Shown: positions 1 through 64,000 of the stretch, one piece after another | Position numbering within the stretch: position 1 is the first letter of the stretch | Layout: every line of letters begins with the position of its first letter | DNA from: Flavobacterium wongokense | GTDB lineage: Bacteria > Bacteroidota > Bacteroidia > Flavobacteriales > Flavobacteriaceae | Direction: 5' to 3' | Length of the DNA: 64,000 bases | NCBI RefSeq assembly: GCF_021608265.1 | Contig: NZ_JAKIHP010000001.1 | Location: 124,001-188,000, forward strand | Position numbers and translations under genes: made by a program | Notes under the pieces: generated by a model | Database searches by the model: none | The model's input: the letters and a program-made list of their open reading frames with translations, nothing else | What the model was told of the DNA's origin: nothing

Positions 1-756
1 AACCGTAAATGTTGCCTGACAGGTTGATGTTAATGGAACACACGAGCTGGTATAAGTAAAAGTAACAGTTCTTGATCCTCCACACGCAGGTGGAGCTCCA
101 GTATTGTTATTTGATAAATTACCTCCACATCCACCATTTCCAGATGCTGTTGCCAACCAAGCTGTAAATGCAGCATTAACAGCCGCTTGTGTTTGACAGG
201 CAGATGTTGTTAGGTTTCCTGGGCAGGTCAACGAAACACTTGGAGCTGCACTAACCGTAAATGTAGCCTGGCAGGTTGTTGATAATGGTGCGCATGAACT
301 GGTATAAGTAAAAGTAACTGTTGTTGAACCCCCACAAGCTGGTGGTGCTCCAGTATTATTATTTGACAAATTACCATTACAGCCACCATTTCCTGATGCT
401 GTCGCTAACCATGCAGTAAACGCAGCATTAACAGCCGCTTGTGTTTGACAAGATCCGGTGGTTGTGTTAACCGGACAAGTCAATACCACTGCAGGCGGAG
501 CCGGAACCGTGAAGGTTCTGGTGCAGGATTGCGATTGCCCACAATCATCTGTAACGGTCCAGGTAACATCCGTACTGCCTCCACATCTTGCTGGCGGAGC
601 TGGATTTAAAGGTGATCTGGTTGAAACAGAATTTGTACCTCCTGAAAAACTAAATGAAGCTAACCATGCATTAAATGCTGTATTAATTTGATCCTGAGTC
701 AGGCAGGGATTTGTCGTTGTTTGAGGCGGGCAATTCAATAGAATTGGATTTGCGGG
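1..756 (-). repeat. 252-bp tandem repeats in the adhesin gene
   Basis: The same motif (AACCGTAAATGTTGCCTG-like on the plus strand) starts at 1, 253 and, in diverged form, 505, giving a period of exactly 252 bp or 84 codons. The copies at 1-252 and 253-504 are very similar at the DNA level. The copy at 505-756 is recognisable mainly as protein (CPPQTTTNPC, CGGSTDVTWTVTDDCG). The array continues off the left edge. Confidence 0.9.
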
Positions 757-1464
757 TGGTGTCGTAATGGTTTCAGAGATGTTTGTAACGCATTCCTCTG
801 CTGACATTACACTAACCGTATAGGTAATTCCCGCTTCGCTTCCCGGAAGTCCAGGGAAAATCCCATCGAAATTTGTTGGACCACTTGGCAAAAGCGTATA
901 GCTGTAATTTCCAATATCTGAAAACTGGCCAACAACTGTTAGTGTTGAAGTTCCACCGGCACAGGTAATAGGTGTATGCGAAGCCGTTGCAGCAACTTTT
1001 GAAATTGATACTGACTTGCTACATTCACAAATTGTATTTGGTGAACTTGAAATGTTAACTACATCCAACTGCAAGTTAAATTCCGGAGTTGAACTTCCTG
1101 GGAAAACTACCAAAGTTTGTGTAGTTTTATTCAAACCTGCATTATAAACCACATTACCAAAAGTTCTGATAAAAGCTCCAGAACTATTTGATGGGAATGA
1201 ATACGTAAAATTTAAATTAGTCGTCGCATTCAAAAGATTGGGCGCACCACTTCGGGCAACTTCCACATTGATAATAATGTCTCCTGAAGTATCATTAGGA
1301 TCTGCGACTGCACAAGCTTCAAGTGGCCCTATAAGATTACAGGCCGGCACTAAAGTCCCCTGTGCAAAAGATATCTGGGAAAAGAATCCCATGAACAATA
1401 ATAAAAACAAACTGCAACAACAACTTGTGCGTTTGTTCAAATTTAATAAAGTCGAATTTTTCAT
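1..1464 (-). CDS. large secreted repeat adhesin, N-terminal part (runs off left edge)
   Basis: This minus-strand frame is open from an ATG at 1464 to the window edge (488 codons), so the 3' end is missing. Residues 1 to about 35 are a signal peptide ending near FSQISFAQ. A Cys-containing N-terminal domain follows (begins VPACNLIGPLEAC, ends CECSKSVSI), then an Ig-like linker, then repeats of about 84 residues with the core NCPPQTTTNPC / TCPVNTTTGSCQTQAAVNAAF and a conserved CGGS.VTFTYTSSC segment. The repeats resemble the HYR-like domains of very large flavobacterial surface proteins that usually end in a T9SS sorting domain; that end lies outside the window. It is 21 bp downstream of the small secreted gene at 1486-1890, probably in the same operon. 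A role as cell-surface adhesin is inferred from architecture only. Confidence 0.8.
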   Translation of the reverse strand, partial: MKNSTLLNLNKRTSCCCSLFLLLFMGFFSQISFAQGTLVPACNLIGPLEACAVADPNDTSGDIIINVEVARSGAPNLLNATTNLNFTYSFPSNSSGAFIRTFGNVVYNAGLNKTTQTLVVFPGSSTPEFNLQLDVVNISSSPNTICECSKSVSISKVAATASHTPITCAGGTSTLTVVGQFSDIGNYSYTLLPSGPTNFDGIFPGLPGSEAGITYTVSVMSAEECVTNISETITTPPANPILLNCPPQTTTNPCLTQDQINTAFNAWLASFSFSGGTNSVSTRSPLNPAPPARCGGSTDVTWTVTDDCGQSQSCTRTFTVPAPPAVVLTCPVNTTTGSCQTQAAVNAAFTAWLATASGNGGCNGNLSNNNTGAPPACGGSTTVTFTYTSSCAPLSTTCQATFTVSAAPSVSLTCPGNLTTSACQTQAAVNAAFTAWLATASGNGGCGGNLSNNNTGAPPACGGSRTVTFTYTSSCVPLTSTCQATFTV

Positions 1465-1485
1465 GTATTTAATATTTAAAGTTGG

Positions 1486-1890
1486 TTAAAGGTTTCCTAT
1501 TGAAACTGATTTGATGCAGGAACACGTTTTGCTTGCGCCTCTTGAATCGGGTGGATTGATAACGGTAAGCTTTATATTGAACGTTCCGTTCTTGTTACCG
1601 GGATTTATGGTCATATTGGGTAGTCCATTTTGGGAAGCAAAAGAAGCAGCAGAGGTATTTGATTTAAATTCCCATCGGTAAATTGTTCCCGGCACTGTCC
1701 GCAGGGTTTCCGAATTGATGGTGAAATTTTGGCCTCCATCCCTTAATCTTCTGGCTTCTAAAACACCATTAAGATTGCATGCAGGCTGCTGTGCCAGTAA
1801 AACGTTAGTAAACAAAAAGAATACTACAAGTAATCGATAGTCTCGAATATGGAAATACCCGAGGAAATTCAGTAAGATACTTTTTTTCAT
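1486..1890 (-). CDS. small secreted protein related to the adhesin N-terminal domain
   Basis: The product is 134 residues. It has a signal peptide (hydrophobic LLVVFFLFTNVLLAQ around residues 19-34), and the mature protein starts QQPACNLNGVLEA. It closely parallels the N-terminal domain of the adhesin encoded just downstream: both start PACNL.G.LEA, share a central F.SN.S.A segment, and end C.C.KSVSI. It has no repeats and no sorting domain, so it is either a stand-alone paralogue of that domain or the stable remnant of a duplicated adhesin gene. The 21-bp gap to the downstream gene suggests one transcript. The molecular function is unknown. Confidence 0.75.
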   Translation of the reverse strand: MKKSILLNFLGYFHIRDYRLLVVFFLFTNVLLAQQPACNLNGVLEARRLRDGGQNFTINSETLRTVPGTIYRWEFKSNTSAASFASQNGLPNMTINPGNKNGTFNIKLTVINPPDSRGASKTCSCIKSVSIGNL

Positions 1891-1933
1891 AATGGTTATG
1901 TATTAGGATTATACCACATTATGAGAAGGTTAG

Positions 1934-1960
1934 TTTAGTATTTTCAGGGATAATACTAAA
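1934..1960. promoter_or_regulatory. 9-bp inverted repeat, possible operator
   Basis: TTTAGTATT and AATACTAAA form perfect 9-bp arms separated by 9 bp, 44 bp upstream of the ATG at 1890. It lies in the expected promoter region of the secreted-protein/adhesin operon. There is no T-run that would make it a terminator. An operator role is a guess. Confidence 0.35.
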
Positions 1961-2093
1961 GAGTCTTGGAACTCTATTTAAATGGTTAGTAAATAGGTAA
2001 TTAGCTCCATTAAAAAAAGAGCCTATCAAATGTATACACATTTAACAATAAATGTTAAAAAATGCATAATTATTGTATGAAGTGTTAATTTTT

Positions 2094-2139
2094 ATCGACA
2101 AAATGCACACTGTTAACATATTTCGTGCATTTTGTCGAT
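2094..2139. promoter_or_regulatory. 15-bp perfect inverted repeat, GTGCATTTTGTCGAT motif
   Basis: ATCGACAAAATGCAC (2094-2108) and GTGCATTTTGTCGAT (2125-2139) are perfect inverted copies with a 16-bp spacer. The same 15-mer, with one to three changes, recurs at 27015, 29835, 29856 and 55570. It lies about 200 bp upstream of the secreted-protein/adhesin operon and just after the stop at 2152 of the convergently oriented upstream gene. It could serve as a regulator binding site; as RNA it would also form a hairpin, but without a clear T-tract. Confidence 0.55.
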
Positions 2140-2151
2140 TTTAAAATTAGA

Positions 2152-3270
2152 TTATAAATCCAGTTTATAAGTCCGCCTTCTTTTGAAGGTTACCGGATCA
2201 AAATGTTTCCACATATTATGTATGGCGTGGTTGTCCTCGAGCTCAGGAGTCCTAATGCAGTTTTGAATCCCTTTTTGCCTGAATGTGATATTGTATTCAC
2301 TGAAAATGATAGCAGTTACACCTTTGCTCTGGTATTCGGGATCGATCCCGATTAAGTAGAAAAGCACATCCTTGCTGTTGTTTTTTGCTTTTAACAAATG
2401 GTAAAATCCGAAGGGGAACAATTTCCCTTTTGCTTTTTGCAATGCTTCAGAAAAGCTGGGCATCACGATACTGAAAGCAATCATATTATCATCTTTATCC
2501 ATAATGAATTTGATATATTCGGGATTGATGAAACTGATGTATTTCTTTTTGAAATATTCCTTCTGCGCATCGGTAATCGCGACAAAAGAAGACAAATCGG
2601 CATAACTTGAATTGAACAAATCAAACATCTTGTCTACATAAGGCATGATGTCTTTGGTTTTGGTAAAGTTAACCGGCGTCAACTGATACCTCTTTTTTAT
2701 AAGCTCATTCGGCTTGATAAAGAATTCTGTTTTGACATTAGACATCGGAAACCTGTTTTCAAGATATTCCTTTTCCTTGACATAGCCCAGCTTTTCCAAA
2801 TGCTCTTTGTAATACGGATAATTATACCAGGTAATCATCGAGCCTATTTCGTCAAAACCTTCAGTAAGTACGCCAACCTTATCGAGATTGGAAAAGCCCA
2901 TCGGCCCTTCAACATATTCGAGGTTATTTTTTTTGCCAAATTCGTAAACTTTTTCAAGCAGTGCTTTGGTCACTTCAATATCATCGATAACATCCCACCA
3001 GCCAAAACGCACTTTCTTTTTTTGTTGCTTATTCACCTCATCCCAGTTGATGATAGCGGCAATCCTTCCCACAATTTTATTGTCTTTGTAGGCCAGATAG
3101 AAATGCGCATCCGCAGAAGCAAATACCGGATTTTTGGATTTATCAAAGGTTTCCATCTCATCGTTAATCAATGGTGGAACCCAATAAGGGTGATTTTTAT
3201 ACAGTTCAAACGGGAATTTGACAAACGCTGTAAGCAGCTCTTTGGTATTGGCTTCGACTATGGTAATCAT
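2152..3270 (-). CDS. YghO-like GNAT-fold putative acyltransferase
   Basis: The product is 372 residues and soluble. The N-terminus (FPFELYKNHPYWVPPL, then the GRIAAI strand) and the C-terminal segment (FYLIGIDPEYQSKGVTAIIF) have the look of a double GNAT-like fold as in the YghO family. The segment DPEYQSKGVT resembles the GNAT acetyl-CoA loop in relaxed form. Substrate unknown. Its ATG at 3270 directly abuts the stop codon of the upstream gene (3271-3273), so the two are probably translationally coupled. It is the last gene of this short operon. Confidence 0.65.
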   Translation of the reverse strand: MITIVEANTKELLTAFVKFPFELYKNHPYWVPPLINDEMETFDKSKNPVFASADAHFYLAYKDNKIVGRIAAIINWDEVNKQQKKKVRFGWWDVIDDIEVTKALLEKVYEFGKKNNLEYVEGPMGFSNLDKVGVLTEGFDEIGSMITWYNYPYYKEHLEKLGYVKEKEYLENRFPMSNVKTEFFIKPNELIKKRYQLTPVNFTKTKDIMPYVDKMFDLFNSSYADLSSFVAITDAQKEYFKKKYISFINPEYIKFIMDKDDNMIAFSIVMPSFSEALQKAKGKLFPFGFYHLLKAKNNSKDVLFYLIGIDPEYQSKGVTAIIFSEYNITFRQKGIQNCIRTPELEDNHAIHNMWKHFDPVTFKRRRTYKLDL

Positions 3271-4236
3271 TTATTTTGTCTTTTCTAATTCTACTTCGTC
3301 TTTGCGTTTTTTGCCTTTATCCCTTTTGGATTTTTTGTCTTTCTTTTTATCCTTTTTGTCGTTTTTTATTCGTTTGTAATTGGTCTCCCAATTGTCATCA
3401 AAACGCCACGACATTCCAACATTGGCTCCAACCAAAGACGGCGTATCCTTAACATTCTTATTCAGTGAAGCATCCAATTGGATATTCTCCCGGACTAAAT
3501 AAGCAGCGCCCAATCTCAATATGGTGTCTGCATAATAATCACTTTTATAACCTTGCAACTCAATAAATCCGGACCATCGCATATTGAAACCTCTGGTCAT
3601 TGTTGAAATAATCCCTAAACTTGGATAATCAGTTCCGTATTTGTCTGCGATGAAATTATTTACCCAAACCCATCGCGTCCCAAAATGATGCTGGGTAATA
3701 ACCATAATTTTCGGGCTAATCGCCTTATCTGAAGGAAAGGTAAATGGATTTTTTCCTATTTTCAAATTGAATCCGCCATACACTGCAACAGCAGGAATGA
3801 ACTGCTTCCAGCTAAAACTGTGATTGGCTTTCCAACTGTATAAATTCGGTTTTTCCTTTTTTATGAAAGGATCATAAACCAAATATTTTGCTCCGATGGT
3901 AATCTGCTTAAAACCGCCACGCGTATCATTGATCAAAGGCGATTCGTACCAATCATATTGATATTGGGTATTCAAAGCAAACTCAAACTGGTCAAAAAAA
4001 GCACCATACCTCACATCGATTTCAGTCCCAAAACCTTTGGCATCATAATCCAATAAATTGTGTTTTTCCTCAATGCCATACAAACCTCCTTCAGCCTGGA
4101 TGACCGACTTTCCTACCGAAAATGCCGACATGGATTCGCCCGGCCTGTTGGAATTGATTATGTCTGTATATTGTGCATAATGAGCCGTCGAAATCATTAG
4201 AAAACCAGCTACCAGCAATGTTTTTAGATGCATCAT
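3271..4236 (-). CDS. outer-membrane transporter-like protein (phenol MetA-pathway type)
   Basis: The product is 321 residues, with a signal peptide (MMHLKTLLVAGFLMISTAHYAQ) and alternating aromatic beta-strands typical of a small outer-membrane beta-barrel. The start of the mature protein (TDIINSNRPGESMSAFSVGKSV...EGG) matches the Bacteroidota proteins annotated as transporters of the MetA phenol-degradation family (PF13557-like). The last 40 residues are an unusual Lys/Asp-rich tail (KKDKKKDKKSKRDKGKKRK) after the barrel. That tail could sit in the periplasm at the end of the last strand or mark a nonstandard C-terminus. Substrate unknown. Confidence 0.6.
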   Translation of the reverse strand: MMHLKTLLVAGFLMISTAHYAQYTDIINSNRPGESMSAFSVGKSVIQAEGGLYGIEEKHNLLDYDAKGFGTEIDVRYGAFFDQFEFALNTQYQYDWYESPLINDTRGGFKQITIGAKYLVYDPFIKKEKPNLYSWKANHSFSWKQFIPAVAVYGGFNLKIGKNPFTFPSDKAISPKIMVITQHHFGTRWVWVNNFIADKYGTDYPSLGIISTMTRGFNMRWSGFIELQGYKSDYYADTILRLGAAYLVRENIQLDASLNKNVKDTPSLVGANVGMSWRFDDNWETNYKRIKNDKKDKKKDKKSKRDKGKKRKDEVELEKTK

Positions 4237-4271
4237 AAGGTTAGGAAATTAAACTTTGAAACTTTGTCTTC

Positions 4272-4279
4272 CAAAAGTA
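4272..4279 (-). promoter_or_regulatory. promoter -7 element TACTTTTG
   Basis: On the minus strand, TACTTTTG matches the Bacteroidota -7 consensus TAnnTTTG, 36 bp upstream of the ATG at 4236. No TTG at the ideal distance was seen. Confidence 0.4.
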
Positions 4280-4335
4280 ATATATTTTATCATTTATTTA
4301 AGATGTCAAACCGAAATTTAAATTGCGGAAATTAG

Positions 4336-4343
4336 TATTTTTG
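4336..4343 (+). promoter_or_regulatory. promoter -7 element TATTTTTG
   Basis: TATTTTTG matches TAnnTTTG and ends 18 bp before the ATG at 4362. It lies inside the possible longer reading frame beginning at 4323, which argues for the downstream ATG as the true start. Confidence 0.5.
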
Positions 4344-4361
4344 ACAAAATTATTTTTCACA

Positions 4362-4625
4362 ATGGAAACCGCATCTTTTCAAGGGTTAATCGACGTTATC
4401 TTATTCATAATCATATTCTATTATGTTATGAAGTTTTTGGCGCGCCTGTTTTTACCCGCTTTAGCAAAAAAAGCAGTTGAAAAAGCAGCAGAGCAATTTC
4501 AGCAGCAGCACCAAAATTATCAAAACCAGCAAAACCAATACACTTCCCAAAATCAAACCAACGAAACCAAACCAAAAGAGAAAAAAATCGTTGGCGAATA
4601 TGTTGATTTTGAAGAAATAGAATAA
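4362..4625 (+). CDS. DUF4834 family small membrane protein
   Basis: The product is 87 residues and starts METASFQGLIDVI. It has one N-terminal membrane segment (VILFIIIFYYVMKFLARLFL, residues about 9-29), then a charged and Gln/Asn-rich cytoplasmic tail ending VGEYVDFEEIE, which is characteristic of the flavobacterial DUF4834 family. A longer frame opens at 4323, but a promoter -7 element sits within it, so the ATG at 4362 is preferred. The next gene (YfhO) starts 59 bp downstream. Function unknown. Confidence 0.75.
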   Translation: METASFQGLIDVILFIIIFYYVMKFLARLFLPALAKKAVEKAAEQFQQQHQNYQNQQNQYTSQNQTNETKPKEKKIVGEYVDFEEIE

Positions 4626-4684
4626 TTTAGTGCTCAGTTTTTAACTAACCATCAACTGGCAACCTCAGCCATCAACCAAATTAA

Positions 4685-7195
4685 ATGAAGCAACTTCAAA
4701 AGTTATATCCGCATCTATTAGCCATCATTGGTTTTATCATTATCTCATTAGTTTACTTCTACCCTGTCATCCAGGGCAAAAAAATATACCAGTCCGATAT
4801 TGCAAAATACACCGGAATGGCCAAGGAACAAATCGATTTCAGGGCGGAAACACACACTGAGCCTTATTGGACCAACTCCTCTTTTGGCGGAATGCCAACC
4901 TACCAATCCGGAGCCAATTATCCTAATGACTACATCGGAATGCTGGATAACGCGATTCGGTTCCTGCCGCGTCCTGCCGATTATTTATTCCTTTACTTTT
5001 TAGGATTTTATGCATTAATGCTGGTCTTTAGGGTCGATCCGCTCAAAGCGTTTTTTGGCGCACTCGCCTTTGGATTGTCAACATATTTAATAGTAATCAT
5101 TGGTGTCGGGCACAATGCCAAGGCACATGCTATTGGCTATATGCCGTTTGTTGTAGCCGGATTTATTTTGGTCTTCAGCAAAAGATACCTGCACGGCGGA
5201 ATCCTCACCATGCTTGCCGTCGCACTCGAAATTACGGCAAACCATTTCCAGATGACCTACTATCTGCTATTGCTTTTGATAGTAATGGGATTCTTTTTTG
5301 TGTACCAATTGTACCAGGAAAAGGATTTGAAATCATTGCCAAAAATACTAGGAACCTTTGCAGTTGCAGTGGTATTGGCTGTTGGTGTCAATGCCACAAG
5401 TTTAATGGCAACTAAAGAATACACTGATTTCAGTACGCGTGGCAAAAGTGAACTGACCTTCAATACCGATGGCTCCAAAAAAGAGGCCAACATTGCAATG
5501 GACAGGGAATATATCACCGAATACAGCTATGGTATTTTGGAGAGTTTAAACCTGTTTTCACCAAGATTATTTGGTGGCGGAAGCAATCAAAAACTCAACG
5601 AGGATTCGCATGTTTACAATTTCATGCTCAATTATGGAGCGTCACCTGAAGAAGCTAAGCAACTCACAGAAAATTACGCTGTGGTTTATTGGGGTGGACA
5701 GCCTCAGGTAGCAGCACCAGCCTATATTGGCGCTGTTGTTTTCTTTCTTTTCGTATTGGCTTTATACCACGACAAACGCAAAATAAAGTATGCATTCCTT
5801 GCCGGAACCATCTTTTCATTGCTGCTTTCATGGGGTAAAAATTTATCGATACTAACCGATTTCTTTATCGATTATGTTCCAATGTATGACAAATTCAGGG
5901 CGATTTCATCCATACAGGTTTTACTGGAATTGTGCGTTCCAGCTTTGGCAATCATGGGATTGCAGTCGTTCTTTACCGATGAAGAAAACCGCTGGAAAAG
6001 CTTATGGAAAACCGGAGCGACAACTTTAGGAATCATTCTCCTGCTGTTTGTATGCAAAGGCATGTTCCATTTTGTTGGGGATATCGACAGCCAGTTAATC
6101 GAAGCATTGAAACAACATCCTGATAAAGCTTTCGGACCACAATTCATTGACGCTTTGCGCGAAGACAGAAAAGACCTGTATTCAGCCGATTTATTGCGTT
6201 CCGGATTTTTGATTGCAGCTTCATTTGGAATTCTATACTTCTATACCAAAAATAAATTGGCCGCCAATAATGCTGTCATCCTGATTGGAGTTTTCATGGT
6301 TGGTGATTTGTTTTTTGTAGATAAAAATTATGTAAGCAATGATGGGGAGCAATTCAGAAGTGCGCAGGAAGTGGATATGCCGTATCAGCCAACACAAGCC
6401 GATTCACTGATATTGCAGGACACAACCAATTTCAGGGTATACGAAGTCGCAGGCGGAATTTACAGCCCGCGTTCGTCTTATTTCCATAAATCGATTGGTG
6501 GTTACAGTGCCGTAATGCCAAGGCGTTTCAAGGAAGTTTATGAGTTTGAAATAGCACCAAGCATGAACGATTTGGGAAGCATCATCGACCCAAAAACACT
6601 TTCACTTTCGAAAAGCATTCCGGTGATTAATGCATTCAACATTAAGTATTTGATTGTTGGTACCGAAAAAGGCGACATTCCAATTGTCAATCCATTTCAC
6701 AATGGCAACGCGTGGTTTGTGAAAGAACTGAAAAAAGTAAATTCGGCAGATGAAGAGATTAAGCAATTGGGCAAAATTGAAACCAAAGATGTGGCGGTAA
6801 TAGCTCCAATTAAAATAGATGCTTCAGCCTCAAATGGATCAAGAGGAGGAAATAATAATTTTGTGAGAGACAGTTTGGCTACTATTAAACTTGATTTATA
6901 CAAACCAAATCATCTAATGTATACTTCAAATAACGCCAATGATGGTTTTGCAGTCTTCTCTGAAATTTATTATAAAGATGGCTGGAATGCTACTATTGAT
7001 GGAAAAGTTTCCCGAATTTATAAAGTGGATTACACTTTACGTGGAATGGATATCCCTAAAGGCAGACATACCATCGAATTCAAATTTGAGCCTCAGGTTG
7101 TAAAAACAGGAAGCACCATTGCATTGATTAGCTTTATCATCATGGTTTTGGCAATCATTGGCGGAGTTTATTTAGACAATCGAAAAAAGACCTAA
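4685..7195 (+). CDS. YfhO family polytopic membrane protein
   Basis: The product is 836 residues with about 12 to 14 hydrophobic segments. An extracytoplasmic loop after TM1 has the YfhO signature (SDIAKYTGMAKEQIDF, TNSSFGGMPTYQ), and there is a GHNAKAHAIGYMP segment after TM4. The C-terminal soluble domain contains YYKDGWNATIDGK and a last TM (IALISFIIMVLAIIGGVYL). YfhO proteins are GT-C-like and, in Firmicutes, glycosylate envelope polymers; in Bacteroidota the role is not established. The stop codon overlaps the ATG of the glycosyltransferase by one base (TAATG), so the two are co-translated. The neighbourhood suggests envelope glycan synthesis. Confidence 0.85.
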   Translation: MKQLQKLYPHLLAIIGFIIISLVYFYPVIQGKKIYQSDIAKYTGMAKEQIDFRAETHTEPYWTNSSFGGMPTYQSGANYPNDYIGMLDNAIRFLPRPADYLFLYFLGFYALMLVFRVDPLKAFFGALAFGLSTYLIVIIGVGHNAKAHAIGYMPFVVAGFILVFSKRYLHGGILTMLAVALEITANHFQMTYYLLLLLIVMGFFFVYQLYQEKDLKSLPKILGTFAVAVVLAVGVNATSLMATKEYTDFSTRGKSELTFNTDGSKKEANIAMDREYITEYSYGILESLNLFSPRLFGGGSNQKLNEDSHVYNFMLNYGASPEEAKQLTENYAVVYWGGQPQVAAPAYIGAVVFFLFVLALYHDKRKIKYAFLAGTIFSLLLSWGKNLSILTDFFIDYVPMYDKFRAISSIQVLLELCVPALAIMGLQSFFTDEENRWKSLWKTGATTLGIILLLFVCKGMFHFVGDIDSQLIEALKQHPDKAFGPQFIDALREDRKDLYSADLLRSGFLIAASFGILYFYTKNKLAANNAVILIGVFMVGDLFFVDKNYVSNDGEQFRSAQEVDMPYQPTQADSLILQDTTNFRVYEVAGGIYSPRSSYFHKSIGGYSAVMPRRFKEVYEFEIAPSMNDLGSIIDPKTLSLSKSIPVINAFNIKYLIVGTEKGDIPIVNPFHNGNAWFVKELKKVNSADEEIKQLGKIETKDVAVIAPIKIDASASNGSRGGNNNFVRDSLATIKLDLYKPNHLMYTSNNANDGFAVFSEIYYKDGWNATIDGKVSRIYKVDYTLRGMDIPKGRHTIEFKFEPQVVKTGSTIALISFIIMVLAIIGGVYLDNRKKT

Positions 7196-8481
7196 TGCCG
7201 GAGCCAAAAAAACTTTTAATCATCACGTATTACTGGCCGCCAGCTGGTGGACCCGGAGTACAGCGTTGGTTAAAGTTTGTCAAATACCTGCCTGATTTTA
7301 ATGTGCAGCCGATTGTCTACATTCCTGAAAATCCAACATACCCAATCATCGATAATGGTTTGGTCAGCGAGGTTTCGGAAAAGGCTGTCATCCTTAAAAA
7401 TAAAATCACCGAACCTTATGGTTTGGCATCTTTTTTTGGCAAATCCAAAACCAAAAAAATCAGTTCCGGAATCATTCCGAATCAAAAGAAACAATCCTTT
7501 TTGGAAAAGGCACTGCTTTGGGTTCGTGGCAATCTGTTCATTCCCGATGCGCGTTTCCTCTGGGTGAAACCTTCGGTCAGCTATCTGAAAAAATACATTC
7601 AGGAAAATAATATTGACACCATTGTAACCTCAGGTCCGCCGCATAGTTTGCATCTTATCGGTTTACAATTAAAAAAAGATTTAGATGTAAAATGGTTCGC
7701 CGATTTCCGCGATCCGTGGACAACGATTGGGTATCACAAAGCTTTGAAATTGTCCTCTTACGCCGAGAAAAAACACAAGGCTTTAGAGAAAGAAGTCCTG
7801 AATTCGTCTGACACGATTATCGTTACTTCCAAAACTACCAAAACCGAATTTGAAGCGCTGACTTCAAAACCCATTGAAGTCATTACCAATGGTTACGACG
7901 TTGAAAAAGTGGAAAAACAATCGCTTGATGAAAAATTTACTTTGGCGCATATTGGTTCGTTTTTATCGGACAGGAATCCTAAAATACTTTGGCAGAGCTT
8001 ACAGGAATTGGTTTCTGAAAATGTCGATTTCAAAAATGATTTCCGTTTGAAACTGATTGGCGCCACAAGCCAGGAAGTTTTGGATTCCATATCAGAATTT
8101 GGGCTAAATGATTATATGCAGAATCTGGGTTACCTTTCACACAAGGAAGCGGTGGAACACCAAAGAAAATCGCAGGTTTTATTACTCATCGAAATCGATT
8201 CTGACGATACCAAAAGCATCATTCCGGGCAAACTTTTTGAATATATGGTTTCCGAACGGCCTATTGTAGCCATTGGCCCTAAAGACTCCGATTTTGCCGA
8301 AATCATTACTTCGACAAATACAGGCGTTTTCTTTACCTATGACGAAAAAGAAGCGTTAAAAGCCCAGCTTTTGAAATATTATCAGGAATATCAAAACCAA
8401 AATTTAAATGTCAATGCGGTTGGTTTGCAAAAGTATTCGAGAAAGAATTTGACTGAACAACTGGTAGAAATCATCTCATAA
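7195..8481 (+). CDS. glycosyltransferase, GT4-like (GT-B fold)
   Basis: The product is 428 residues. The N-terminus LLIITYYWPPAGGPGVQRW is the typical start of flavobacterial GT-B glycosyltransferases with the GGPG/GVQR loop. The acceptor domain contains TSGPPHSLHLIG and WFADFRDPW. The C-terminal donor domain contains HIGSFLSDRNPK and the sugar-nucleotide site IIPGKLFEYMVSERPI with the usual E. It starts in a one-base overlap with YfhO and ends 2 bp before the next gene. Donor and acceptor are unknown; a polysaccharide or protein-glycan pathway is inferred from the flippase two genes downstream. Confidence 0.85.
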   Translation: MPEPKKLLIITYYWPPAGGPGVQRWLKFVKYLPDFNVQPIVYIPENPTYPIIDNGLVSEVSEKAVILKNKITEPYGLASFFGKSKTKKISSGIIPNQKKQSFLEKALLWVRGNLFIPDARFLWVKPSVSYLKKYIQENNIDTIVTSGPPHSLHLIGLQLKKDLDVKWFADFRDPWTTIGYHKALKLSSYAEKKHKALEKEVLNSSDTIIVTSKTTKTEFEALTSKPIEVITNGYDVEKVEKQSLDEKFTLAHIGSFLSDRNPKILWQSLQELVSENVDFKNDFRLKLIGATSQEVLDSISEFGLNDYMQNLGYLSHKEAVEHQRKSQVLLLIEIDSDDTKSIIPGKLFEYMVSERPIVAIGPKDSDFAEIITSTNTGVFFTYDEKEALKAQLLKYYQEYQNQNLNVNAVGLQKYSRKNLTEQLVEIIS

Positions 8482-8483
8482 GT

Positions 8484-9050
8484 ATGAAAAAATTTCTTCA
8501 TTTTATCCTTATTACCGCCTTTTGCAATTTTGCCTTCGGCCAGGAACGCGAAGCCAAACTTTTATTTAAAGACGGCAGCAATGTTGCAGGCTTTGGAGAA
8601 ATCAAAAAGAATAAAATCTATTTCAGGCTAACCAAAGATGAAAACCCTGAAGAATGGACCGAAGATGATGCAAAAGGATTGGAATTTACAGGTTATCGGC
8701 AAACCGAAAAATATATCTTTATTGTTCATGGCAAAAAAAATGAAATTCATTTGATGGAAGCGATTCAGGAAGGAAACGTTGCGCTTTATAAAGATACTTA
8801 TTTTACGACTCAATACACTCCGATTAACACTCAATCCACAAGAGTTAAAGAAATCAAAAACATCGATTATTATATCAAAAAACCAACAGACGAAAAAGGC
8901 ATAAAAGTCGACATGGATTTCAAAAAAATTGGCCAGGCTTTCTTTTCTGACTGCGAGGATTTGATGGCAAATATTAACGAGGAAGCGTTTTCTGAAGAAG
9001 AGGAAATAATTGATTTAGTCAAATTTTACAACCGTAACTGCAGTAAATAA
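8484..9050 (+). CDS. exported protein of unknown function
   Basis: The product is 188 residues, with a signal peptide (KFLHFILITAFCNFAFGQ) followed by a mature beta-rich domain (AKLLFKDGSNVAGFGEIKKNKIYFR) and an acidic helical C-terminus (EEAFSEEEEIIDLVKFYNRNC). I do not recognise a named family. It sits between the glycosyltransferase (2-bp gap) and the flippase (12-bp gap), so it is very probably expressed with them. Confidence 0.7.
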   Translation: MKKFLHFILITAFCNFAFGQEREAKLLFKDGSNVAGFGEIKKNKIYFRLTKDENPEEWTEDDAKGLEFTGYRQTEKYIFIVHGKKNEIHLMEAIQEGNVALYKDTYFTTQYTPINTQSTRVKEIKNIDYYIKKPTDEKGIKVDMDFKKIGQAFFSDCEDLMANINEEAFSEEEEIIDLVKFYNRNCSK

Positions 9051-9062
9051 TCATTTTAAGAT

Positions 9063-10529
9063 ATGGGAATAGTTCAAAGCCAATCCATTAAAAACACCAT
9101 CATTACGTTCCTTGGGTTCGGGATTGGTGCTATTAATGCGTTGTTTTTGTATACCCATTTCCTTGGAAAACTGCATTACGGAATTGTAGCTACAGTGCTA
9201 TCCGGAGCGAATATCATGATGCCGTTGATGGCTTTTGGTGCGCAGAATACACTAATCCGTTTTTTTTCCTCTTATAAAGAACAAAAAGAGCGTGACGAAT
9301 TCCTGACCTTTATGCTGTTCCTGCCATTGGCTTTGATTATTCCACTCGGATTGGGATTCTATATTTTCTACGACGACATTTCACACAGCTGGATTCGTGA
9401 AAATCCAACGCTGAAACCGTTCTTTTGGCTGATTCCGATTATTGGCCTGTTTATGGCCTATTTTGAGCTTTTCTATGCCTGGGCCAAAGTCCACATGCAG
9501 TCTGTTATTGGGAATTTCATCAGCGAAGTTTTGGTACGCCTTACCGTTATGGGATTGCTGATTTCCGTTCATTTCGAGTGGATTGCCAAAGATACTTTTG
9601 TGTATTGTGTTGCTCTTGCCTACTTCGCGCAGTTGGTCGGAATGAAACTGTATGCCATTTCGGTTAAGATGCCTGTGTTGCGTTTTGCCATTCCGGAAAA
9701 CGTTAAGGAGATCATTCATTACTCGGTTTTCATCATTGTTTCTGGCGGTGTTGCCGTGATGCTGATTGATTTTGACAAGGTAATGATTGCGAAGTATCTT
9801 GATGTCAGCCAGAATGCCTTGTATTCAGTGGCCATTTTCATTTCAACGGTAATTGCGGTTCCAAGCCGGGCGATGACCCAAATCATTGCGCCCATTACTG
9901 CCCGATTGATGACCCAAAACAAACACGACGAACTCAACGATTTGTATAAAAAAAGTGCCATAAACCTTCAGGTCATTGGCGGGTTGATCATGATCCTGAT
10001 TTTTGTCAATATCAAGGAAATGTACCAGCTCATCCCGAAAGATTACAGCGGTGGGATTTTGGTAGTATTCCTTATTGGGTTATCCAAATTTTATGATGTT
10101 TTATTGGGCAATAACAACTCGATTATTGTCAATACAAAATACTACCGAACTGTTTTATTATTTGGAATTTTCACCGTTGTTTTGATGATTATCCTGAATG
10201 CGGTTTTTATTCCGTTATACGGAATTGAAGGCTCGGCATTTGCTACTTTGATAACGGTGATGATTTACAATACCATCAAACTATTGTTTGTTGTACGGAA
10301 AATGGATTTGTATCCGTTTACCAACAAAACCCTTGAATCACTTGGCATTTTGGCTGTCTGCTTCCTGATATTTTACTTTTGGGATTTTCCATTCCATGCC
10401 ATTATCAATATTGGATTGAAATCAATTTTCGTTACGGCTTTATACGTTTACCTGAATTACAAACTTCAGATTTCTGAAGAGGTGAACAATGTAATTGATG
10501 CTGTCCTTAAGAAAGTAACCCGGGACTAA
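9063..10529 (+). CDS. oligosaccharide flippase (Wzx/MATE-like)
   Basis: The product is 488 residues with about 14 membrane segments. The N-terminus SIKNTIITFLGFGIGAINALFLY is the usual start of polysaccharide-synthesis/MVF-type flippases of this phylum. A central FDKVMIAKYLDVSQNALYSVAIFI segment matches the conserved TM7 region of the family (its shorter core is DKVMIAKYL). It presumably flips lipid-linked saccharides across the inner membrane. It is the last gene of the YfhO-glycosyltransferase cluster, with a 115-bp gap after it. Confidence 0.85.
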   Translation: MGIVQSQSIKNTIITFLGFGIGAINALFLYTHFLGKLHYGIVATVLSGANIMMPLMAFGAQNTLIRFFSSYKEQKERDEFLTFMLFLPLALIIPLGLGFYIFYDDISHSWIRENPTLKPFFWLIPIIGLFMAYFELFYAWAKVHMQSVIGNFISEVLVRLTVMGLLISVHFEWIAKDTFVYCVALAYFAQLVGMKLYAISVKMPVLRFAIPENVKEIIHYSVFIIVSGGVAVMLIDFDKVMIAKYLDVSQNALYSVAIFISTVIAVPSRAMTQIIAPITARLMTQNKHDELNDLYKKSAINLQVIGGLIMILIFVNIKEMYQLIPKDYSGGILVVFLIGLSKFYDVLLGNNNSIIVNTKYYRTVLLFGIFTVVLMIILNAVFIPLYGIEGSAFATLITVMIYNTIKLLFVVRKMDLYPFTNKTLESLGILAVCFLIFYFWDFPFHAIINIGLKSIFVTALYVYLNYKLQISEEVNNVIDAVLKKVTRD

Positions 10530-10644
10530 AATTCATTAAATCATTCACTTAGAAATTCCTTTTCTAAAATATTATCCGCACTTGTGGGAAAATTTCATAA
10601 TTTTACTTCAACTGAACCACTTTGGCTTTTGAAAAAGAAAATAT

Positions 10645-12249
10645 ATGAAAAAACAATACCTAATTTTGATGCTATTCCTTTTATCGTTTAGCCAGTTCTA
10701 TGCGCAAAATACGCTTCCCTATTCTTCATCCGAAACAAACATACATTCCAGCCATGCTTCAGTTGCCGGAGGAAATGCCTGTTCTTTTTCCGTAGTTCCT
10801 CCCGCAACCATCAATGGGGTCAATATTACTGCTACAAGCAGCGGTGTTGTAACCTATCCATCAGCATTTTCATCTTGCAACGGTGCTTATGTTACACCTA
10901 CAAGCTCAATCCATATGGGTTCTTCTGGACCATTCAACTATACCTTACATTTTACCCCTGCAGTAAATAATTTGGTATTTGTATTAACGGCTGCCGGCCA
11001 TACCAATAATGAAACTTTCATATTCAATACAAATTCAAACGTTCCAACTATAACCAGCAGTGGTTCTTGTTACACCACGATAACGGGTAACACTATCTAT
11101 TCTGGTGCAGGCTCTCCCATTGGCAGCGATGGCGGTGGCGGAATATTTACAGTATCGACAACCACTCCTTTTTCAACCTTAACGATTACTGGCCCTGGCG
11201 GTGAAGCGGGTTCATTAATGGCATTGTGCGCTTCTTCGGTGGGACCTGTTGGCTGTGATGCCGGAACTGTTGCACCTCAATTGTCAACAACAACCATAAC
11301 CAGTGTGTGTTATGAGTCAACTGTAAACCTGACAAGCATAACCGCCAGTAATATGCCTACAGGTGTTGCGTTGGCATGGTTTACCGGAGCCGTTCCAACA
11401 GCTGCAAATCAGCTAACACCAGCGCAGGCTGCTGTAGCCCCATCGGGAACTACTTATTATGCTGCATTTTTTGATAGTGTCAATAATTGCTATAGTCCTC
11501 CAACTGCCGTCACAACAATTACCCAACCGGTCACTACTCCAACTTTTGACCCTGTAAATCCTTTGTGTTTTGGAGACCCTACATTTGAGCTTCCTATTTT
11601 GTCGAATAATGGGATTTATGGAACCTGGTTTCCGTCAATCAATACTACACAAACCACATCCTATACTTTCATCCCATTCAACAGTGCCTGTGCCTATGAA
11701 TACACCATGCAGATTGAGGTATTGAATGATTTTGATTTTGATGTGATTCATTATTGTTCGGATAATGATTTCATTATGGAAATTGTGCCGCTTAACAAAA
11801 GCTTCGACATCGCGAACGCCACTTTCAATTGGGAAGCCAATTCCCAAAGTGTTGGCTCTAATGTTACTTTCAACGCGACATCTTATATGAATTCATCTCC
11901 AACGGCCTCTTTACCAATTACTTTTAATGTGAGTGTTACCAATGCTGACGGCTGTACCAAAACAAAACCAATTACAGTAAGCAGCATTTATTGCGGAATT
12001 CAGAAAGGGATTTCTGTGAATGGTGACGAGCTTAATGATTCCTTCGATTTGACTCTGTTGAATGCAAAACAACTCACTATTTTCAATCGTTACGGAATGA
12101 AGGTTTACAATAAGGATAATTATGTCAATGAATGGCATGGCCAGGCCAATGATGGTAAAATCCTTCCCGATGGAACCTACTATTATTCCATCGAATTTGA
12201 TGATAAATCACCCAAAACCGGCTGGATTTATCTCAACAAACAAAAATAA
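10645..12249 (+). CDS. secreted protein with T9SS type B sorting domain
   Basis: The product is 534 residues. It has a signal peptide (KKQYLILMLFLLSFSQFYAQ), then a Thr/Ser-rich beta domain of unknown family, then a 70-residue region with Ig-like character (TTITSVCYESTVNLTSITAS, YYAAFFDSVNNCYSPP). The last 80 residues are a gliding-motility-associated C-terminal domain: GISVNGDELNDSFDL, LTIFNRYGMKVYN, WHGQANDGKILPDGTYYYSI, GWIYLNK. This is the T9SS type B sorting signal. It is expected to be exported through the Sec and T9SS systems and attached or released at the surface. It has its own upstream gap of 115 bp and is probably monocistronic. Ligand unknown. Confidence 0.85.
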   Translation: MKKQYLILMLFLLSFSQFYAQNTLPYSSSETNIHSSHASVAGGNACSFSVVPPATINGVNITATSSGVVTYPSAFSSCNGAYVTPTSSIHMGSSGPFNYTLHFTPAVNNLVFVLTAAGHTNNETFIFNTNSNVPTITSSGSCYTTITGNTIYSGAGSPIGSDGGGGIFTVSTTTPFSTLTITGPGGEAGSLMALCASSVGPVGCDAGTVAPQLSTTTITSVCYESTVNLTSITASNMPTGVALAWFTGAVPTAANQLTPAQAAVAPSGTTYYAAFFDSVNNCYSPPTAVTTITQPVTTPTFDPVNPLCFGDPTFELPILSNNGIYGTWFPSINTTQTTSYTFIPFNSACAYEYTMQIEVLNDFDFDVIHYCSDNDFIMEIVPLNKSFDIANATFNWEANSQSVGSNVTFNATSYMNSSPTASLPITFNVSVTNADGCTKTKPITVSSIYCGIQKGISVNGDELNDSFDLTLLNAKQLTIFNRYGMKVYNKDNYVNEWHGQANDGKILPDGTYYYSIEFDDKSPKTGWIYLNKQK

Positions 12250-12308
12250 AACAACCACCAATATCATTGCTGCAGGTGTTTTGAAGAAGGTAAAGTTAAT
12301 GTAACGTT

Positions 12309-12337
12309 TTGCAAATAAAAGCTACTGATATTTTTTG
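12309..12337 (+). promoter_or_regulatory. possible promoter, TTG-N17-TATTTTTTG
   Basis: A TTG (12309-12311) is followed after 17 bp by TATTTTTTG (12329-12337), a close variant of the TAnnTTTG element, 40 bp before the ATG at 12377. The extra T makes the match imperfect. Confidence 0.35.
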
Positions 12338-12376
12338 TAAATTCGTAATCCAAAATTAACTCAACCAACCAAACCC

Positions 12377-14134
12377 ATGAAAAAAACACTTGCAAAACTC
12401 TTGATTTTGCTTACCCTTACACTCGTTAGCTGCAAATCTGATAAAAAAGAAAACAACAGCAATACCGATGCAGATTTCGCATCGTTTGAAACCAAATTCC
12501 TAGACGCTTACTGGAAACAATATCCTTCACTTTCTATAGTTCAGGGGTATGGTAAATATTATGACAAATTAGTCGTGCCAAACACCGCTGCATTTGAAGA
12601 CAATGTCAATTTTTCTAAAAAATGGCTGGCCGATTTGGAAGCTTTGGATTTTGACCAATTGAGCGACAACAATAAAATCAGCAGCAACATCATCAAAAAC
12701 CAATTGGAAAGTGACATTTGGTATACTACTGTTTTCAAGCAGCAGGAATGGGATGCGTCTCTTTATAATATCAGCGGTTCGTGCGATTATATCATCAATC
12801 AGCCTTATGCTTCATTGGATGAACGTTTGAAAATCCTAACCAAATATTTGGAAAATTCCGATGCTTATTACAAAGCAGCTTTGGAAAACCTGAAACAGCC
12901 CACCAAAGAACATCTTGAGATGGCCATCAATCAAAATAAAGGCGGGCTTGAAATATTTGGCAAAGCACTGACAGATTCTATCGCAGCTTCGCATTTAAAT
13001 GCGGCGGAAAAAGATGCATTGCAAAAAAACATCACCAAGGCTAAGACCGCTATGAATGATTATGTAAGCGGATTGCAAAAAATTGACAATGACAAGAATT
13101 TCAAATTCAAGGATTACAGGATTGGTAAAAAACTGTTTGCCGAAAAATTCAAATACGACATCGCAGCCGATTTTACTCCTGAGCAGATTTATGAAAAGGC
13201 TGTTGCCGATAAAAAAATGTGGCATAAAAAAATGTATGTAACTGCAGACAAAGCCTGGGCAAAATATTATCCAAATCAAGCCAAACCAAAAGACAGTCTG
13301 GAAGTAATCCGGATGGTGCTGAAAAAAATGCAGGACAATCACGCTACGCCTGCGAATTTCTATCCTACGCTAAAAAAACAGGTAACCGATTTGAAGAAAT
13401 TCATCATCGAAAAGAACCTGTTTGATTTTGATACAGCGGCCACTCCAATTGTGGTTCGTTATATGCCGGTATACGCACGTGGATTTGCAATGGCGAATGC
13501 CGAATTTATTCCACCCTACCAGAAAAAAGGAACTACCTATTACAATATTGACGACTTAACGGCTTATCCTTCGGCAAAAGCAGAAAGTGCCTTACGCGAA
13601 ACCAATAATTATTCGTCACAGATATTATCAATCCACGAAGCGGTTCCAGGGCATTGCATGCAGGGAATTTACAACAACAAAAAATCACCCGATGTACTGC
13701 GTGCGGTTTTCCAAAATGGTGCCATGATTGAAGGTTGGGCTGTGTATTGCGAAGGAATGATGGTGGAAAACGGCTGGGGAAACCACGAGCCTGAAATTGA
13801 ACTGGCACTCGGCGTTTGGAAACTCCGTGAGCTGGCAAATGTCATCATCGATTACGATATTCAATGCCTGAACAAACCTAAAGAAGATATCGTAAAATTA
13901 TTATCCCATGAGTGTTTTCAAACCGATCAGCAGGTTGAGGAAAAGTACCACAGGGCAACGGTTTCACAAGTGCAGCTTTGCTCTTATTTTAGCGGTGCTT
14001 CAGCCATTCAGCAGCTAAGGGATGATTATCAGAAGAAAATGGGCGATAAATACAGCCTGAAGGATTTCCACGAAAAATTCCTGAGTTTTGGAAGTTCGCC
14101 TGTGAAGTATATCCGTGAACGAATGTTAGAATAA
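12377..14134 (+). CDS. DUF885 family lipoprotein, putative zinc peptidase
   Basis: The product is 585 residues. The signal peptide ends in a lipobox (LTLVSC, Cys at about residue 19), so it is a lipoprotein. Near residue 420 lies HEAVPGH, and about 30 residues later EGWAVYCE, which together give an HExxxxH...E arrangement of zinc ligands as in DUF885 proteins. Upstream segments (VRYMPVYARGFAMANAEF, PPYQKKGTTYYNI) are typical of the same family. It is expected to act in the periplasm or at the cell surface as a carboxypeptidase-like enzyme; substrates are not known. It is followed after 17 bp by a VOC gene. Confidence 0.85.
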   Translation: MKKTLAKLLILLTLTLVSCKSDKKENNSNTDADFASFETKFLDAYWKQYPSLSIVQGYGKYYDKLVVPNTAAFEDNVNFSKKWLADLEALDFDQLSDNNKISSNIIKNQLESDIWYTTVFKQQEWDASLYNISGSCDYIINQPYASLDERLKILTKYLENSDAYYKAALENLKQPTKEHLEMAINQNKGGLEIFGKALTDSIAASHLNAAEKDALQKNITKAKTAMNDYVSGLQKIDNDKNFKFKDYRIGKKLFAEKFKYDIAADFTPEQIYEKAVADKKMWHKKMYVTADKAWAKYYPNQAKPKDSLEVIRMVLKKMQDNHATPANFYPTLKKQVTDLKKFIIEKNLFDFDTAATPIVVRYMPVYARGFAMANAEFIPPYQKKGTTYYNIDDLTAYPSAKAESALRETNNYSSQILSIHEAVPGHCMQGIYNNKKSPDVLRAVFQNGAMIEGWAVYCEGMMVENGWGNHEPEIELALGVWKLRELANVIIDYDIQCLNKPKEDIVKLLSHECFQTDQQVEEKYHRATVSQVQLCSYFSGASAIQQLRDDYQKKMGDKYSLKDFHEKFLSFGSSPVKYIRERMLE

Positions 14135-14151
14135 CTATTAAAAACAACCGT

Positions 14152-14565
14152 ATGACAAAACAAATCTGGCTCAATCTTCCTGTGAAGGACGCCATGAAAT
14201 CTAAGGATTTTTTTAGTAAAATCGGATTTACCTTTTTGGAAGAAAGAACCACACCCGACTCGGCCTGCATGCTTATCGGCCAAAGCAATTTCGTTGTGAT
14301 GCTTTTTGCAGAAGGAATGTTCAAAAATTTTATCAAACACGAAATTACAGACACCAAACAATCGAGCGAATTCCTTATTTCGATTGATGCCGAAAGCCGC
14401 GAAGAAGTTGATGCGATTGCCCAAAATGCAAAAGACGCCGGCGGGACGGTTTATGCCGAACCAGGCGAAAACCAGGGTTGGATGTATGGTTGTGGTTTCT
14501 GCGATTTGGACGGACACCGTTGGAATGTATTGTATATGGATTTTAGCAAAATGCCACAACATTAA
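14152..14565 (+). CDS. VOC (glyoxalase-like) family protein
   Basis: The product is 137 residues, one pair of betaalphabetabetabeta modules: IWLNLPVKDAMKSKDFFSKIGF at the start, NFVVMLF strand, and CGFCDLDGHRWNVLYMD at the end. The final GxxDxDGHxWxxxxxD pattern is the usual C-terminus of the PhnB/glyoxalase subset. The enzyme activity cannot be told from sequence. The gene is 12 bp upstream of the tandem SRPBCC gene, and the three genes 14152-15890 look like one operon. Confidence 0.85.
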   Translation: MTKQIWLNLPVKDAMKSKDFFSKIGFTFLEERTTPDSACMLIGQSNFVVMLFAEGMFKNFIKHEITDTKQSSEFLISIDAESREEVDAIAQNAKDAGGTVYAEPGENQGWMYGCGFCDLDGHRWNVLYMDFSKMPQH

Positions 14566-14577
14566 AAGAATCGAGCT

Positions 14578-15429
14578 ATGAAAAAAGTAAACTTTTCAAT
14601 TGACATTAACGCCCCAAAAGAAAAAGTATGGAATTCGCTTTGGGATGACCAAAATTATGAAAACTGGACCTCTGTTTTTTCTGAAGGTTCCCATGCAGTT
14701 TCAGACTGGAATGAAGGAAGTAAGATTTATTTCCTTGGTCCGGGTGGCAGTGGCGGAATGAGTTCGAAAATCAACATCAAAAAACCATTCGACACCATGT
14801 CGTTTAAACATATTTCTGAAATAAAGGATTTTAAGGAACAACCATTAAACGAAGAATCGGAATCATGGTCGGGTTCAGAAGAACGTTATGATTTGACCGG
14901 AGCTGATGGTTTTACTACTGTGACTGTTTCGATTGACGTAGTAGAAAAATTTGAAGATTTTTTTAAAGATGCCTTCCCGAAAGCACTACAGAAACTAAAG
15001 GAAATTGCCGAAGCAGAAACCAAATCCATTACAGTAAGAATAACAACAAAAGAGCCATTGGAAAAGGTTTGGAATTATTTCACCCAACCCGAACACATCA
15101 CAAAATGGTGTTTCGCTTCCGATGACTGGCATGCGCCAAAAGCCGAAAACGATTTGAGGACAGGCGGAACGTTTTCAACAACCATGGCTGCCAAAGACGG
15201 CTCGATGAGTTTTGACTTTGGCGGAACTTACGACGAAGTTGTTCCGATGAAAAAATACAGCTACACTATGGGCGACGGCAGGAAAGTTATCGTTAAGTTT
15301 GACGTGATGGACGGTAATGTAATCCTGACTGAGAATTTCGAACCTGAGCGCCAAAACTCTTTAGAGATGCAGCGAGGCGGTTGGCAGATGATATTGGAAA
15401 ACTTTAAAAAACATTTAGAAAACAATTAA
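14578..15429 (+). CDS. tandem SRPBCC (AHSA1-like) protein
   Basis: The product is 283 residues and contains two START/Bet v1-like domains. The first (residues 1 to about 140) has INAPKEKVWNSLWDDQNYENW. The second (about 150-283) has TTKEPLEKVWNYFTQPEHITKW, GGTFSTTMAAKDGSMSFDFG and GWQMILENFKKHL, the classic AHSA1 (activator of Hsp90 ATPase-like) pattern. A fusion of two such domains in one chain is less common than single-domain forms. It probably binds a hydrophobic ligand. It lies between two VOC genes, a frequent pairing in this phylum. Confidence 0.85.
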   Translation: MKKVNFSIDINAPKEKVWNSLWDDQNYENWTSVFSEGSHAVSDWNEGSKIYFLGPGGSGGMSSKINIKKPFDTMSFKHISEIKDFKEQPLNEESESWSGSEERYDLTGADGFTTVTVSIDVVEKFEDFFKDAFPKALQKLKEIAEAETKSITVRITTKEPLEKVWNYFTQPEHITKWCFASDDWHAPKAENDLRTGGTFSTTMAAKDGSMSFDFGGTYDEVVPMKKYSYTMGDGRKVIVKFDVMDGNVILTENFEPERQNSLEMQRGGWQMILENFKKHLENN

Positions 15430-15449
15430 AACAATAAACACAAGAAATT

Positions 15450-15890
15450 ATGGCATCAATTAATCCTTATTTAATTTTTAACGGAAACTGCGAAGAAGCA
15501 TTCCTATTCTACAAATCGGTTTTTGGAGGTGAATTTCCATACATTGGAAAATTCAGCGACATGCCGCCTTCAGATGATCCAAACTGCCCACCGCCATCTG
15601 CAGATGAAGCAGACAGGATCATGCACGTTTCGTTGCCTATTGGAAACACCGTTTTAATGGGAAGTGATAGTACTTCACAAAGTGGCGATGTCCCTTTTGG
15701 AGGCAACTTTTCGATTTCCATCAATACAGACAGCCGTGCAGAAGCAGATAAACTTTTCAATGGGCTTTCGGCTGGCGGAACTACAATAATGCCAATGCAG
15801 AATACTTTTTGGGGTGCTTATTTCGGAATGTTAACCGATAAGTTTGGCATTGGCTGGATGGTAAATTTTGACGAAAATCCGCAAAAATAA
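15450..15890 (+). CDS. VOC family protein, PhnB-like
   Basis: The product is 146 residues. It begins with INPYLIFNGNCEEAFLFYKSVFGGE, which is the PhnB/3-demethylubiquinone methyltransferase-like VOC signature. It continues HVSLPIGNTVLMGSD, ends WGAYFGMLTDKFGIGWMVNF, and is therefore complete. It is 20 bp after the SRPBCC gene. A terminator follows at 15914. Function beyond the fold is unknown. Confidence 0.9.
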   Translation: MASINPYLIFNGNCEEAFLFYKSVFGGEFPYIGKFSDMPPSDDPNCPPPSADEADRIMHVSLPIGNTVLMGSDSTSQSGDVPFGGNFSISINTDSRAEADKLFNGLSAGGTTIMPMQNTFWGAYFGMLTDKFGIGWMVNFDENPQK

Positions 15891-15913
15891 AGCAAATAGC
15901 AACAATTACTTTT

Positions 15914-15941
15914 AAGGCGTTCTGTATGGAATGCCTTTTTT
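15914..15941 (+). terminator. rho-independent terminator
   Basis: AAGGCGTTC pairs with GGAATGCCTT (one G-U pair) over a short loop and is followed by a run of T. It ends the VOC/SRPBCC/VOC operon. Confidence 0.75.
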
Positions 15942-15968
15942 GTTATTTTAGCAAATCAAATTTAAACC

Positions 15969-16217
15969 ATGAAAAAACTATTTTCCCTGATAATTGCAAT
16001 TATCTTCTTTTCTTGTTCAGAAGACTCGGGTTGCGAAAATAAGATTTATGGTTTTGAAAAGATACCCAACGAACAGGGTGTTCTTTTAAGTTATATTACT
16101 TATGGCCGAAATCCTGAACTCGCAATAAGGCATGAAGTAAACAATACAACTTATGATTACTACTTTAACCTACAGCAACAAAATGAAAACCCTATTTGTT
16201 GGGGTGGCTCAAAGTAA
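15969..16217 (+). CDS. small lipoprotein, unknown function
   Basis: The product is 82 residues. It begins MKKLFSLIIAIIFFSCSEDSGC, a short signal peptide with a lipobox (FFSC), so it is likely a lipoprotein. The mature part is about 65 residues (KIYGFEKIPNEQGVLLSYI...) without a recognised domain. It ends 20 bp before the start of the next gene. Confidence 0.55.
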   Translation: MKKLFSLIIAIIFFSCSEDSGCENKIYGFEKIPNEQGVLLSYITYGRNPELAIRHEVNNTTYDYYFNLQQQNENPICWGGSK

Positions 16218-16236
16218 GCTTTCAAATACAATCAGT

Positions 16237-16755
16237 ATGAAGACCATAAACCTTGCATTGCTTTTACTTTTTTTTACAAACTTTGCTGTTATTGCCCAAA
16301 GGCAGATAACACCTTCTGAAACATTAAAAATCGAAGGGAAAATAAAAGCGGAAAAGACGTTTTCTGTTGCCGACTTGGAGGCTTTTCCAAAAGTTGCCAT
16401 AGCAGACCAGACACTATACAGTCATAAAGGTGAAGTCAAAAGCACGGTAAAGGATATGAAAGGTGTTTTGCTGAAAACGGTTTTGGAAAGCATTCAATTT
16501 GATTATGGCAAGCCAAAGGAACTCAATGAGTTTTATTTTGTTTTTGTTGCCACAGATGGCTATAAAGTCGTTTTTTCGTGGAATGAAATCTACAATACCG
16601 AAGCCGGAAACAACTTTTACATCGTAACCGAAATGGAAGGCAAAAAATTGAAAGACATGGAGCAGCGAATACTCTTCATCTCTACAGCCGATTTAAAATC
16701 GGGACGGCGTTACATCAAAGCGCTTGAGAAAATACAAATCAGGCGTTTGGAATAA
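16237..16755 (+). CDS. exported molybdopterin-binding-like protein
   Basis: The product is 172 residues. The ATG at 16237 places the signal peptide (INLALLLLFFTNFAVIAQ) at the N-terminus; a longer open frame to 16153 would bury it and overlap the preceding gene. The mature domain (LKIEGKIKAEKTFSVADLEAFPK, MKGVLLKTVLE, FVATDGYKVVFSWNEIYN, FISTADLKSGRRYIKALEKIQI) resembles the small sulfite-oxidase-like molybdopterin-binding fold. The conserved Cys ligand of true sulfite oxidases is not seen. A sensory or scaffold role is as likely as catalysis. Confidence 0.55.
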   Translation: MKTINLALLLLFFTNFAVIAQRQITPSETLKIEGKIKAEKTFSVADLEAFPKVAIADQTLYSHKGEVKSTVKDMKGVLLKTVLESIQFDYGKPKELNEFYFVFVATDGYKVVFSWNEIYNTEAGNNFYIVTEMEGKKLKDMEQRILFISTADLKSGRRYIKALEKIQIRRLE

Positions 16756-16760
16756 TAAAC

Positions 16761-16793
16761 AAAAAGGGAATCTAAAATTAGATTCCCTTTTTT
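16761..16793. terminator. bidirectional terminator
   Basis: AAAGGGAATCTAA and TTAGATTCCCTTT form a perfect hairpin with a 2-nt loop, with A-runs on one side and T-runs on the other. It sits between the convergent genes ending at 16755 (+) and 16814 (-) and can stop both. Confidence 0.85.
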
Positions 16794-16813
16794 ATGTGGG
16801 TTGGCGGCACTAT

Positions 16814-19800
16814 TTATCGCTTTACAACCCGAACAGTACTGGTTTGATCTTCCTGTGATACCACTACATTGTAAACACCCGTTGGATAATTATCTCCTAC
16901 AGATGTGCCCTTAAGGTCTGATATGGAAACATTTCTTTGTTCAATCAGCCTTCCGACGATATCGTAAACTTTTACATTTACCATTGACTGGCTTGATGTT
17001 TTAATATCAAGGTTAAAGTTATTTGCAAATGGGTTTGGGTATGCTATAGCTTTGAATGGCAATTGAATTTTAGTGCCTTCACTGCCATGGTTTCCTCCAC
17101 TTGAAGCCGTAAACAAATCACAAGCTGTAGAATAATCTCCAAAAACTCCATTTAATTTGATGGCAACGGAAATCTGGTAATTCTTATCGAGTTGTGCGAT
17201 GGAGAAATCACTCAGTTTGAAATGTGAGTAAGCTATTTCCCTTTCCTGTGAATTAATAACATCTTCTCCACTAACCTCCTCCAATAATACTTTGTAGTGA
17301 GGGAAACCTGGATAAGGCGTAATGTTCAATTGCTGCGTCAGCAATGTTGCTGTCGATAAACCACATTGAGACGGAACCAAACTGGTCGTCGGAAAGAATG
17401 GTGTAGTCACTTTACATTCCGGACCATAACCTGACCATATTGTTCCTCCGTTTACAACACTGTATTGAACCGAAATTGAGTAAGGAGTATTGTATGTTAA
17501 TGTGATTCCCTGAAACGCTGTTAATGAAGAGAAACGGCTTGCTACAACTGGTGTGTAGTAGTACGTTGGAGTCGGTCCGTTATCGGCAAACAATCGGATA
17601 CGGAATTGGTATCCACTTGCATAAGAAGCTGCTGCAGCTGAAATGTTTGAATTCAATGTAGAAACTTGCGAGCCACATGTAGGCGAAGCCATTGCAATTA
17701 AAGGAATTGATGGCGTATTTACCGTACATTCTGCTCCATAACCTGAATCAACAGGTAAGTTGGTAACAGGATCTATAAAGGTATACTGAACCGACACTTT
17801 GTAGCTTGATGAATACTGTAATGGAAATCCGGTAAAGGAATTGGCTCCCACAAAACGGGTTGCCGATTGTGAATAAGCATACGTTGGTGTTGGATTAGAG
17901 TCATTCACCCTGACACGGAAAGTATAACTGATGGCATTCAACCCTGGATTCGATGTAAGCGTTGAAGATAAAGAAGCCAGAGTAGCTCCACAATTTGCAG
18001 AATTCAATGTAACCAATTGAAGCGATGGTGAATTTACAGTAATCGTATTTCCTTCGAAAGGAAAAATAACATCATCGATAACTGCAGATGCGGTAATCGT
18101 ATATTGCGCATTATATGTATGAAGTGAAGCTGGAATTGTTACATAGCGTGAAGTCTGTATAATATCGGGAGCAGTAGTATTTGTAGTTAGGTTTTTGATT
18201 GAAAAACGATACTTAAGGCTTGTAGCTCCGGGATAGGTATAAAGTACTGCTGGCACTGCTGTTGACAATGAAGGCAGATTCATATTATTATAAGACGGTG
18301 TCATATTCACGATAATCGGTGCAAGCGCCCAAAGGTTAAATCCATCAGAAGCGTTAGCCGCAAAAAACAACTTTCCGTTAACATTGACAAGATTGATTGG
18401 GTCTGAGCTGTTAGTTCCGGGATTGATATCATTTACCAATACAGTTCCTGCAGCTGTACCATCGGTTTTCCATAATTCACGGCCATTAGTGTCATTAGTA
18501 GCAGCAAAATAGATATGGCCGCCAACTGTTGTTAACAAAGTTGGATTTGAACTATCTGACGCTGAAATATCCTTAACCATAACTGTTCCTGCAGTTGTGC
18601 CATCGGTTTTCCATAATTCGATGCCATTGATGCCGTCATTTGCCTGGAAATACAGATTGTTACCCAACACACTAAATTGCCCGGGAGTGGAATTCCCCGC
18701 TGTATTAATATCCTTTACCATCATTGTTCCTGCAGTTGTGCCATCGGTTTTCCATAATTCAAAGCCGTTGATGCCGTCATCTGCCTGAAAATAAAGATTG
18801 CTTCCCAAAACAAAAAATAGTGCAGGATTAGAACTCCCCGCTGCATTAATGTCCTTGACCATTACCGTACCAGCTTCCGTCCCATCCGTTTTCCATAATT
18901 CAAAACCATTAAAACCATCATTTGCCCTGAAAAACATAGTATTGCCCAATGCAAAAAAAGCACTTGGAAGAGAATTCGCCGTTCCCGGATTAATATCTTT
19001 TACCATTATGGTACCGGCTTCCGTGCCATCGGACTTCCACAGTTCGCGGCCATTGGTCCCGTTGTTGGCAGAAAAATACAGGGCATTTGCCCCAGCAGTA
19101 AACGTAGTAAGGTTTGAAGACGTGGAGCCAGGATTGATATCCTTAACCAGTATTGTGCCCGCTTCAGTGCCATCGGTTTTCCATAATTCCTGCGCATGAC
19201 TGTCATCGACTGCCCTGAAAAAGATACTATTGCCAAAAACGGTCAAACCACCAGTGTTGGAATCCAAATAATCTGGATTGATATCCTTTACCATAGCAGC
19301 AGCTCCTGTAGTAACATTCGCTTTCCATAGTTCAACCCCATAACCATCACTATAACCGTTATAAAAGACATTGTTTCCCAACATTTTGAATTCGGTTACA
19401 TTTACTTCAGAGTTTGCTACAAGTGTTGTCCCTGAAGCACTACCATCAGACTTCCATATCTGGTTATAAAATGGATCATCCTGAAGCGTCTTAAAAAATA
19501 AGGTCCCATTGAAATTTTGAAAAGTATACAAGTCAGATGCAAATGCGGTATTTGCAATATCCTTTACCATTACAGCCTCGGTTCCCGTACCATCGATTTT
19601 CCATAATTCCCTTCCATTTGATGCGCTTCCAGCACTAAAATACATAGTATTTCCATGAATCCCCAGTTTATAGGAATAATCAGCGCCATTTATAGTAACC
19701 GATTCTATCGTAGTGCCATCGGTTCTCCATAATAGATGGCTAATAGACTCAGCAAAATACAGATGAGTGTCCGTAACACTCAATTGAATGGGATAATGAA

Positions 19801-20875
19801 CTGAAGCCTGTACAGTGCCGGCTGCAGTACCATCGGTTTTCCATAATCCGGTACCATTTTCATCAGTTGCCCTGAAATACATTGTATTCCCTAAAACCGT
19901 TAGTTCTTCTGGATTGGAACTTCCGCCCACATAAATATCCTTAAACAAAACGGTTCCCGCGGTAGTCCCATCGGTTTTCCACAATTCACGATCACCGTCG
20001 GGATCCAAAGCATTGAAAAACAAGTTGTTGTCAAAAACCTTAAAGCCTCTTGGAAAGGAACTTGCTGTTCCCGGGACAATATCATACAGTATTACAGTTC
20101 CCGCGTCAGTGCCATCGGATTTCCATAGTTCACCTCCATTCTCATTGTCAAATGCTGAAAAATAGATGGCTCCGTTAAACAATGTCAAATATCCTATATT
20201 TGAACTACTTGCTCCGCTTTGAATATCCTTTACCATCACCGTACCCGCCTCTGTTCCGTCTGTTTTCCATAGTTCGTCACCATTGATTCCATCAGTAGCG
20301 CTAAAATAAAGAACGTCATTAAGAACAGCAGAACCACTTTCGTAGTAGTAACGTGGGTTAATATTTTTAAAAGGCACCGTTCCTGATTCAGTCCCGTCTG
20401 TTCTCCACAATTGGGTCCCATTACCGTCATCTGAGGTGAAGTATAAATAATCATGAAAGACAAATAACAAACGTATTTCAAAATCGTACGCATTGATTAC
20501 TTTTACAAGCTGCGTGCCTGCTGCAGTACCATCGCTTTTCCATAATTCGTTACCATTGACTCCGTCATTAGCACAAAAATATGCATTTCCTCCTAAAACC
20601 ATAAAATTGTTGGGATACGAACTGGCCGTTCCGGGGTTTATATCCTTAACCAATACTGTACCTGCGGCTGTGCCATCTGTTTTCCATAATTCCCTACCGT
20701 TGATATTGTCTGAAGCAATAAATAATGAGATCGTTCCCAATGCTGTGGAGAAATCCGGATCAGAGCTGTCGGAATAGTTTATGCCTCCAAAACCATCTTT
20801 TACCAGATAAGGGTTTTGCGCCTGTAAATTGTTGGCTATCGCTACAATCAGCAGAAGAAGTAGATATTTTTTCAT
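16814..20875 (-). CDS. ELWxxDGT-repeat secreted protein with T9SS type A sorting domain
   Basis: The product is 1353 residues. It has a signal peptide (KKYLLLLLIVAIANNLQAQ), then 17 repeats of about 46-48 residues with the core ELWKTDGTxAGTxxVKDINPG...LYFxAxDGxNG (residues about 61-855), likely forming beta-propeller-like blades. Three Cys-containing Ig-like repeats follow (SANCGATLASL, SPTCGSQVSTL, PSQCGLSTATL). The last 80 residues are a T9SS type A sorting domain (AYPNPFANNFNLDI, VKVYDIVGRLIEQ, GVYNVVVS, VRVVKR). It is expected at the cell surface or secreted. The middle repeats 7-11 are degenerate. A bidirectional terminator lies just past its stop codon. Confidence 0.9.
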   Translation of the reverse strand: MKKYLLLLLIVAIANNLQAQNPYLVKDGFGGINYSDSSDPDFSTALGTISLFIASDNINGRELWKTDGTAAGTVLVKDINPGTASSYPNNFMVLGGNAYFCANDGVNGNELWKSDGTAAGTQLVKVINAYDFEIRLLFVFHDYLYFTSDDGNGTQLWRTDGTESGTVPFKNINPRYYYESGSAVLNDVLYFSATDGINGDELWKTDGTEAGTVMVKDIQSGASSSNIGYLTLFNGAIYFSAFDNENGGELWKSDGTDAGTVILYDIVPGTASSFPRGFKVFDNNLFFNALDPDGDRELWKTDGTTAGTVLFKDIYVGGSSNPEELTVLGNTMYFRATDENGTGLWKTDGTAAGTVQASVHYPIQLSVTDTHLYFAESISHLLWRTDGTTIESVTINGADYSYKLGIHGNTMYFSAGSASNGRELWKIDGTGTEAVMVKDIANTAFASDLYTFQNFNGTLFFKTLQDDPFYNQIWKSDGSASGTTLVANSEVNVTEFKMLGNNVFYNGYSDGYGVELWKANVTTGAAAMVKDINPDYLDSNTGGLTVFGNSIFFRAVDDSHAQELWKTDGTEAGTILVKDINPGSTSSNLTTFTAGANALYFSANNGTNGRELWKSDGTEAGTIMVKDINPGTANSLPSAFFALGNTMFFRANDGFNGFELWKTDGTEAGTVMVKDINAAGSSNPALFFVLGSNLYFQADDGINGFELWKTDGTTAGTMMVKDINTAGNSTPGQFSVLGNNLYFQANDGINGIELWKTDGTTAGTVMVKDISASDSSNPTLLTTVGGHIYFAATNDTNGRELWKTDGTAAGTVLVNDINPGTNSSDPINLVNVNGKLFFAANASDGFNLWALAPIIVNMTPSYNNMNLPSLSTAVPAVLYTYPGATSLKYRFSIKNLTTNTTAPDIIQTSRYVTIPASLHTYNAQYTITASAVIDDVIFPFEGNTITVNSPSLQLVTLNSANCGATLASLSSTLTSNPGLNAISYTFRVRVNDSNPTPTYAYSQSATRFVGANSFTGFPLQYSSSYKVSVQYTFIDPVTNLPVDSGYGAECTVNTPSIPLIAMASPTCGSQVSTLNSNISAAAASYASGYQFRIRLFADNGPTPTYYYTPVVASRFSSLTAFQGITLTYNTPYSISVQYSVVNGGTIWSGYGPECKVTTPFFPTTSLVPSQCGLSTATLLTQQLNITPYPGFPHYKVLLEEVSGEDVINSQEREIAYSHFKLSDFSIAQLDKNYQISVAIKLNGVFGDYSTACDLFTASSGGNHGSEGTKIQLPFKAIAYPNPFANNFNLDIKTSSQSMVNVKVYDIVGRLIEQRNVSISDLKGTSVGDNYPTGVYNVVVSQEDQTSTVRVVKR
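18325..20692 (-). repeat. 17 tandem ELWxxDGT repeats
   Basis: Units of about 140 bp carry the repeated plus-strand phrase CCATCGGTTTTCCATAATTC. The units closest to the 3' end of the gene (plus coordinates 18440-19200) are most alike at the DNA level. Units around 19280-19850 are the most diverged. Confidence 0.85.
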
Positions 20876-21032
20876 AAGTCCTTTTTTTAGAAGTTAATAC
20901 CGTTTTGAAATTAAATAACTATCAGCTAGTTACTTCAAAATAACACACTTTAAAAACTAAGGACAATAGCGGTTTTCCCTAATAAATCAGAAAATCGGAT
21001 GAAAAGAAAAAATAATCGTTGAATGAAAATGT

Positions 21033-21653
21033 TTAAGACAAATAACCCAATCGCGCCACTTCACGCATCATTCCTGCTACGTTTTTTACATCGAGTTTTT
21101 GGAAAATGGATTTGCGGTGGTTCTCCACTGTATTTACTGAAATACCGAGCTGCGTTGCAATATCACTCGTAGTATATTCCAAGGCAATAAAATTTACTAT
21201 TTCTGTTTCGCGTTCGCTTAAAGTAACTTTGTGATGATCGGTTGGCCTTTTTACTAAAAAGGAATAATCATCGGGAACGGAAATAGTTCCGTTGTAAACA
21301 GCTTCAATCGCCATCGGTAAGTCTTCCAAATCCTGGTTTTTATTGACATAACCCCTTACACCTACAGCCAAAAGATTCTCTACCAAAACAGCGCTTGCCA
21401 ATGAAGTGAAAGCAATCATTTTGATATCGGGATAGTTTTTATTCAAATATTCATAAACTTCCAATCCGCGTACATCAATACCCAACAAGTCAACGATGAC
21501 CACATCAATATGCTGTTGATGATTTAGTTTTTCATATAATTCGCTCTTGGTTTTTGCCGAAAAAACTACAGCAATATTGGCCTGTTCGTTCAAAAAACTT
21601 TCCAAACTTCTTAATACTACCGGATGATCTTCAAATAAGGCTACTCTAATCAT
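21033..21653 (-). CDS. NarL/LuxR-type response regulator
   Basis: The product is 206 residues. The receiver domain (1 to about 120) has the acidic D9 and the likely phospho-acceptor D55 in VVIVDLLGID, the conserved Thr/Ser in IAFTS and the Lys in GYVNKN. The C-terminal LuxR-type HTH (about 140-200) has LSEREtEIVNFIALEYTTSDIA and ISVNTVENHRKSIFQKL. It lies 48 bp downstream of the TPR histidine kinase gene, so they form a two-component pair. Targets are unknown; the T9SS ELW-repeat gene downstream is a possible but unproven one. Confidence 0.9.
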   Translation of the reverse strand: MIRVALFEDHPVVLRSLESFLNEQANIAVVFSAKTKSELYEKLNHQQHIDVVIVDLLGIDVRGLEVYEYLNKNYPDIKMIAFTSLASAVLVENLLAVGVRGYVNKNQDLEDLPMAIEAVYNGTISVPDDYSFLVKRPTDHHKVTLSERETEIVNFIALEYTTSDIATQLGISVNTVENHRKSIFQKLDVKNVAGMMREVARLGYLS

Positions 21654-21701
21654 AACGCAAAATTGTGTCTTTTACTCGAATAAATATATAGCGGTTTTTC
21701 G

Positions 21702-23378
21702 TCAGGGAAGCACAATGCTGAAAGTACATCCCACATCCTCATTGTTTTCTACAGTAATAACCCCGTTGTTTTTCTGCATCAGTTCATAGGAAAGGTACAA
21801 TCCGATTCCGAATCCAGATTCGTGAAATGTTCCTAATCCCGGACTGATAGCCTGATTGAATAACTTATCCAATTTATTTTTCGGAATTCCTTTTCCATAA
21901 TCCCTTACTTTCAGTTTGTTATCCAAATAGGAAATTTCAATGACACTCTTAGGATTGGAAAATTTGATGGCATTGCTCATGATATTCCGAAATACTATTT
22001 TCAGCACTTCCTGAGGAAAATCGGTCTGGGTTTTAGTATCAAAGGAAATGGAAACTGTGAGTTCTTTTTCATCCAATTTCGATTTTAGCTGGCCGGCAAC
22101 TTCACTAACCAATGCATGGATTGAATACGGATTTTGCTTTCCGGCTTTTATCTTCAATTCTGTTTTTGCCCAGTCCAGAAGACTTTCCAACATCGCGTCC
22201 GATTGCTCCAGCTGCAGCCCAATTTCCTTAAGGTAAGCACCAACGGCATTATCTTCATTCTCTTTAACAGCATCATTGGAAAGCATTAATTTTAGCGTGG
22301 TTATTGGTCCCTTAAAATCATGCGATATGACCGAAAATATTTTCTGGTTCAACAGGTTGAGCCTCTGAAGTTCCTTATTGGCTGCTCTTTGTTTCCTATA
22401 GAATTTTATCAGGAAAAAAACCAGCAATAAGAAAATTACAATCACCGATATCGAACAGTATAAAATGATGCGCTGACGGTTAATCACCCCGTTATTTTTC
22501 TTATTGATCAGGCTTAGGGAAGCATTCTTTTGTGTCTTTAATTCGTTTTGATATTTTGCCTCGAGTTCATCAAGTTTTTCATTCCGAAGGTTAAAAGCAT
22601 ATTTCCCATCCAATAAAATGATGGTGTCATAAAGTTCAGTGGCTTCTTTATATTTCTTAGATGCCCTTAAAATGTCGTATTTCGATTTCCTGGCATTGAT
22701 GCTGTTGACCATCTCCTGGCATGAGTCAGCCAGCGAAATCGCTTTATCTACCAAGATGATTCCCTTTTTATAATTCCCTTCTTTACAGTATACAACAGCC
22801 ATTTTATTAAGGACTTGGGCGGACTTGCAAATATTTCCATACTGCCTGATTAAATGCAGTGCCTGTTCATATTCGGCTATACTCTTTGAATACTTTTTGT
22901 TGATTTCAAACCAATATCCTGTGATACAGTAATTATCAATATCATGATAACCGTCTGTTCCAATTTTTTTTGCCTGTACCGCATAACGGTTAGCTTCGTC
23001 GTATTTGAGTATCGTAAAATAAATGTCGGCTATATTAATCAGCAAGCGCTTTTTAAAAAGTTGGAACGAATTGGTATCATCACAATACTTAAGCCCTTGC
23101 CTGCTTATAGCTATAGCTTCCTCATAACGGCTGATGCGTTTGTAATAAATGCTTTTATACAGGTAAAAACCCGCTTTCTCATACTGGGTTAAGTTTTCCA
23201 ATTCCGAAAAACGAACGGTAAGCAGGTTGATGCTGTCAAACTTTTGTCCGCTTTCAAGACGTGAAAACTCATCCATAAAGATTTTTAAACGGACAGATTC
23301 GTTTTGACCGTAAGAAGAACTGATTCCTATCAGGAAGAATAAAAGGAAGCATAAAAAAATCGGGCTTTTTTCTCTCAT
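21702..23378 (-). CDS. TPR-containing sensor histidine kinase
   Basis: The product is about 558 residues using the ATG at 23378, which gives a normal signal peptide (REKSPIFLCFLLFFLIGISSSYGQ); a start 30 bp upstream is possible. Residues about 30-290 form TPR-like helical repeats in the periplasm. One membrane segment (IILYCSISVIVIFLLLVFFL) follows. The kinase core has the H-box FSVISHDFKGPITTLKL, the N-box VFRNIMSNAIKFS, the G1 box DYGKGIP and the G2 box GFGIGLYLS. It pairs with the response regulator encoded just downstream. The stimulus is unknown; a periplasmic TPR domain suggests protein or peptide sensing. Confidence 0.9.
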   Translation of the reverse strand: MREKSPIFLCFLLFFLIGISSSYGQNESVRLKIFMDEFSRLESGQKFDSINLLTVRFSELENLTQYEKAGFYLYKSIYYKRISRYEEAIAISRQGLKYCDDTNSFQLFKKRLLINIADIYFTILKYDEANRYAVQAKKIGTDGYHDIDNYCITGYWFEINKKYSKSIAEYEQALHLIRQYGNICKSAQVLNKMAVVYCKEGNYKKGIILVDKAISLADSCQEMVNSINARKSKYDILRASKKYKEATELYDTIILLDGKYAFNLRNEKLDELEAKYQNELKTQKNASLSLINKKNNGVINRQRIILYCSISVIVIFLLLVFFLIKFYRKQRAANKELQRLNLLNQKIFSVISHDFKGPITTLKLMLSNDAVKENEDNAVGAYLKEIGLQLEQSDAMLESLLDWAKTELKIKAGKQNPYSIHALVSEVAGQLKSKLDEKELTVSISFDTKTQTDFPQEVLKIVFRNIMSNAIKFSNPKSVIEISYLDNKLKVRDYGKGIPKNKLDKLFNQAISPGLGTFHESGFGIGLYLSYELMQKNNGVITVENNEDVGCTFSIVLP

Positions 23379-23492
23379 ACTGATGCAAAGTAATAAGAAA
23401 ATGAACAAATTACAATTTTAAGTTGCCTTATTGCTTTTTACCTTTCCGAAATAAAAATCCAAAAACACATTCCATATTCTAAATTGTTTCGA

Positions 23493-23500
23493 TAAATTTG
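23493..23500 (+). promoter_or_regulatory. promoter -7 element TAAATTTG
   Basis: TAAATTTG is a perfect TAnnTTTG match. It ends 18 bp before the TTG start at 23519 and overlaps an upstream TTG at 23498 that is therefore unlikely to be the start. Confidence 0.6.
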
Positions 23501-23518
23501 CGCTTCATTTTTTTAAAG

Positions 23519-24055
23519 TTGAAAAAAGAACTCATAGTCATAACTGGTGGTCCGGGAACCGGAAAAACCACAATCATCGATGCACTCATCGAACAGGGCT
23601 ATGCGTGTTTTCCCGAAATCTCAAGGCAGATAACACTTGAAGCCAAAAAACAGGGAATCGAACAATTGTTCCTGGAGAAGCCTTTGCTTTTTAGCGAATT
23701 GCTTTTGGAAGGCAGGAAAAAGCAACACCAACAGGCACATCAGGATGTTTCCGATATTGTTTTTATGGATCGTGGAATTCCCGATATACTTGCTTACATG
23801 CATTATATAGGCGATAGTTACCCTGCTTTTTTTGACCAGGCCAGCCGCGAACATGCTTACTCAAAAGTTTTTGTACTTCCGCCTTGGGAAGATATTTATG
23901 AAAGCGATGAAGCGCGTTATGAGAATTTCGAACAGGCCAAACTCATTTTCGATCACCTGATAGAGACTTATGAAAAATATGGCTACCAACTCATAGAAGT
24001 GCCATGCGGAACAGTTGAGGAACGCATCCAGTTTATCTTTAGTCAGCTTTCGTAA
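23519..24055 (+). CDS. AAA family ATPase / NadR-like P-loop protein
   Basis: The product is 178 residues and begins with a TTG codon (LKKELIVITGGPGTGKTT). The P-loop GGPGTGKT lies within the first 16 residues. A second motif (DIVFMDRGIPDILAYMHYIG) has the aspartate-arginine pair typical of AAA_28/kinase-like small ATPases. The C-terminal part has FVLPPWEDIYESDEARYENFEQA, a lid-like segment. The family resembles nucleoside-kinase-like NadR C-terminal domains; the substrate is not known. The next gene (recQ) starts 87 bp downstream. Confidence 0.75.
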   Translation: MKKELIVITGGPGTGKTTIIDALIEQGYACFPEISRQITLEAKKQGIEQLFLEKPLLFSELLLEGRKKQHQQAHQDVSDIVFMDRGIPDILAYMHYIGDSYPAFFDQASREHAYSKVFVLPPWEDIYESDEARYENFEQAKLIFDHLIETYEKYGYQLIEVPCGTVEERIQFIFSQLS

Positions 24056-24142
24056 TCCACTTTTGCTGTACCGGCAAACAAATCTTATTTCTTATCTTTA
24101 TACAGAAAATTGAATTAACTGATAATTCAGAACGAACAGCAC

Positions 24143-26035
24143 TTGGACAAAGCATTAGAAATCCTTGAAAAATATTGGAAACACAATGCTTTCCGTCATC
24201 CGCAGCAGGAAATCATAGCTTCTGTTTTGGATGGGAAAGACACTTTTGCGCTAATGCCGACCGGTGGCGGAAAATCGATTTGCTTTCAGGTTCCGGCGAT
24301 GATGCAGGATGGGATTTGCCTGGTCATTTCGCCTTTGATTGCGTTAATGAAAGATCAGGTCCAAAACCTGCAGAGCAAAGGAATAAAAGCCATTGCGCTT
24401 ACAGGCGGAATCCATCAGGATGAGATTATCGATTTATTGGACAACTGCCAGTTTGGAAATTACAAATTCCTCTACCTTTCACCCGAACGTTTGCAAAGCG
24501 ACTGGATTTTGGAACGGATTAAAAACCTTCCGATAAACCTTATCGCTATTGACGAAGCGCATTGTGTTTCACAATGGGGACACGATTTTCGTCCGGCCTA
24601 TTTAAAGATTGTCCAGCTTAAGGAATTTTTTCCTAAAGTTCCGTTTTTGGCATTGACCGCTTCGGCAACACTACGGGTTAAGGAAGACATCATCGCACAG
24701 TTAAAATTGGATAATCCGAATATTTTTTCCAAATCATTTTACCGGAACAATATTGCTTATATGGTTTTTGAAACCGAAGATAAACTGCATCTGCTGCTGC
24801 AAATCCTGTCCAAAAACCAGGAACCATCAATTGTATATGTGACCAATAGAAAAGCGTGTTCGGAAACCGTTCATCAATTGGAAAGCCTTGGTTTTACGGC
24901 AACATTTTATCATGGTGGCCTGACTTCAAAAGACAAGGAAAAGAATATGAAGCTTTGGATGGAAGAGAAAGTCCAGGTTATGGTTGCCACCAATGCTTTC
25001 GGAATGGGAATTGACAAAGGGAATGTCAAAACGATTATCCATTTACATCTGCCACAAAATCTTGAAAACTATTATCAGGAAACAGGCCGTGCCGGAAGGA
25101 ATGGCGACAAGGCTTTTGCGGTTTTACTCAATAATCCTTCGGATGTTTTACATGCTGAAGCGCAATTTTTAAGCATTTTGCCGGATAAGGCTTTTTTGAA
25201 TTTGGTTTTTGCCAAACTCTGCTCCTATTTCCAAATTGCGTATGGGGAAGGCATTGACGAGCAGTTTAGTTTCAATCTGAATCAGTTTTGTGGGAAATAT
25301 AATTTCCCAACATTAAAGACTTATAATGCGTTGCAGTTTTTGGACCGTCAGGGCGTGATTACCCTGTCACAGGAATTTTCGGAAAAAGTCAGCATCCAGT
25401 TTATCATTCCGTCCAAAGAAGTAATTCGGTACATGAGCCTTAATCCGAATGACGAGGAAATCATGTTGACCATCCTTCGAACATATCCTGGAGTTTATGA
25501 TATGCAGACGGCTTTTAATCCGACACTGATTGCCAAAAAATCGGGTTCGGATGAAAAAACAGTGCTGTTGCTTTTGCAGAAATTAAAGGAAAAACAGCTT
25601 ATTGATTTGATTGCCAAAAATAATGATGCGACGATTACATTAAATGAAGTCCGCGAAGACGAGCGAACCATCAACAGGATATCAAAACATCTCGAAGCTC
25701 AGAACAAATTAAAAACCGAACAGCTCAAAGCCGTATTATATTATAGTACTGAAACTAAAACCTGCAAGAATAAATTGCTGATGCGCTATTTTGGTGAAAC
25801 CATAAAAGAAGATTGTGGCATTTGTTCCTATTGTATTTCGAAAAGCAAAAAGAAATCAAATCCTGAAAATGTTTCCGATAAAATCCTGGAGTTATTAAAA
25901 ATGCAGGATTTCAATTCAAGAGATATTCAAAAGTTGACTAAACTTCCGAAAGACGATGTTATCTTTGCGCTTCAAAACCTATTGGAAAGTGATGCCATCA
26001 GCATCAAATCAAATAATTTATACTCCTTAAAATAA
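24143..26035 (+). CDS. recQ: ATP-dependent DNA helicase RecQ
   Basis: The product is 630 residues, begins with a TTG codon and matches RecQ from the first residues (ILEKYWKHNAFRHPQQEII). Motif I is LMPTGGGKS (about 37-45), motif II is DEAHCVSQWGHDFRP, and motif VI is QETGRAGRNG. The RecQ zinc domain has Cys residues in the C-terminal part (CKNKLLMRYFG...CGICSYC). There is no HRDC domain; the chain ends with a short winged-helix-like tail, so it is the shorter RecQ form common in Bacteroidota. It acts in replication fork repair and recombination. The fmt gene follows after 2 bp, so the two are co-transcribed. Confidence 0.95.
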   Translation: MDKALEILEKYWKHNAFRHPQQEIIASVLDGKDTFALMPTGGGKSICFQVPAMMQDGICLVISPLIALMKDQVQNLQSKGIKAIALTGGIHQDEIIDLLDNCQFGNYKFLYLSPERLQSDWILERIKNLPINLIAIDEAHCVSQWGHDFRPAYLKIVQLKEFFPKVPFLALTASATLRVKEDIIAQLKLDNPNIFSKSFYRNNIAYMVFETEDKLHLLLQILSKNQEPSIVYVTNRKACSETVHQLESLGFTATFYHGGLTSKDKEKNMKLWMEEKVQVMVATNAFGMGIDKGNVKTIIHLHLPQNLENYYQETGRAGRNGDKAFAVLLNNPSDVLHAEAQFLSILPDKAFLNLVFAKLCSYFQIAYGEGIDEQFSFNLNQFCGKYNFPTLKTYNALQFLDRQGVITLSQEFSEKVSIQFIIPSKEVIRYMSLNPNDEEIMLTILRTYPGVYDMQTAFNPTLIAKKSGSDEKTVLLLLQKLKEKQLIDLIAKNNDATITLNEVREDERTINRISKHLEAQNKLKTEQLKAVLYYSTETKTCKNKLLMRYFGETIKEDCGICSYCISKSKKKSNPENVSDKILELLKMQDFNSRDIQKLTKLPKDDVIFALQNLLESDAISIKSNNLYSLK

Positions 26036-26037
26036 GA

Positions 26038-26985
26038 ATGGAAAAATTACGCATTGTTTTTATGGGAACGCCGGAGTTTGCCGTTGGCATCCTGGATACT
26101 ATATTAAGGAACAACTACGAAGTCGTTGGAGTCATAACTGCCGCAGATAAGCCTGCCGGTCGTGGCCAAAAGATTAAATATTCGGCGGTGAAGGAATATG
26201 CCTTGGAACACAACCTCAAATTATTACAGCCAACAAACCTAAAAGACGAAACATTTTTATCCGAATTAAAATCACTCAATGCCAATCTGCAGGTTGTTGT
26301 TGCCTTTAGGATGCTGCCCGAAGCTGTTTGGAGAATGCCCCAATTGGGAACGTTCAACTTACACGCCTCACTGCTTCCAAACTATCGGGGCGCTGCACCA
26401 ATCAACTGGGCAATTATCAACGGTGAAACCAAAACCGGAGTTACAACCTTCTTTATAGATGATAAGATTGATACCGGTGCGATGATACTGAGCAGGGAAA
26501 TTAAAATTGATTCCAATGAAAATGCTGGACAGCTCCATGACGAATTGATGCAATTGGGTAGTGAAGTTGTTGTAGAAACCTTAGCAGCAATTGAAATGGG
26601 AAATGTTGCGGTTACAATTCAAAAAGACACTCCTGAAATCAAAACCGCTTACAAACTCAATCGGGAAAACTGCAAAATAGACTGGACAAAACCAGCCAAC
26701 GAAATCCATAATTTAATTCGCGGATTGTCACCCTATCCTTCGGCCTGGTGTTTTTTCAAAGACAAGGGCGAAGAATGGAATGTCAAAATATATGATGCAA
26801 AAGCTGTTCTCGAAAACCACTCCTATAATATAGGTAGCATCATTGCTACTAAAAAGGAAATTAAGGTTGCGGTTAAAGATGGTTTTATTCAAATTTTTAG
26901 CATCCAGTTCCCGGGAAAGAAAAAAATGCAGGCAAATGAACTGCTGAACGGAGTCGCTTTTTCGGAAAGAGCGCAAGCAGAATAA
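26038..26985 (+). CDS. fmt: methionyl-tRNA formyltransferase
   Basis: The product is 315 residues. It transfers a formyl group from 10-formyl-THF to initiator Met-tRNA. The N-terminus is FMGTPEFAVGILD, the catalytic Asn/His region is FNLHASLLPNYRGAAPINWAI, and the catalytic Asp is in DDKIDTGAM. The C-terminal OB-like domain starts near YDAKAVLEN and is complete. It follows recQ by 2 bp. The intergenic gap after it (26986-27162) carries the regulatory array upstream of HU. Confidence 0.95.
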   Translation: MEKLRIVFMGTPEFAVGILDTILRNNYEVVGVITAADKPAGRGQKIKYSAVKEYALEHNLKLLQPTNLKDETFLSELKSLNANLQVVVAFRMLPEAVWRMPQLGTFNLHASLLPNYRGAAPINWAIINGETKTGVTTFFIDDKIDTGAMILSREIKIDSNENAGQLHDELMQLGSEVVVETLAAIEMGNVAVTIQKDTPEIKTAYKLNRENCKIDWTKPANEIHNLIRGLSPYPSAWCFFKDKGEEWNVKIYDAKAVLENHSYNIGSIIATKKEIKVAVKDGFIQIFSIQFPGKKKMQANELLNGVAFSERAQAE

Positions 26986-27014
26986 GGTCTCGTGGGCTTT
27001 TGAACGAGCAAAAA

Positions 27015-27070
27015 ATCGATGAAAAGCACGCCTTTATCAACAAATGCCCCAAGTTATCAACAAATGTTTG
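27015..27070. promoter_or_regulatory. phased repeat array with DnaA-box-like copies upstream of HU
   Basis: ATCGATGAAAAGCAC (27015-27029) is the reverse complement of the GTGCWTTTYRTCGAT motif. It is followed by two ATCAACAAATG copies at 27036 and 27056, so the three repeats are 21 and 20 bp apart. Both latter copies also read TTATCAACA (27034-27042 and 27054-27062), a DnaA-box-like 9-mer. The array ends about 20 bp upstream of the -33 element of the HU promoter. Confidence 0.5.
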
Positions 27071-27088
27071 AAAAAAAGTCGAAAACGC

Positions 27089-27118
27089 TTGTGCAGTAAG
27101 GAATTCCTTTTAAATTTG
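27089..27118 (+). promoter_or_regulatory. HU promoter, TTG-N19-TAAATTTG
   Basis: TTG at 27089-27091 and TAAATTTG at 27111-27118 fit the Bacteroidota sigma-ABfr consensus with a 19-bp spacer. The start codon of HU is 45 bp downstream. Confidence 0.75.
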
Positions 27119-27162
27119 TTATCATTAACAAAATGTTTAACCAACAATTAATAACTAACATT

Positions 27163-27435
27163 ATGAACAAATCAGAATTAATCGATGCAATTGCAGCTGA
27201 CGCAGGAATCACTAAAGCAGCAGCAAAACTAGCTTTAGAATCATTTTTAGGAAATGTAGGCAAAACTTTGAAAAAAGGTGGAAGAGTATCTTTAGTAGGA
27301 TTCGGTTCTTGGTCAGTATCTAAAAGAGCTGCAAGAGACGGAAGAAATCCTCAAACAGGAAAAACTATCAAAATCGCTGCTAAGAATGTTGTTAAATTCA
27401 AAGCTGGTGCAGATTTAGACGGATCAGTAAACTAA
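27163..27435 (+). CDS. HU family DNA-binding protein
   Basis: The product is 90 residues and starts MNKSELIDAIAADAGITKAA. It is a canonical HU/IHF chain: helical dimerisation part (1-40), then GRVSLVGFGSWSVSKRAAR, the beta-arm with RNPQTGK, and KFKAGADL at the C-terminus. The start at 27163 is chosen because a longer open frame at 27133 would precede the canonical N-terminus. The gene has a perfect promoter and a strong terminator, so it is monocistronic. It is probably highly expressed. Confidence 0.95.
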   Translation: MNKSELIDAIAADAGITKAAAKLALESFLGNVGKTLKKGGRVSLVGFGSWSVSKRAARDGRNPQTGKTIKIAAKNVVKFKAGADLDGSVN

Positions 27436-27457
27436 GAATTTAATTCATCCGATATAT

Positions 27458-27489
27458 AAAAACCATTCGTTAACGCGAATGGTTTTTTT
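27458..27489 (+). terminator. HU terminator
   Basis: AAAAACCATTCG and CGAATGGTTTTTTT form a strong hairpin with a 6-nt loop and a T-run, 22 bp after the HU stop codon. Confidence 0.85.
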
Positions 27490-27555
27490 GTTTTTTATCT
27501 TCATTTATTTGGTTTCTACATTTTTTTTTAGCAACTTTATAAAAATTAATCTGTC

Positions 27556-28116
27556 ATGATTTCAGAAAAATTACAGAAAGGACTCCTATTATTAGCGGAA
27601 CCATCTATAATTGGAGATTTGTCTTTTAATAGATCTGTAATCTTATTAGCAGACCATACCACCGAAGGTTCGGTAGGTTTCATCTTAAACAAACCCTTAA
27701 AATATACCATTAACGACTTAATTCCGGAAATAGCATCCGACTTTAAAATCTATAATGGTGGTCCGGTGGAACAGGACAATCTGTATTTTATCCATAACAT
27801 TCCCGAATTAATCCCGAACAGCATAGAAATCTCGAATGGGATTTTTTGGGGCGGCGATTTTGAATCCACCAAAGATTTGATCAACACCGGAATCATCAAG
27901 AAAAAAAATATCCGTTTCTTTTTGGGTTATACAGGCTGGGATGCAGAGCAACTGGAAAATGAAATGCAGGCTAATTCGTGGATTTTGACCAGGAATGATT
28001 ATAAGAATAAAATCCTTGGAAAATCTTCCACTCATTTTTGGAAGGAAAAAATCGTAGAACTTGGCGGAGATTACCTCATCTGGTCCAATGCTCCCGAAAA
28101 CCCAATCCTGAATTAA
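27556..28116 (+). CDS. YqgE/AlgH family protein
   Basis: The product is 186 residues. It matches YqgE/AlgH (DUF179): LQKGLLLLAEPSIIGDLSFNRSVILL, HTTEGSVGFILNKPL, YNGGPVEQDNLYFIH and FLGYTGWDAEQLENEM are all family signatures. The function is not established, although it is conserved and sometimes linked to transcription of alginate genes. Its 3' end overlaps the convergent aminotransferase gene by 4 bp (28113-28116). Confidence 0.9.
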   Translation: MISEKLQKGLLLLAEPSIIGDLSFNRSVILLADHTTEGSVGFILNKPLKYTINDLIPEIASDFKIYNGGPVEQDNLYFIHNIPELIPNSIEISNGIFWGGDFESTKDLINTGIIKKKNIRFFLGYTGWDAEQLENEMQANSWILTRNDYKNKILGKSSTHFWKEKIVELGGDYLIWSNAPENPILN

Positions 28117-28949
28117 GCTTCAATCAAAGCATTCAGTTTACCCAGCAATTGTACCGATAACATAAACCTAAATTCCTTTTTGCGGTATTTTGTAATGGGC
28201 TGAATTCCCATAATTACGTTTGTAACAAACAATTCATCCGCTTTTTGCAGATTAAATGGAGAAATTGGAGCTTCTGTTACTTCTATGGAATCTAATTGTT
28301 TTGCGAGTGCAAGAACCTGTTTTCTCATAATCCCGTTGAGGCAGCCTTCAGTTATTGGCGGTGTTATCAGTTTATTTCCCATCAACATGAAGACATTGCC
28401 ATTGGCTGCTTCTATAACATTTTTATCTTCATTAATAAGCAGTGTACCATCCAACTGATTTTCCTGGGCAAAAATACTCGCAGTGACATGCGTGATTTTA
28501 TTGGCAGTCTTGAGTGTGGAAAGCAATTGTTTTGGGATAACAAAATCTTTATACAAATCGACTTCAAAAGTCTGTTTTGCAAATTGATATTTTGATTGTT
28601 CAATGGCTGTAGCCTGAATAATGAATGAAACCGAATTGTCTGTTGGCAGATACAATCCCCCTTCGTTCCTAAAAACCGTCAATCGAACGCGGGCTGAATC
28701 CTTAACATTGTTGATGGCTGCCAATTTTAAAATTTCGGCTTCGAGGTACTCTAAGGTAAAACTCATCGGAATCTGCATCCTGATAATCCGCATGGAAGCC
28801 ATCAAACGGAAATAATGGTCTTCAAAAAATAAAATCCTGTTGTTTACAATCTTTAAGGTTTCAAAAACACCATCTCCATAAAGGAAAGAACGATTGGAAA
28901 CCGACAACTGCAAATCTGACTCCTGAATTACACCATTAAAATTAATCAT
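28113..28949 (-). CDS. class IV aminotransferase (BCAT/ADC lyase/D-amino acid type)
   Basis: The product is 278 residues from the ATG at 28949 (an upstream frame to 28976 would add nine residues but runs through the hairpin). The N-terminus INFNGVIQESDLQLSVSNRSFLYGDGVFET is the fold-type IV PLP signature. The PLP lysine lies in TLKTANKITHV, and EAANGNVFMLMGNKLITPP contains the phosphate-binding turn. The aminodeoxychorismate lyase, branched-chain and D-amino-acid branches cannot be distinguished here. The gene is immediately downstream of a terminator-like hairpin. Confidence 0.85.
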   Translation of the reverse strand: MINFNGVIQESDLQLSVSNRSFLYGDGVFETLKIVNNRILFFEDHYFRLMASMRIIRMQIPMSFTLEYLEAEILKLAAINNVKDSARVRLTVFRNEGGLYLPTDNSVSFIIQATAIEQSKYQFAKQTFEVDLYKDFVIPKQLLSTLKTANKITHVTASIFAQENQLDGTLLINEDKNVIEAANGNVFMLMGNKLITPPITEGCLNGIMRKQVLALAKQLDSIEVTEAPISPFNLQKADELFVTNVIMGIQPITKYRKKEFRFMLSVQLLGKLNALIEA

Positions 28950-28973
28950 AAAAAAATCCCGTTTAAAACGGGA
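28950..28973 (-). terminator. terminator-like hairpin abutting the aminotransferase start
   Basis: On the minus strand, TCCCGTTT and AACGGGA form a stem, followed by a run of seven T that ends at the ATG at 28949. It could terminate the START-like gene, whose stop is at 29000, or attenuate readthrough into the aminotransferase gene. Confidence 0.6.
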
Positions 28974-28981
28974 CAAATATA
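28974..28981 (-). promoter_or_regulatory. promoter -7 element TATATTTG (aminotransferase gene)
   Basis: TATATTTG on the minus strand matches TAnnTTTG and ends right at the hairpin. A transcript starting 6-8 nt further would begin inside the hairpin, leaving the stem incomplete. Confidence 0.45.
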
Positions 28982-28999
28982 ACTTTTAAAAAATTGATT

Positions 29000-29392
29000 T
29001 TAAATAGAACCAATAACATGTTTTAAGTCGGAAATCTGATTTTCCCACAGTAATTTTGATTCGTCCAATTCATCTTCATCTGAAAAATCAACTACCATTA
29101 AAGATACATCCTTAGTAATTTCATCTTCCAAAATCCTTAATTCAAAATAATATTCGGTATCTTTTTTACTATCATCGACCCATTTAAACTTTACCTTTTC
29201 GCCAGTCTTTTTAGAGGCAAGGCGTGCATTCTCTTCAACATCATCCCATGTGAATGTGAAAAATTCTCCCCTTGAATTTACATTATCAGCAAACCATTCC
29301 TGCAATCCCGAAGGTGTAGAAATATATTGATATAACAATTGTGGCGATGAATTTAGGGGGAATTCAAGCTCATAACGTATTTTACTATCCAT
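29000..29392 (-). CDS. START-like domain protein
   Basis: The product is 130 residues. It begins MDSKIRYELEFPLNSSPQLLYQYISTPSGLQEWFADNV and continues WDDVEENARLASKKTGEKVKFKW, the pattern of a family conserved in Flavobacteriia with the START/SRPBCC fold. It ends with a conserved helix (LWENQISDLKHVIGSI). Function unknown. It is probably monocistronic: the next gene downstream lies behind a terminator-like hairpin. Confidence 0.85.
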   Translation of the reverse strand: MDSKIRYELEFPLNSSPQLLYQYISTPSGLQEWFADNVNSRGEFFTFTWDDVEENARLASKKTGEKVKFKWVDDSKKDTEYYFELRILEDEITKDVSLMVVDFSDEDELDESKLLWENQISDLKHVIGSI

Positions 29393-29479
29393 AATTCAAA
29401 CAAATTTTTTGGAAATATATAGAATATAAAGCCAATAAAAAAGCGTTTTTAAAAAATAAAAAAAATAAGTGCTTTAAGT

Positions 29480-29509
29480 TTGGAACCATTAATATTAGTT
29501 TTATATTTG
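29480..29509 (+). promoter_or_regulatory. tRNA promoter, TTG-N19-TATATTTG
   Basis: TTG (29480-29482) and TATATTTG (29502-29509) fit the Bacteroidota consensus with a 19-bp spacer. The predicted start is about 20 nt before the tRNA 5' end. Confidence 0.75.
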
Positions 29510-29537
29510 CACCCGCAATCTAGGGTTGTCCGACAAT

Positions 29538-29611
29538 GGCGAGGTAGCTCAGTCGGTTAGAGCGCAGGATTCATAACCCTGAGGTCGGGAGTTCAAATCT
29601 CCCTCTCGCTA
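29538..29611 (+). tRNA. tRNA-Met (anticodon CAT)
   Basis: The 74-nt gene folds into a full cloverleaf. The acceptor stem GGCGAGG pairs with TCTCGCT (two G-U pairs). The anticodon loop is TTCATAA with CAT at 29572-29574, and the stem CAGGA/CCCTG has one A-C mismatch next to the loop. The T-arm is GGGAG-TTCAAAT-CTCCC. The 3' CCA is not encoded. The elongator Met form is most likely; a lysidine-modified tRNA-Ile with a CAT anticodon cannot be excluded without a fuller comparison. A terminator follows at 29619. Confidence 0.9.
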
Positions 29612-29618
29612 CAAAAAG

Positions 29619-29648
29619 AAAAGGCTTGGAAATTTCCAGGCCTTTTTT
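29619..29648 (+). terminator. tRNA terminator
   Basis: AAAAGGCTTGGAAA and TTTCCAGGCCTTTTTT form a long hairpin (one T-G pair) ending in a T-run. Confidence 0.8.
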
Positions 29649-29834
29649 ATTTTCCCTACATCAATCACTTCCTCTTTGATTGATTATTAAGGAACCAAAA
29701 GTTTCCCATAATAGAAATATGCATTCTTACATTGCATTTATAAAAGACTGATTTACAACTTAAATAAAATTCAATTCTTACTTCATAAAATATTTAATAT
29801 TGTAAGTATTTTTCCCTTTAAAAATCAAAAAACG
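29649..29834. other. AT-rich intergenic stretch, no gene seen
   Basis: This is the first part of a gap of about 350 bp between the tRNA and the giant secreted gene. I see no ORF, stem-loop or repeat that I can support. The regulatory repeat and promoter of the giant gene begin at its end. Confidence 0.6.
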
Positions 29835-29870
29835 TGCATTTCATCGATTTTTTTGTGCTTTTTATCGATT
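29835..29870 (+). promoter_or_regulatory. direct repeat of GTGCWTTTYATCGAT, 21-bp spacing
   Basis: GTGCATTTCATCGAT (29835-29849) and GTGCTTTTTATCGAT (29856-29870) are direct repeats exactly 21 bp apart. The second copy ends 17 bp before the -7 element at 29888, where a -33 element would lie. This is the geometry of an activator site bound side by side on one DNA face. Confidence 0.6.
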
Positions 29871-29887
29871 AATCAGTCTTTCCTACA

Positions 29888-29895
29888 TAGTTTTG
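29888..29895 (+). promoter_or_regulatory. promoter -7 element TAGTTTTG
   Basis: TAGTTTTG matches TAnnTTTG, 69 bp upstream of the ATG at 29965. No TTG is found at the -33 position; the motif repeat occupies it. It overlaps an upstream in-frame start candidate (29893), which is therefore unlikely to be used. Confidence 0.5.
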
Positions 29896-29964
29896 AAATG
29901 TCAAATAAAACAAAATGGAGTTCGACTTCATTTAAATAATAAAAATCATAATAACCCCAGAGTT

Positions 29965-32900
29965 ATGAAAAAATTATTACTTAAATCGGAAAAATCAATA
30001 CTATTAATCTTCTTATTAGTAGTAACCTCAATAAGCAGAGGACAAAGTACCCAAACTTATACGACTCCCGGCGGGACATTCGTTACCCCAGCAGGTATTT
30101 CAACCGTTCAGGCTGAAGCCTATGGTGCTGGTGGTGGTGGTGGCTACGGTGGAAGCTCAAGCAGAAATGGCGGCGGCGGTGGCGGCGGTGGTGGTTATAC
30201 CATCAATGCAACTACTCCTGTTGTAGGTGGAACCTCTTATACTATTACCGTTGGTGGTGCCGGTTCTGCCGGAATCAGCTCAAGTGTAAATGGTGGTACT
30301 GGTGGACAGACTACTGCAACATTTGGTGCTACTGTAACTGCAACTGGTGGAACAGGTGGAAAAGGATATTCTACCGGAGCTACAGGTGGTAGTGGTGGTA
30401 ACGGAACCAGAAGTGGTGGTAATGGTGCTAATGGTAACGCAAGTTATTCAGGTGGTGGTGGTGGTGCAGCTGGCTCAAGTGTCGGTGGAAGCACAACAAC
30501 ATCTGCTGCTGGTGCTAATGGCGGACTTTTATCAGGCGCCGGTGGTGCGGGAAATAATTCAAGTGGTAATCCTGGTGTAGTTGGTGCAGCTGGTGTAAAC
30601 TATGGTGGTGGTGGTGCCGGTGGTACCAGAAACGCAAACGGTGGTGCAGGTGCTCCTGGTTATATGAAGATCACTTACACTTGCCCAACTTATGCATTAA
30701 CTTCAACTTCTTCTTCTAACCTATGTGGATCGGGTGCGGCTACTGTGAACCTTACCGGATTGGCTTCAGGTTTAGGAGTTGGTACTTATACTGTAACTTA
30801 TAATCTTGCAGGATTCCCTTCATCAACAGGTAATACAGCTACAATGACGGTAACTACTGCAGGGACAGGTACTTTCACAACTTCTACTTTGAATGTAGGA
30901 ACAACTACCATAACTGTTACGAACCTTGCTTCATCATACTGTTCAAATGCTATTTCAACAAATAATACTGCCAACGTTACCGTTGTCGGTGTGCCTGATG
31001 CTACTGCCGGAACAAATGTTACCACTTGTGCTACTGCAGGAGCGGTAAATATTACAGCAGGATCAAGCGCTTTAAATGCTACTGGTGGTATTGCCTGGAC
31101 TTCTAGCGGAACTGGTACCTTTGCAAATCCAAACTCAACTTCTGCATGTACTTATACTCCAACTGCTGCTGATATCCTTGCCGGAAGCGTAACAATTACA
31201 TTAACTGCAACAGGATCTGCTCCTTGTAGCGTTGATACCTCAAACAAAACATTGACGATTAGCAGTGCTATGACCGTTTTTGCAGGAGGAAACCTTACTG
31301 CATGCGGTACTTCACCAATCAGCGTTACTTCTGGTTGCAGTGCTACAAATGCTACAACTACAACTTGGTCTTCAAGTGGAACAGGTACTTTTTCAAATGC
31401 AGCTTCATTGACAACTTGTACTTATACTCCAAGTGCTGCCGATGTTGCTGCGGGAAGTGTTACCATTACTTTGACAGCTTCAAATGCAGGTTGCCCTAAT
31501 GTTACTTCAACGAAAACAATAACAATTAATGGTACTGCCACTGCAGTTGCAGGAACAGCAATCAATACCTGTACACTTTCTGGTGCAGTGAATATCACTG
31601 CCGGCTCTAGTGCAACTAATTATTCTTCGGTATTATGGACTTCAAGTGGTTCAGGAACATTTGCAAATGCAAATTCATTGACTACTTGTACTTATAACCC
31701 AAGTGCTGCAGATATTTTAGCTGGTACAGTTACATTAACATTGACTGCTTATGGTATGTCTCCTTGTGGAAATGTTACTTCAACAAAATCATTTACAGTA
31801 AGAAGTGCAATGGTTGTTGTAGCAGGAACTAATGTTACTATGTGTGCTAGTACTGCTTCTGTAAATATTACCGCAGGTTCAAGTGCTACAAACCAAACTT
31901 TGGTAACATGGACATCAAGTGGAACGGGTACTTTTGCGAGTCCAAATTCATTAACCCTATGTACTTATACTCCAAGTGCGGCAGATAAAGCTGCAGGAAG
32001 TGTTACATTGACTTTGACTGCTTCAAACGGTGGTTGTCCTGATGTAACTTCAACAAAGACATTGACAATTACTCCAGCTGCTACTGCAGTTGCGGGTTCA
32101 ACTATCAATACTTGTTCTACAACCGGTGCAGTTAATATTACTGCAGGTTCAAGTGCTACAAATCAATCAAGTGTGTTATGGACTTCAAGCGGAGGCGGAA
32201 CTATTACAAATGGTACTTCGCTAACAACTTGTACGTATACTCCAACTGCTGCAGAAAATACTGCCGGAAGTACTATTACCTTAACTTTAACAGCTTACGG
32301 AAACTCTCCTTGTGGAAACGTAACTGCAACAAAATCATTAATCATCAGTAGGGCAATGACTGTATCTGCAGGAGCTAACCAAACTGTTTGTTATGCTAGT
32401 GGTTCAATAAGTTTTACAGGTGCTACTGCAACTAATCATACTGGTGTTACCTGGACGTCAAGCGGAACAGGTACATTTACCAATCCAAACTCATTAGGAG
32501 CATGTTCTTATACTCCAAGTGCAGCAGATATCGTTGCCGGAAGTGTTACAATCACTTTGACCGCTACGAATAATGGTTGTGCACCTCTTGCATCAACCAA
32601 AACATTGACAATCAATACAACTCCAACAGCTGTTGCGGGACCAGCAATGGGAACATGTACATCTTACGGAGCTACAAACATTACGACAGGTTCAAGTGCT
32701 ACTTACCAATCAAGTGTGTTATGGACTTCAAGCGGAACGGGTTCTTTTGCAAATGCTACTTCATTAACAACTTGTACGTATACTCCAAGTGCTGCTGACA
32801 TTACTGCAGGAAGCGTTACGCTAACCTTGACAGCTTATGGAAATGCACCTTGTGGTAATACTACATCGACAAAAACACTAACAATTACAACAACTCCAAC

Positions 32901-35900
32901 AGTAACCGGAACTACTCCAGGTTCAAGAACAGGAGCCGGAACAGTATTGTTAGGTGCTACTGTATCAGGAGGAACTCCAACATGGTACGCTGCTGCAACT
33001 GGAGGTACAGCATTAGGAACGGGAACAAGTTTTACAACTCCTGTTATTTCAGCAACTACTACTTTTTATGTTGAAGCTGCTAACGGAAGCTGTGCTTCTA
33101 GCCCTAGAACTGCAGTAATTGCAACTGTAAATTATACCGAAATCGACATTCAGGGTAATGCTACTTCAATTGTAAGTGGCGATATTACTCCATCTGCTTC
33201 AGATTGGACTGATTTTGGAACAACAAACCCAACCAGGACTTTCACAATCCGTAATATGGGTATGTCATTATTGACTGTAGGTGCAATTACCATCTCGGGA
33301 GCTAATGCAAGTGAGTTTACAGTAACAACCGCACCAAGTGCTACTGTTGCAATTGGTTCATCTACAACATTTGTAGTAACTTTTGCACCAACAGCTGTAG
33401 GTGTAAGAACAGCTAATATTTCTATCGTAAATAATGACGGCGACGAAAACCCATATACTTTTGATGTTCAGGGAACTGGAGTTTTACAGGAAATGGACAT
33501 TCAAGGAAATGCAACAAGTATCGTTGATGGTGATATGTCTCCAACTACAGGTGACTGGACAGACTTTAGTACTGTAGCAGGAACAAGGACTTTCACAATC
33601 CGTAACCTTGGAAACATTGCTTTAACTGTTGGTACAATTACTATCGGTGGTACAAATGCTTCTGACTTTTCAGTAACGACTGCCCCAGCTGCTACTGTTG
33701 GTGCTTACGGAACAACTACTTTTGTGGTAACATTTGCTCCAACTGCAATCAATACAAGAACAGCCAGTATCAGCATCGTAAATAACGATACTAACGAAAA
33801 CCCATATGATTTCGGAATCCAGGGATTTGGTATTATACCGGAAATTGATATCCAGGGTAATGCTACTTCAATCACTGATAGTACAGTACCTGCCCCGACT
33901 ACAGCAAACTGGACGGATTTTGGTTCAACCAACGGAACAAGGACATTTACTATCTATAACACAGGAAATATCACATTAACTGTTGGAGCTATAACCTTTA
34001 CAGGTACAAATGCTTCAGAGTTCACCGTTACAACTCCTCCTGCGGCATCTATAGCTGCCTTTAGCAGCACTACATTTGTAGTAACGTTTTTACCAACAGC
34101 AACCGGAACAAGATCAGCGGTAATTCATATTGTAAATAATGACAGTACTGAAAACCCATACGATTTCAACATTCAGGGAACTGGAGTGCCAAGAGAAATT
34201 GACGTACAGGGTCTTGGCCTTTCAATTGCAAGTGCCGATATGGTAACTTCTGTAAATGATGGAACAGACTTTGGTTCTGCAGATATCAATCTTGCAACAA
34301 TTACACGTACTTTCACTATCAGAAATACAGGGACTCTCGCTTTGACTATCTCTAACCCTACTATTACAGGAGCCAATTCTGGTGACTTTAGCATCACCGC
34401 TAATCCTGGAACATTATCTATCGGAGCTGGTGCAAGTACAACATTCCAGGTGACTTTCAACCCAAGTGCTGTATTTACAAGAATTGCACAAATCAACATC
34501 GTAAATAACGATAGTGATGAAAACCCATACTATTTTGGAATCCAGGGAACTGGTTTACTAGATAACGACGGTGACGGTATCGAAAACAATACAGACCAGG
34601 ATGACGATAACGACGGAGTAATTGATACTATCGAGTGTGGTACTTGTATTAGTGACCCATTCGTAAATGGAGGTTTTGAAGCACCGGTTATCGGAACTGC
34701 AACTTACAGCATCGAACCTGCTGCTAACGTAACAGGTTGGAATAACAGCGCGGAAAACTTTATTGAAATCTGGAGTACCGGATTCAACGGAGTACCTTCT
34801 GCAGCAGGAAATCAATTTGCAGAATTAAATGCGAACGTAGCAGGAAATCTTTATCAGACATTTTGTTTGAATGGTGCCGGTGGAACAATCAATTGGGCAA
34901 TCAAACACAGAGGAAGATCAGGTACAGATACTGCACAGGTACGTTTTGGTCCTGATTTGGCATCACTTACAACAGTTGCTACCATGACTGACGGAAATAC
35001 AGCCTGGGGATCTTATTCAGGTACTTATACCATACCAGCAGGTCAAACTACTATTGTTCTTGCCTTTACAGCAGTTTCATCTACAGGAGGTTTATCTTAT
35101 GGTAACTTTATTGATGACGTACAGATTATCATCAACCAAAACTGTATCGATACAGACAGTGATGGTGTAGCGGATATCCTTGATGTGGATGATGACAATG
35201 ATGGTATTCCGGATATTGAAGAAGCTGGATTCAAACAATACAGTAACAACACCGGTACTATGGATAAAACAAATCCTGCGAACTGGAAAGACCTTAACGG
35301 AAATGGAATCAATGACTACATCGATACGATGATTTCCGGAGGAACTTACCTAATCCCTGACAGTGATGGAGACGGAGTTTACAATCACTTGGATTTGGAT
35401 AGCGACAATGACACATTATGGGATGTTGATGAGGCTAACTTATTGAACGGTGACGGAGATATCAACGACGATGGTAAAGGTGACGGTGCAGATTCTGAAG
35501 GTGATGGTTTATTAAACCTATTCGATAATTCAACTGTATTCGGATCTGCTTACAGAGCTTATGCTCAGGATAGTGATTCAAATGGTATCTCAGATTATCT
35601 ACAATTGGATTCAAATGATGATGGTACCAATGATATACAGACTAGCTTATATGGCAGTTATGACACTAATGGTGATGGTAGGATCGACGGAACTGGTGAT
35701 ACTGATCTTGACGGTATTCCGAATGTATTTGATACGAATGATGCCTTGAGAGGTTCACCAAGAGACTTAGACAGAAAACTGTTCCTTGAATTTGATGGAA
35801 GAAACGATTATGCAGAAGATTCACCTGTACTTGGCGGATTATCTAATGCAACATTGATGGCCTGGATTGACTTAAACAGTGCTTACAGTAGTACTGGAGT

Positions 35901-38274
35901 AGTTGTTGGTCAGGATAGATTCCACATCAGGGTAACTGGTTCGAAAATATTACAGGCTGTTGTGAACGGAACGATATTATCATACGGAACTCCGTTAAAC
36001 ACATCACAATGGTGCCACGTTGCAGCTACTTATGCCGGAGGTACATTAACATTGTACTTAAACGGGAAATCTGTAGCCAATGTAGCATTGAGCGGAGCAA
36101 TTTCTGCTGATACGTCTAATTTGACTTTGGGTAAAAACCCACTTACAGCTACCAGCTACTTCAAAGGGAAAATCGATGAAGTTAGAGTATTCAATGTTGC
36201 ATTGACTGCTGTTCAGGTAGAAAGAATGGTATACCAGGAAATTCAAAATAACTCATCACAGGTAAGAGGTGCAATTGTTCCTAAAGATGTAGGTTCACTG
36301 CCTTGGACAAACTTGGTGAAATACTATAGAATGGATACGTACAAAGATGATATCGTTGACAACTTAACAACTGGAACTGTAGATACAGGAACCGGAATGA
36401 AATTGTACAACCACAAAGTGATTAATGTACAACAAGCTCCAATGCCATTTACAACTGTAAGAACAGGATCGTTCTCATCAGCAGTGAATGATGCAACAAA
36501 AGACATCAGAGGTTTGGACGTTTTGGATTTTGATTATTCAATCATCCAGGTAAACCATGATATTACTGAGACGGCAAACAGCACTGATTTAGCTTTGTTT
36601 GTAAATTCAGGTGTAACAGTTAACATGACTAATGATACGAAGCTTCAAAATGATTGGTACTTATTGTTAAATGGTAAAATCGATTTGGCTGGAAAATCGC
36701 AATTGATTCAAACAACCAACTCCGATTTAGATGTAACAAGTGCCGGTTCTCTTGAAAGAGACCAACAAGGTCAGTCGAACAAGTTCAACTATAACTATTG
36801 GTCATCTCCGGTAAGTTCAATCAACAATACAACCATCAACCACGGATTTACGGTAGCTGGTGTTATGAAAGACGGAACTACGGCTACGCCTCAAAGTTTA
36901 CAATGGACAACGGGAATCAATGGTTCACCAACAACTCCACTTACATTGAGCAGCTATTGGATATTTAAATTCCAAAATTCAACTAACTCTTATGCAAACT
37001 GGGCGTCAGTTGGACAAAACGGAGCTTTAACACCTGGACAAGGATTTACACTGAAAGGTGGTGGTGCAGCGACATCAAACCAAAACTATACATTCGTTGG
37101 TAAGCCAAATAGCGGAATCATTACCTCAACAGTAGGTGCAAACAACCTAAACCTTTGTGGTAACCCTTATCCATCTGCAATCGATGCGAACCAATTCATT
37201 GATGACAACGCAAGTAGTATCAAAGGTACATTGTACATCTGGGAACACTATATTACAAATACTTCCCACAATACAATTGCTTACCAAGGTGGTTATGCAA
37301 CGTATACCAAAACTGGAGGAACTTCTCCTGTAGCTCCAGCCGGAGTTAGTGGATTGGGTTCTAGCAGCAAAGTAGCTAAGAGGTTTATCCCGGTTGGACA
37401 AGGATTCTTTGTAACAGGATCTGCAACCGGAGGAACGATTACCTTCAACAACGGCCAACGTTTATTCGTTAAGGAAGATGATGCGGTGAATTCGTATTCA
37501 TTGTACAAAGCTCCAAACAGCACTGTTGCTGTAGAAACTAATCCTTTAATGAATAACGCTCAGGACGAAGTGACTGAAGAAGAATTCATGAAGTTAAGAG
37601 TGGGTTACAACTCAACTGACAACTATCACAGACAGACATTGCTTGGATTCATGAACGAACATGCAACGTCAGGTTATGATAACGGTTATGATGGTGTAAG
37701 CATCGAAGCATTGACCAACGACATGTATTTCATCAATGGAACAGACAAGCTGAACATTAATGGTGATGGTTTCTTTAATGTAAACAACATTTATCCGTTA
37801 GGTGTTAAAAATGCAACTTCAGGAAATGTAACCTTCGTAGTAGACAACAAAGAGAATTTTGATGATGACCAGGAGATTTACATCTTCGATAACGTAACTA
37901 ATACTTACAACAGCATCAAATCTCAAAACTACCAGGTAAATCTTCCTGCGGGAACTTACGAAGACCGATTCTCATTGAGATTCACAAACGGTACAAGTCT
38001 TGGAACAAGCGATAATGAAAACAATCATGGAATTACGGTGACACACTCACAATCCAACAACATGATCAACATTAAAAACGCGTTACAGGAAGTAACTGTA
38101 AAATCGGTTGCCTTATTCAACTTATTGGGGCAACAGGTTACAGAATGGAAAGTTGAAAACCAAGACCAGGCTAATATTCAATTACAGGTTTCAGACGTAA
38201 GCACAGGAACATACATTGTAAAAGTCCTTACTGACGGTGGTAAAATCACTAAAAAGATCCTGGTAAAAAAATAA
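29965..38274 (+). CDS. giant secreted multidomain adhesin with T9SS type A sorting domain
   Basis: The product is 2769 residues. It has a signal peptide (SILLIFLLVVTSISRGQ) and a very Gly-rich domain (about 40-220) typical of glycine-rich Bacteroidota adhesins. Seven Ig-like repeats of about 90 residues follow (AGTNVTTC...NITAGSS...WTSSGTGTF...CTYTPSAAD...SVTITLTA). Next come four choice-of-anchor D repeats (DIQGNATSI...TRTFTIRN...TFAPTA...IVNNDxxENPYxFxIQGTG), thrombospondin type 3 calcium motifs (DNDGDGIENNTDQDDDNDGV and three more such clusters), a LamG-like domain (LFLEFDGRNDYAEDSP), and a long C-terminal part. The last 90 residues are a type A sorting domain (VALFNLLGQQV, GTYIVKVL, KKILVKK). 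It is expected at the cell surface as an adhesin. The upstream start at 29893 is less likely because the -7 element overlaps it. Confidence 0.9.
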   Translation: MKKLLLKSEKSILLIFLLVVTSISRGQSTQTYTTPGGTFVTPAGISTVQAEAYGAGGGGGYGGSSSRNGGGGGGGGGYTINATTPVVGGTSYTITVGGAGSAGISSSVNGGTGGQTTATFGATVTATGGTGGKGYSTGATGGSGGNGTRSGGNGANGNASYSGGGGGAAGSSVGGSTTTSAAGANGGLLSGAGGAGNNSSGNPGVVGAAGVNYGGGGAGGTRNANGGAGAPGYMKITYTCPTYALTSTSSSNLCGSGAATVNLTGLASGLGVGTYTVTYNLAGFPSSTGNTATMTVTTAGTGTFTTSTLNVGTTTITVTNLASSYCSNAISTNNTANVTVVGVPDATAGTNVTTCATAGAVNITAGSSALNATGGIAWTSSGTGTFANPNSTSACTYTPTAADILAGSVTITLTATGSAPCSVDTSNKTLTISSAMTVFAGGNLTACGTSPISVTSGCSATNATTTTWSSSGTGTFSNAASLTTCTYTPSAADVAAGSVTITLTASNAGCPNVTSTKTITINGTATAVAGTAINTCTLSGAVNITAGSSATNYSSVLWTSSGSGTFANANSLTTCTYNPSAADILAGTVTLTLTAYGMSPCGNVTSTKSFTVRSAMVVVAGTNVTMCASTASVNITAGSSATNQTLVTWTSSGTGTFASPNSLTLCTYTPSAADKAAGSVTLTLTASNGGCPDVTSTKTLTITPAATAVAGSTINTCSTTGAVNITAGSSATNQSSVLWTSSGGGTITNGTSLTTCTYTPTAAENTAGSTITLTLTAYGNSPCGNVTATKSLIISRAMTVSAGANQTVCYASGSISFTGATATNHTGVTWTSSGTGTFTNPNSLGACSYTPSAADIVAGSVTITLTATNNGCAPLASTKTLTINTTPTAVAGPAMGTCTSYGATNITTGSSATYQSSVLWTSSGTGSFANATSLTTCTYTPSAADITAGSVTLTLTAYGNAPCGNTTSTKTLTITTTPTVTGTTPGSRTGAGTVLLGATVSGGTPTWYAAATGGTALGTGTSFTTPVISATTTFYVEAANGSCASSPRTAVIATVNYTEIDIQGNATSIVSGDITPSASDWTDFGTTNPTRTFTIRNMGMSLLTVGAITISGANASEFTVTTAPSATVAIGSSTTFVVTFAPTAVGVRTANISIVNNDGDENPYTFDVQGTGVLQEMDIQGNATSIVDGDMSPTTGDWTDFSTVAGTRTFTIRNLGNIALTVGTITIGGTNASDFSVTTAPAATVGAYGTTTFVVTFAPTAINTRTASISIVNNDTNENPYDFGIQGFGIIPEIDIQGNATSITDSTVPAPTTANWTDFGSTNGTRTFTIYNTGNITLTVGAITFTGTNASEFTVTTPPAASIAAFSSTTFVVTFLPTATGTRSAVIHIVNNDSTENPYDFNIQGTGVPREIDVQGLGLSIASADMVTSVNDGTDFGSADINLATITRTFTIRNTGTLALTISNPTITGANSGDFSITANPGTLSIGAGASTTFQVTFNPSAVFTRIAQINIVNNDSDENPYYFGIQGTGLLDNDGDGIENNTDQDDDNDGVIDTIECGTCISDPFVNGGFEAPVIGTATYSIEPAANVTGWNNSAENFIEIWSTGFNGVPSAAGNQFAELNANVAGNLYQTFCLNGAGGTINWAIKHRGRSGTDTAQVRFGPDLASLTTVATMTDGNTAWGSYSGTYTIPAGQTTIVLAFTAVSSTGGLSYGNFIDDVQIIINQNCIDTDSDGVADILDVDDDNDGIPDIEEAGFKQYSNNTGTMDKTNPANWKDLNGNGINDYIDTMISGGTYLIPDSDGDGVYNHLDLDSDNDTLWDVDEANLLNGDGDINDDGKGDGADSEGDGLLNLFDNSTVFGSAYRAYAQDSDSNGISDYLQLDSNDDGTNDIQTSLYGSYDTNGDGRIDGTGDTDLDGIPNVFDTNDALRGSPRDLDRKLFLEFDGRNDYAEDSPVLGGLSNATLMAWIDLNSAYSSTGVVVGQDRFHIRVTGSKILQAVVNGTILSYGTPLNTSQWCHVAATYAGGTLTLYLNGKSVANVALSGAISADTSNLTLGKNPLTATSYFKGKIDEVRVFNVALTAVQVERMVYQEIQNNSSQVRGAIVPKDVGSLPWTNLVKYYRMDTYKDDIVDNLTTGTVDTGTGMKLYNHKVINVQQAPMPFTTVRTGSFSSAVNDATKDIRGLDVLDFDYSIIQVNHDITETANSTDLALFVNSGVTVNMTNDTKLQNDWYLLLNGKIDLAGKSQLIQTTNSDLDVTSAGSLERDQQGQSNKFNYNYWSSPVSSINNTTINHGFTVAGVMKDGTTATPQSLQWTTGINGSPTTPLTLSSYWIFKFQNSTNSYANWASVGQNGALTPGQGFTLKGGGAATSNQNYTFVGKPNSGIITSTVGANNLNLCGNPYPSAIDANQFIDDNASSIKGTLYIWEHYITNTSHNTIAYQGGYATYTKTGGTSPVAPAGVSGLGSSSKVAKRFIPVGQGFFVTGSATGGTITFNNGQRLFVKEDDAVNSYSLYKAPNSTVAVETNPLMNNAQDEVTEEEFMKLRVGYNSTDNYHRQTLLGFMNEHATSGYDNGYDGVSIEALTNDMYFINGTDKLNINGDGFFNVNNIYPLGVKNATSGNVTFVVDNKENFDDDQEIYIFDNVTNTYNSIKSQNYQVNLPAGTYEDRFSLRFTNGTSLGTSDNENNHGITVTHSQSNNMINIKNALQEVTVKSVALFNLLGQQVTEWKVENQDQANIQLQVSDVSTGTYIVKVLTDGGKITKKILVKK
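31000..32892 (+). repeat. seven Ig-like repeats of about 270 bp, alternating subtypes
   Basis: Units of about 90 codons share WTSSGTGTF and CTYTPSAAD. Units 3, 5 and 7 (ending SPCGNVTSTK-like, AYG before it) resemble each other more than their neighbours. Units 2, 4 and 6 (ending GCPxxTSTK-like, ASN or ATN before it) form the other set. The order ABABAB implies a higher-order period of about 540 bp. Confidence 0.75.
33139..34557 (+). repeat. four choice-of-anchor D repeats
   Basis: Four consecutive units of about 115-120 codons each begin E(I/M)D(I/V)QG and end ENPYxFxIQGTG. The first three start with near-identical DNA coding for IQGNATSI; the fourth (VQGLGLSI) is the most diverged. Confidence 0.8.
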
Positions 38275-38311
38275 TCTATTTTGCTTTTATTTGACACTAA
38301 ATGCATTAAAT

Positions 38312-38340
38312 AAAAAATCCCCGCTGGTCGGGGATTTTTT
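38312..38340 (+). terminator. terminator of the giant secreted gene
   Basis: AAAAAATCCCC and GGGGATTTTTT flank a 7-nt loop, ending in a T-run, 38 bp after the stop codon at 38274. Confidence 0.85.
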
Positions 38341-38354
38341 ATTTAATTTAATAT

Positions 38355-38400
38355 CGTCACTTCGAGTGTTTTTGCAGAGCAAAAATGTATCGAGAAATAT
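38355..38400. repeat. palindromic intergenic repeat element, TTCGAG...ATCGAGAA type
   Basis: TCACTTCGAGTG is followed by TTTTTGC-AGA-GCAAAAA (a perfect 7-bp hairpin) and TGTATCGAGAAAT. This form of element is a frequent intergenic repeat in Flavobacteriaceae. The following stretch to about 38490 (CTTTCAGGAATAATCTTCCC, CGGTAGCCTGCTCCCATCG) also resembles repeated noncoding DNA. An ORF covering it (38291-38515) looks artefactual. I see no gene here. Confidence 0.5.
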
Positions 38401-38498
38401 CATATATAATCAGGAGCACAACGTTTGCGTTCTTTCAGGAATAATCTTCCCGCTGTCCGCGCTACACGGTAGCCTGCTCCCATCGGGGCTAGAAAGGA

Positions 38499-40157
38499 CT
38501 AACCCAGCTTTTTGACAAGTTCCTCAATATTTAATCGAAGCTGTTCTCCCGAATTAAGGTCTTTCAGCGTAAAGTTCGAACCTTCAATCTCCTTAACAAA
38601 AAAAGGAATGTTCCTATTCTTTACATATTTAAACTGTTTGTCTTCCTTAGCCGCATCCGGATAAAGTTCCGCCTTGATATTGCGGCTTCTTAAAACTGCA
38701 ATCGCTTTCATGGCATTAAAAGCCTGTTCGTCATTGTAGTTAAAAAACAATACTTTTGTCGTATCGGTAACCGTTTCCGGAAATAATTTCAACTCTTCCA
38801 GAACCAGGTAAATCCGGTCGAGTCCAAACGAAATCCCAACACCACTGATATCCTTCAAACCAAAAATCCCGGTCAGGTCATCATAACGGCCTCCTCCTCC
38901 TATCGAACCCATCGCAACACCTTCTGGCGCCGAAACTTCAAAAATGGCTCCGGTATAATAATTCAGTCCACGTGCCAAAGTCACATCCAAATCCAAACTC
39001 GCTTTCTGCAATCCCAATCTGGTTACATTATCACATATAAAACGCAGCTCTTCAATTCCTTTCTTCCCTTCTTCAGACGAGGAAAGCAAGCCTGAAAGCT
39101 TTTCTATTTTTTCCTCTATCGTTCCGGTGAAATTGAATAAAGGTTGTACTTTTTCCAAAGCAGCTTCCGAAATCCCTTTTTCAAGCATTTCCTTTTTAAC
39201 GCCTTCTGCTCCTATTTTATCCAATTTGTCCAACGCAACGGTAAAGTCAATCAGCTTATCCGAAGCACCAATCACCTCAGCAATTCCCGATAATATTTTT
39301 CGGTTGTTAATTTTAATCGTAACGCCATTCAGACCCAAATCGGCAAAAACCGCATCGTACAATTGCACCAATTCCACTTCCTGCCACAACGATTTAGAAC
39401 CCACTACATCGGCATCACATTGATAAAATTCACGGAACCTTCCTTTCTGTGGTTTATCGGCACGCCAAACCGGTTGAATCTGGTAGCGCTTAAATGGAAA
39501 TGAAAACTCGCTTTGATGCTGTACTACATAACGTGCAAACGGAACGGTAAGGTCGTAACGCAGGGCTTTTTCGGAGATATCGGAAGCCAAATATTTGGCT
39601 TGTACATTTGACATGAATTTCCCAAAGATTGCCATAGAATAAAATCTGATGACATTATTATCTATGTTGAAGTTAGCTATGAAATGATTGAATTGTCCAC
39701 TATCTTCATCTAAAAACATTTTAGAAATAATAGGTTCAATTTCATCTCTTAGATTTTTATAATTAACTTTACTGATCTTTGTAAAAGGTTCAAAAGTTTG
39801 ACGAATTGCACTATCTATATAGGCCGCAACGATTCCGTTATAATTTTCTCCTTCTACGGCTAAGCCAGTTGAAAAATCCCTTAAATACCTAAGTGTTGTT
39901 TGAATAATTTCAATAACATTTTCATTAAAATTATCCAAAAAATCCCCCGAATTCAAAATCTTAAAAATCAAACGGTCACCTTCCTCGCCGTATTTTCCCA
40001 TCAGCGTATCGGAATTTTCAAACGACGGAGTCTCAATAGGCTGGTAACCAAACTTTTCAAAATGATTCCTCATTATCGAAATAATATAATTACGCTTGGA
40101 AACCTCTGCCGGTGAAAAATCTCTGGTGCCTTTTGGGATACTTGGTTTTGATGCCAT
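38499..40157 (-). CDS. hisS: histidyl-tRNA synthetase with a large insertion
   Basis: The product is 552 residues (ATG at 40157; an upstream TTG at 40187 is unlikely). It charges tRNA-His. It has SIPKGTRDF at the N-terminus, the [12 protein letters not shown] segment, motif 2 ([20 protein letters not shown]), the HisA-type motif [12 protein letters not shown], motif 3 ([11 protein letters not shown]), and a C-terminal anticodon-binding domain ([22 protein letters not shown]). It is about 80-100 residues longer than the usual bacterial chain of about 430-470. The extra residues lie at about 75-195, between motif 1 ([10 protein letters not shown]) and [11 protein letters not shown]. See the finding at 39573-39935. 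Confidence 0.95.
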
Positions 40158-40258
40158 TTTTGATGGGTATTTATGAATACTGTGCAAATATCAATATTTT
40201 ATGGCTCATTGTAAATATTCTTGTAACAAAAACTGTATTTTAGTGTCAAATTTGCGCT

Positions 40259-41509
40259 ATGCTAGGAATCGGTCTGTTAAGTGAAAATATAAAAATTGCG
40301 TTGGGTTCCATCCGAACGCAACTTCTTCGTACCATTTTAACGATAGTCATCATTGCTATCGGAATCACAGCACTGGTCGGAATCCTCACGGTCGTAACCG
40401 CGATTGACTACAATCTGACTTCGAGTTTTGCCTCAATGGGTTCCAACACCTTCAATATTACACAATATGAAAGTACCCTTCGTGAAGATGGTGGTGGCGA
40501 GGTTGAAAAGATAAATCCGATTATTTCCTATCCTCAGGCCAAGGCGTTTAAGGAAAACTACCATTATCCGATGACACAGACTTCGTTGTCATTTACAGCC
40601 ACTGCAAACGCCGAAGTCAAGTATGAAAACCAAAAAACCGATCCTGAAATCCAGGTTCTGGGAATCGATGAATATTTCCTGGCCAATTCCGGCGAAGAGG
40701 TAGTCAACGGTAGGAACTTCAATACATTCGACATTTCCAACAATGTCTATTCCTGCATCGTAGGCTCTGATTTTGCCACAAAAGGATTGCTGAAAGATGT
40801 CAACCCAATTGGAAAAACATTATCCATACGCGGAGCCAAATTCAAGGTTATCGGTGTATTAAAGGAAAAAGGTTCCACCTTTGGCAACAGCCGCGACCTT
40901 CGTATAATGATTCCGATTCAGTTGGCACGTTCCATTTTTTCGGCACCCAACATCAATTATTCCGTGAGCACGATGATTCAAAAAACCGAATTACTCGATG
41001 CGGCAATTGAAAATGCAATTGTTACGATGCGTCAAATTAGGAAACTGAATCCGGTTGAAGAAGATAATTTTGGCATTTCCCGAAGCGATGACTTAATCCA
41101 TAAAATTGCTGAAATAACAGATGTTTTAGGCGCTTCTGCCTGGATCATGGGTATCATTACCATTTTGGGTTCCTCGATTGCCTTAATGAATATCATGATT
41201 GTTTCGGTGACCGAAAGGACGCGCGAAATTGGCGTGCGAAAAGCACTTGGCGCCAAGAAGAGTACCATTGCAATGCAGTTCTTTATCGAAACCCTGACCA
41301 TAGGGCAAATGGGCGGCATCATTGGGATTATTTTCGGAATCCTGATTGGTTACGGAATCTGCATAGCGGCGAAATGGGATTTTGTGATTCCATGGGGCGC
41401 GATGATGGCGGCTTTTGTGACCAGCTTTATTGTGGCTTTGGTTTCGGGATTGTATCCTGCTATAAAAGCGTCGCGCCTTGACCCTATTGAAGCATTGCGT
41501 TACGAGTAA
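40259..41509 (+). CDS. ABC transporter permease (MacB/FtsX type)
   Basis: The product is 416 residues. An N-terminal TM (LLRTILTIVIIAIGITALVGIL) is followed by a periplasmic domain of about 220 residues (MacB_PCD type, GSNTFNITQY to MIQKTELLDAAI) and three C-terminal TMs. The FtsX signature EIGVRKALGAKKSTIAMQFFIE lies between TM2 and TM3, and the chain ends YPAIKASRLDPIEALRYE. It needs a partner ATPase, which is not adjacent here. It is divergent from hisS. Substrate unknown (possibly lipoprotein, peptide or antibiotic export). Confidence 0.9.
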   Translation: MLGIGLLSENIKIALGSIRTQLLRTILTIVIIAIGITALVGILTVVTAIDYNLTSSFASMGSNTFNITQYESTLREDGGGEVEKINPIISYPQAKAFKENYHYPMTQTSLSFTATANAEVKYENQKTDPEIQVLGIDEYFLANSGEEVVNGRNFNTFDISNNVYSCIVGSDFATKGLLKDVNPIGKTLSIRGAKFKVIGVLKEKGSTFGNSRDLRIMIPIQLARSIFSAPNINYSVSTMIQKTELLDAAIENAIVTMRQIRKLNPVEEDNFGISRSDDLIHKIAEITDVLGASAWIMGIITILGSSIALMNIMIVSVTERTREIGVRKALGAKKSTIAMQFFIETLTIGQMGGIIGIIFGILIGYGICIAAKWDFVIPWGAMMAAFVTSFIVALVSGLYPAIKASRLDPIEALRYE

Positions 41510-41510
41510 T

Positions 41511-42353
41511 TTATAAAGAAGCAGAAATCATACGATCGTTGCCGTAAACATCCTTTTTCAATTCGATATCTAAAAACCCTAAACTTTCAAGAAGCTGAAC
41601 GGTTTCCTTTCCTAAATACTGATTGATTTCGAAATACAATTTACCATTTGGGTTTAAATTCTTCTTTGCCAGGTCTGCAATTTTTCGATAGAAAAGCAAC
41701 GCATCGGCATCTTCGACAAACAAGGCCAAATGTGGTTCGTACTCCAAAACATTGGGTTTGATCTCGGCTTTTTCCAAATTCCGCACATAAGGCGGATTGG
41801 AAACAATAATGTCAAATTGTTGTGCTAAATCTTCGGTTTCCAAAATGTTTTTCAGCAGGAAATTGACTTGAACCTTATTGAGTTCCGCATTTTTTTGGGC
41901 TGTAGCCAATGCCTGTTCCGAAACATCAATTGCAGAAACTTCGGCATTGGAAAGATTTTTAGCCAATGAAATAGCGATGCAGCCACTTCCGGTTCCAATG
42001 TCTAGAATTTTAAGCGGATTTGAAGTTGCTTTTGAAATGATAAGCTCAACCAATTCCTCAGTTTCAGGCCTTGGAATCAACGTATTTTCATTGACCAAAA
42101 AAGTGAGTCCATAAAATTCGGTTTCCCCTAAAATATATTGAATCGGTTTTTCAAGTTTTAAATCGGAAACTATGCTTTTCCATTGTTTTAAATGAATTCC
42201 ATCCAAAACTGTTTCTGGGTTTAACGCCAGGTCAATTCTTTTGAGTTTGTGGATTTTCTCCAAAATAATATAGAAAAAACTATCGATTTCCTGCTCATCA
42301 TAAATCGGGAGCAGTTCTTTTTTGAAAAGGTCTTTGTAGTTTTTTAACAGCAT
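41511..42353 (-). CDS. prmC: peptide chain release factor N5-glutamine methyltransferase
   Basis: The product is 280 residues. PrmC methylates the GGQ glutamine of release factors 1 and 2. The helical N-terminal domain (1 to about 85) is followed by a Rossmann methyltransferase: motif I is ILDIGTGSGCIAISLAK, the acidic motif is VSAIDVSEQAL, and the catalytic motif IV is IVSNPPYV. RPETEELVE just before motif I is a PrmC hallmark. It is co-oriented with the GNAT gene, abutting it at 42353/42354, and converges with the permease gene (stop codons 2 bp apart). Confidence 0.95.
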   Translation of the reverse strand: MLLKNYKDLFKKELLPIYDEQEIDSFFYIILEKIHKLKRIDLALNPETVLDGIHLKQWKSIVSDLKLEKPIQYILGETEFYGLTFLVNENTLIPRPETEELVELIISKATSNPLKILDIGTGSGCIAISLAKNLSNAEVSAIDVSEQALATAQKNAELNKVQVNFLLKNILETEDLAQQFDIIVSNPPYVRNLEKAEIKPNVLEYEPHLALFVEDADALLFYRKIADLAKKNLNPNGKLYFEINQYLGKETVQLLESLGFLDIELKKDVYGNDRMISASL

Positions 42354-42839
42354 TTATAAATTCTTTATCATCCAAACGGGGCAGGTTGTGTGGCCGGTAT
42401 TTCCCATTGGCGCACAAAGATATTCAAAACCTGCTTTTTTATAAAGATGCTGTGCAGTCAACATTTCAGGAAGTGTTTCGAGGTAGCATTTTTCAAAACC
42501 AAATTCAGCCGCTTTTTCGAGGCATTTCTGTATCATTTGAAAACCAATTCCTTTTCCTCTGGCCTGTCGCAGAAAATACATTTTTTGCAATTCGCAGATA
42601 TTTTCAGTCGAATTCTCCAGCTGGCTTACTCCTCCTCCTCCAATGATTTTGCCGTTTTCCTCGACAACATAATACATGGCTTTGGGTTTATCATAGGCTT
42701 CAAACATAAAATCCAATTGACTGTCCGCAAAGGCAGTTCCGGTTTTTGGATAATTATCCGAAACAAAAACTTCACGGATTACGGCGGCAATTTGCGCGTT
42801 ATCCTGCTTTTGGATTTCTCTTATTACGATACCATTCAT
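42354..42839 (-). CDS. GNAT family N-acetyltransferase
   Basis: The product is 161 residues. The acetyl-CoA motif A is QKMYFLRQARGKGIGFQMIQKCLEKA, with the R/QxxGxG/A loop as RGKGIG. Motif B (CYLETLPEMLTAQHLYKKAGFEYL) has the Tyr/Phe of the conserved second half. The target is unknown. It directly abuts prmC with no spacing. A divergent ribD starts 28 bp away. Confidence 0.85.
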   Translation of the reverse strand: MNGIVIREIQKQDNAQIAAVIREVFVSDNYPKTGTAFADSQLDFMFEAYDKPKAMYYVVEENGKIIGGGGVSQLENSTENICELQKMYFLRQARGKGIGFQMIQKCLEKAAEFGFEKCYLETLPEMLTAQHLYKKAGFEYLCAPMGNTGHTTCPVWMIKNL

Positions 42840-42855
42840 TCTAAAACTAATATCT

Positions 42856-42863
42856 TATTTTTG
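42856..42863 (+). promoter_or_regulatory. candidate -7 element TATTTTTG before ribD
   Basis: TATTTTTG matches TAnnTTTG and ends 4 bp before the GTG start codon at 42868. A normal start site would fall on or within the start codon, so the transcript would be leaderless or the element unused. Confidence 0.4.
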
Positions 42864-42867
42864 TGGA

Positions 42868-43908
42868 GTGAAGATACACCAATTTTACATAAAACGCTGC
42901 ATCCAATTAGCCAAAAATGGCTTGGGAACTACCTATCCCAATCCTATGGTAGGCAGCGTAATTGTTTATAACGGGGAAATAATTGGCGAAGGCTGGCACC
43001 GAAAATCGGGCGAACCCCATGCCGAAGTCAATGCCATCAATTCGGTAAAGGATAAATCGTTGTTATCCAAAGCAACCATTTATGTTTCACTCGAACCCTG
43101 CAGCCATTTTGGGAAAACCCCACCATGCTGCGATTTGATTATCAAACACAAAATCCCGAATGTAATTGTGGGCACCATTGATCCTAACAGTAAGGTTTCG
43201 GGAGAAGGAATCAAAAGAATACAGCAAAGTGGTGCCAATGTCGTTGTTGGAGTTTTGGAAAAGGAATGCAACGATTTGAATAAAAGATTCTTTACTTTTC
43301 ACAATAAAAAACGTCCTTATGTTATATTGAAATGGGTAGAAAGCCAGGACGGTTTTATAGCACCATTAACCAAGGAGAAAAAAGAGCCGGTTTGGATTTC
43401 TAATGTATATTCGAGGCAGTTGGTCCATAAATGGCGCAGCGAAGAACAGGCCATTTTGGTTGGGACCAATACTGTATTGGAAGACAACCCCAAATTGGAT
43501 GTACGCGATTGGACCGGAGAAAATCCGATACGGATTGTTTTGGATAGGAGTGGAAAAATAGCAAATGATTACTTTGTCAAGGATCAAAAAACAAAAACCA
43601 TTATTCTGACAGAGCAAGAAAATTTAACATTTACTGAAAATTGTATTTATGAAAATGTTATCTTTGATATCCGGCTAACCAAAAATATTGTCCATATTTT
43701 ATACAAATATGGCATACAGTCTATAATAATCGAGGGTGGAAAACAAACACTCCAAGGTTTTATAGACAATAATCTTTGGGATGAAGCTAGAGTTTTTATA
43801 GGTAGCATTCATTTGAAAAATGGTGTGAAGGCACCTAATTTAAATGGGGATTACCAAATAAAAAGCATAAAGGAAGACCAACTTAAACTTTATTTCAACC
43901 ATGATTAA
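42868..43908 (+). CDS. ribD: riboflavin biosynthesis deaminase/reductase RibD
   Basis: The product is 346 residues and starts with GTG. RibD deaminates DARPP and reduces the ribosyl side chain. The deaminase domain has the zinc motifs HAEVNAI and PCSHFGKTPPCCDLI and the conserved YPNPMVGSVIV near the start. The reductase domain (about 145-346) contains KWVESQDGF, WRSEEQAILVGTNTVLEDNPKLDVR and IIEGGKQTLQGFI. The PNPMVG context fixes the start close to 42868. It overlaps the next gene by 8 bp. The other rib genes are not in this window. Confidence 0.95.
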   Translation: MKIHQFYIKRCIQLAKNGLGTTYPNPMVGSVIVYNGEIIGEGWHRKSGEPHAEVNAINSVKDKSLLSKATIYVSLEPCSHFGKTPPCCDLIIKHKIPNVIVGTIDPNSKVSGEGIKRIQQSGANVVVGVLEKECNDLNKRFFTFHNKKRPYVILKWVESQDGFIAPLTKEKKEPVWISNVYSRQLVHKWRSEEQAILVGTNTVLEDNPKLDVRDWTGENPIRIVLDRSGKIANDYFVKDQKTKTIILTEQENLTFTENCIYENVIFDIRLTKNIVHILYKYGIQSIIIEGGKQTLQGFIDNNLWDEARVFIGSIHLKNGVKAPNLNGDYQIKSIKEDQLKLYFNHD

Positions 43909-44509
43909 TACAATTATTTTCGATTTTGGAGATGTTTTCATTAATCTTAGAAAAGAGCAATCCATTGAAGAGTTTAAAAAATTAGGATTAGATGGTCCAA
44001 ACGAAGATTTGTTAGCCCATAACGACTTATTCGAAAAAGGAAAAATCAACGAACTGCAGTTTATCAATTCCTTTTCAAAATACATCCCAAACGCCAGTGT
44101 TGAAGAGGTTACCAGAGCCTGGAATTCGGTAATTGGTGATTTTCCATTGGAAAGGCTGGAGTTTCTTCAGATGCTTTCAACCAAATACCGCCTGTTTCTG
44201 TTAACCAATACCGATTCCATCCATATTGACCGTTTTGAACACAAGGTGGGCATGTCTTTTTATACCGATTTTTACCGCTGTTTTGAAAAAGTCTATTATT
44301 CCTATGAAATGGGAATGCGAAAACCTGATCCCGAGATTTTTACTGCGATAATGAGGAAACACGATCTATCTCCGAAAAGAACCTTGTTTATCGATGACAA
44401 AAAAGACAATACCGATATAGCGGAATCGCTTGGTCTGCATGTGTGGAATTTGCAGGTTGGCAAGGAAGATGTCACCGACTTGTTTGAACAAAAACACCTC
44501 CCACTATAG
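43901..44509 (+). CDS. HAD family phosphatase (subfamily IA)
   Basis: The product is 202 residues. The nucleophile motif is IIFDFGDVFINL, motif II is FLLTNTDSI, and motif III/IV are KVYYSYEMGMRKPDPEIF and LFIDDKKDNTDIAESLGL. This is the standard order for a HAD IA phosphatase with an alpha-helical cap (about 20-90). Substrate unknown; overlap with ribD by 8 bp suggests that it may supply the missing phosphatase step of riboflavin synthesis. That is plausible but not shown here. Confidence 0.9.
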   Translation: MINTIIFDFGDVFINLRKEQSIEEFKKLGLDGPNEDLLAHNDLFEKGKINELQFINSFSKYIPNASVEEVTRAWNSVIGDFPLERLEFLQMLSTKYRLFLLTNTDSIHIDRFEHKVGMSFYTDFYRCFEKVYYSYEMGMRKPDPEIFTAIMRKHDLSPKRTLFIDDKKDNTDIAESLGLHVWNLQVGKEDVTDLFEQKHLPL

Positions 44510-44511
44510 TT

Positions 44512-45120
44512 TTGGAACTAAAAGATACTTTTAAAACCATTGCTTCCCCTTCTCCCGAAATTCTTTTTAAGGAAAAAAACAGCAAGTTTTTTGGCTATGC
44601 CTTTCCGGTAATTTCTGAGGAAAAAATCAAATCCCATTTAGAACATTTGCGAAAGCAGCATTTTGGCGCCGGGCATTTTTGCTACGCCTTTCAGCTGGGA
44701 ACAGAAACAGTGCAATTTCGTGCCAATGATGATGGCGAACCTAGCAATTCGGCCGGAATGCCTATTTATGGACAAATCCAGTCATTTGGTTTAACCAATG
44801 TTTTAGTCGTGGTTGTTCGGTTTTTTGGCGGCGTAAAATTGGGTGTCGGTGGATTGATATCAGCTTATCGCACAGCGGCACAAATGGCTTTGGATGAATC
44901 TGAAATCATCGAAAAAACAATCGACATTCACTTCAGTGTTTTCTTTGATTATAAAAACATGAATAAGGTCATGCGCATCATCAAGGAAAAAAACCTCAAC
45001 ATTGTCTCCCAGCAAATGGAAGAAAACTGCCGGATTCAAATCAGCACCCGAAAAAAAAATGCCGAAATGATATTCGACATTTTTTCTAATTTATTTGAAG
45101 TGGAAATCAAAAGGATTTAG
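44512..45120 (+). CDS. YigZ/IMPACT family protein
   Basis: The product is 202 residues and begins with a TTG 2 bp after the HAD gene stop. It shows the IMPACT/UPF0029 pattern: NSKFFGYAFPV, ANDDGEPSNSAGMPIYGQI, VVVVRFFGGVKLGVGGLISAYR, and a C-terminal domain of about 65 residues (DIHFSVFFDYKNMNKVMRI). The biochemical role is not settled; the E. coli homologue is YigZ. The 3' end overlaps the convergent thioesterase gene by 4 bp. Confidence 0.9.
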   Translation: MELKDTFKTIASPSPEILFKEKNSKFFGYAFPVISEEKIKSHLEHLRKQHFGAGHFCYAFQLGTETVQFRANDDGEPSNSAGMPIYGQIQSFGLTNVLVVVVRFFGGVKLGVGGLISAYRTAAQMALDESEIIEKTIDIHFSVFFDYKNMNKVMRIIKEKNLNIVSQQMEENCRIQISTRKKNAEMIFDIFSNLFEVEIKRI

Positions 45121-45515
45121 CTGTTCATAACTTCCAAAAGATATTGTGGCGGCTGAATGGCTTTTCCCAAATTTATGTCCACAAAAACCAACAGGAAATG
45201 TGCAGTTGTTAACAACTCATTATTTTCGTTGCGAATTTCACAATCAAATTCGACCTTTACTGAGGATTGTCCTTTGAACTTGGTTATTACTGTAAGTAAA
45301 TCATCATAACGTGCTGGCTTTTTGTAATTTATAGTCATCGAAACTATAGGCAGCGCAATTCCGTTCTCTTCGAGCGATTTATATGAAATCCCTTTATTTC
45401 TAAGCCATTCCACGCGTCCCATTTCAAAATAAGGGACATAATTGCCGTGATAAACTACACTCATTTGGTCGGTTTCTGAGTAACGTACCCTAACTTGAAT
45501 TTGATGTTCTTTCAT
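45117..45515 (-). CDS. acyl-CoA thioesterase (YbgC/hot-dog fold)
   Basis: The product is 132 residues. It is a single hot-dog domain with the YbgC signature RVRYSETDQMSVVYHGNYVPYFEMGRVEWLR, where the Asp/Tyr/His pattern marks the 4-hydroxybenzoyl-CoA thioesterase family. The conserved tail GLAIQPP-like (KAIQPPQYLL) is present. It probably hydrolyses acyl-CoA. It converges with the YigZ gene, overlapping by 4 bp. Confidence 0.9.
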   Translation of the reverse strand: MKEHQIQVRVRYSETDQMSVVYHGNYVPYFEMGRVEWLRNKGISYKSLEENGIALPIVSMTINYKKPARYDDLLTVITKFKGQSSVKVEFDCEIRNENNELLTTAHFLLVFVDINLGKAIQPPQYLLEVMNS

Positions 45516-45606
45516 CTGATTTTTCTTCTTTTTATCTAAACTTTAACTTCCTGCTACAACTTTTTTTTTAAAAAATCAATACGATTTTAATTTTTTTTAA
45601 CGAATT

Positions 45607-45615
45607 TTATTCACA
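45607..45615 (+). promoter_or_regulatory. single DnaA-box-like site upstream of dnaA
   Basis: TTATTCACA matches the relaxed TTWTNCACA pattern, 88 bp upstream of the dnaA start. One box is consistent with autoregulation but does not define an origin. Confidence 0.35.
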
Positions 45616-45702
45616 TATTTGTTGACCCGAAATACATGAAAACACTCGTTGTTTTTTTAGAGTTAAAACCTAATACATAAATACTATAATTTTAAACCAA
45701 AT

Positions 45703-47130
45703 ATGAGCAAAACTGCGCAATCGGTGTGGGAAAACTGTCTTCTTTTCATAAAGGACAATATTCAAGAGCAAGCTTTCAAAACTTGGTTTGAACCGATTAA
45801 ATCAGTGGAACTAACTGATAATGCACTTTACATTCAGGTTCCGAGCAAATTCTTTTACGAATGGCTTGAAGAACACTATGTAAAACTACTGAAGGTTGCA
45901 TTAACTAAAGAACTTGGTAAAAATGCAAAGTTACTGTATAAAATCAAAATGGAAAACACTTATGGTAACAAACAACCGTTTACGGAACAATTGCCAAGTG
46001 CCCACCGTAGTCCTATAAAATCACAAGACGTTGACGCTCCGTTTAAAAACCTAAACCCAGAATTAAAAAATCCTTTTGTAATTCCGGGAATCAGGAACCT
46101 GAAAATTGAGTCGCAGCTGAATCCTAATTATAGTTTTGACAATTTCCTTGAAGGGGACTCCAACCGTTTGGCGCGTTCTGCAGGTATGGCTGTTGCCAAT
46201 AAGCCAGGAGGAACATCATTCAATCCGCTGTTGATTTTTGGTGGCGTTGGATTAGGAAAAACCCACTTGGCGCATGCTATTGGTGTTGAGATTAAAGATA
46301 AATATCCAGAGAAAACAGTGTTGTATATTTCTGCTGAAGTATTCACCCAGCAATATATCGATTCTGTTAAAAAGAATAACCGAAATGACTTCATTCATTT
46401 CTACCAATTGATTGATGTGTTGATTATTGACGACGTTCAGTTCCTTTCAGGAAAAACAGGAACACAGGATGTATTCTTCCATATCTTCAATTACCTACAC
46501 CAAAATGGCAAACAGGTAATCCTTACTTCAGATAAGGCTCCGGTTGACATGCAGGATATCGAACAGCGTTTGCTATCGCGTTTCAAATGGGGATTGTCTG
46601 CCGAGTTACACCAGCCAGATTACGAAACCAGGATTTCAATCCTAAAAAATATTTTATATCGTGATGGTGTTGAAATGCCGGACGAAATCATAGAATATGT
46701 AGCCCGTAATATCAAGTCTAACGTACGTGAGCTTGAAGGTGCCATTATTTCGTTGATTGCCCAGTCTTCCTTTAATAAAAAAGAAGTGACTTTGGATTTG
46801 GCAAAAAGCGTTGTAGAGAAATTTGTTAAGAATGTAAAACGTGAAATTTCCATCGACTACATCCAAAAAGTAGTTTCAGATTATTTCCAGTTGGACATTG
46901 ATACTTTACAATCTAAAACCAGAAAACGTCATGTAGTCCAGGCACGTCAATTGGCAATGTTCTTCGCAAAGAAATTTACGAAATCATCTTTGGCAAACAT
47001 TGGTTCCCAAATTGGAGATCGTGACCATGCTACCGTATTACATGCCTGTAAAACAGTTGACAACTTGGTTTCAACAGACAAACAATTCAAAAAATTTGTA
47101 GAAGATATTCATAAAAAATTATCACTATAA
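45703..47130 (+). CDS. dnaA: chromosomal replication initiator DnaA
   Basis: The product is 475 residues. It has the N-terminal domain I (VWENCLLFIKDNIQEQAFKTWFEPI) and a linker (about 85-140). The AAA+ core follows with Walker A FGGVGLGKTHLAHAIG, Walker B VLIIDDVQFLSGK, and sensor 2 (SNVRELEGAI). The DNA-binding domain IV has the signature IGDRDHATVLHACKTV near the C-terminus. It binds DnaA boxes and opens the origin. No dnaN follows; the downstream gene is a phosphatase. Confidence 0.97.
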   Translation: MSKTAQSVWENCLLFIKDNIQEQAFKTWFEPIKSVELTDNALYIQVPSKFFYEWLEEHYVKLLKVALTKELGKNAKLLYKIKMENTYGNKQPFTEQLPSAHRSPIKSQDVDAPFKNLNPELKNPFVIPGIRNLKIESQLNPNYSFDNFLEGDSNRLARSAGMAVANKPGGTSFNPLLIFGGVGLGKTHLAHAIGVEIKDKYPEKTVLYISAEVFTQQYIDSVKKNNRNDFIHFYQLIDVLIIDDVQFLSGKTGTQDVFFHIFNYLHQNGKQVILTSDKAPVDMQDIEQRLLSRFKWGLSAELHQPDYETRISILKNILYRDGVEMPDEIIEYVARNIKSNVRELEGAIISLIAQSSFNKKEVTLDLAKSVVEKFVKNVKREISIDYIQKVVSDYFQLDIDTLQSKTRKRHVVQARQLAMFFAKKFTKSSLANIGSQIGDRDHATVLHACKTVDNLVSTDKQFKKFVEDIHKKLSL

Positions 47131-47170
47131 TTCCTTTTTGAGTAAGTTTGCGGTTTAGAAATAAACTCAT

Positions 47171-47638
47171 ATGCCCGTTAAAATTTTAATGGTTTGTCTT
47201 GGAAATATTTGCCGATCACCTTTGGCAGAAGGCCTTTTAGCGTCTAAACTTCCGAAAGATAAATTCTTTGTCGATTCAGCCGGAACAGGTGCTTACCACA
47301 TAGGTAAACAACCCGATCAGCGTTCTGTGATGACAGCACAAAAGAAAGGGCTCGATATTACGTATCAAAAAGCAAGGCAGTTCACTTCTAGGGATTTTGA
47401 AGACTTTGATTATATTTTTGTCATGGACAATACCAACTATGATGATGTAGTTAGTTTGGCCAAAAACGAAGAGCATAAAAAAAAGGTCCAGCTCATTTTA
47501 AATGAATTATTTCCCGGCGACAATGTCGATGTTCCCGATCCTTATTACGGATTGCAGAATGGCTTCGATATGGTTTATGAAATGCTTGATGAAACCTGTG
47601 ATATTCTATCTAGAAAATTGATAGAAAAACATCCTTAA
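47171..47638 (+). CDS. low-molecular-weight protein tyrosine phosphatase
   Basis: The product is 155 residues. The catalytic P-loop VCLGNICRSPLAEG has the C(X)5R motif (CLGNICR) within residues 8-21, and the catalytic aspartate is in VPDPYYG near residue 120. The complete chain is typical of Wzb/YwlE-like LMW-PTPs. Such enzymes often act on tyrosine kinases in polysaccharide export. It lies 40 bp after dnaA and 1 bp before the RsmI-like gene. Confidence 0.9.
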   Translation: MPVKILMVCLGNICRSPLAEGLLASKLPKDKFFVDSAGTGAYHIGKQPDQRSVMTAQKKGLDITYQKARQFTSRDFEDFDYIFVMDNTNYDDVVSLAKNEEHKKKVQLILNELFPGDNVDVPDPYYGLQNGFDMVYEMLDETCDILSRKLIEKHP

Positions 47639-47639
47639 A

Positions 47640-48365
47640 ATGTCAAAACCAGTTACTTTAAAAGGCAAGCTCTATTTAATTCCAACCACATTGGGAGAAA
47701 TGGACCCGCATGATGTTTTACCCCAAACTGTAAAAAGAGCTATTGACTTTATCGACGATTATATCGTTGAAAACGAAAAGACAGCCCGAAAGTTCATTAA
47801 ATCAATCCATCCCGAAAAAGTACAATCGGGCTTAAGGCTTTCTGCTTTGAACAAACGCACTGAAGATTCTGAATACAACGCTATGATTGCGCCCTGCCTA
47901 AATGGTTTCAATGTTGGATTGATGAGCGAAGCTGGTTGTCCTGGCGTAGCCGATCCAGGAGCTGTAATTGTAAAAATTGCACACGAAAAAGGGATACAGG
48001 TTGTTCCGTTGGTTGGACCCTCTTCCATCCTATTGGCAATGATGGGCTCAGGAATGAATGGTCAGAGTTTTGCATTTAATGGATACCTTCCCATTGACAA
48101 AGGCGATAAAAAAGCTGCGCTGAAGAGCTTTGAAAATTTATCTGCCACAAAAAACCAATCGCAGATTTTCATCGAAACGCCTTATAGAAATAACAAATTG
48201 GTTGAAGATTTGTTGCAGATGCTCCAACCAAACACGCATCTTTGCATTGCCACAGACATTACGCTGCCAACAGAGTTTATTAAGACGCTTCGCGTGGCAG
48301 ACTGGAAAAAAATAAAGGTCGACCTGCACAACAGACCGACCATTTTTATAATTCACAAAATGTAA
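47640..48365 (+). CDS. SAM-dependent methyltransferase, RsmI-like (tetrapyrrole methylase fold)
   Basis: The product is 241 residues. It has the tetrapyrrole/RsmI methylase fold with LYLIPTTLGEMDP at the start, FNVGLMSEAGCPGVADPGAVIVKIAH and VVPLVGPSSILLAMMGSG. RsmI methylates the ribose of C1402 in 16S rRNA, but the family also includes paralogues of unknown target, and this chain is shorter than RsmI (about 280) at the C-terminus. It starts 1 bp after the phosphatase gene. Confidence 0.75.
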   Translation: MSKPVTLKGKLYLIPTTLGEMDPHDVLPQTVKRAIDFIDDYIVENEKTARKFIKSIHPEKVQSGLRLSALNKRTEDSEYNAMIAPCLNGFNVGLMSEAGCPGVADPGAVIVKIAHEKGIQVVPLVGPSSILLAMMGSGMNGQSFAFNGYLPIDKGDKKAALKSFENLSATKNQSQIFIETPYRNNKLVEDLLQMLQPNTHLCIATDITLPTEFIKTLRVADWKKIKVDLHNRPTIFIIHKM

Positions 48366-48366
48366 T

Positions 48367-48990
48367 TTATTTTACCTGGGCATTTTTAACTGCCTTGATT
48401 CCACTGGTTTCATATCCCCCGAAATCCCTAAGGTAAGTCCTAACCGAAGTACCATATTCATCTTTGCATTTTCGCTCTCCGTTGGAATTTAAAAAACGCT
48501 TTATTGAACCTGTTCCGCCTAAATGTGCTGCAGCCAAAATTCCGGATTCTGTGACTTTGATACCGTCAACTATTTTACCTTCAAAATTATCGATGTAGTC
48601 CTGAAGTTCGTATTTATTTTTAGAAAGCAAAGCCACAAAAGCTTTTTCCTGTAGTTTTGGGCTGTTCATAAAACCAGTACTATCCTTAATTCCAATAGAT
48701 TCAAGGGTTTCCTTACCAAATTGGTATTTACCCATATAACCCAAAGTGTTTATTTTATGGTATTTCCCTTGAGATTCCTTGTGCGCAATGGCTTCTTTGA
48801 ATCCAATAAAATATTTTCCTGTAAAAGGAATTTTAAGGCTGGCGTAATCGATAAAATTTTGTGAAGGGAAAACATAGGATAGTCCTTCGTTTTCGTCAAG
48901 GCCAAATAAGTCCCTGTGAGGTTTAAAACCTGAGCTTATGAAAGCTACTATCAGTAGTATTGAAACGTAAAATATACTTTTCTTTATCAT
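48367..48990 (-). CDS. exported lysozyme/transglycosylase-like protein
   Basis: The product is 207 residues with an N-terminal signal/TM (FYVSILLIVAFISSGF). The segment FKEAIAHKESQGKYHKINTLGYMGKYQFGKETLE has the Glu (in AHKESQG) and GKYQF pattern of SLT-like lysozyme folds. The C-terminal part contains AAHLGGTGSIKRFLNSNG. It is expected to cleave peptidoglycan or sit as a wall-associated factor. The catalytic residues were judged by eye, so exact activity is uncertain. It converges with the RsmI-like gene with no terminator between. Confidence 0.65.
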   Translation of the reverse strand: MIKKSIFYVSILLIVAFISSGFKPHRDLFGLDENEGLSYVFPSQNFIDYASLKIPFTGKYFIGFKEAIAHKESQGKYHKINTLGYMGKYQFGKETLESIGIKDSTGFMNSPKLQEKAFVALLSKNKYELQDYIDNFEGKIVDGIKVTESGILAAAHLGGTGSIKRFLNSNGERKCKDEYGTSVRTYLRDFGGYETSGIKAVKNAQVK

Positions 48991-49077
48991 TTAAGGTTAT
49001 TTCCAAGCGCTGTCACCATCTTGATATTTCCGCGTGCAAATATACGACTAAATATTATAAAATTGAATATCAGCTAC

Positions 49078-49995
49078 TTAAAAGTAAAGCAGGTGGAATT
49101 TGGTTTCCCCTGAACCCTTGAATTCAAACGTTGGAGCTGGAATTTTGATCGTATTAAAAATTGTTAACAGGGTGTTAACAAAGCGGGATTTGGTTTCAAT
49201 TTTTGTCAAATCAACATCAAGACTGAGGTAAAATTGACGGAATCTTTTACTTTCGGGAAGAAAAACTGTATTAACCAACTCGTCATTCCCTGTAATCATG
49301 CCTTCAGCGCCATATCCAACTGCCACATTCAGCCATTTCGGAATTGTAGAAGATTTGCCAAAGGAATGAATATTGGCTGACAGCCAATACGTTTGTCCAT
49401 TGTAATCCTTTAGGATTTGTTCCGATAATGAACTTCCCAAAACATTAGGCCTTGTCGAAGCATAAGGTGTGGTATGGAATGAAAATTTGGGTACAATCCG
49501 TTGCTCCTTCCATAACAACTCCTGGGAAACATATAAAGCAGTTCCGGTTATATTTGCTGCTACATCGCCCAAGGAAGCACCCCAATTTGAAGAATAGCCA
49601 TCAAAAACCTCAACCGCAGTCATGAAAGCCAGACCCAAAGTTGCGCCATAAATGAGTTGGCTTTTTCTGCCTGCTCCACTCCATTTCAATGCATTTGCTC
49701 CAAAACTTCCAAGATGATAGGTCGAAAAAACATGCCCGGCTTTGTCCATCTGGAGCCATTCGCCATTATCATTGATAAAATGAAAATCGGAACGCGGATA
49801 ATCTGCATACCAAACCTGATTCAGGCCAATCAAAGCAGCCGAGCCAATGGCAGCTTCAGAAATAACAAGGGTTTTAAGCCTTTTTTTGTTTAAGGTATCG
49901 GAAGGTTTAAGAAAGCTTTCGATGGAACTTTGTGCAGAAGAAAGTTGGAATATTCCAAATAATAAAAGTGTAAGTATGCATTTAAATACTTTCAA
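49078..49995 (-). CDS. DUF2279 family exported protein
   Basis: The product is 305 residues, starting with TTG at 49995, 2 bp after the mltG stop codon. It has a signal peptide (KCILTLLLFGIFQLSSAQ) and a central hydrophobic helix pair (HVFSTYHLGSFGANALKWSG, GLAFMTAVEVFDGYSSNWGASLGD) typical of DUF2279. The last third is beta-rich. The function is unknown. Overlap-like spacing with mltG suggests cotranscription with cell-wall genes. Confidence 0.8.
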   Translation of the reverse strand: MKVFKCILTLLLFGIFQLSSAQSSIESFLKPSDTLNKKRLKTLVISEAAIGSAALIGLNQVWYADYPRSDFHFINDNGEWLQMDKAGHVFSTYHLGSFGANALKWSGAGRKSQLIYGATLGLAFMTAVEVFDGYSSNWGASLGDVAANITGTALYVSQELLWKEQRIVPKFSFHTTPYASTRPNVLGSSLSEQILKDYNGQTYWLSANIHSFGKSSTIPKWLNVAVGYGAEGMITGNDELVNTVFLPESKRFRQFYLSLDVDLTKIETKSRFVNTLLTIFNTIKIPAPTFEFKGSGETKFHLLYF

Positions 49996-49997
49996 GA

Positions 49998-51026
49998 TTA
50001 TCGGTTTGTTCCTTGTTTATTCAACCAATCAGCGTATTTCTTGGCATTTTTCATATGTTCATTATAATCGGATGCAAAAACATGATAGCCGAATTTTTCA
50101 ACACTTGCACAGAAATAAAGGTAATTGTGTTTTTCAGCATTCAAAACAGCATCAATCGCATCAACATCGGGCATTGCAATTGGACCCGGAGGCAGGCCTA
50201 TATTTTGATAAGTGTTATAAGGCGATTTAATAAACAAATCATTGTACAAAACACGTTTGATGACCTGCTCGAAATTATTATCGCGCAATTTCAAAGCGTA
50301 AATTACTGTTGGATCGGCCTGCAAAGGCATTCCTTGTTTATAGCGGTTGAGATAAACTCCGGCAATTCTCGGGCGTTCGCTTTTCTTAACAGATTCCTTG
50401 TGTACTATCGACGCAACCGTAATCACCTGAACCGGAGTTAAATCTAATGCAGCAGCTTTTGCAAGGCGTTCCTTTGTCCAGAAACGGTTATATTCATCAA
50501 GCATTCTGCCTCTGAATTTTTCTGCTGAAATGTTCCAATACACCTCATATGTATTTGGTAAAAACATTGCAAAAACATTCTGTTTGGTGAATCCGTTTGT
50601 TTTTAAGAATTCAGGTTCGTAAAAGGTTGCCAGTAATTTTGAAGTGTCGGGCTCAATTTGGGAACTCAAACGCTCGCAAAGATTTTCGAGCCTTTCCTGG
50701 TTGTTGAAGGCCAATTTCACCGGAACATTTAGCCTCATAGCCCTAACCATCTGAAACGCGCTCATTCCTTTCTTTAATAGAAAGCGTCCAGCTTTTACAT
50801 TCTCTGGATATGAACGGCGTTCAGCAATAAATTCGAATGCGCTCATACTCTTTACCAAAGGGGAAAGGATTTTTTCAACGTCCTGATAACTCGATCCGGT
50901 TGGAACTTCAACGTATACTTCTTCTTTCTCGAATTTTGTATTGGATGTGAAAAATCTAATAAAAACAACCAATACGAAAACAATAAAAACTATGGCTAAA
51001 ACCTTGATAATCTTATTTCTATTCAA
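49998..51026 (-). CDS. mltG: endolytic peptidoglycan transglycosylase MltG
   Basis: The product is 342 residues from a TTG start at 51026. It has an N-terminal TM (IIKVLAIVFIVFVLVVFI) and a LysM-like region (EVYVEVPTGSSYQDVEKIL). The YceG catalytic domain has ITVASIVHKESVKKSERPRIAGVYLNR with the conserved Glu, and then MPLQADPTVIYAL and YNTYQNIGLPPGPI. It cuts nascent glycan strands at the inner membrane. It follows the GNAT gene after 6 bp, and its stop codon precedes the DUF2279 start by 2 bp. Confidence 0.95.
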   Translation of the reverse strand: MNRNKIIKVLAIVFIVFVLVVFIRFFTSNTKFEKEEVYVEVPTGSSYQDVEKILSPLVKSMSAFEFIAERRSYPENVKAGRFLLKKGMSAFQMVRAMRLNVPVKLAFNNQERLENLCERLSSQIEPDTSKLLATFYEPEFLKTNGFTKQNVFAMFLPNTYEVYWNISAEKFRGRMLDEYNRFWTKERLAKAAALDLTPVQVITVASIVHKESVKKSERPRIAGVYLNRYKQGMPLQADPTVIYALKLRDNNFEQVIKRVLYNDLFIKSPYNTYQNIGLPPGPIAMPDVDAIDAVLNAEKHNYLYFCASVEKFGYHVFASDYNEHMKNAKKYADWLNKQGTNR

Positions 51027-51032
51027 AACAAT

Positions 51033-51560
51033 TTATTTTTTAATTAATTGAAAAACAGCTTCGTCATGAAAAGCATTGTTGGTAAAATTCCAGTCTTTTT
51101 TAACGCCTATTTTCTCAAATCCAAATGTAGTAAAAAGCGACAAACTTGCTTTATTATCGGTTCCAATATTTGCGTACAGCTGATGCAGTTGTAATTGTAA
51201 AAAACTGAAATCAATCATAAGGCGTAATGCTTCTTTGCCAAAACCACTATTTCGGTCTGTTTCGTTCTGAATAATTATCCCAACGCCGGCGCGTTTATTT
51301 TTGGCATCAAAGTCAAATAAATCAATCAAACCTACAGCTTCAGAAGATTCTTTTTTACAGATTGCCAATCGCAGTTGTTTGGCTTCATAAATATCCTGAT
51401 GGGCATTTTCGAGATATTGCCGAATGAGGAATTTGCTGTAAGGTGTTATGGTATTGCTCACTTCCCAAATATTTTCATCGTTTTCTATAGCATAGATAAA
51501 CTCCAAATCTTCGGGTTCCAATGCGCGTAAATAGATATTTTGTCCTTGTAATGTTACCAT
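51033..51560 (-). CDS. GNAT N-acetyltransferase, RimJ/RimL type
   Basis: The product is 175 residues. The chain begins VTLQGQNIYLRALEPEDLEFIYAIEND, the RimL-type opening. The acetyl-CoA region is NRNSGFGKEALRLMIDF-like (TDRNSGFGKEAL), and KASLSLFTTFGFEKIGVKKDW is the standard C-terminal motif. Target unknown. It overlaps the dapF 3' end by 7 bp and is upstream of mltG, so dapF, GNAT, mltG and DUF2279 form one operon. Confidence 0.85.
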   Translation of the reverse strand: MVTLQGQNIYLRALEPEDLEFIYAIENDENIWEVSNTITPYSKFLIRQYLENAHQDIYEAKQLRLAICKKESSEAVGLIDLFDFDAKNKRAGVGIIIQNETDRNSGFGKEALRLMIDFSFLQLQLHQLYANIGTDNKASLSLFTTFGFEKIGVKKDWNFTNNAFHDEAVFQLIKK

Positions 51561-52336
51561 TCGATTTCTCCTTCAAAAACAAAGGTTGCCGGACCTTTTA
51601 AGAACACATTGATATAACGATCGTCTACCTTGTCAAAGGAAACTTCCAGTTTTCCGCCTTCAACATCCAATTGTATCACATGGGAATTGGTTTTTCCAAG
51701 CACATTCGTTGCAATCGCTGCTGCGGTTGCACCTGTTCCGCACGATAAGGTTTCATCTTCAACACCGCGCTCGTAAGTCCGCAAACGAAAATGATCACTC
51801 GAAAGCTGCTTAACAAAATTGACATTGCTTCCGGCCTTTCCATACAAATCAGAATAACGGATTGCCGCACCAATGCTTTTGACATCATAATTGTCCAAAT
51901 CCTTCACAAGCATTACATGATGTGGTGAACCGGTATTGAGAAAAACATAATCGGTTTCAATTTTTACTTCTGAAACATCTTTCATCTGCAAGGAAATATC
52001 TCCATTGCCCAAAATCGAAGCATAATGCAAACCATCTGTTGCCCTAAACGTAGTTTCATCCGAAATAAGATTCAGGTTTTTGGCGAAAGCCACTATGCAG
52101 CGTCCACCATTTCCACACATGGAACTTTGATTGCCATCAGAATTATAATAAACCATGTTAAAATCTGAATCCTTGCTGTTTTCAAGCAATATCAAACCAT
52201 CCGCTCCAATTCCGAAGCGACGGTCGCAAAGATGTCCGATGAGTTTGGTGTTATTTTTAGGAAAAACATTTAGCCTGTTATCGATAAAGATAAAGTCATT
52301 TCCGGTTCCCTGATATTTATAAAAAGTAGTCTTCAT
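51554..52336 (-). CDS. dapF: diaminopimelate epimerase
   Basis: The product is 260 residues from the ATG at 52336 (a GTG one codon upstream also fits). DapF converts LL- to meso-diaminopimelate for lysine and peptidoglycan. The N-terminus FYKYQGTGNDFIFIDNR, the first catalytic Cys in SSMCGNGGRCIVAFAK, and the second in ETLSCGTGATAAA are all present. It is the first gene of a cell-wall-related operon with mltG, and it diverges from htrA across a 133-bp gap. Confidence 0.95.
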   Translation of the reverse strand: MKTTFYKYQGTGNDFIFIDNRLNVFPKNNTKLIGHLCDRRFGIGADGLILLENSKDSDFNMVYYNSDGNQSSMCGNGGRCIVAFAKNLNLISDETTFRATDGLHYASILGNGDISLQMKDVSEVKIETDYVFLNTGSPHHVMLVKDLDNYDVKSIGAAIRYSDLYGKAGSNVNFVKQLSSDHFRLRTYERGVEDETLSCGTGATAAAIATNVLGKTNSHVIQLDVEGGKLEVSFDKVDDRYINVFLKGPATFVFEGEIEW

Positions 52337-52469
52337 CACGTTGTTTCTCTCACAAAGATAACAAATATTAAGATTAACTTAAAAATTGTTAAACCTCCGT
52401 TAAAGCAGGTTCAAGTGGAAATTGATTTTTTCTAATTTTACTATCGAATAATTTAAAAATGGTATAAAT

Positions 52470-53858
52470 ATGAAACGATTATCAAGTTTATTTTTGGTTT
52501 CTTTATTGAGTGGTGCAACCACATTGGGCGCGTACAAATTATTTATAGAAGAAAAGGACAGCAGGAATTCGATAGTCACGACTGCGCCAGATGGTTTTGG
52601 AAGGAATGTTGGGCTTGCAGCCGAAGGAATTGATTTTACAACTGCTGCTGAAAACACCGTCCATACTGTAGTACACGTTAAGAATGTTTCTGTCAGAACG
52701 GTATCTGACCCAATAATGGAATTCTTTTATGGTTCCCGTGGTGGTCAGCAACAGGAACAAATCGGGACAGGTTCGGGGGTTATCATTTCGCAGGATGGTT
52801 ACATCGTAACGAACAACCACGTTGTAAAAGACGCCACCGATTTGGAAGTAACCTTAAACAACAATAAATCATACAAAGCAAAACTTATCGGAACCGATTC
52901 TAAAATGGATATCGCTTTGTTAAAAATCAATGCAGACGAAAAATTACCGTATTCAACATTTGCCGATTCCGATCAGGTAAAAGTAGGCGAATGGGTTCTG
53001 GCAGTTGGTAATCCTTACAATTTAACGTCAACAGTGACAGCCGGAATCGTTTCGGCGAAAGCCCGAAATTTAGAAAACAATGGACTTCAGTCATTCATAC
53101 AAACCGATGCTGCGGTAAATCCAGGGAACTCCGGAGGCGCATTGGTAAATACACGTGGCGAACTAATCGGAATCAATACTATGATTTCATCTCCAACAGG
53201 AAGTTACACTGGATATTCCTTTGCAATCCCATCCAACATTACCCGAAAAATCATTGAAGATATTATGGAATTTGGTAACGTTCAACGCGGAATCCTTGGT
53301 GTTGAAGGTGGAGAATTGAACAGTAAAGCTTCAAAAGAATTGGGGATTAATGATACTGAAGGTTTCTATATTAATAAAGTAACCAAAAATTCAGGCGCTG
53401 AAAAAGCAGGATTGCAAAAAGGCGACATCATCAAAAAATTAGACAATCAACGCATCAATACGTTCTCTGAACTTTCGGGATATATCAGTACCAAAAGGCC
53501 AAACGACAAAGTTCAGGTTACGTTTATCCGAGACGGCGAAACCAAATCGGTTCCGGTAACCCTGATTAAAAACGATTTGATATCAACGGAATTCAAAGGG
53601 TTGGAATTGGAAGACATTGAAGCAGCTGATAAAAGAAAATTCAGGATTGGCTATGGTGTTCGGATTAAGGATATCAACAACGAAAATTTGAGGCCTTATT
53701 ACGACCAACTTAAAGGAAACATCATTCTCTCGGTTGATAATGTGAAAGCTACAGATGTCCAAACGATTTCAAAATTCTTAAACAACAAAGACGAGAACCA
53801 GAGTGTTAACATCCAAATGATCAATCGCTCCGGACAACTCATTCAGATAATATTATAA
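52470..53858 (+). CDS. HtrA/DegP-like periplasmic serine protease (Do family)
   Basis: The product is 462 residues. A short N-terminal hydrophobic segment (LSSLFLVSLLSGATTLGAYKLF) anchors or exports it. The trypsin-like domain has the catalytic His in VTNNHVVKDATD, Asp in DSKMDIALLKI and Ser in NPGNSGGALVN. Two PDZ domains follow (about 270-360 with GAEKAGLQKGDIIKKLDN, and about 375-460). It degrades or refolds damaged envelope proteins. It has its own terminator at 53877. Confidence 0.92.
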   Translation: MKRLSSLFLVSLLSGATTLGAYKLFIEEKDSRNSIVTTAPDGFGRNVGLAAEGIDFTTAAENTVHTVVHVKNVSVRTVSDPIMEFFYGSRGGQQQEQIGTGSGVIISQDGYIVTNNHVVKDATDLEVTLNNNKSYKAKLIGTDSKMDIALLKINADEKLPYSTFADSDQVKVGEWVLAVGNPYNLTSTVTAGIVSAKARNLENNGLQSFIQTDAAVNPGNSGGALVNTRGELIGINTMISSPTGSYTGYSFAIPSNITRKIIEDIMEFGNVQRGILGVEGGELNSKASKELGINDTEGFYINKVTKNSGAEKAGLQKGDIIKKLDNQRINTFSELSGYISTKRPNDKVQVTFIRDGETKSVPVTLIKNDLISTEFKGLELEDIEAADKRKFRIGYGVRIKDINNENLRPYYDQLKGNIILSVDNVKATDVQTISKFLNNKDENQSVNIQMINRSGQLIQIIL

Positions 53859-53876
53859 GGTAAAAGGTTAATTATT

Positions 53877-53911
53877 GAAAAACCAGTTCAGATTTTGAGC
53901 TGGTTTTTTTG
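53877..53911 (+). terminator. htrA terminator
   Basis: AAAACCAGTTC and GAGCTGGTTTTTTT form a hairpin (G-U tolerated) with a 6-nt loop and a T-run, 19 bp after the stop. Confidence 0.8.
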
Positions 53912-53959
53912 TTTTATAAAAAAGTAACGAAATCGTTTTCGTGAAACGTCGTAATTTTA

Positions 53960-53967
53960 TACTTTTG
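53960..53967 (+). promoter_or_regulatory. promoter -7 element TACTTTTG before gap
   Basis: TACTTTTG matches TAnnTTTG. It predicts a 5' UTR of about 70 nt before the ATG at 54045. A TTC rather than TTG is at the -33 position. The UTR contains GGCT-GACA-AGCC, a small stem. Confidence 0.5.
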
Positions 53968-54044
53968 CGCCACCCGAGGCTGACAAGCCGAATTGAACGG
54001 AGTTAAATTTAATTTTTACACACAACTAAACACATATTTATTTT

Positions 54045-55493
54045 ATGGACAGTAACAAATTTTACGAGAAGGAGTTATCATTTCAAGCTGACAGACGTAA
54101 GGCAGCAGTTGAATTAATTAAAATTATCAGTGATTTGTGGTATGACAAATCGATTGAATTGGTACTTTTTAGAAATCAACTGATTGACCGAAATGTGAGT
54201 GATATTATCAATTTTCACGAATATGCAGGTGAGTTTGTTCAAAAGCCAATCAACATTTTTGATTCAGTAGAAATTGCACGTGCAATCCTTGATTTAGATT
54301 TACCGCCATCACGTATTGACATTGGAAAATTAACTTATGAATACCATCTTGAAGATAATAAATATGACGATGGTCGTGCTTTTGTTATTGACAAATTGAA
54401 AAATGCAAAGGATTTCCAAAACATGAAACCAAAAGATGTTGTTTTATATGGTTTTGGTCGTATTGGCCGTTTATTGGCTCGTGAGATGATGAGCAAAATG
54501 GGTAAAGGACAACAACTTCGCCTTCGTGCCATTGTTACACGTGACAAAAACGATGCAACATCATTGGAAAAAAGAGCTTCATTATTGCGTTATGATTCTG
54601 TTCACGGTGATTTCCAGGGTTCGGTTCAGGCTGATGCCGAAAACCAGGCCTTAATCATCAACGGAACAACAGTACACGTTATTACAGCTTCCGGTCCTGA
54701 GGAAATTGATTATACAAAATACGGAATTGAAGATGCCTTATGCATTGACAATACTGGTGCTTTTACAACCGAAGAAGCTTTAAGAAGGCATTTGACTTCT
54801 AAAGGAATCAGCAAAGTTTTATTGACTGCGCCAGGAAAAGGTGTTCCAAACATCGTTTACGGGGTAAACCATAATGACCACAATCCAGATAATGTTGATA
54901 TTTTTTCTGCGGCTTCCTGCACCACAAATGCAATTACGCCAGTTTTAAAAGTAGTTGAAGATGCACTTGGAGTTGTAAAAGGTCATATTGAGACCATTCA
55001 CGCTTATACCAATGACCAGAACCTGGTGGATAACATGCATAAAAAATACCGTCGTGGCCGTGCTGCTGCCTTGAACATGGTTATTACAGAAACCGGTGCC
55101 GGAACTGCAGTAGCAAAAGCTTTACCAAGTTTGGCCGGAAAACTGACTTCAAACGCGATTCGTGTTCCTGTTCCAAATGGTTCTTTGGTGGTTATGAATT
55201 TAGAAATTGGCAAAGCAACCACTTTTGAGGAATTCAATAAAATCATGAAAAAATACGCTTTGGAAGGCGAATTGGTAGAACAGATCAGATATTCACTAAA
55301 TAACGAGTTGGTTTCTTCCGATATTGTTGGAACAGCACAGCCGTCAATTTACGACAGTAATGCTACGATTGTTTCAAGTGATGGAAAAAGCATCGTTTTA
55401 TATGTTTGGTATGATAACGAATACGGATACAGCCATCAGGTAATCCGTTTAGCAAAATATATTGCTAAAGTTAGAAGATACACTTATTATTAA
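54045..55493 (+). CDS. gap: glyceraldehyde-3-phosphate dehydrogenase, long form
   Basis: The product is 482 residues, about 145 longer than the common bacterial GAPDH (about 335). The N-terminal extension (1-125) is helical and has no recognised domain. The canonical enzyme starts at VVLYGFGRIGRLLAREM (NAD-binding GxGxxG as GFGRIG), the catalytic Cys is in SAASCTTNAITPVLKV, the active His in ETIHAYTNDQNLVD-like, and the C-terminus has YVWYDNEYGYSHQV. The long form is known from Bacteroidota. It acts in glycolysis/gluconeogenesis; NAD or NADP preference cannot be read safely. It has its own promoter and terminator. Confidence 0.93.
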   Translation: MDSNKFYEKELSFQADRRKAAVELIKIISDLWYDKSIELVLFRNQLIDRNVSDIINFHEYAGEFVQKPINIFDSVEIARAILDLDLPPSRIDIGKLTYEYHLEDNKYDDGRAFVIDKLKNAKDFQNMKPKDVVLYGFGRIGRLLAREMMSKMGKGQQLRLRAIVTRDKNDATSLEKRASLLRYDSVHGDFQGSVQADAENQALIINGTTVHVITASGPEEIDYTKYGIEDALCIDNTGAFTTEEALRRHLTSKGISKVLLTAPGKGVPNIVYGVNHNDHNPDNVDIFSAASCTTNAITPVLKVVEDALGVVKGHIETIHAYTNDQNLVDNMHKKYRRGRAAALNMVITETGAGTAVAKALPSLAGKLTSNAIRVPVPNGSLVVMNLEIGKATTFEEFNKIMKKYALEGELVEQIRYSLNNELVSSDIVGTAQPSIYDSNATIVSSDGKSIVLYVWYDNEYGYSHQVIRLAKYIAKVRRYTYY

Positions 55494-55512
55494 TAGATTA
55501 TTAGTTCAGTTA

Positions 55513-55550
55513 AAAGTCCGTCTAATTATACGATTAGGCGGATTTTTTTT
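55513..55550 (+). terminator. gap terminator
   Basis: AAGTCCGTCTAAT and ATTAGGCGGATT form a stem (one G-U pair) with a 6-nt loop and a run of eight T, 20 bp after the stop. Confidence 0.85.
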
Positions 55551-55569
55551 GGCTTCAGATTTCAAAAAC

Positions 55570-55584
55570 ATGCATTTCGTCGAT
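55570..55584 (+). promoter_or_regulatory. single copy of the GTGCATTTCGTCGAT-type motif
   Basis: ATGCATTTCGTCGAT differs from the 2125-2139 copy at two positions. A half-match (ATGCG) follows 22 bp downstream. It lies 146 bp upstream of the small exported gene at 55730. Confidence 0.5.
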
Positions 55585-55653
55585 AAAAATGATGCGACCT
55601 GCTATTCCTTTCAATAAATTTTATACTTTTTTTTGAAGTTTTACACAATTTTT

Positions 55654-55662
55654 TGTGGATAA
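55654..55662 (-). promoter_or_regulatory. DnaA-box consensus TTATCCACA (minus strand)
   Basis: TGTGGATAA on the plus strand is the reverse complement of the exact TTATCCACA consensus, 68 bp upstream of the gene at 55730. It is a single site. Confidence 0.4.
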
Positions 55663-55729
55663 CTGCGTTTTGTATTAAATTAATTATTATTTTTCGTCCC
55701 TAATTTGTCGCCCCACAAATCTATTATTT

Positions 55730-56101
55730 ATGAGAAAAGTGCTTTTCGGTTTACTTATCGTGACTTGTTTTGCGTTCTCCAAAGGAGATCCAACAGTTGA
55801 GACCTATAATTATGGTCAGGATGGAATGGAGCTGGTTGCCCGTTCTAAAAAAGGTGTTATCATTGTGAGCACCTACAATGCCAAAATGACGATCCGTCAG
55901 GAAATTGCCAGGAAAATATACGATTTGTATTTGGCGAATAAAATCCAAAACAATAAAAAAATCACTGTTGACGGTTCAGAAGCAGATGTTACCGGAAAAT
56001 GTGTTATCAGAAAAAAGAACAGCCTAACCGCTGTAGATTTCTACTATGAAGAAGTGAAATGGAGTTCAGGCCTGAAGGAAGTTTATAAAAGCGTTCAATA
56101 A
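55730..56101 (+). CDS. small exported protein, unknown function
   Basis: The product is 123 residues, with a signal peptide (RKVLFGLLIVTCFAFS). The mature beta-rich part (TVETYNYGQDGMELVARSKKGVIIVSTYNAKMTIR, KITVDGSEADVTGKCVIRKKNS) looks like a small globular domain without a recognised family. It has its own upstream motif site and a strong terminator, so it is monocistronic. Conservation would need a database check. Confidence 0.7.
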   Translation: MRKVLFGLLIVTCFAFSKGDPTVETYNYGQDGMELVARSKKGVIIVSTYNAKMTIRQEIARKIYDLYLANKIQNNKKITVDGSEADVTGKCVIRKKNSLTAVDFYYEEVKWSSGLKEVYKSVQ

Positions 56102-56115
56102 AGTTCAGTATAGTT

Positions 56116-56147
56116 AAAAAAAATGCCCAACAAATGTTGGGCATTTT
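56116..56147. terminator. bidirectional terminator
   Basis: AAAAATGCCCAACA and TGTTGGGCATTTTTTT form a perfect long hairpin with T-run and A-run on the two sides. It lies between the + gene ending 56101 and the convergent aconitase gene. Confidence 0.88.
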
Positions 56148-56168
56148 TTTGTCCTAAATTGAAATCAA

Positions 56169-58433
56169 TTACGCTTTACCGGCTGCAATCAGATTCAATG
56201 CCGAACCTGCAACAAACCAGCCAATCTGGCTTTCGTTGTAAGTGTGGTTCGCTAAGATTATATCTTTTGTTCCGTCTGCGTGAACAAATTCTAAAGTCAA
56301 TGGTTTTGCCGGAGCAAACTCTGTCAAGTCCAAAAAGTTGATGGTGTCGTTCTCCTGTATCTTGTCATAATCCGCTTCGTTAGCAAAGGTTAATGCCAAC
56401 ATACCCTGTTTCTTCAAATTCGTTTCGTGGATACGTGCAAATGATTTCACCAAAACCGCTTTCACTCCAAGGAACCTTGGCTCCATTGCTGCGTGCTCTC
56501 TTGAAGAACCTTCACCGTAGTTTTGATCCCCAACAACAATCGTTGGAACCCCAGCTGCTTTGTAAGCCCTTTGAACTGCAGGAACTGCGTCGTAGTTTCC
56601 GGTTAATTGGTTTTTAACTTTATTGGCTTCCTGATTATAAGCATTGACAGCCCCAATCAACATATTGTTTGAAATGTTATCCAAATGGCCACGGAAACGT
56701 AACCATGGCCCAGCCATAGAGATATGGTCGGTAGTACATTTTCCGAAAGCCTTGATCAACAATTTGGCTCCTGAAATATTTTTCCCATCCCAAGGTTCAA
56801 ATGGTGCCAATAATTGCAGCCTGTCCGAAGTTGGAGAAACTACAACCTGAACTCCGCTTCCATCAGCAGCTGGTGCCTGGAAACCTGCATCTTCAACATC
56901 AAAACCTCTTTTTGGCAATTCATCACCATGAGGAGGATTCAGTTTCACAGCTTCGCCATTATCATTGATTAAAGTATCCGTAATCGGATTAAAGGATAAA
57001 TCTCCAGATATTGCCAAGGCAGCAACCATTTCTGGTGAAGTTACAAAAGCGTGTGTATTTGGATTTCCGTCAGCACGTTTAGAGAAGTTTCTGTTAAACG
57101 AGTGAACAATGGTATTTTTTTCTCCTTTGTCTGCTCCTGCCCTGTCCCATTGCCCGATACAAGGTCCACAGGCATTGGTAAATACTTTGGTTCCCATTTT
57201 TTCAAAAGTGGCAATGATGCCGTCTCTTTCGATGGTGTACCGGATTTGCTCTGAGCCCGGATTGATTCCGAATTCTGCTTTCGGCGTGATTCCGTGTGCA
57301 ACTGCCTGCTCCACAATAGATGCAGCACGCGCCATATCTTCGTAAGATGAATTGGTACATGATCCAATTAATCCCCATTCCACTTTTAAAGGCCAGCCAT
57401 TTGCAATAGCTTCTTCTTTCATTTTTGAAACCGGAGTTCCTCTATCTGGAGTAAATGGTCCGTTGATGTGTGGTTCCAATTCTGATAAATTGATTTCAAT
57501 AACCTGGTCAAAATATTGACTAGGATTTGCATACACTTCAGCATCGCCAGTTAAGTAATCCGCAACTTTATCTGCAGCATCAACAATATCCTGACGGTCT
57601 GTTGCAGCCAAATACCTTCTCATCGAATCATCATAACCAAAAGTAGAAGTGGTTGCTCCAATTTCGGCTCCCATGTTACAGATGGTTCCTTTTCCGGTGC
57701 AGGACATATTTGTTGCGCCTTCGCCAAAATATTCAACGATGGCTCCGGTTCCTCCTTTTACGGTAAGGATATCAGCTACTTTTAGGATTACGTCTTTTGG
57801 AGCAGTCCAACCGTTTAATTTTCCGGTCAATTTTACTCCGATTAATTTTGGAAATTTCAACTCCCATGACATTCCCGACATTACATCAACTGCATCTGCT
57901 CCACCAACACCAATGGCCAACATTCCTAAACCTCCGGCATTAACGGTATGTGAATCGGTACCAATCATCATTCCGCCAGGAAAAGCATAATTTTCCAAAA
58001 CGATTTGGTGGATGATCCCGGAACCTGGCTTCCAAAAGCCGATTCCGTATTTATTGGAAACTGAAGAAAGGAAATCAAAAACCTCTTTTGATTGTGAATT
58101 GGCTACAGCTAAATCGGTAGTGGCTCCAACTTTCGCCTGGATTAAGTGATCACAATGAACTGTAGTAGGAACGGCTACTGTCTTTTTACCTGCATGCATA
58201 AATTGCAATAAGGCCATCTGTGCAGTCGCATCCTGGCAGGCTACCCTATCCGGAGCAAAATCGACATAATCCTTTCCGCGAGTGAACGATTTTGAAGGAT
58301 TGCCTTCCCATAAGTGAGAATATAAGATCTTTTCTGAAAGCGTTAATGGTCGGCCTACTAATTCACGTGCCTTGTCTACACGCTCAGCCATTGTCCCATA
58401 AACTTTTTTAATCATTTCAATATCAAAAGCCAT
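56169..58433 (-). CDS. acn: aconitate hydratase (aconitase, mitochondrial type)
   Basis: The product is 754 residues. It isomerises citrate and isocitrate in the TCA cycle using a [4Fe-4S] cluster. The cluster cysteines are in [12 protein letters not shown] and [12 protein letters not shown]. The substrate-binding [19 protein letters not shown] segment, [19 protein letters not shown] (swivel domain) and GMLALTF near the end are all present. Length and domain order match the mitochondrial AcnA-like (not AcnB) class. It starts from a likely promoter at 58463. Confidence 0.95.
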
Positions 58434-58462
58434 AGTATATTTGGTTTATTTGTTTCGCAGTG

Positions 58463-58470
58463 CAAATTTA
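58463..58470 (-). promoter_or_regulatory. aconitase promoter -7 element TAAATTTG
   Basis: On the minus strand, TAAATTTG (reverse complement of CAAATTTA) lies 29 bp upstream of the ATG at 58433. No clear TTG at the -33 distance. Confidence 0.5.
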
Positions 58471-58600
58471 CGAAAACGTTGTATTTAAGTAAATATTTTT
58501 CAGGAAATATGTTGTCTGCATATGATGTTTTACGAAATACTGATTTTTGACATTTGCTTTTTGCCAATGTGATATTTAAAAGCATAAAAATTAACTATTC

Positions 58601-59707
58601 TCAATTTTTATCCCTTAAATCCATAATTGGTTTTTCGTAAAAACGGTAAAAAACATAACTTACAACCACTGTAGTAATAAGATAAAAAGCCGTAATCAGA
58701 TGAAGCTGAATCAAAGATGTCTTTTCCTTATCCACAAACAACATCAATAACTGCATAATTACGCTGTAATGCAGTAGGTAAATTGAATAGGAAATCCTGC
58801 TGATAAATTCAACCGGTTTTTTTATGATTCCAACAGAAGTTTCCAGTTGTGAAAAGAACGGAACGAAAAACGCAATTGAAAAAGATGCCAATGGAAGATA
58901 GATGACATTCCATACAAAAGGGTAATTCTCCGGAAGAATGCGTAAAAAACCCATTCCGAAATACATGAACAGCATGATTAAAACTCCGATGAATACAGCT
59001 GTAAATTTATATTCAGTCCATTTTTTTTGATAATTAATGCTCAGCCAGGCACATAAAACTCCCATAAAAATGGCATCCAGACGGTAAATCATCACCGACT
59101 TTAGGGAAACGTTCCATTCGTCCAGATTGGTTGTTGGTGTTTTGGAATGGTAGATTATTTTGAACAAAATAAATAACGTAATTAATAACAAAGTGATTAT
59201 TAAAAAGTATCGGTTTTTGTTTTTTGGTTTAAAAAAAATTGACAACAATAACAAGGAAAACGGTAAAACAATGTAGGCCCATTCCTCTACAGAAAGGCTC
59301 CACGACTCAGGGAAAAAAGTCGGCATTTTGGAAAATCCATTTTGCAGGAAAACAAAATACAGACCTAGCTTTGGAATACTATATCCGAGGCTGATGGTGA
59401 TGATTATATTAATGATCAAGACCAGGAAATAATTCGGTAACGTCCTGAACCATCTTCGCTTCAGGAAACCCAAAGCACTTTTGATTGTAAACTCTTCTTT
59501 GATGAATATCTTATAGAGAATCCTGCCAATCAGAAAGCCACTCAGTAAAAAGAAAAATTCTACACCAAGAAAACCGAATAATGCAAAAAGCTGTCGGATG
59601 ATGCCATCATTGGGGTTATAAATCCAAAGAATGTGTGAGCAAAGCACCATAGTGATTGCCATCGCACGCATCAAATCTAATCCAAAAACCCTGGTATTAG
59701 TTGCCAT
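58601..59707 (-). CDS. OafA/YrhL-type membrane acyltransferase
   Basis: The product is 368 residues with about 10 TM segments. The opening RVFGLDLMRAMAITMVLCSHILWIY has the catalytic His of the acyltransferase 3 family (CSHILW), followed by GFLGVEFFFLLSGFLIGRILYK and the conserved Arg region KRRWFRTLPNYFLVLIIN. The chain has LYSWSLSVEEW-like (PESWSLSVEEWAYIVLPF) too. It transfers acyl groups, usually acetyl, to surface sugars. It shares 11 bp with the next homologous gene. Confidence 0.85.
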   Translation of the reverse strand: MATNTRVFGLDLMRAMAITMVLCSHILWIYNPNDGIIRQLFALFGFLGVEFFFLLSGFLIGRILYKIFIKEEFTIKSALGFLKRRWFRTLPNYFLVLIINIIITISLGYSIPKLGLYFVFLQNGFSKMPTFFPESWSLSVEEWAYIVLPFSLLLLSIFFKPKNKNRYFLIITLLLITLFILFKIIYHSKTPTTNLDEWNVSLKSVMIYRLDAIFMGVLCAWLSINYQKKWTEYKFTAVFIGVLIMLFMYFGMGFLRILPENYPFVWNVIYLPLASFSIAFFVPFFSQLETSVGIIKKPVEFISRISYSIYLLHYSVIMQLLMLFVDKEKTSLIQLHLITAFYLITTVVVSYVFYRFYEKPIMDLRDKN

Positions 59708-60833
59708 CCAATTTTAATTTTTTGTGCCTGTATTCATTGATTGGTTTTTCAAAATAATTGTATAAAAGGTAACTCACGCCAACCGTAACCAACAAATAAA
59801 ACAACGTAAAGATATTCAACTGCCAGATATTATAATTACTGGTATCGATAAAATTTTTGAGCAGGAAAAGTATAAAACTGTAATGCAGCAAATACACAGA
59901 ATATGAAATTTTGCAGATGAACCTAATACCATTTCCGATGCTTTCCGAAGGTGATTCGAGGTTGAGCAAAAATGGGATAAACATGCAGATTGCCAATGAA
60001 ACTGTGGGAAGGCAAATGAGATTCCAGAACCAGCCGGCATTGCTTAATGTAAATCTGAAAAGCACAATACAAATAATCAGCATCAGGAATAATAAAATTC
60101 CGCTTGCCACAAACAGCCATCGTTTTGACAGCATAAAATCTTTGTAATTCTGATAGAAATAACCAAACAAAACTCCAATCAACACCGAATCCATCCTATA
60201 AACCACAACCGAGCGCACCTGAAAACTCCACAGCTTCAAATCTACATTCGTCGAATGGATATTGTAATACATTTTTAAAAGGAATACAACTGCAATAAGC
60301 CCGATGATAACGCTAAGGAACAGAAATCGTTTGGAGGTTTTTACAAATACATGCGAAATAAAAAATAGCAGGAAAACGGCAAAAATGTAACCCATTTCCT
60401 TTACGGGCAGACTCCAGGATTCCGGAAAAAATGGCGAAACCGGAGAAGCAAAATTTTGCAGCAACAGGAAGTATTTCCATATTCCTGCAATCGAAAAACC
60501 GTATGCTGTAAAAACAACTGCATTAATAATAATGACCAAATAATAACTTGGCAAGAGCCGCATCAGCCTTCGATAAATAAACAAAGAGCCGTCTTTCAGC
60601 GTATACTCTTCATGCAAAAACTGTTTGTAAAGCATTCCGCCAATTAAAAAACCGCTCAGCACAATGAACAATTCAATTCCCAAAAAGCCACTCATGTCCT
60701 GTAGTTTCCCAAGAACTCCGTTGGAATTATAAATCCATGATGTATGAGAAAACAAAATCATGCTCACGGCGAGCACTCTTAAAAAATCCAATCCAAAAAA
60801 TCTTTTTGCACCGATTTGTTTTCTTTCATTCAT
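59697..60833 (-). CDS. OafA/YrhL-type membrane acyltransferase, paralogue
   Basis: The product is 378 residues. It has the same architecture as the downstream gene: FFGLDFLRVLAVSMILFSHTSWIYNSN (active-site His in FSHT), GFLGIELFIVLSGFLIGGMLYK, RRLMRLLPSYYLVII, and PESWSLPVKEMGYIF in place of SVEEW. The near-complete colinearity and the overlapping stop/start (59697-59707) show a tandem duplication. The VEEW to VKEM change suggests the two copies have diverged in function. It diverges from the gene at 60856. Confidence 0.85.
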   Translation of the reverse strand: MNERKQIGAKRFFGLDFLRVLAVSMILFSHTSWIYNSNGVLGKLQDMSGFLGIELFIVLSGFLIGGMLYKQFLHEEYTLKDGSLFIYRRLMRLLPSYYLVIIINAVVFTAYGFSIAGIWKYFLLLQNFASPVSPFFPESWSLPVKEMGYIFAVFLLFFISHVFVKTSKRFLFLSVIIGLIAVVFLLKMYYNIHSTNVDLKLWSFQVRSVVVYRMDSVLIGVLFGYFYQNYKDFMLSKRWLFVASGILLFLMLIICIVLFRFTLSNAGWFWNLICLPTVSLAICMFIPFLLNLESPSESIGNGIRFICKISYSVYLLHYSFILFLLKNFIDTSNYNIWQLNIFTLFYLLVTVGVSYLLYNYFEKPINEYRHKKLKLDGN

Positions 60834-60841
60834 ATAAAATG

Positions 60842-60849
60842 TATTTTTG
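60842..60849 (+). promoter_or_regulatory. candidate -7 element TATTTTTG
   Basis: TATTTTTG matches TAnnTTTG and ends 6 bp before the ATG at 60856, so a transcript from it would be leaderless or nearly so. The TTG inside the element is an alternative upstream start that is unlikely. Confidence 0.4.
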
Positions 60850-60855
60850 AAAAAG

Positions 60856-61989
60856 ATGAGAAAATCAAAGATATATAAAATTTTAGGAGTTCTAATTTTG
60901 TTAGGAATTATTGGCGGTGGAATTTGGTACTGGCAATTACCAACACGTCACAAAGCCATTGTAAAATCGTTTTTGTTTGAAAAGCTGGGTGTTGTAAATC
61001 CGAATTGGAAGGTTGAAAACCAATCGGAAACCTATAAAATGATTTCTCCCGAATTTTACATTGACGGTATCTACAAATCGATGGAAGGACCAAAATCTTC
61101 CAATTATGTGCAGCTTTCCAAGGATTCAACCCTGCTTTGGCTGACCGGATTCCATGTAAAGGCTTTGGATGCTAAATCATTGCAATATATTTCGAATGAT
61201 TTTATCTGCCACACCAATGTCGATTTCAATGATGTGAATTATTACAGTTCATTCCATCTTCAAAAGCGGATTGGTTCGCAATACCCTCGATTGACATCGC
61301 TTTCTCACGGCATGGAAAGCTTTAGTTTTCCCGAAGGTTATGGCGTTCCGATGAAAGGAAATGAATATTTGTACGTAACGACACAATCCTTAAACCATAA
61401 TCTTCCCGATGCTAATTTCTGGGTTCGACATGAGGTTGACATCAATTATTCCAAAGAAAAAAACCTAAAGCCATTGATGAGCCGTACAGCTTTCATCATG
61501 CTGCCTTTCAATCAATCCGATCCGTATAAATCACCTTTAGATCCCGGAACCAATCAATGCATTCCGGTGGAAACCAAAAACCATACGTATGATGACGGAA
61601 AAGGAAATAAACTCTCTGGGCATTGGGTAATTCCGGTTGGGAAAAACACTTATAGAAGTTCGGTCAACAATCAGCTCCAGATTCAGGACAGCCTGCGTTT
61701 GCATGCCGCAGCAATTCACGTGCACCCTTTTTCAACAAGGATTTCCTTATTTGATAAAACAACAAACAAAGCAATATTTAGCAGCAAGATTGTAAACCAC
61801 AAGGACAAAATTGGATTGACCAGCATTGAACCTTTTTCTTCTGTAGAAGGTATTTGGTTATACAAAAACCATGAATATGAAATTGTTTTAGACGTCAACA
61901 ACACAACCCAAACCGAGCAGGACATGATGGGAAGCATGTTTTTGTTTTTTTATGACAAAGAGCTCGACGATTTACTCCAAAAGAAATAA
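60856..61989 (+). CDS. membrane-anchored protein resembling copper type II monooxygenases
   Basis: The product is 377 residues. It has one N-terminal TM (KILGVLILLGIIGGGIWYW) and then a large periplasmic beta-rich part. I do not know a named family, but the spacing of metal-type residues resembles peptidylglycine/dopamine monooxygenases. H119 (FICHTNVDF) and H181 (QSLNHNLP) are 62 apart (64 in PHM). HVH at 288-290 (HAAAIHVHPF) is followed 68-71 residues later by Met 358/361 in EQDMMGSMFLFFYD, which resembles the PHM segment around M314 (DEMCNLYIMYY). The first site has CH instead of HH. It could be a divergent copper enzyme or a non-catalytic relative. It is followed after 4 bp by a MarR gene. 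Confidence 0.45.
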   Translation: MRKSKIYKILGVLILLGIIGGGIWYWQLPTRHKAIVKSFLFEKLGVVNPNWKVENQSETYKMISPEFYIDGIYKSMEGPKSSNYVQLSKDSTLLWLTGFHVKALDAKSLQYISNDFICHTNVDFNDVNYYSSFHLQKRIGSQYPRLTSLSHGMESFSFPEGYGVPMKGNEYLYVTTQSLNHNLPDANFWVRHEVDINYSKEKNLKPLMSRTAFIMLPFNQSDPYKSPLDPGTNQCIPVETKNHTYDDGKGNKLSGHWVIPVGKNTYRSSVNNQLQIQDSLRLHAAAIHVHPFSTRISLFDKTTNKAIFSSKIVNHKDKIGLTSIEPFSSVEGIWLYKNHEYEIVLDVNNTTQTEQDMMGSMFLFFYDKELDDLLQKK

Positions 61990-61993
61990 GGCA

Positions 61994-62422
61994 ATGGAAA
62001 AACTTGAAAAAATTATATTCTACAATATGGATAAGGCGATTAAGTCTTATCGGATGTTTGCTCAAAAGAAACTCAAGGAAAATGGCTTTAAGATTACGAT
62101 TGACCAATGGCTGATTATCAAAACCATATTAGAAAATCCAACAATAACACAGCAGGAAATTGCCCGGAATGTCTTTAAGGACAATGCCTCAGTAACCCGA
62201 ATTATTGACCTGCTTGTAAAATCGGAATACCTTGAAAGGCGCGACAATCCGGACGACAGAAGAAAATCAAACCTTGTCGTTACCGAAGAAGGGGAATCAA
62301 TCATCTACAAAGTGCAGGACCTGGTGCTGCAAAACAGGAAAAACGCACTGAATACCATTACTCCAGAGGAATTGGAAACCATGAACCTTGCGCTTAAAAA
62401 AATCATAGACAATTGTTCTTAG
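61994..62422 (+). CDS. MarR family transcriptional regulator
   Basis: The product is 142 residues (start MEKLEKIIFYNMDKAIK at 61994). The winged helix is TIDQWLIIKTILENPTITQQEIARNVFKDNASVTRIIDLLVKSEYLERRDNPDDRRKSNLV in outline, with the wing DNPDDRRKS and the recognition helix around ASVTRIID. The dimer helices are at the ends. The effector is unknown. It lies 4 bp after the copper-monooxygenase-like gene and upstream of the receptor-like gene, so it may control one or both. Confidence 0.9.
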   Translation: MEKLEKIIFYNMDKAIKSYRMFAQKKLKENGFKITIDQWLIIKTILENPTITQQEIARNVFKDNASVTRIIDLLVKSEYLERRDNPDDRRKSNLVVTEEGESIIYKVQDLVLQNRKNALNTITPEELETMNLALKKIIDNCS

Positions 62423-62558
62423 CTGAATTAAATGTTAAAATTTTAAGGAATTTATTTTTTTGCTGTAACAAATTTATTTTGTGATGTACTTATAATAGTT
62501 GTTTGACATATCAAGCAAAATGATTATTCTATTACATTAATCAAAAAACCAACAACTT

Positions 62559-62681
62559 ATGGCACACAAAATTGGGTTATTATTGGCTTTGGCTGCTTCT
62601 TTGCTCGGCGCAATATCAGATCAGGAGTTAAAACCAATCAAAAATCACGCATCGGAAATCAATATTACACGTACCCGATAA
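62559..62681 (+). CDS. small ORF, signal-peptide-like (40 residues)
   Basis: This 40-codon frame (MAHKIGLLLALAASLLGAI, then SDQELKPIKNHASEINI) is preceded by a gap of about 135 bp after the MarR gene and ends 13 bp before the receptor ATG. The first 19 residues look like a signal peptide or single membrane helix. It could be a small leader peptide or noise; conservation in relatives would decide. Confidence 0.35.
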   Translation: MAHKIGLLLALAASLLGAISDQELKPIKNHASEINITRTR

Positions 62682-62694
62682 AATAAATCAAAAA

Positions 62695-64000
62695 ATGAAG
62701 CAGTTAATCTTATTAGCAATCCTTTTGCTACAGTCCTCCTATTGCCTTTCGCAAACGAATATTGGAAAAATAAACGGTACCATTTCAAATGAAAAAAACG
62801 TGCCGGTTGAATTTGCCAATGTCACCTTACATCGCGTTGCAGATTCCGTATTTGTAAAGGCTTCGATAAGCGATGAAAAGGGAAATTTTGAACTGGATAA
62901 CCTTTCCAACGGTGATTACTATTTAAAGGTAACACATGCCTCATTTGAAAATTACAGAAGCGGGAATTTCGTCATTTCGCCTGAAAAACAATCCATAAGT
63001 TTTGAAAAAATTATTGTAAAACCCAACTCAAATACCTTGAAGGAAGTTGTGGTCACCAAAGAAAAACAATTCATTGAAAGAAAATTAGACAAGATAGTTG
63101 TTAATGTTGAAAATAGTATTGTTTCTGCTGGAAACACTGTATTAGATGTTCTTGAGCGTTCTCCGAGTGTCATGGTTAACCAGGAGAGCTCAATAAATTT
63201 GAAAGGAAAATCGGGTGTGATTGTAATGATTGATGGCAAACCTACACCTCTTTCCGGTACTGATTTGATTGTATATTTAAAAAGTGTTCCAGCAGCAAAC
63301 ATACAAACCATCGAGATTATCACGAATCCATCAGCCAAATATGACGCGGCAGGAAATGCCGGGATTATCAACATCAAATTTAAGAAAGACCAAAAACAGG
63401 GTTTCAATGGTTCGGCGACCTTAAGCTACGGACAAGGAGTTTACAAAAAACCATCGGCGAGCATCAACCTGAATTTCCGTGATAAGAAATGGAATTTCTT
63501 CGGAAGCCATTCTTATGCAAATCCGCTCAATTACGGCGCCTTTTTTATCAATAGGAAATTCTTTGATGACAGCCATAATGTGACTTCAATTTTTGAACAG
63601 GATTCGTTTACCAAAGTACCGTCAATCAGCAACAATTCGCGTATTGGTGCCGATTTTTATGCAACCGAAAAAACGGTTTTTGGGGTTTTGATGAATGGAA
63701 ACTGGAATAATAATGACCGATATGCCAACACCGATGCTGTAATTACACATCCGGACGGAACACTTGATTATACTACGCAAACCAGTATTTTATCGGATGA
63801 AAGCCGTTTCAATGGTTTTGCCAATTTTAACTTTAAGCATAGTTTCAACACAGCCGGAAAAGAGATAACAGCCGATATCGATTACGGAAAATTCGATGCA
63901 ACAACACTTCAGGACATTCATAACATTAATGCCAATCCTGATGAAAGCATCATTTCAGACACCATGGTTGCCACCGACCAAACCGGAATCATTACCGTAA
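62695..64000 (+). CDS. outer-membrane beta-barrel (TonB receptor-like) protein, 5' part
   Basis: The frame is open from the ATG at 62695 to the edge (435 codons), so the 3' part is missing. It has a signal peptide (KQLILLAILLLQSSYCLSQ) and then a carboxypeptidase-regulatory-like beta-sandwich (about 25-105, INGTISNEKNVPVEFANVTL). A TonB-receptor-like plug follows (about 110-230): TVLDVLERSPSVMVNQESSIN, VIVMIDGKPTPL, VPAANIQTIEIITNPSAKYDAAGNAGIINIK. The barrel begins near residue 235 (GFNGSATLSYGQGVYKKP). This is the outer-membrane beta-barrel family common in Bacteroidota, with roles in uptake of large molecules or signalling. Substrate unknown. Confidence 0.85.
   Translation, partial: MKQLILLAILLLQSSYCLSQTNIGKINGTISNEKNVPVEFANVTLHRVADSVFVKASISDEKGNFELDNLSNGDYYLKVTHASFENYRSGNFVISPEKQSISFEKIIVKPNSNTLKEVVVTKEKQFIERKLDKIVVNVENSIVSAGNTVLDVLERSPSVMVNQESSINLKGKSGVIVMIDGKPTPLSGTDLIVYLKSVPAANIQTIEIITNPSAKYDAAGNAGIINIKFKKDQKQGFNGSATLSYGQGVYKKPSASINLNFRDKKWNFFGSHSYANPLNYGAFFINRKFFDDSHNVTSIFEQDSFTKVPSISNNSRIGADFYATEKTVFGVLMNGNWNNNDRYANTDAVITHPDGTLDYTTQTSILSDESRFNGFANFNFKHSFNTAGKEITADIDYGKFDATTLQDIHNINANPDESIISDTMVATDQTGIITV

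Follow-up and report, generated by a model that had tools for sequence, protein, structure and literature searches.

An exchangeable insert in the histidyl-tRNA synthetase of Flavobacterium wongokense and dissimilar inserts at the same loop in related bacteria

Class II aminoacyl-tRNA synthetases have insertion domains, such as the editing insertion of bacterial ProRS; insertions of this type are folded domains inside the catalytic core, homologous to each other and vertically kept in their lineage. Conserved flanks around a variable middle that is exchanged between lineages are familiar from the target-recognition domains of type I restriction HsdS and from surface antigens. Synthetases are also targets of toxins: HipA is reported to act on GltX and HipT on TrpS. 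The histidyl-tRNA synthetase (HisRS) described here is encoded in a stretch of 64,000 nucleotides of the Flavobacterium wongokense genome (the window), and it agrees with bacterial HisRS (TIGR00442; PDB 6nhi) in its catalytic core, its motifs, its anticodon domain and its overall fold. However, 6nhi has a short loop at the site where the window has 121 extra residues (chain residue 86 closes the first matched piece and residue 90 opens the second). As in ProRS-type insertions, the added segment is predicted to be a folded domain inside the catalytic core, but the HisRS site holds dissimilar, exchanged domains. It shares the conserved flanks, variable middle and inter-lineage exchange with HsdS and surface antigens but, unlike these, lies in an essential cytosolic translation enzyme. 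The explanation proposed below likewise has a synthetase hit by a protein antagonist, as in HipA/GltX and HipT/TrpS, with the difference that no antagonist directed at HisRS was found in our searches. We found no description of such a HisRS insert in the literature searched (PMC3532385 included), in which subscription papers and preprints are scarcely covered.

The hisS gene of the window and its insert

The hisS frame (Table 1) encodes 562 aa when read from a TTG; the ATG at 40155-40157 (M11) agrees with the homologues and is the likely start. The protein scored 361.4 bits against TIGR00442 (hisS equivalog), above the curated cut-off of 286.75, and matched 6nhi, the HisRS of Elizabethkingia, with an E value of 1.9e-162 in two pieces (query residues 13-90 and 194-557), leaving the stretch between them unmatched. 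The LRYDLT segment and the segments that we take to be motif 2, the HisRS signature and motif 3 are all intact. A full-length model matched 6nhi with Z 34.8 over 420 residues (rmsd 6.5); it is only fair (pTM 0.60; pLDDT 53-73 in the insert blocks and below 50 at residues 1-21, 55-83, 200-213 and 243-250), and as modelled the protein has the HisRS fold. A genome search returned this hisS as the only HisRS match, and the gene sits on a 1.37-Mb contig, so that both a duplicate gene and an artefact of a contig edge can be dismissed. Beside hisS lies a gene for a giant, repeat-rich protein of 2793 residues (29893-38274), the C-terminal end of which, as read from the sequence, resembles a type IX secretion sorting domain.

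Table 1. Features of the hisS locus, in positions of the window
Feature	Position	Strand	Evidence or state
hisS, histidine--tRNA ligase	38499..40187	-	open frame with stop; TIGR00442 and PDB 6nhi matches
Motif 3 region (11 residues)	38814..38846	-	intact
HisRS signature ARGLNYYTG	38949..38975	-	intact
Motif 2 region (30 residues)	39399..39488	-	intact
Segment of 10 residues, 3' flank of cassette	39534..39563	-	sequence comparison with G263
Family A insert, 121 residues, between NSGD and ISEKA	39579..39941	-	GC 0.289; five helices predicted
SG codons closing the conserved motif-1 segment	39945..39950	-	5' cassette junction of G263 directly past the next codon (D)
Permease-like protein (ABC-transporter type, read from sequence), upstream neighbour of hisS	40259..41509	+	open frame

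A preliminary description of this stretch had placed about 121 residues between motif 1 and LRYDLT, at 39573-39935. The length is confirmed (121 residues from NSGD to ISEKA, 127 from NSG to LRYDLT), and the strict coordinates lie 6 bases away. The same description had called the insert in frame, compatible with the catalytic motifs and more AT-rich than the flanking gene, and in all this it was correct: the reading frame is open through the insert, the catalytic segments are present, and the GC content is 0.289 (0.295 over the coordinates first proposed) versus 0.410 in the remaining hisS, where every same-length segment of the core is above the insert (minimum 0.383). Searched alone against Pfam and NCBIfam, the insert gave nothing significant and no curated family covers it. 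An intein was considered and rejected: no intein model was among the Pfam and NCBIfam matches and splice residues are absent. Intein splice junctions have Cys or Ser first and HN before Cys, Ser or Thr; the insert of the window begins with FLD and ends with LASD just before ISEKA.

Dissimilar inserts at one site and their distribution

The insert site is a single loop between the motif-1 segment and LRYDLT; going by class II architecture, it presumably lies close to the entrance of the active site, in the position of the AspRS flipping loop. The HisRS loop is either short, mostly 27 or 45 residues, or carries an insert longer than 90 residues, and these inserts fall into 13 mutually dissimilar families. 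Family A has 12 members (BLAST-aligned pairs are about 18-70% identical), and includes the insert of the window, which matches the family A profile over its full length at the HisRS site; family B comprises L061, L149, L150 and, from the genus, L213; the other eleven families are single sequences (L003, L020, L052, L055, L056, L122, L146, L148, L215, L216 and L217). L129, with 66 residues, was left out of the insert families. When the profiles of the 13 families were compared, the best probability over 78 pairs was 2.7%, versus 9.1% for the best of 132 shuffled comparisons, and split parts within families A and B, the positive control, scored 95-98%. With the ends kept, the profiles of families A and B gave a weak match (13.6%, 37 columns) at their shared C-terminal end. 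Mutual similarity between the 13 families is thus undetectable by profile, and a common fold may be hidden by divergence.

Loop lengths were compared in 131 rows, in which the gene of the window appears twice: the loop is of at most 30 residues (nearly always 27) in 93, of 40-50 in ten and of more than 60 in 28. Most congeners compared have a loop of 27 or 45 residues at the site. The short loop is itself of two main types within Flavobacterium, of 27 and about 45 residues (L009 versus L059 and others). A search for relatives gave a HisRS match in 59 of 60 genomes; among its 30 loci, the window included, the short loop is present in 27, and the remaining three, namely the window, L003 and L020, have a big insert. 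The preliminary description had named two things that would speak against its reading, the same insert in all close relatives or membership of a known HisRS subfamily; the short loop in 27 of these 30 loci and the lack of any family model covering the insert point the other way. One of the loci compared (L067), titled as a Bifidobacterium breve MAG, has a flavobacterial hisS (76% identical) and is therefore probably mislabelled or contaminated.

A HisRS match was obtained for 130 of the 138 genomes in the genus sample, and six of these 130 have an insert of more than 100 residues. Seven frames reach at least 530 aa: six owe this to a big insert (G000, G013, G075, G101, G078 and G089), G143 merely to a long N-terminal frame; the next longest frame has 503 aa, and four others of 494-502 aa (G133, G140, G093 and G077) have normal loops. 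The family sample gave 145 matches in 149 genomes, nine of them with an insert of more than 100 residues; the ten frames of at least 535 aa comprise nine with a big insert (G000, G530, G552, G505, G557, G528, G554, G452 and G426) and one with a normal loop (G525), the next longest having 499 aa. The window's own genome belongs to both samples and is included in both counts, which are minima because a gene truncated at a contig end or an insert far shorter than 100 residues could be missed. The insert of the window (family A) was found in three of 398 genomes of the genus at E <= 2e-11 (all other matches had E > 0.002); of 397 genomes of the family, 15 gave a match at E <= 0.01, nine with full-length inserts within hisS and six with weak partial matches. 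The phylum sample (296 genomes) gave three matches: two are carriers already known, and the third, in G1077, is weak and partial (E 1.6e-4) and does not lie at a HisRS LRYDLT-type segment in its locus; two long hisS frames of this sample (G879 and G887) have normal loops. As sampled, family A is a feature of the Flavobacteriaceae. Inserts outside this family were seen in L020 (another family of the order) and L122 (Sphingobacteriaceae), neither of which belongs to family A.

Movement, composition and surroundings of the inserts

The clearest case of movement is the genome G263, in which a family A insert of 122 residues stands in place of the 27-residue loop of six insert-less relatives. Outside the loop region, 45 of the 48 full blocks of 150 bases are 0.90-0.98 identical (the other three 0.82-0.88), identity to the relatives ends right past the NSGD codons and restarts inside the I(S/T)EKA codons, and the whole core is 92.5% identical to that of the insert-less L086. 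G263 is the sole example seen of replacement in such a closely similar gene; for the pairs of carrier and insert-less genes that come next, core identity is 84%. In a tree of 128 HisRS cores, of which 58 of the 124 inner branches are weakly supported, carriers are scattered among non-carriers, and the insert kind (three labels) changes nine times, compared with a mean of 9.9 after shuffling (a count as low occurred in 66 of 200 shuffles). On a second core tree of 124 rows, the 27 big-insert rows call for at least 23 changes, the 12 family A rows for at least 11 and the four family B rows for four, while loops of 40-50 residues switch with the short type eight times. All these counts are approximate because of the many weak branches, and they are not rates because carriers were deliberately sought. 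For family A, the two topologies conflict in AU tests (LG+G4, with a divergent insert alignment): that of the core is rejected on the insert data at p 1.4e-8, and that of the insert on the core data at p 7.6e-5. The gene of the window is an example: in the C-terminal part of the core, the window is 82% and L032 78% identical to L033, whereas the inserts of L032 and L033 are 66% identical and that of the window only 32-33% identical to either. Family A has therefore been transferred from one hisS to another separately from the core.

Inserts are poorer in GC than their own core in 27 of 27 carriers (mean 0.260 versus 0.386), and the same holds at third positions (0.200 versus 0.325, again lower in 27 of 27). 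Short loops are also mostly AT-rich compared with their own core, in 77 of 93 rows with up to 30 residues and in all ten with 40-50, but less so than the inserts (mean GC 0.339 and 0.301, respectively). The ratio dN/dS (NG86) of the inserts is 0.20-0.31 in six closer pairs with finite dS and about 0.49 in two pairs with the window, the pair L137/L138 being excluded, and that of the core 0.04-0.15 where dS was computable; because dS almost always exceeds 1, these values are rough. Inserts thus look constrained, yet faster-evolving than the core; a dN/dS below 1 indicates constraint rather than diversifying selection. Folded alone from an alignment of its 12 sequences, family A was predicted to form five helices (pLDDT 80, pTM 0.77). 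Foldseek found no match to this model at E <= 0.001 in the PDB or BFVD, and the best VIA-align Z was 4.7, a value compatible with either a known or a new fold; the modelled fold is thus without a recognised relative. Apart from the shared ISEKA end, family A is invariant only at N7, I14 and F110, a finding that speaks against an enzyme. The net charge is negative in 21 of 27 inserts, positive in five and zero in one, so that a general role in RNA binding is disfavoured.

We saw no neighbour gene travelling with the insert in the flanks of 11 carrier and 14 non-carrier loci, covered for up to 4.5 kb on each side and often for less. The open reading frames of these flanks form 40 clusters present in at least two loci, six of them in non-carriers only and one in carriers only (L053, L055, L122 and L167); the latter is taken as a shadow frame, because its three members with coordinates lie inside hisS on the opposite strand. 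A relative of the permease-like gene flanks hisS in five of the 11 carrier and eight of the 14 non-carrier loci. An altered tRNA-His as counterpart of the insert was also considered and dropped: by eye, G-1 and C73 are kept in all 20 genomes inspected (17 carriers and three non-carriers), and the tRNA-His gene is identical in the carrier G263 and the insert-less G012. The absence of both a carrier-linked neighbour and a tRNA change fits a partner acting in trans rather than a function in cis. The acceptor stem of tRNA-His, inspected by eye, has apparent T-T mismatches at about 5-68 and 6-67 in most of L171, L173, L174, L179, L180 and L182-L197.

Searches of phage, plasmid and IMG/VR records gave no convincing insert homologue on mobile DNA. 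The whole HisRS matched 16 phage and 94 plasmid records, with a query coverage of at most about 80% among the matches listed (20 plasmid records), which is too little for an insert plus the core. A joined query of family A and B inserts gave a short match in 13 phage records at E 0.3-0.4 (Bacteroides crAss-like by name among the ten matches listed) and none in plasmids; in IMG/VR there were two HisRS loci, both with short loops, and no family B insert was found. Four plasmid-listed records (H17-H20, from Prevotella, Phocaeicola, Bacteroides and Parabacteroides) have a hisS of Bacteroidales type, apparently without an insert; three of them are 107-278 kb long and could be true plasmids bearing hisS or mislabelled pieces of chromosome. 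No insert had a consistent toxin, immunity or defence match in the defence, phage and Pfam searches, which returned scattered weak matches; with PADLOC, the 12 family A members matched six families, each in one member, the best being a type II restriction enzyme model (E 4.2e-5).

The preliminary description had also suggested that the insert may be an acquired domain and may contact tRNA. The former is well supported by the patchy distribution, the AT-richness, the conflict between insert and core trees, and the clean replacement of a loop by a cassette in G263. Contact with tRNA finds no support, given the mostly acidic inserts and the same tRNA-His gene in a carrier and its close insert-less relative.

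Possible explanations and significance of the insert site

The best explanation, in our view, is that an exchangeable helical domain, made up of the 121 residues, occupies a swap site in the HisRS of Flavobacteriaceae; we give the explanation as a whole about an even chance of being right. Exchange would proceed by homologous recombination across the two conserved flanks, following uptake of foreign hisS DNA. Near the active-site entrance, the domain would be kept and swapped because it alters or blocks the binding of a variable protein antagonist of HisRS; candidates for such an antagonist are a toxin, a phage protein or a competitor protein, and rare insert forms would be favoured. The exchange of the insert is well supported for family A; its function is what we infer. 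Thirteen dissimilar inserts, patchiness, foreign composition, lateral movement and no partner in cis resemble the outcome of negative frequency-dependent selection by an antagonist, and since synthetases are known toxin targets we favour a role in escape or shielding; this step, taken alone, is tentative and perhaps somewhat more apt to be wrong than right. That most sampled species carry the short loop counts against the swap-domain explanation. Put in its most far-reaching form, the HisRS of Flavobacteriaceae would be the target of an arms race, in which a protein weapon (a phage protein, toxin or competitor effector) attacks the motif-1 hairpin and the bacteria escape by swapping unrelated, AT-rich shield domains from a large shared pool; this is conceivable, though we consider it rather unlikely.

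The main rival to an escape or shield role is a permissive loop, a hairpin tip that tolerates any in-frame foreign segment, so that the inserts are near-neutral filler, gained and lost by illegitimate events, and have no adaptive role. The absence of a recognisable function from all inserts fits this, as do the few invariant residues of family A and the variation of the short loop itself (27 versus about 45 residues, with its changes on the core tree). However, neutral filler would be expected to decay and has no reason to be AT-rich in all carriers, whereas family A stays recognisable across many genera, with dN/dS of about 0.2-0.3 in closer pairs, and has both a predicted fold and a record of transfer; we therefore think the permissive loop unlikely, if still a serious contender. 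An accessory domain with an ordinary cellular job (binding of tRNA-His, allosteric regulation or a moonlighting partner) would agree with a segment that is in frame, appears folded and lies between catalytic motifs, but a single job is hard to square with 13 dissimilar sequences at one site, and the mostly acidic inserts, the conserved tRNA-His and the lack of a linked neighbour make it quite improbable.

The shared site and broadly similar size of the inserts would also be expected from a single ancient insert, lost on many occasions and otherwise diverged past recognition. The families would then be one fold and transfer would be unneeded; folding from an own alignment covers family A only, so that one fold may underlie them all. 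Against this stand the core of G263, whose neighbours are hisS genes that lack an insert and share one conserved loop type, the conflict of insert and core trees, and the profile comparison, which found no trace of kinship between families, and common descent of this kind is the least probable of the alternatives.

The enzyme of the window is thus a HisRS of the ordinary kind whose domain polymorphism is unusual. Translation enzymes serve as stable, mostly vertically inherited markers, and it is unexpected that a site in a synthetase holds dissimilar domains, of which one kind or more is traded between species. Phylogenies based on hisS should therefore be used with caution unless the insert loop is masked. 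A swap site in HisRS would point to a hidden selective agent, for the discovery of which the natural variants are a ready set, and if the arms race is true, an essential synthetase would be a polymorphic immunity determinant in the Flavobacteriaceae.
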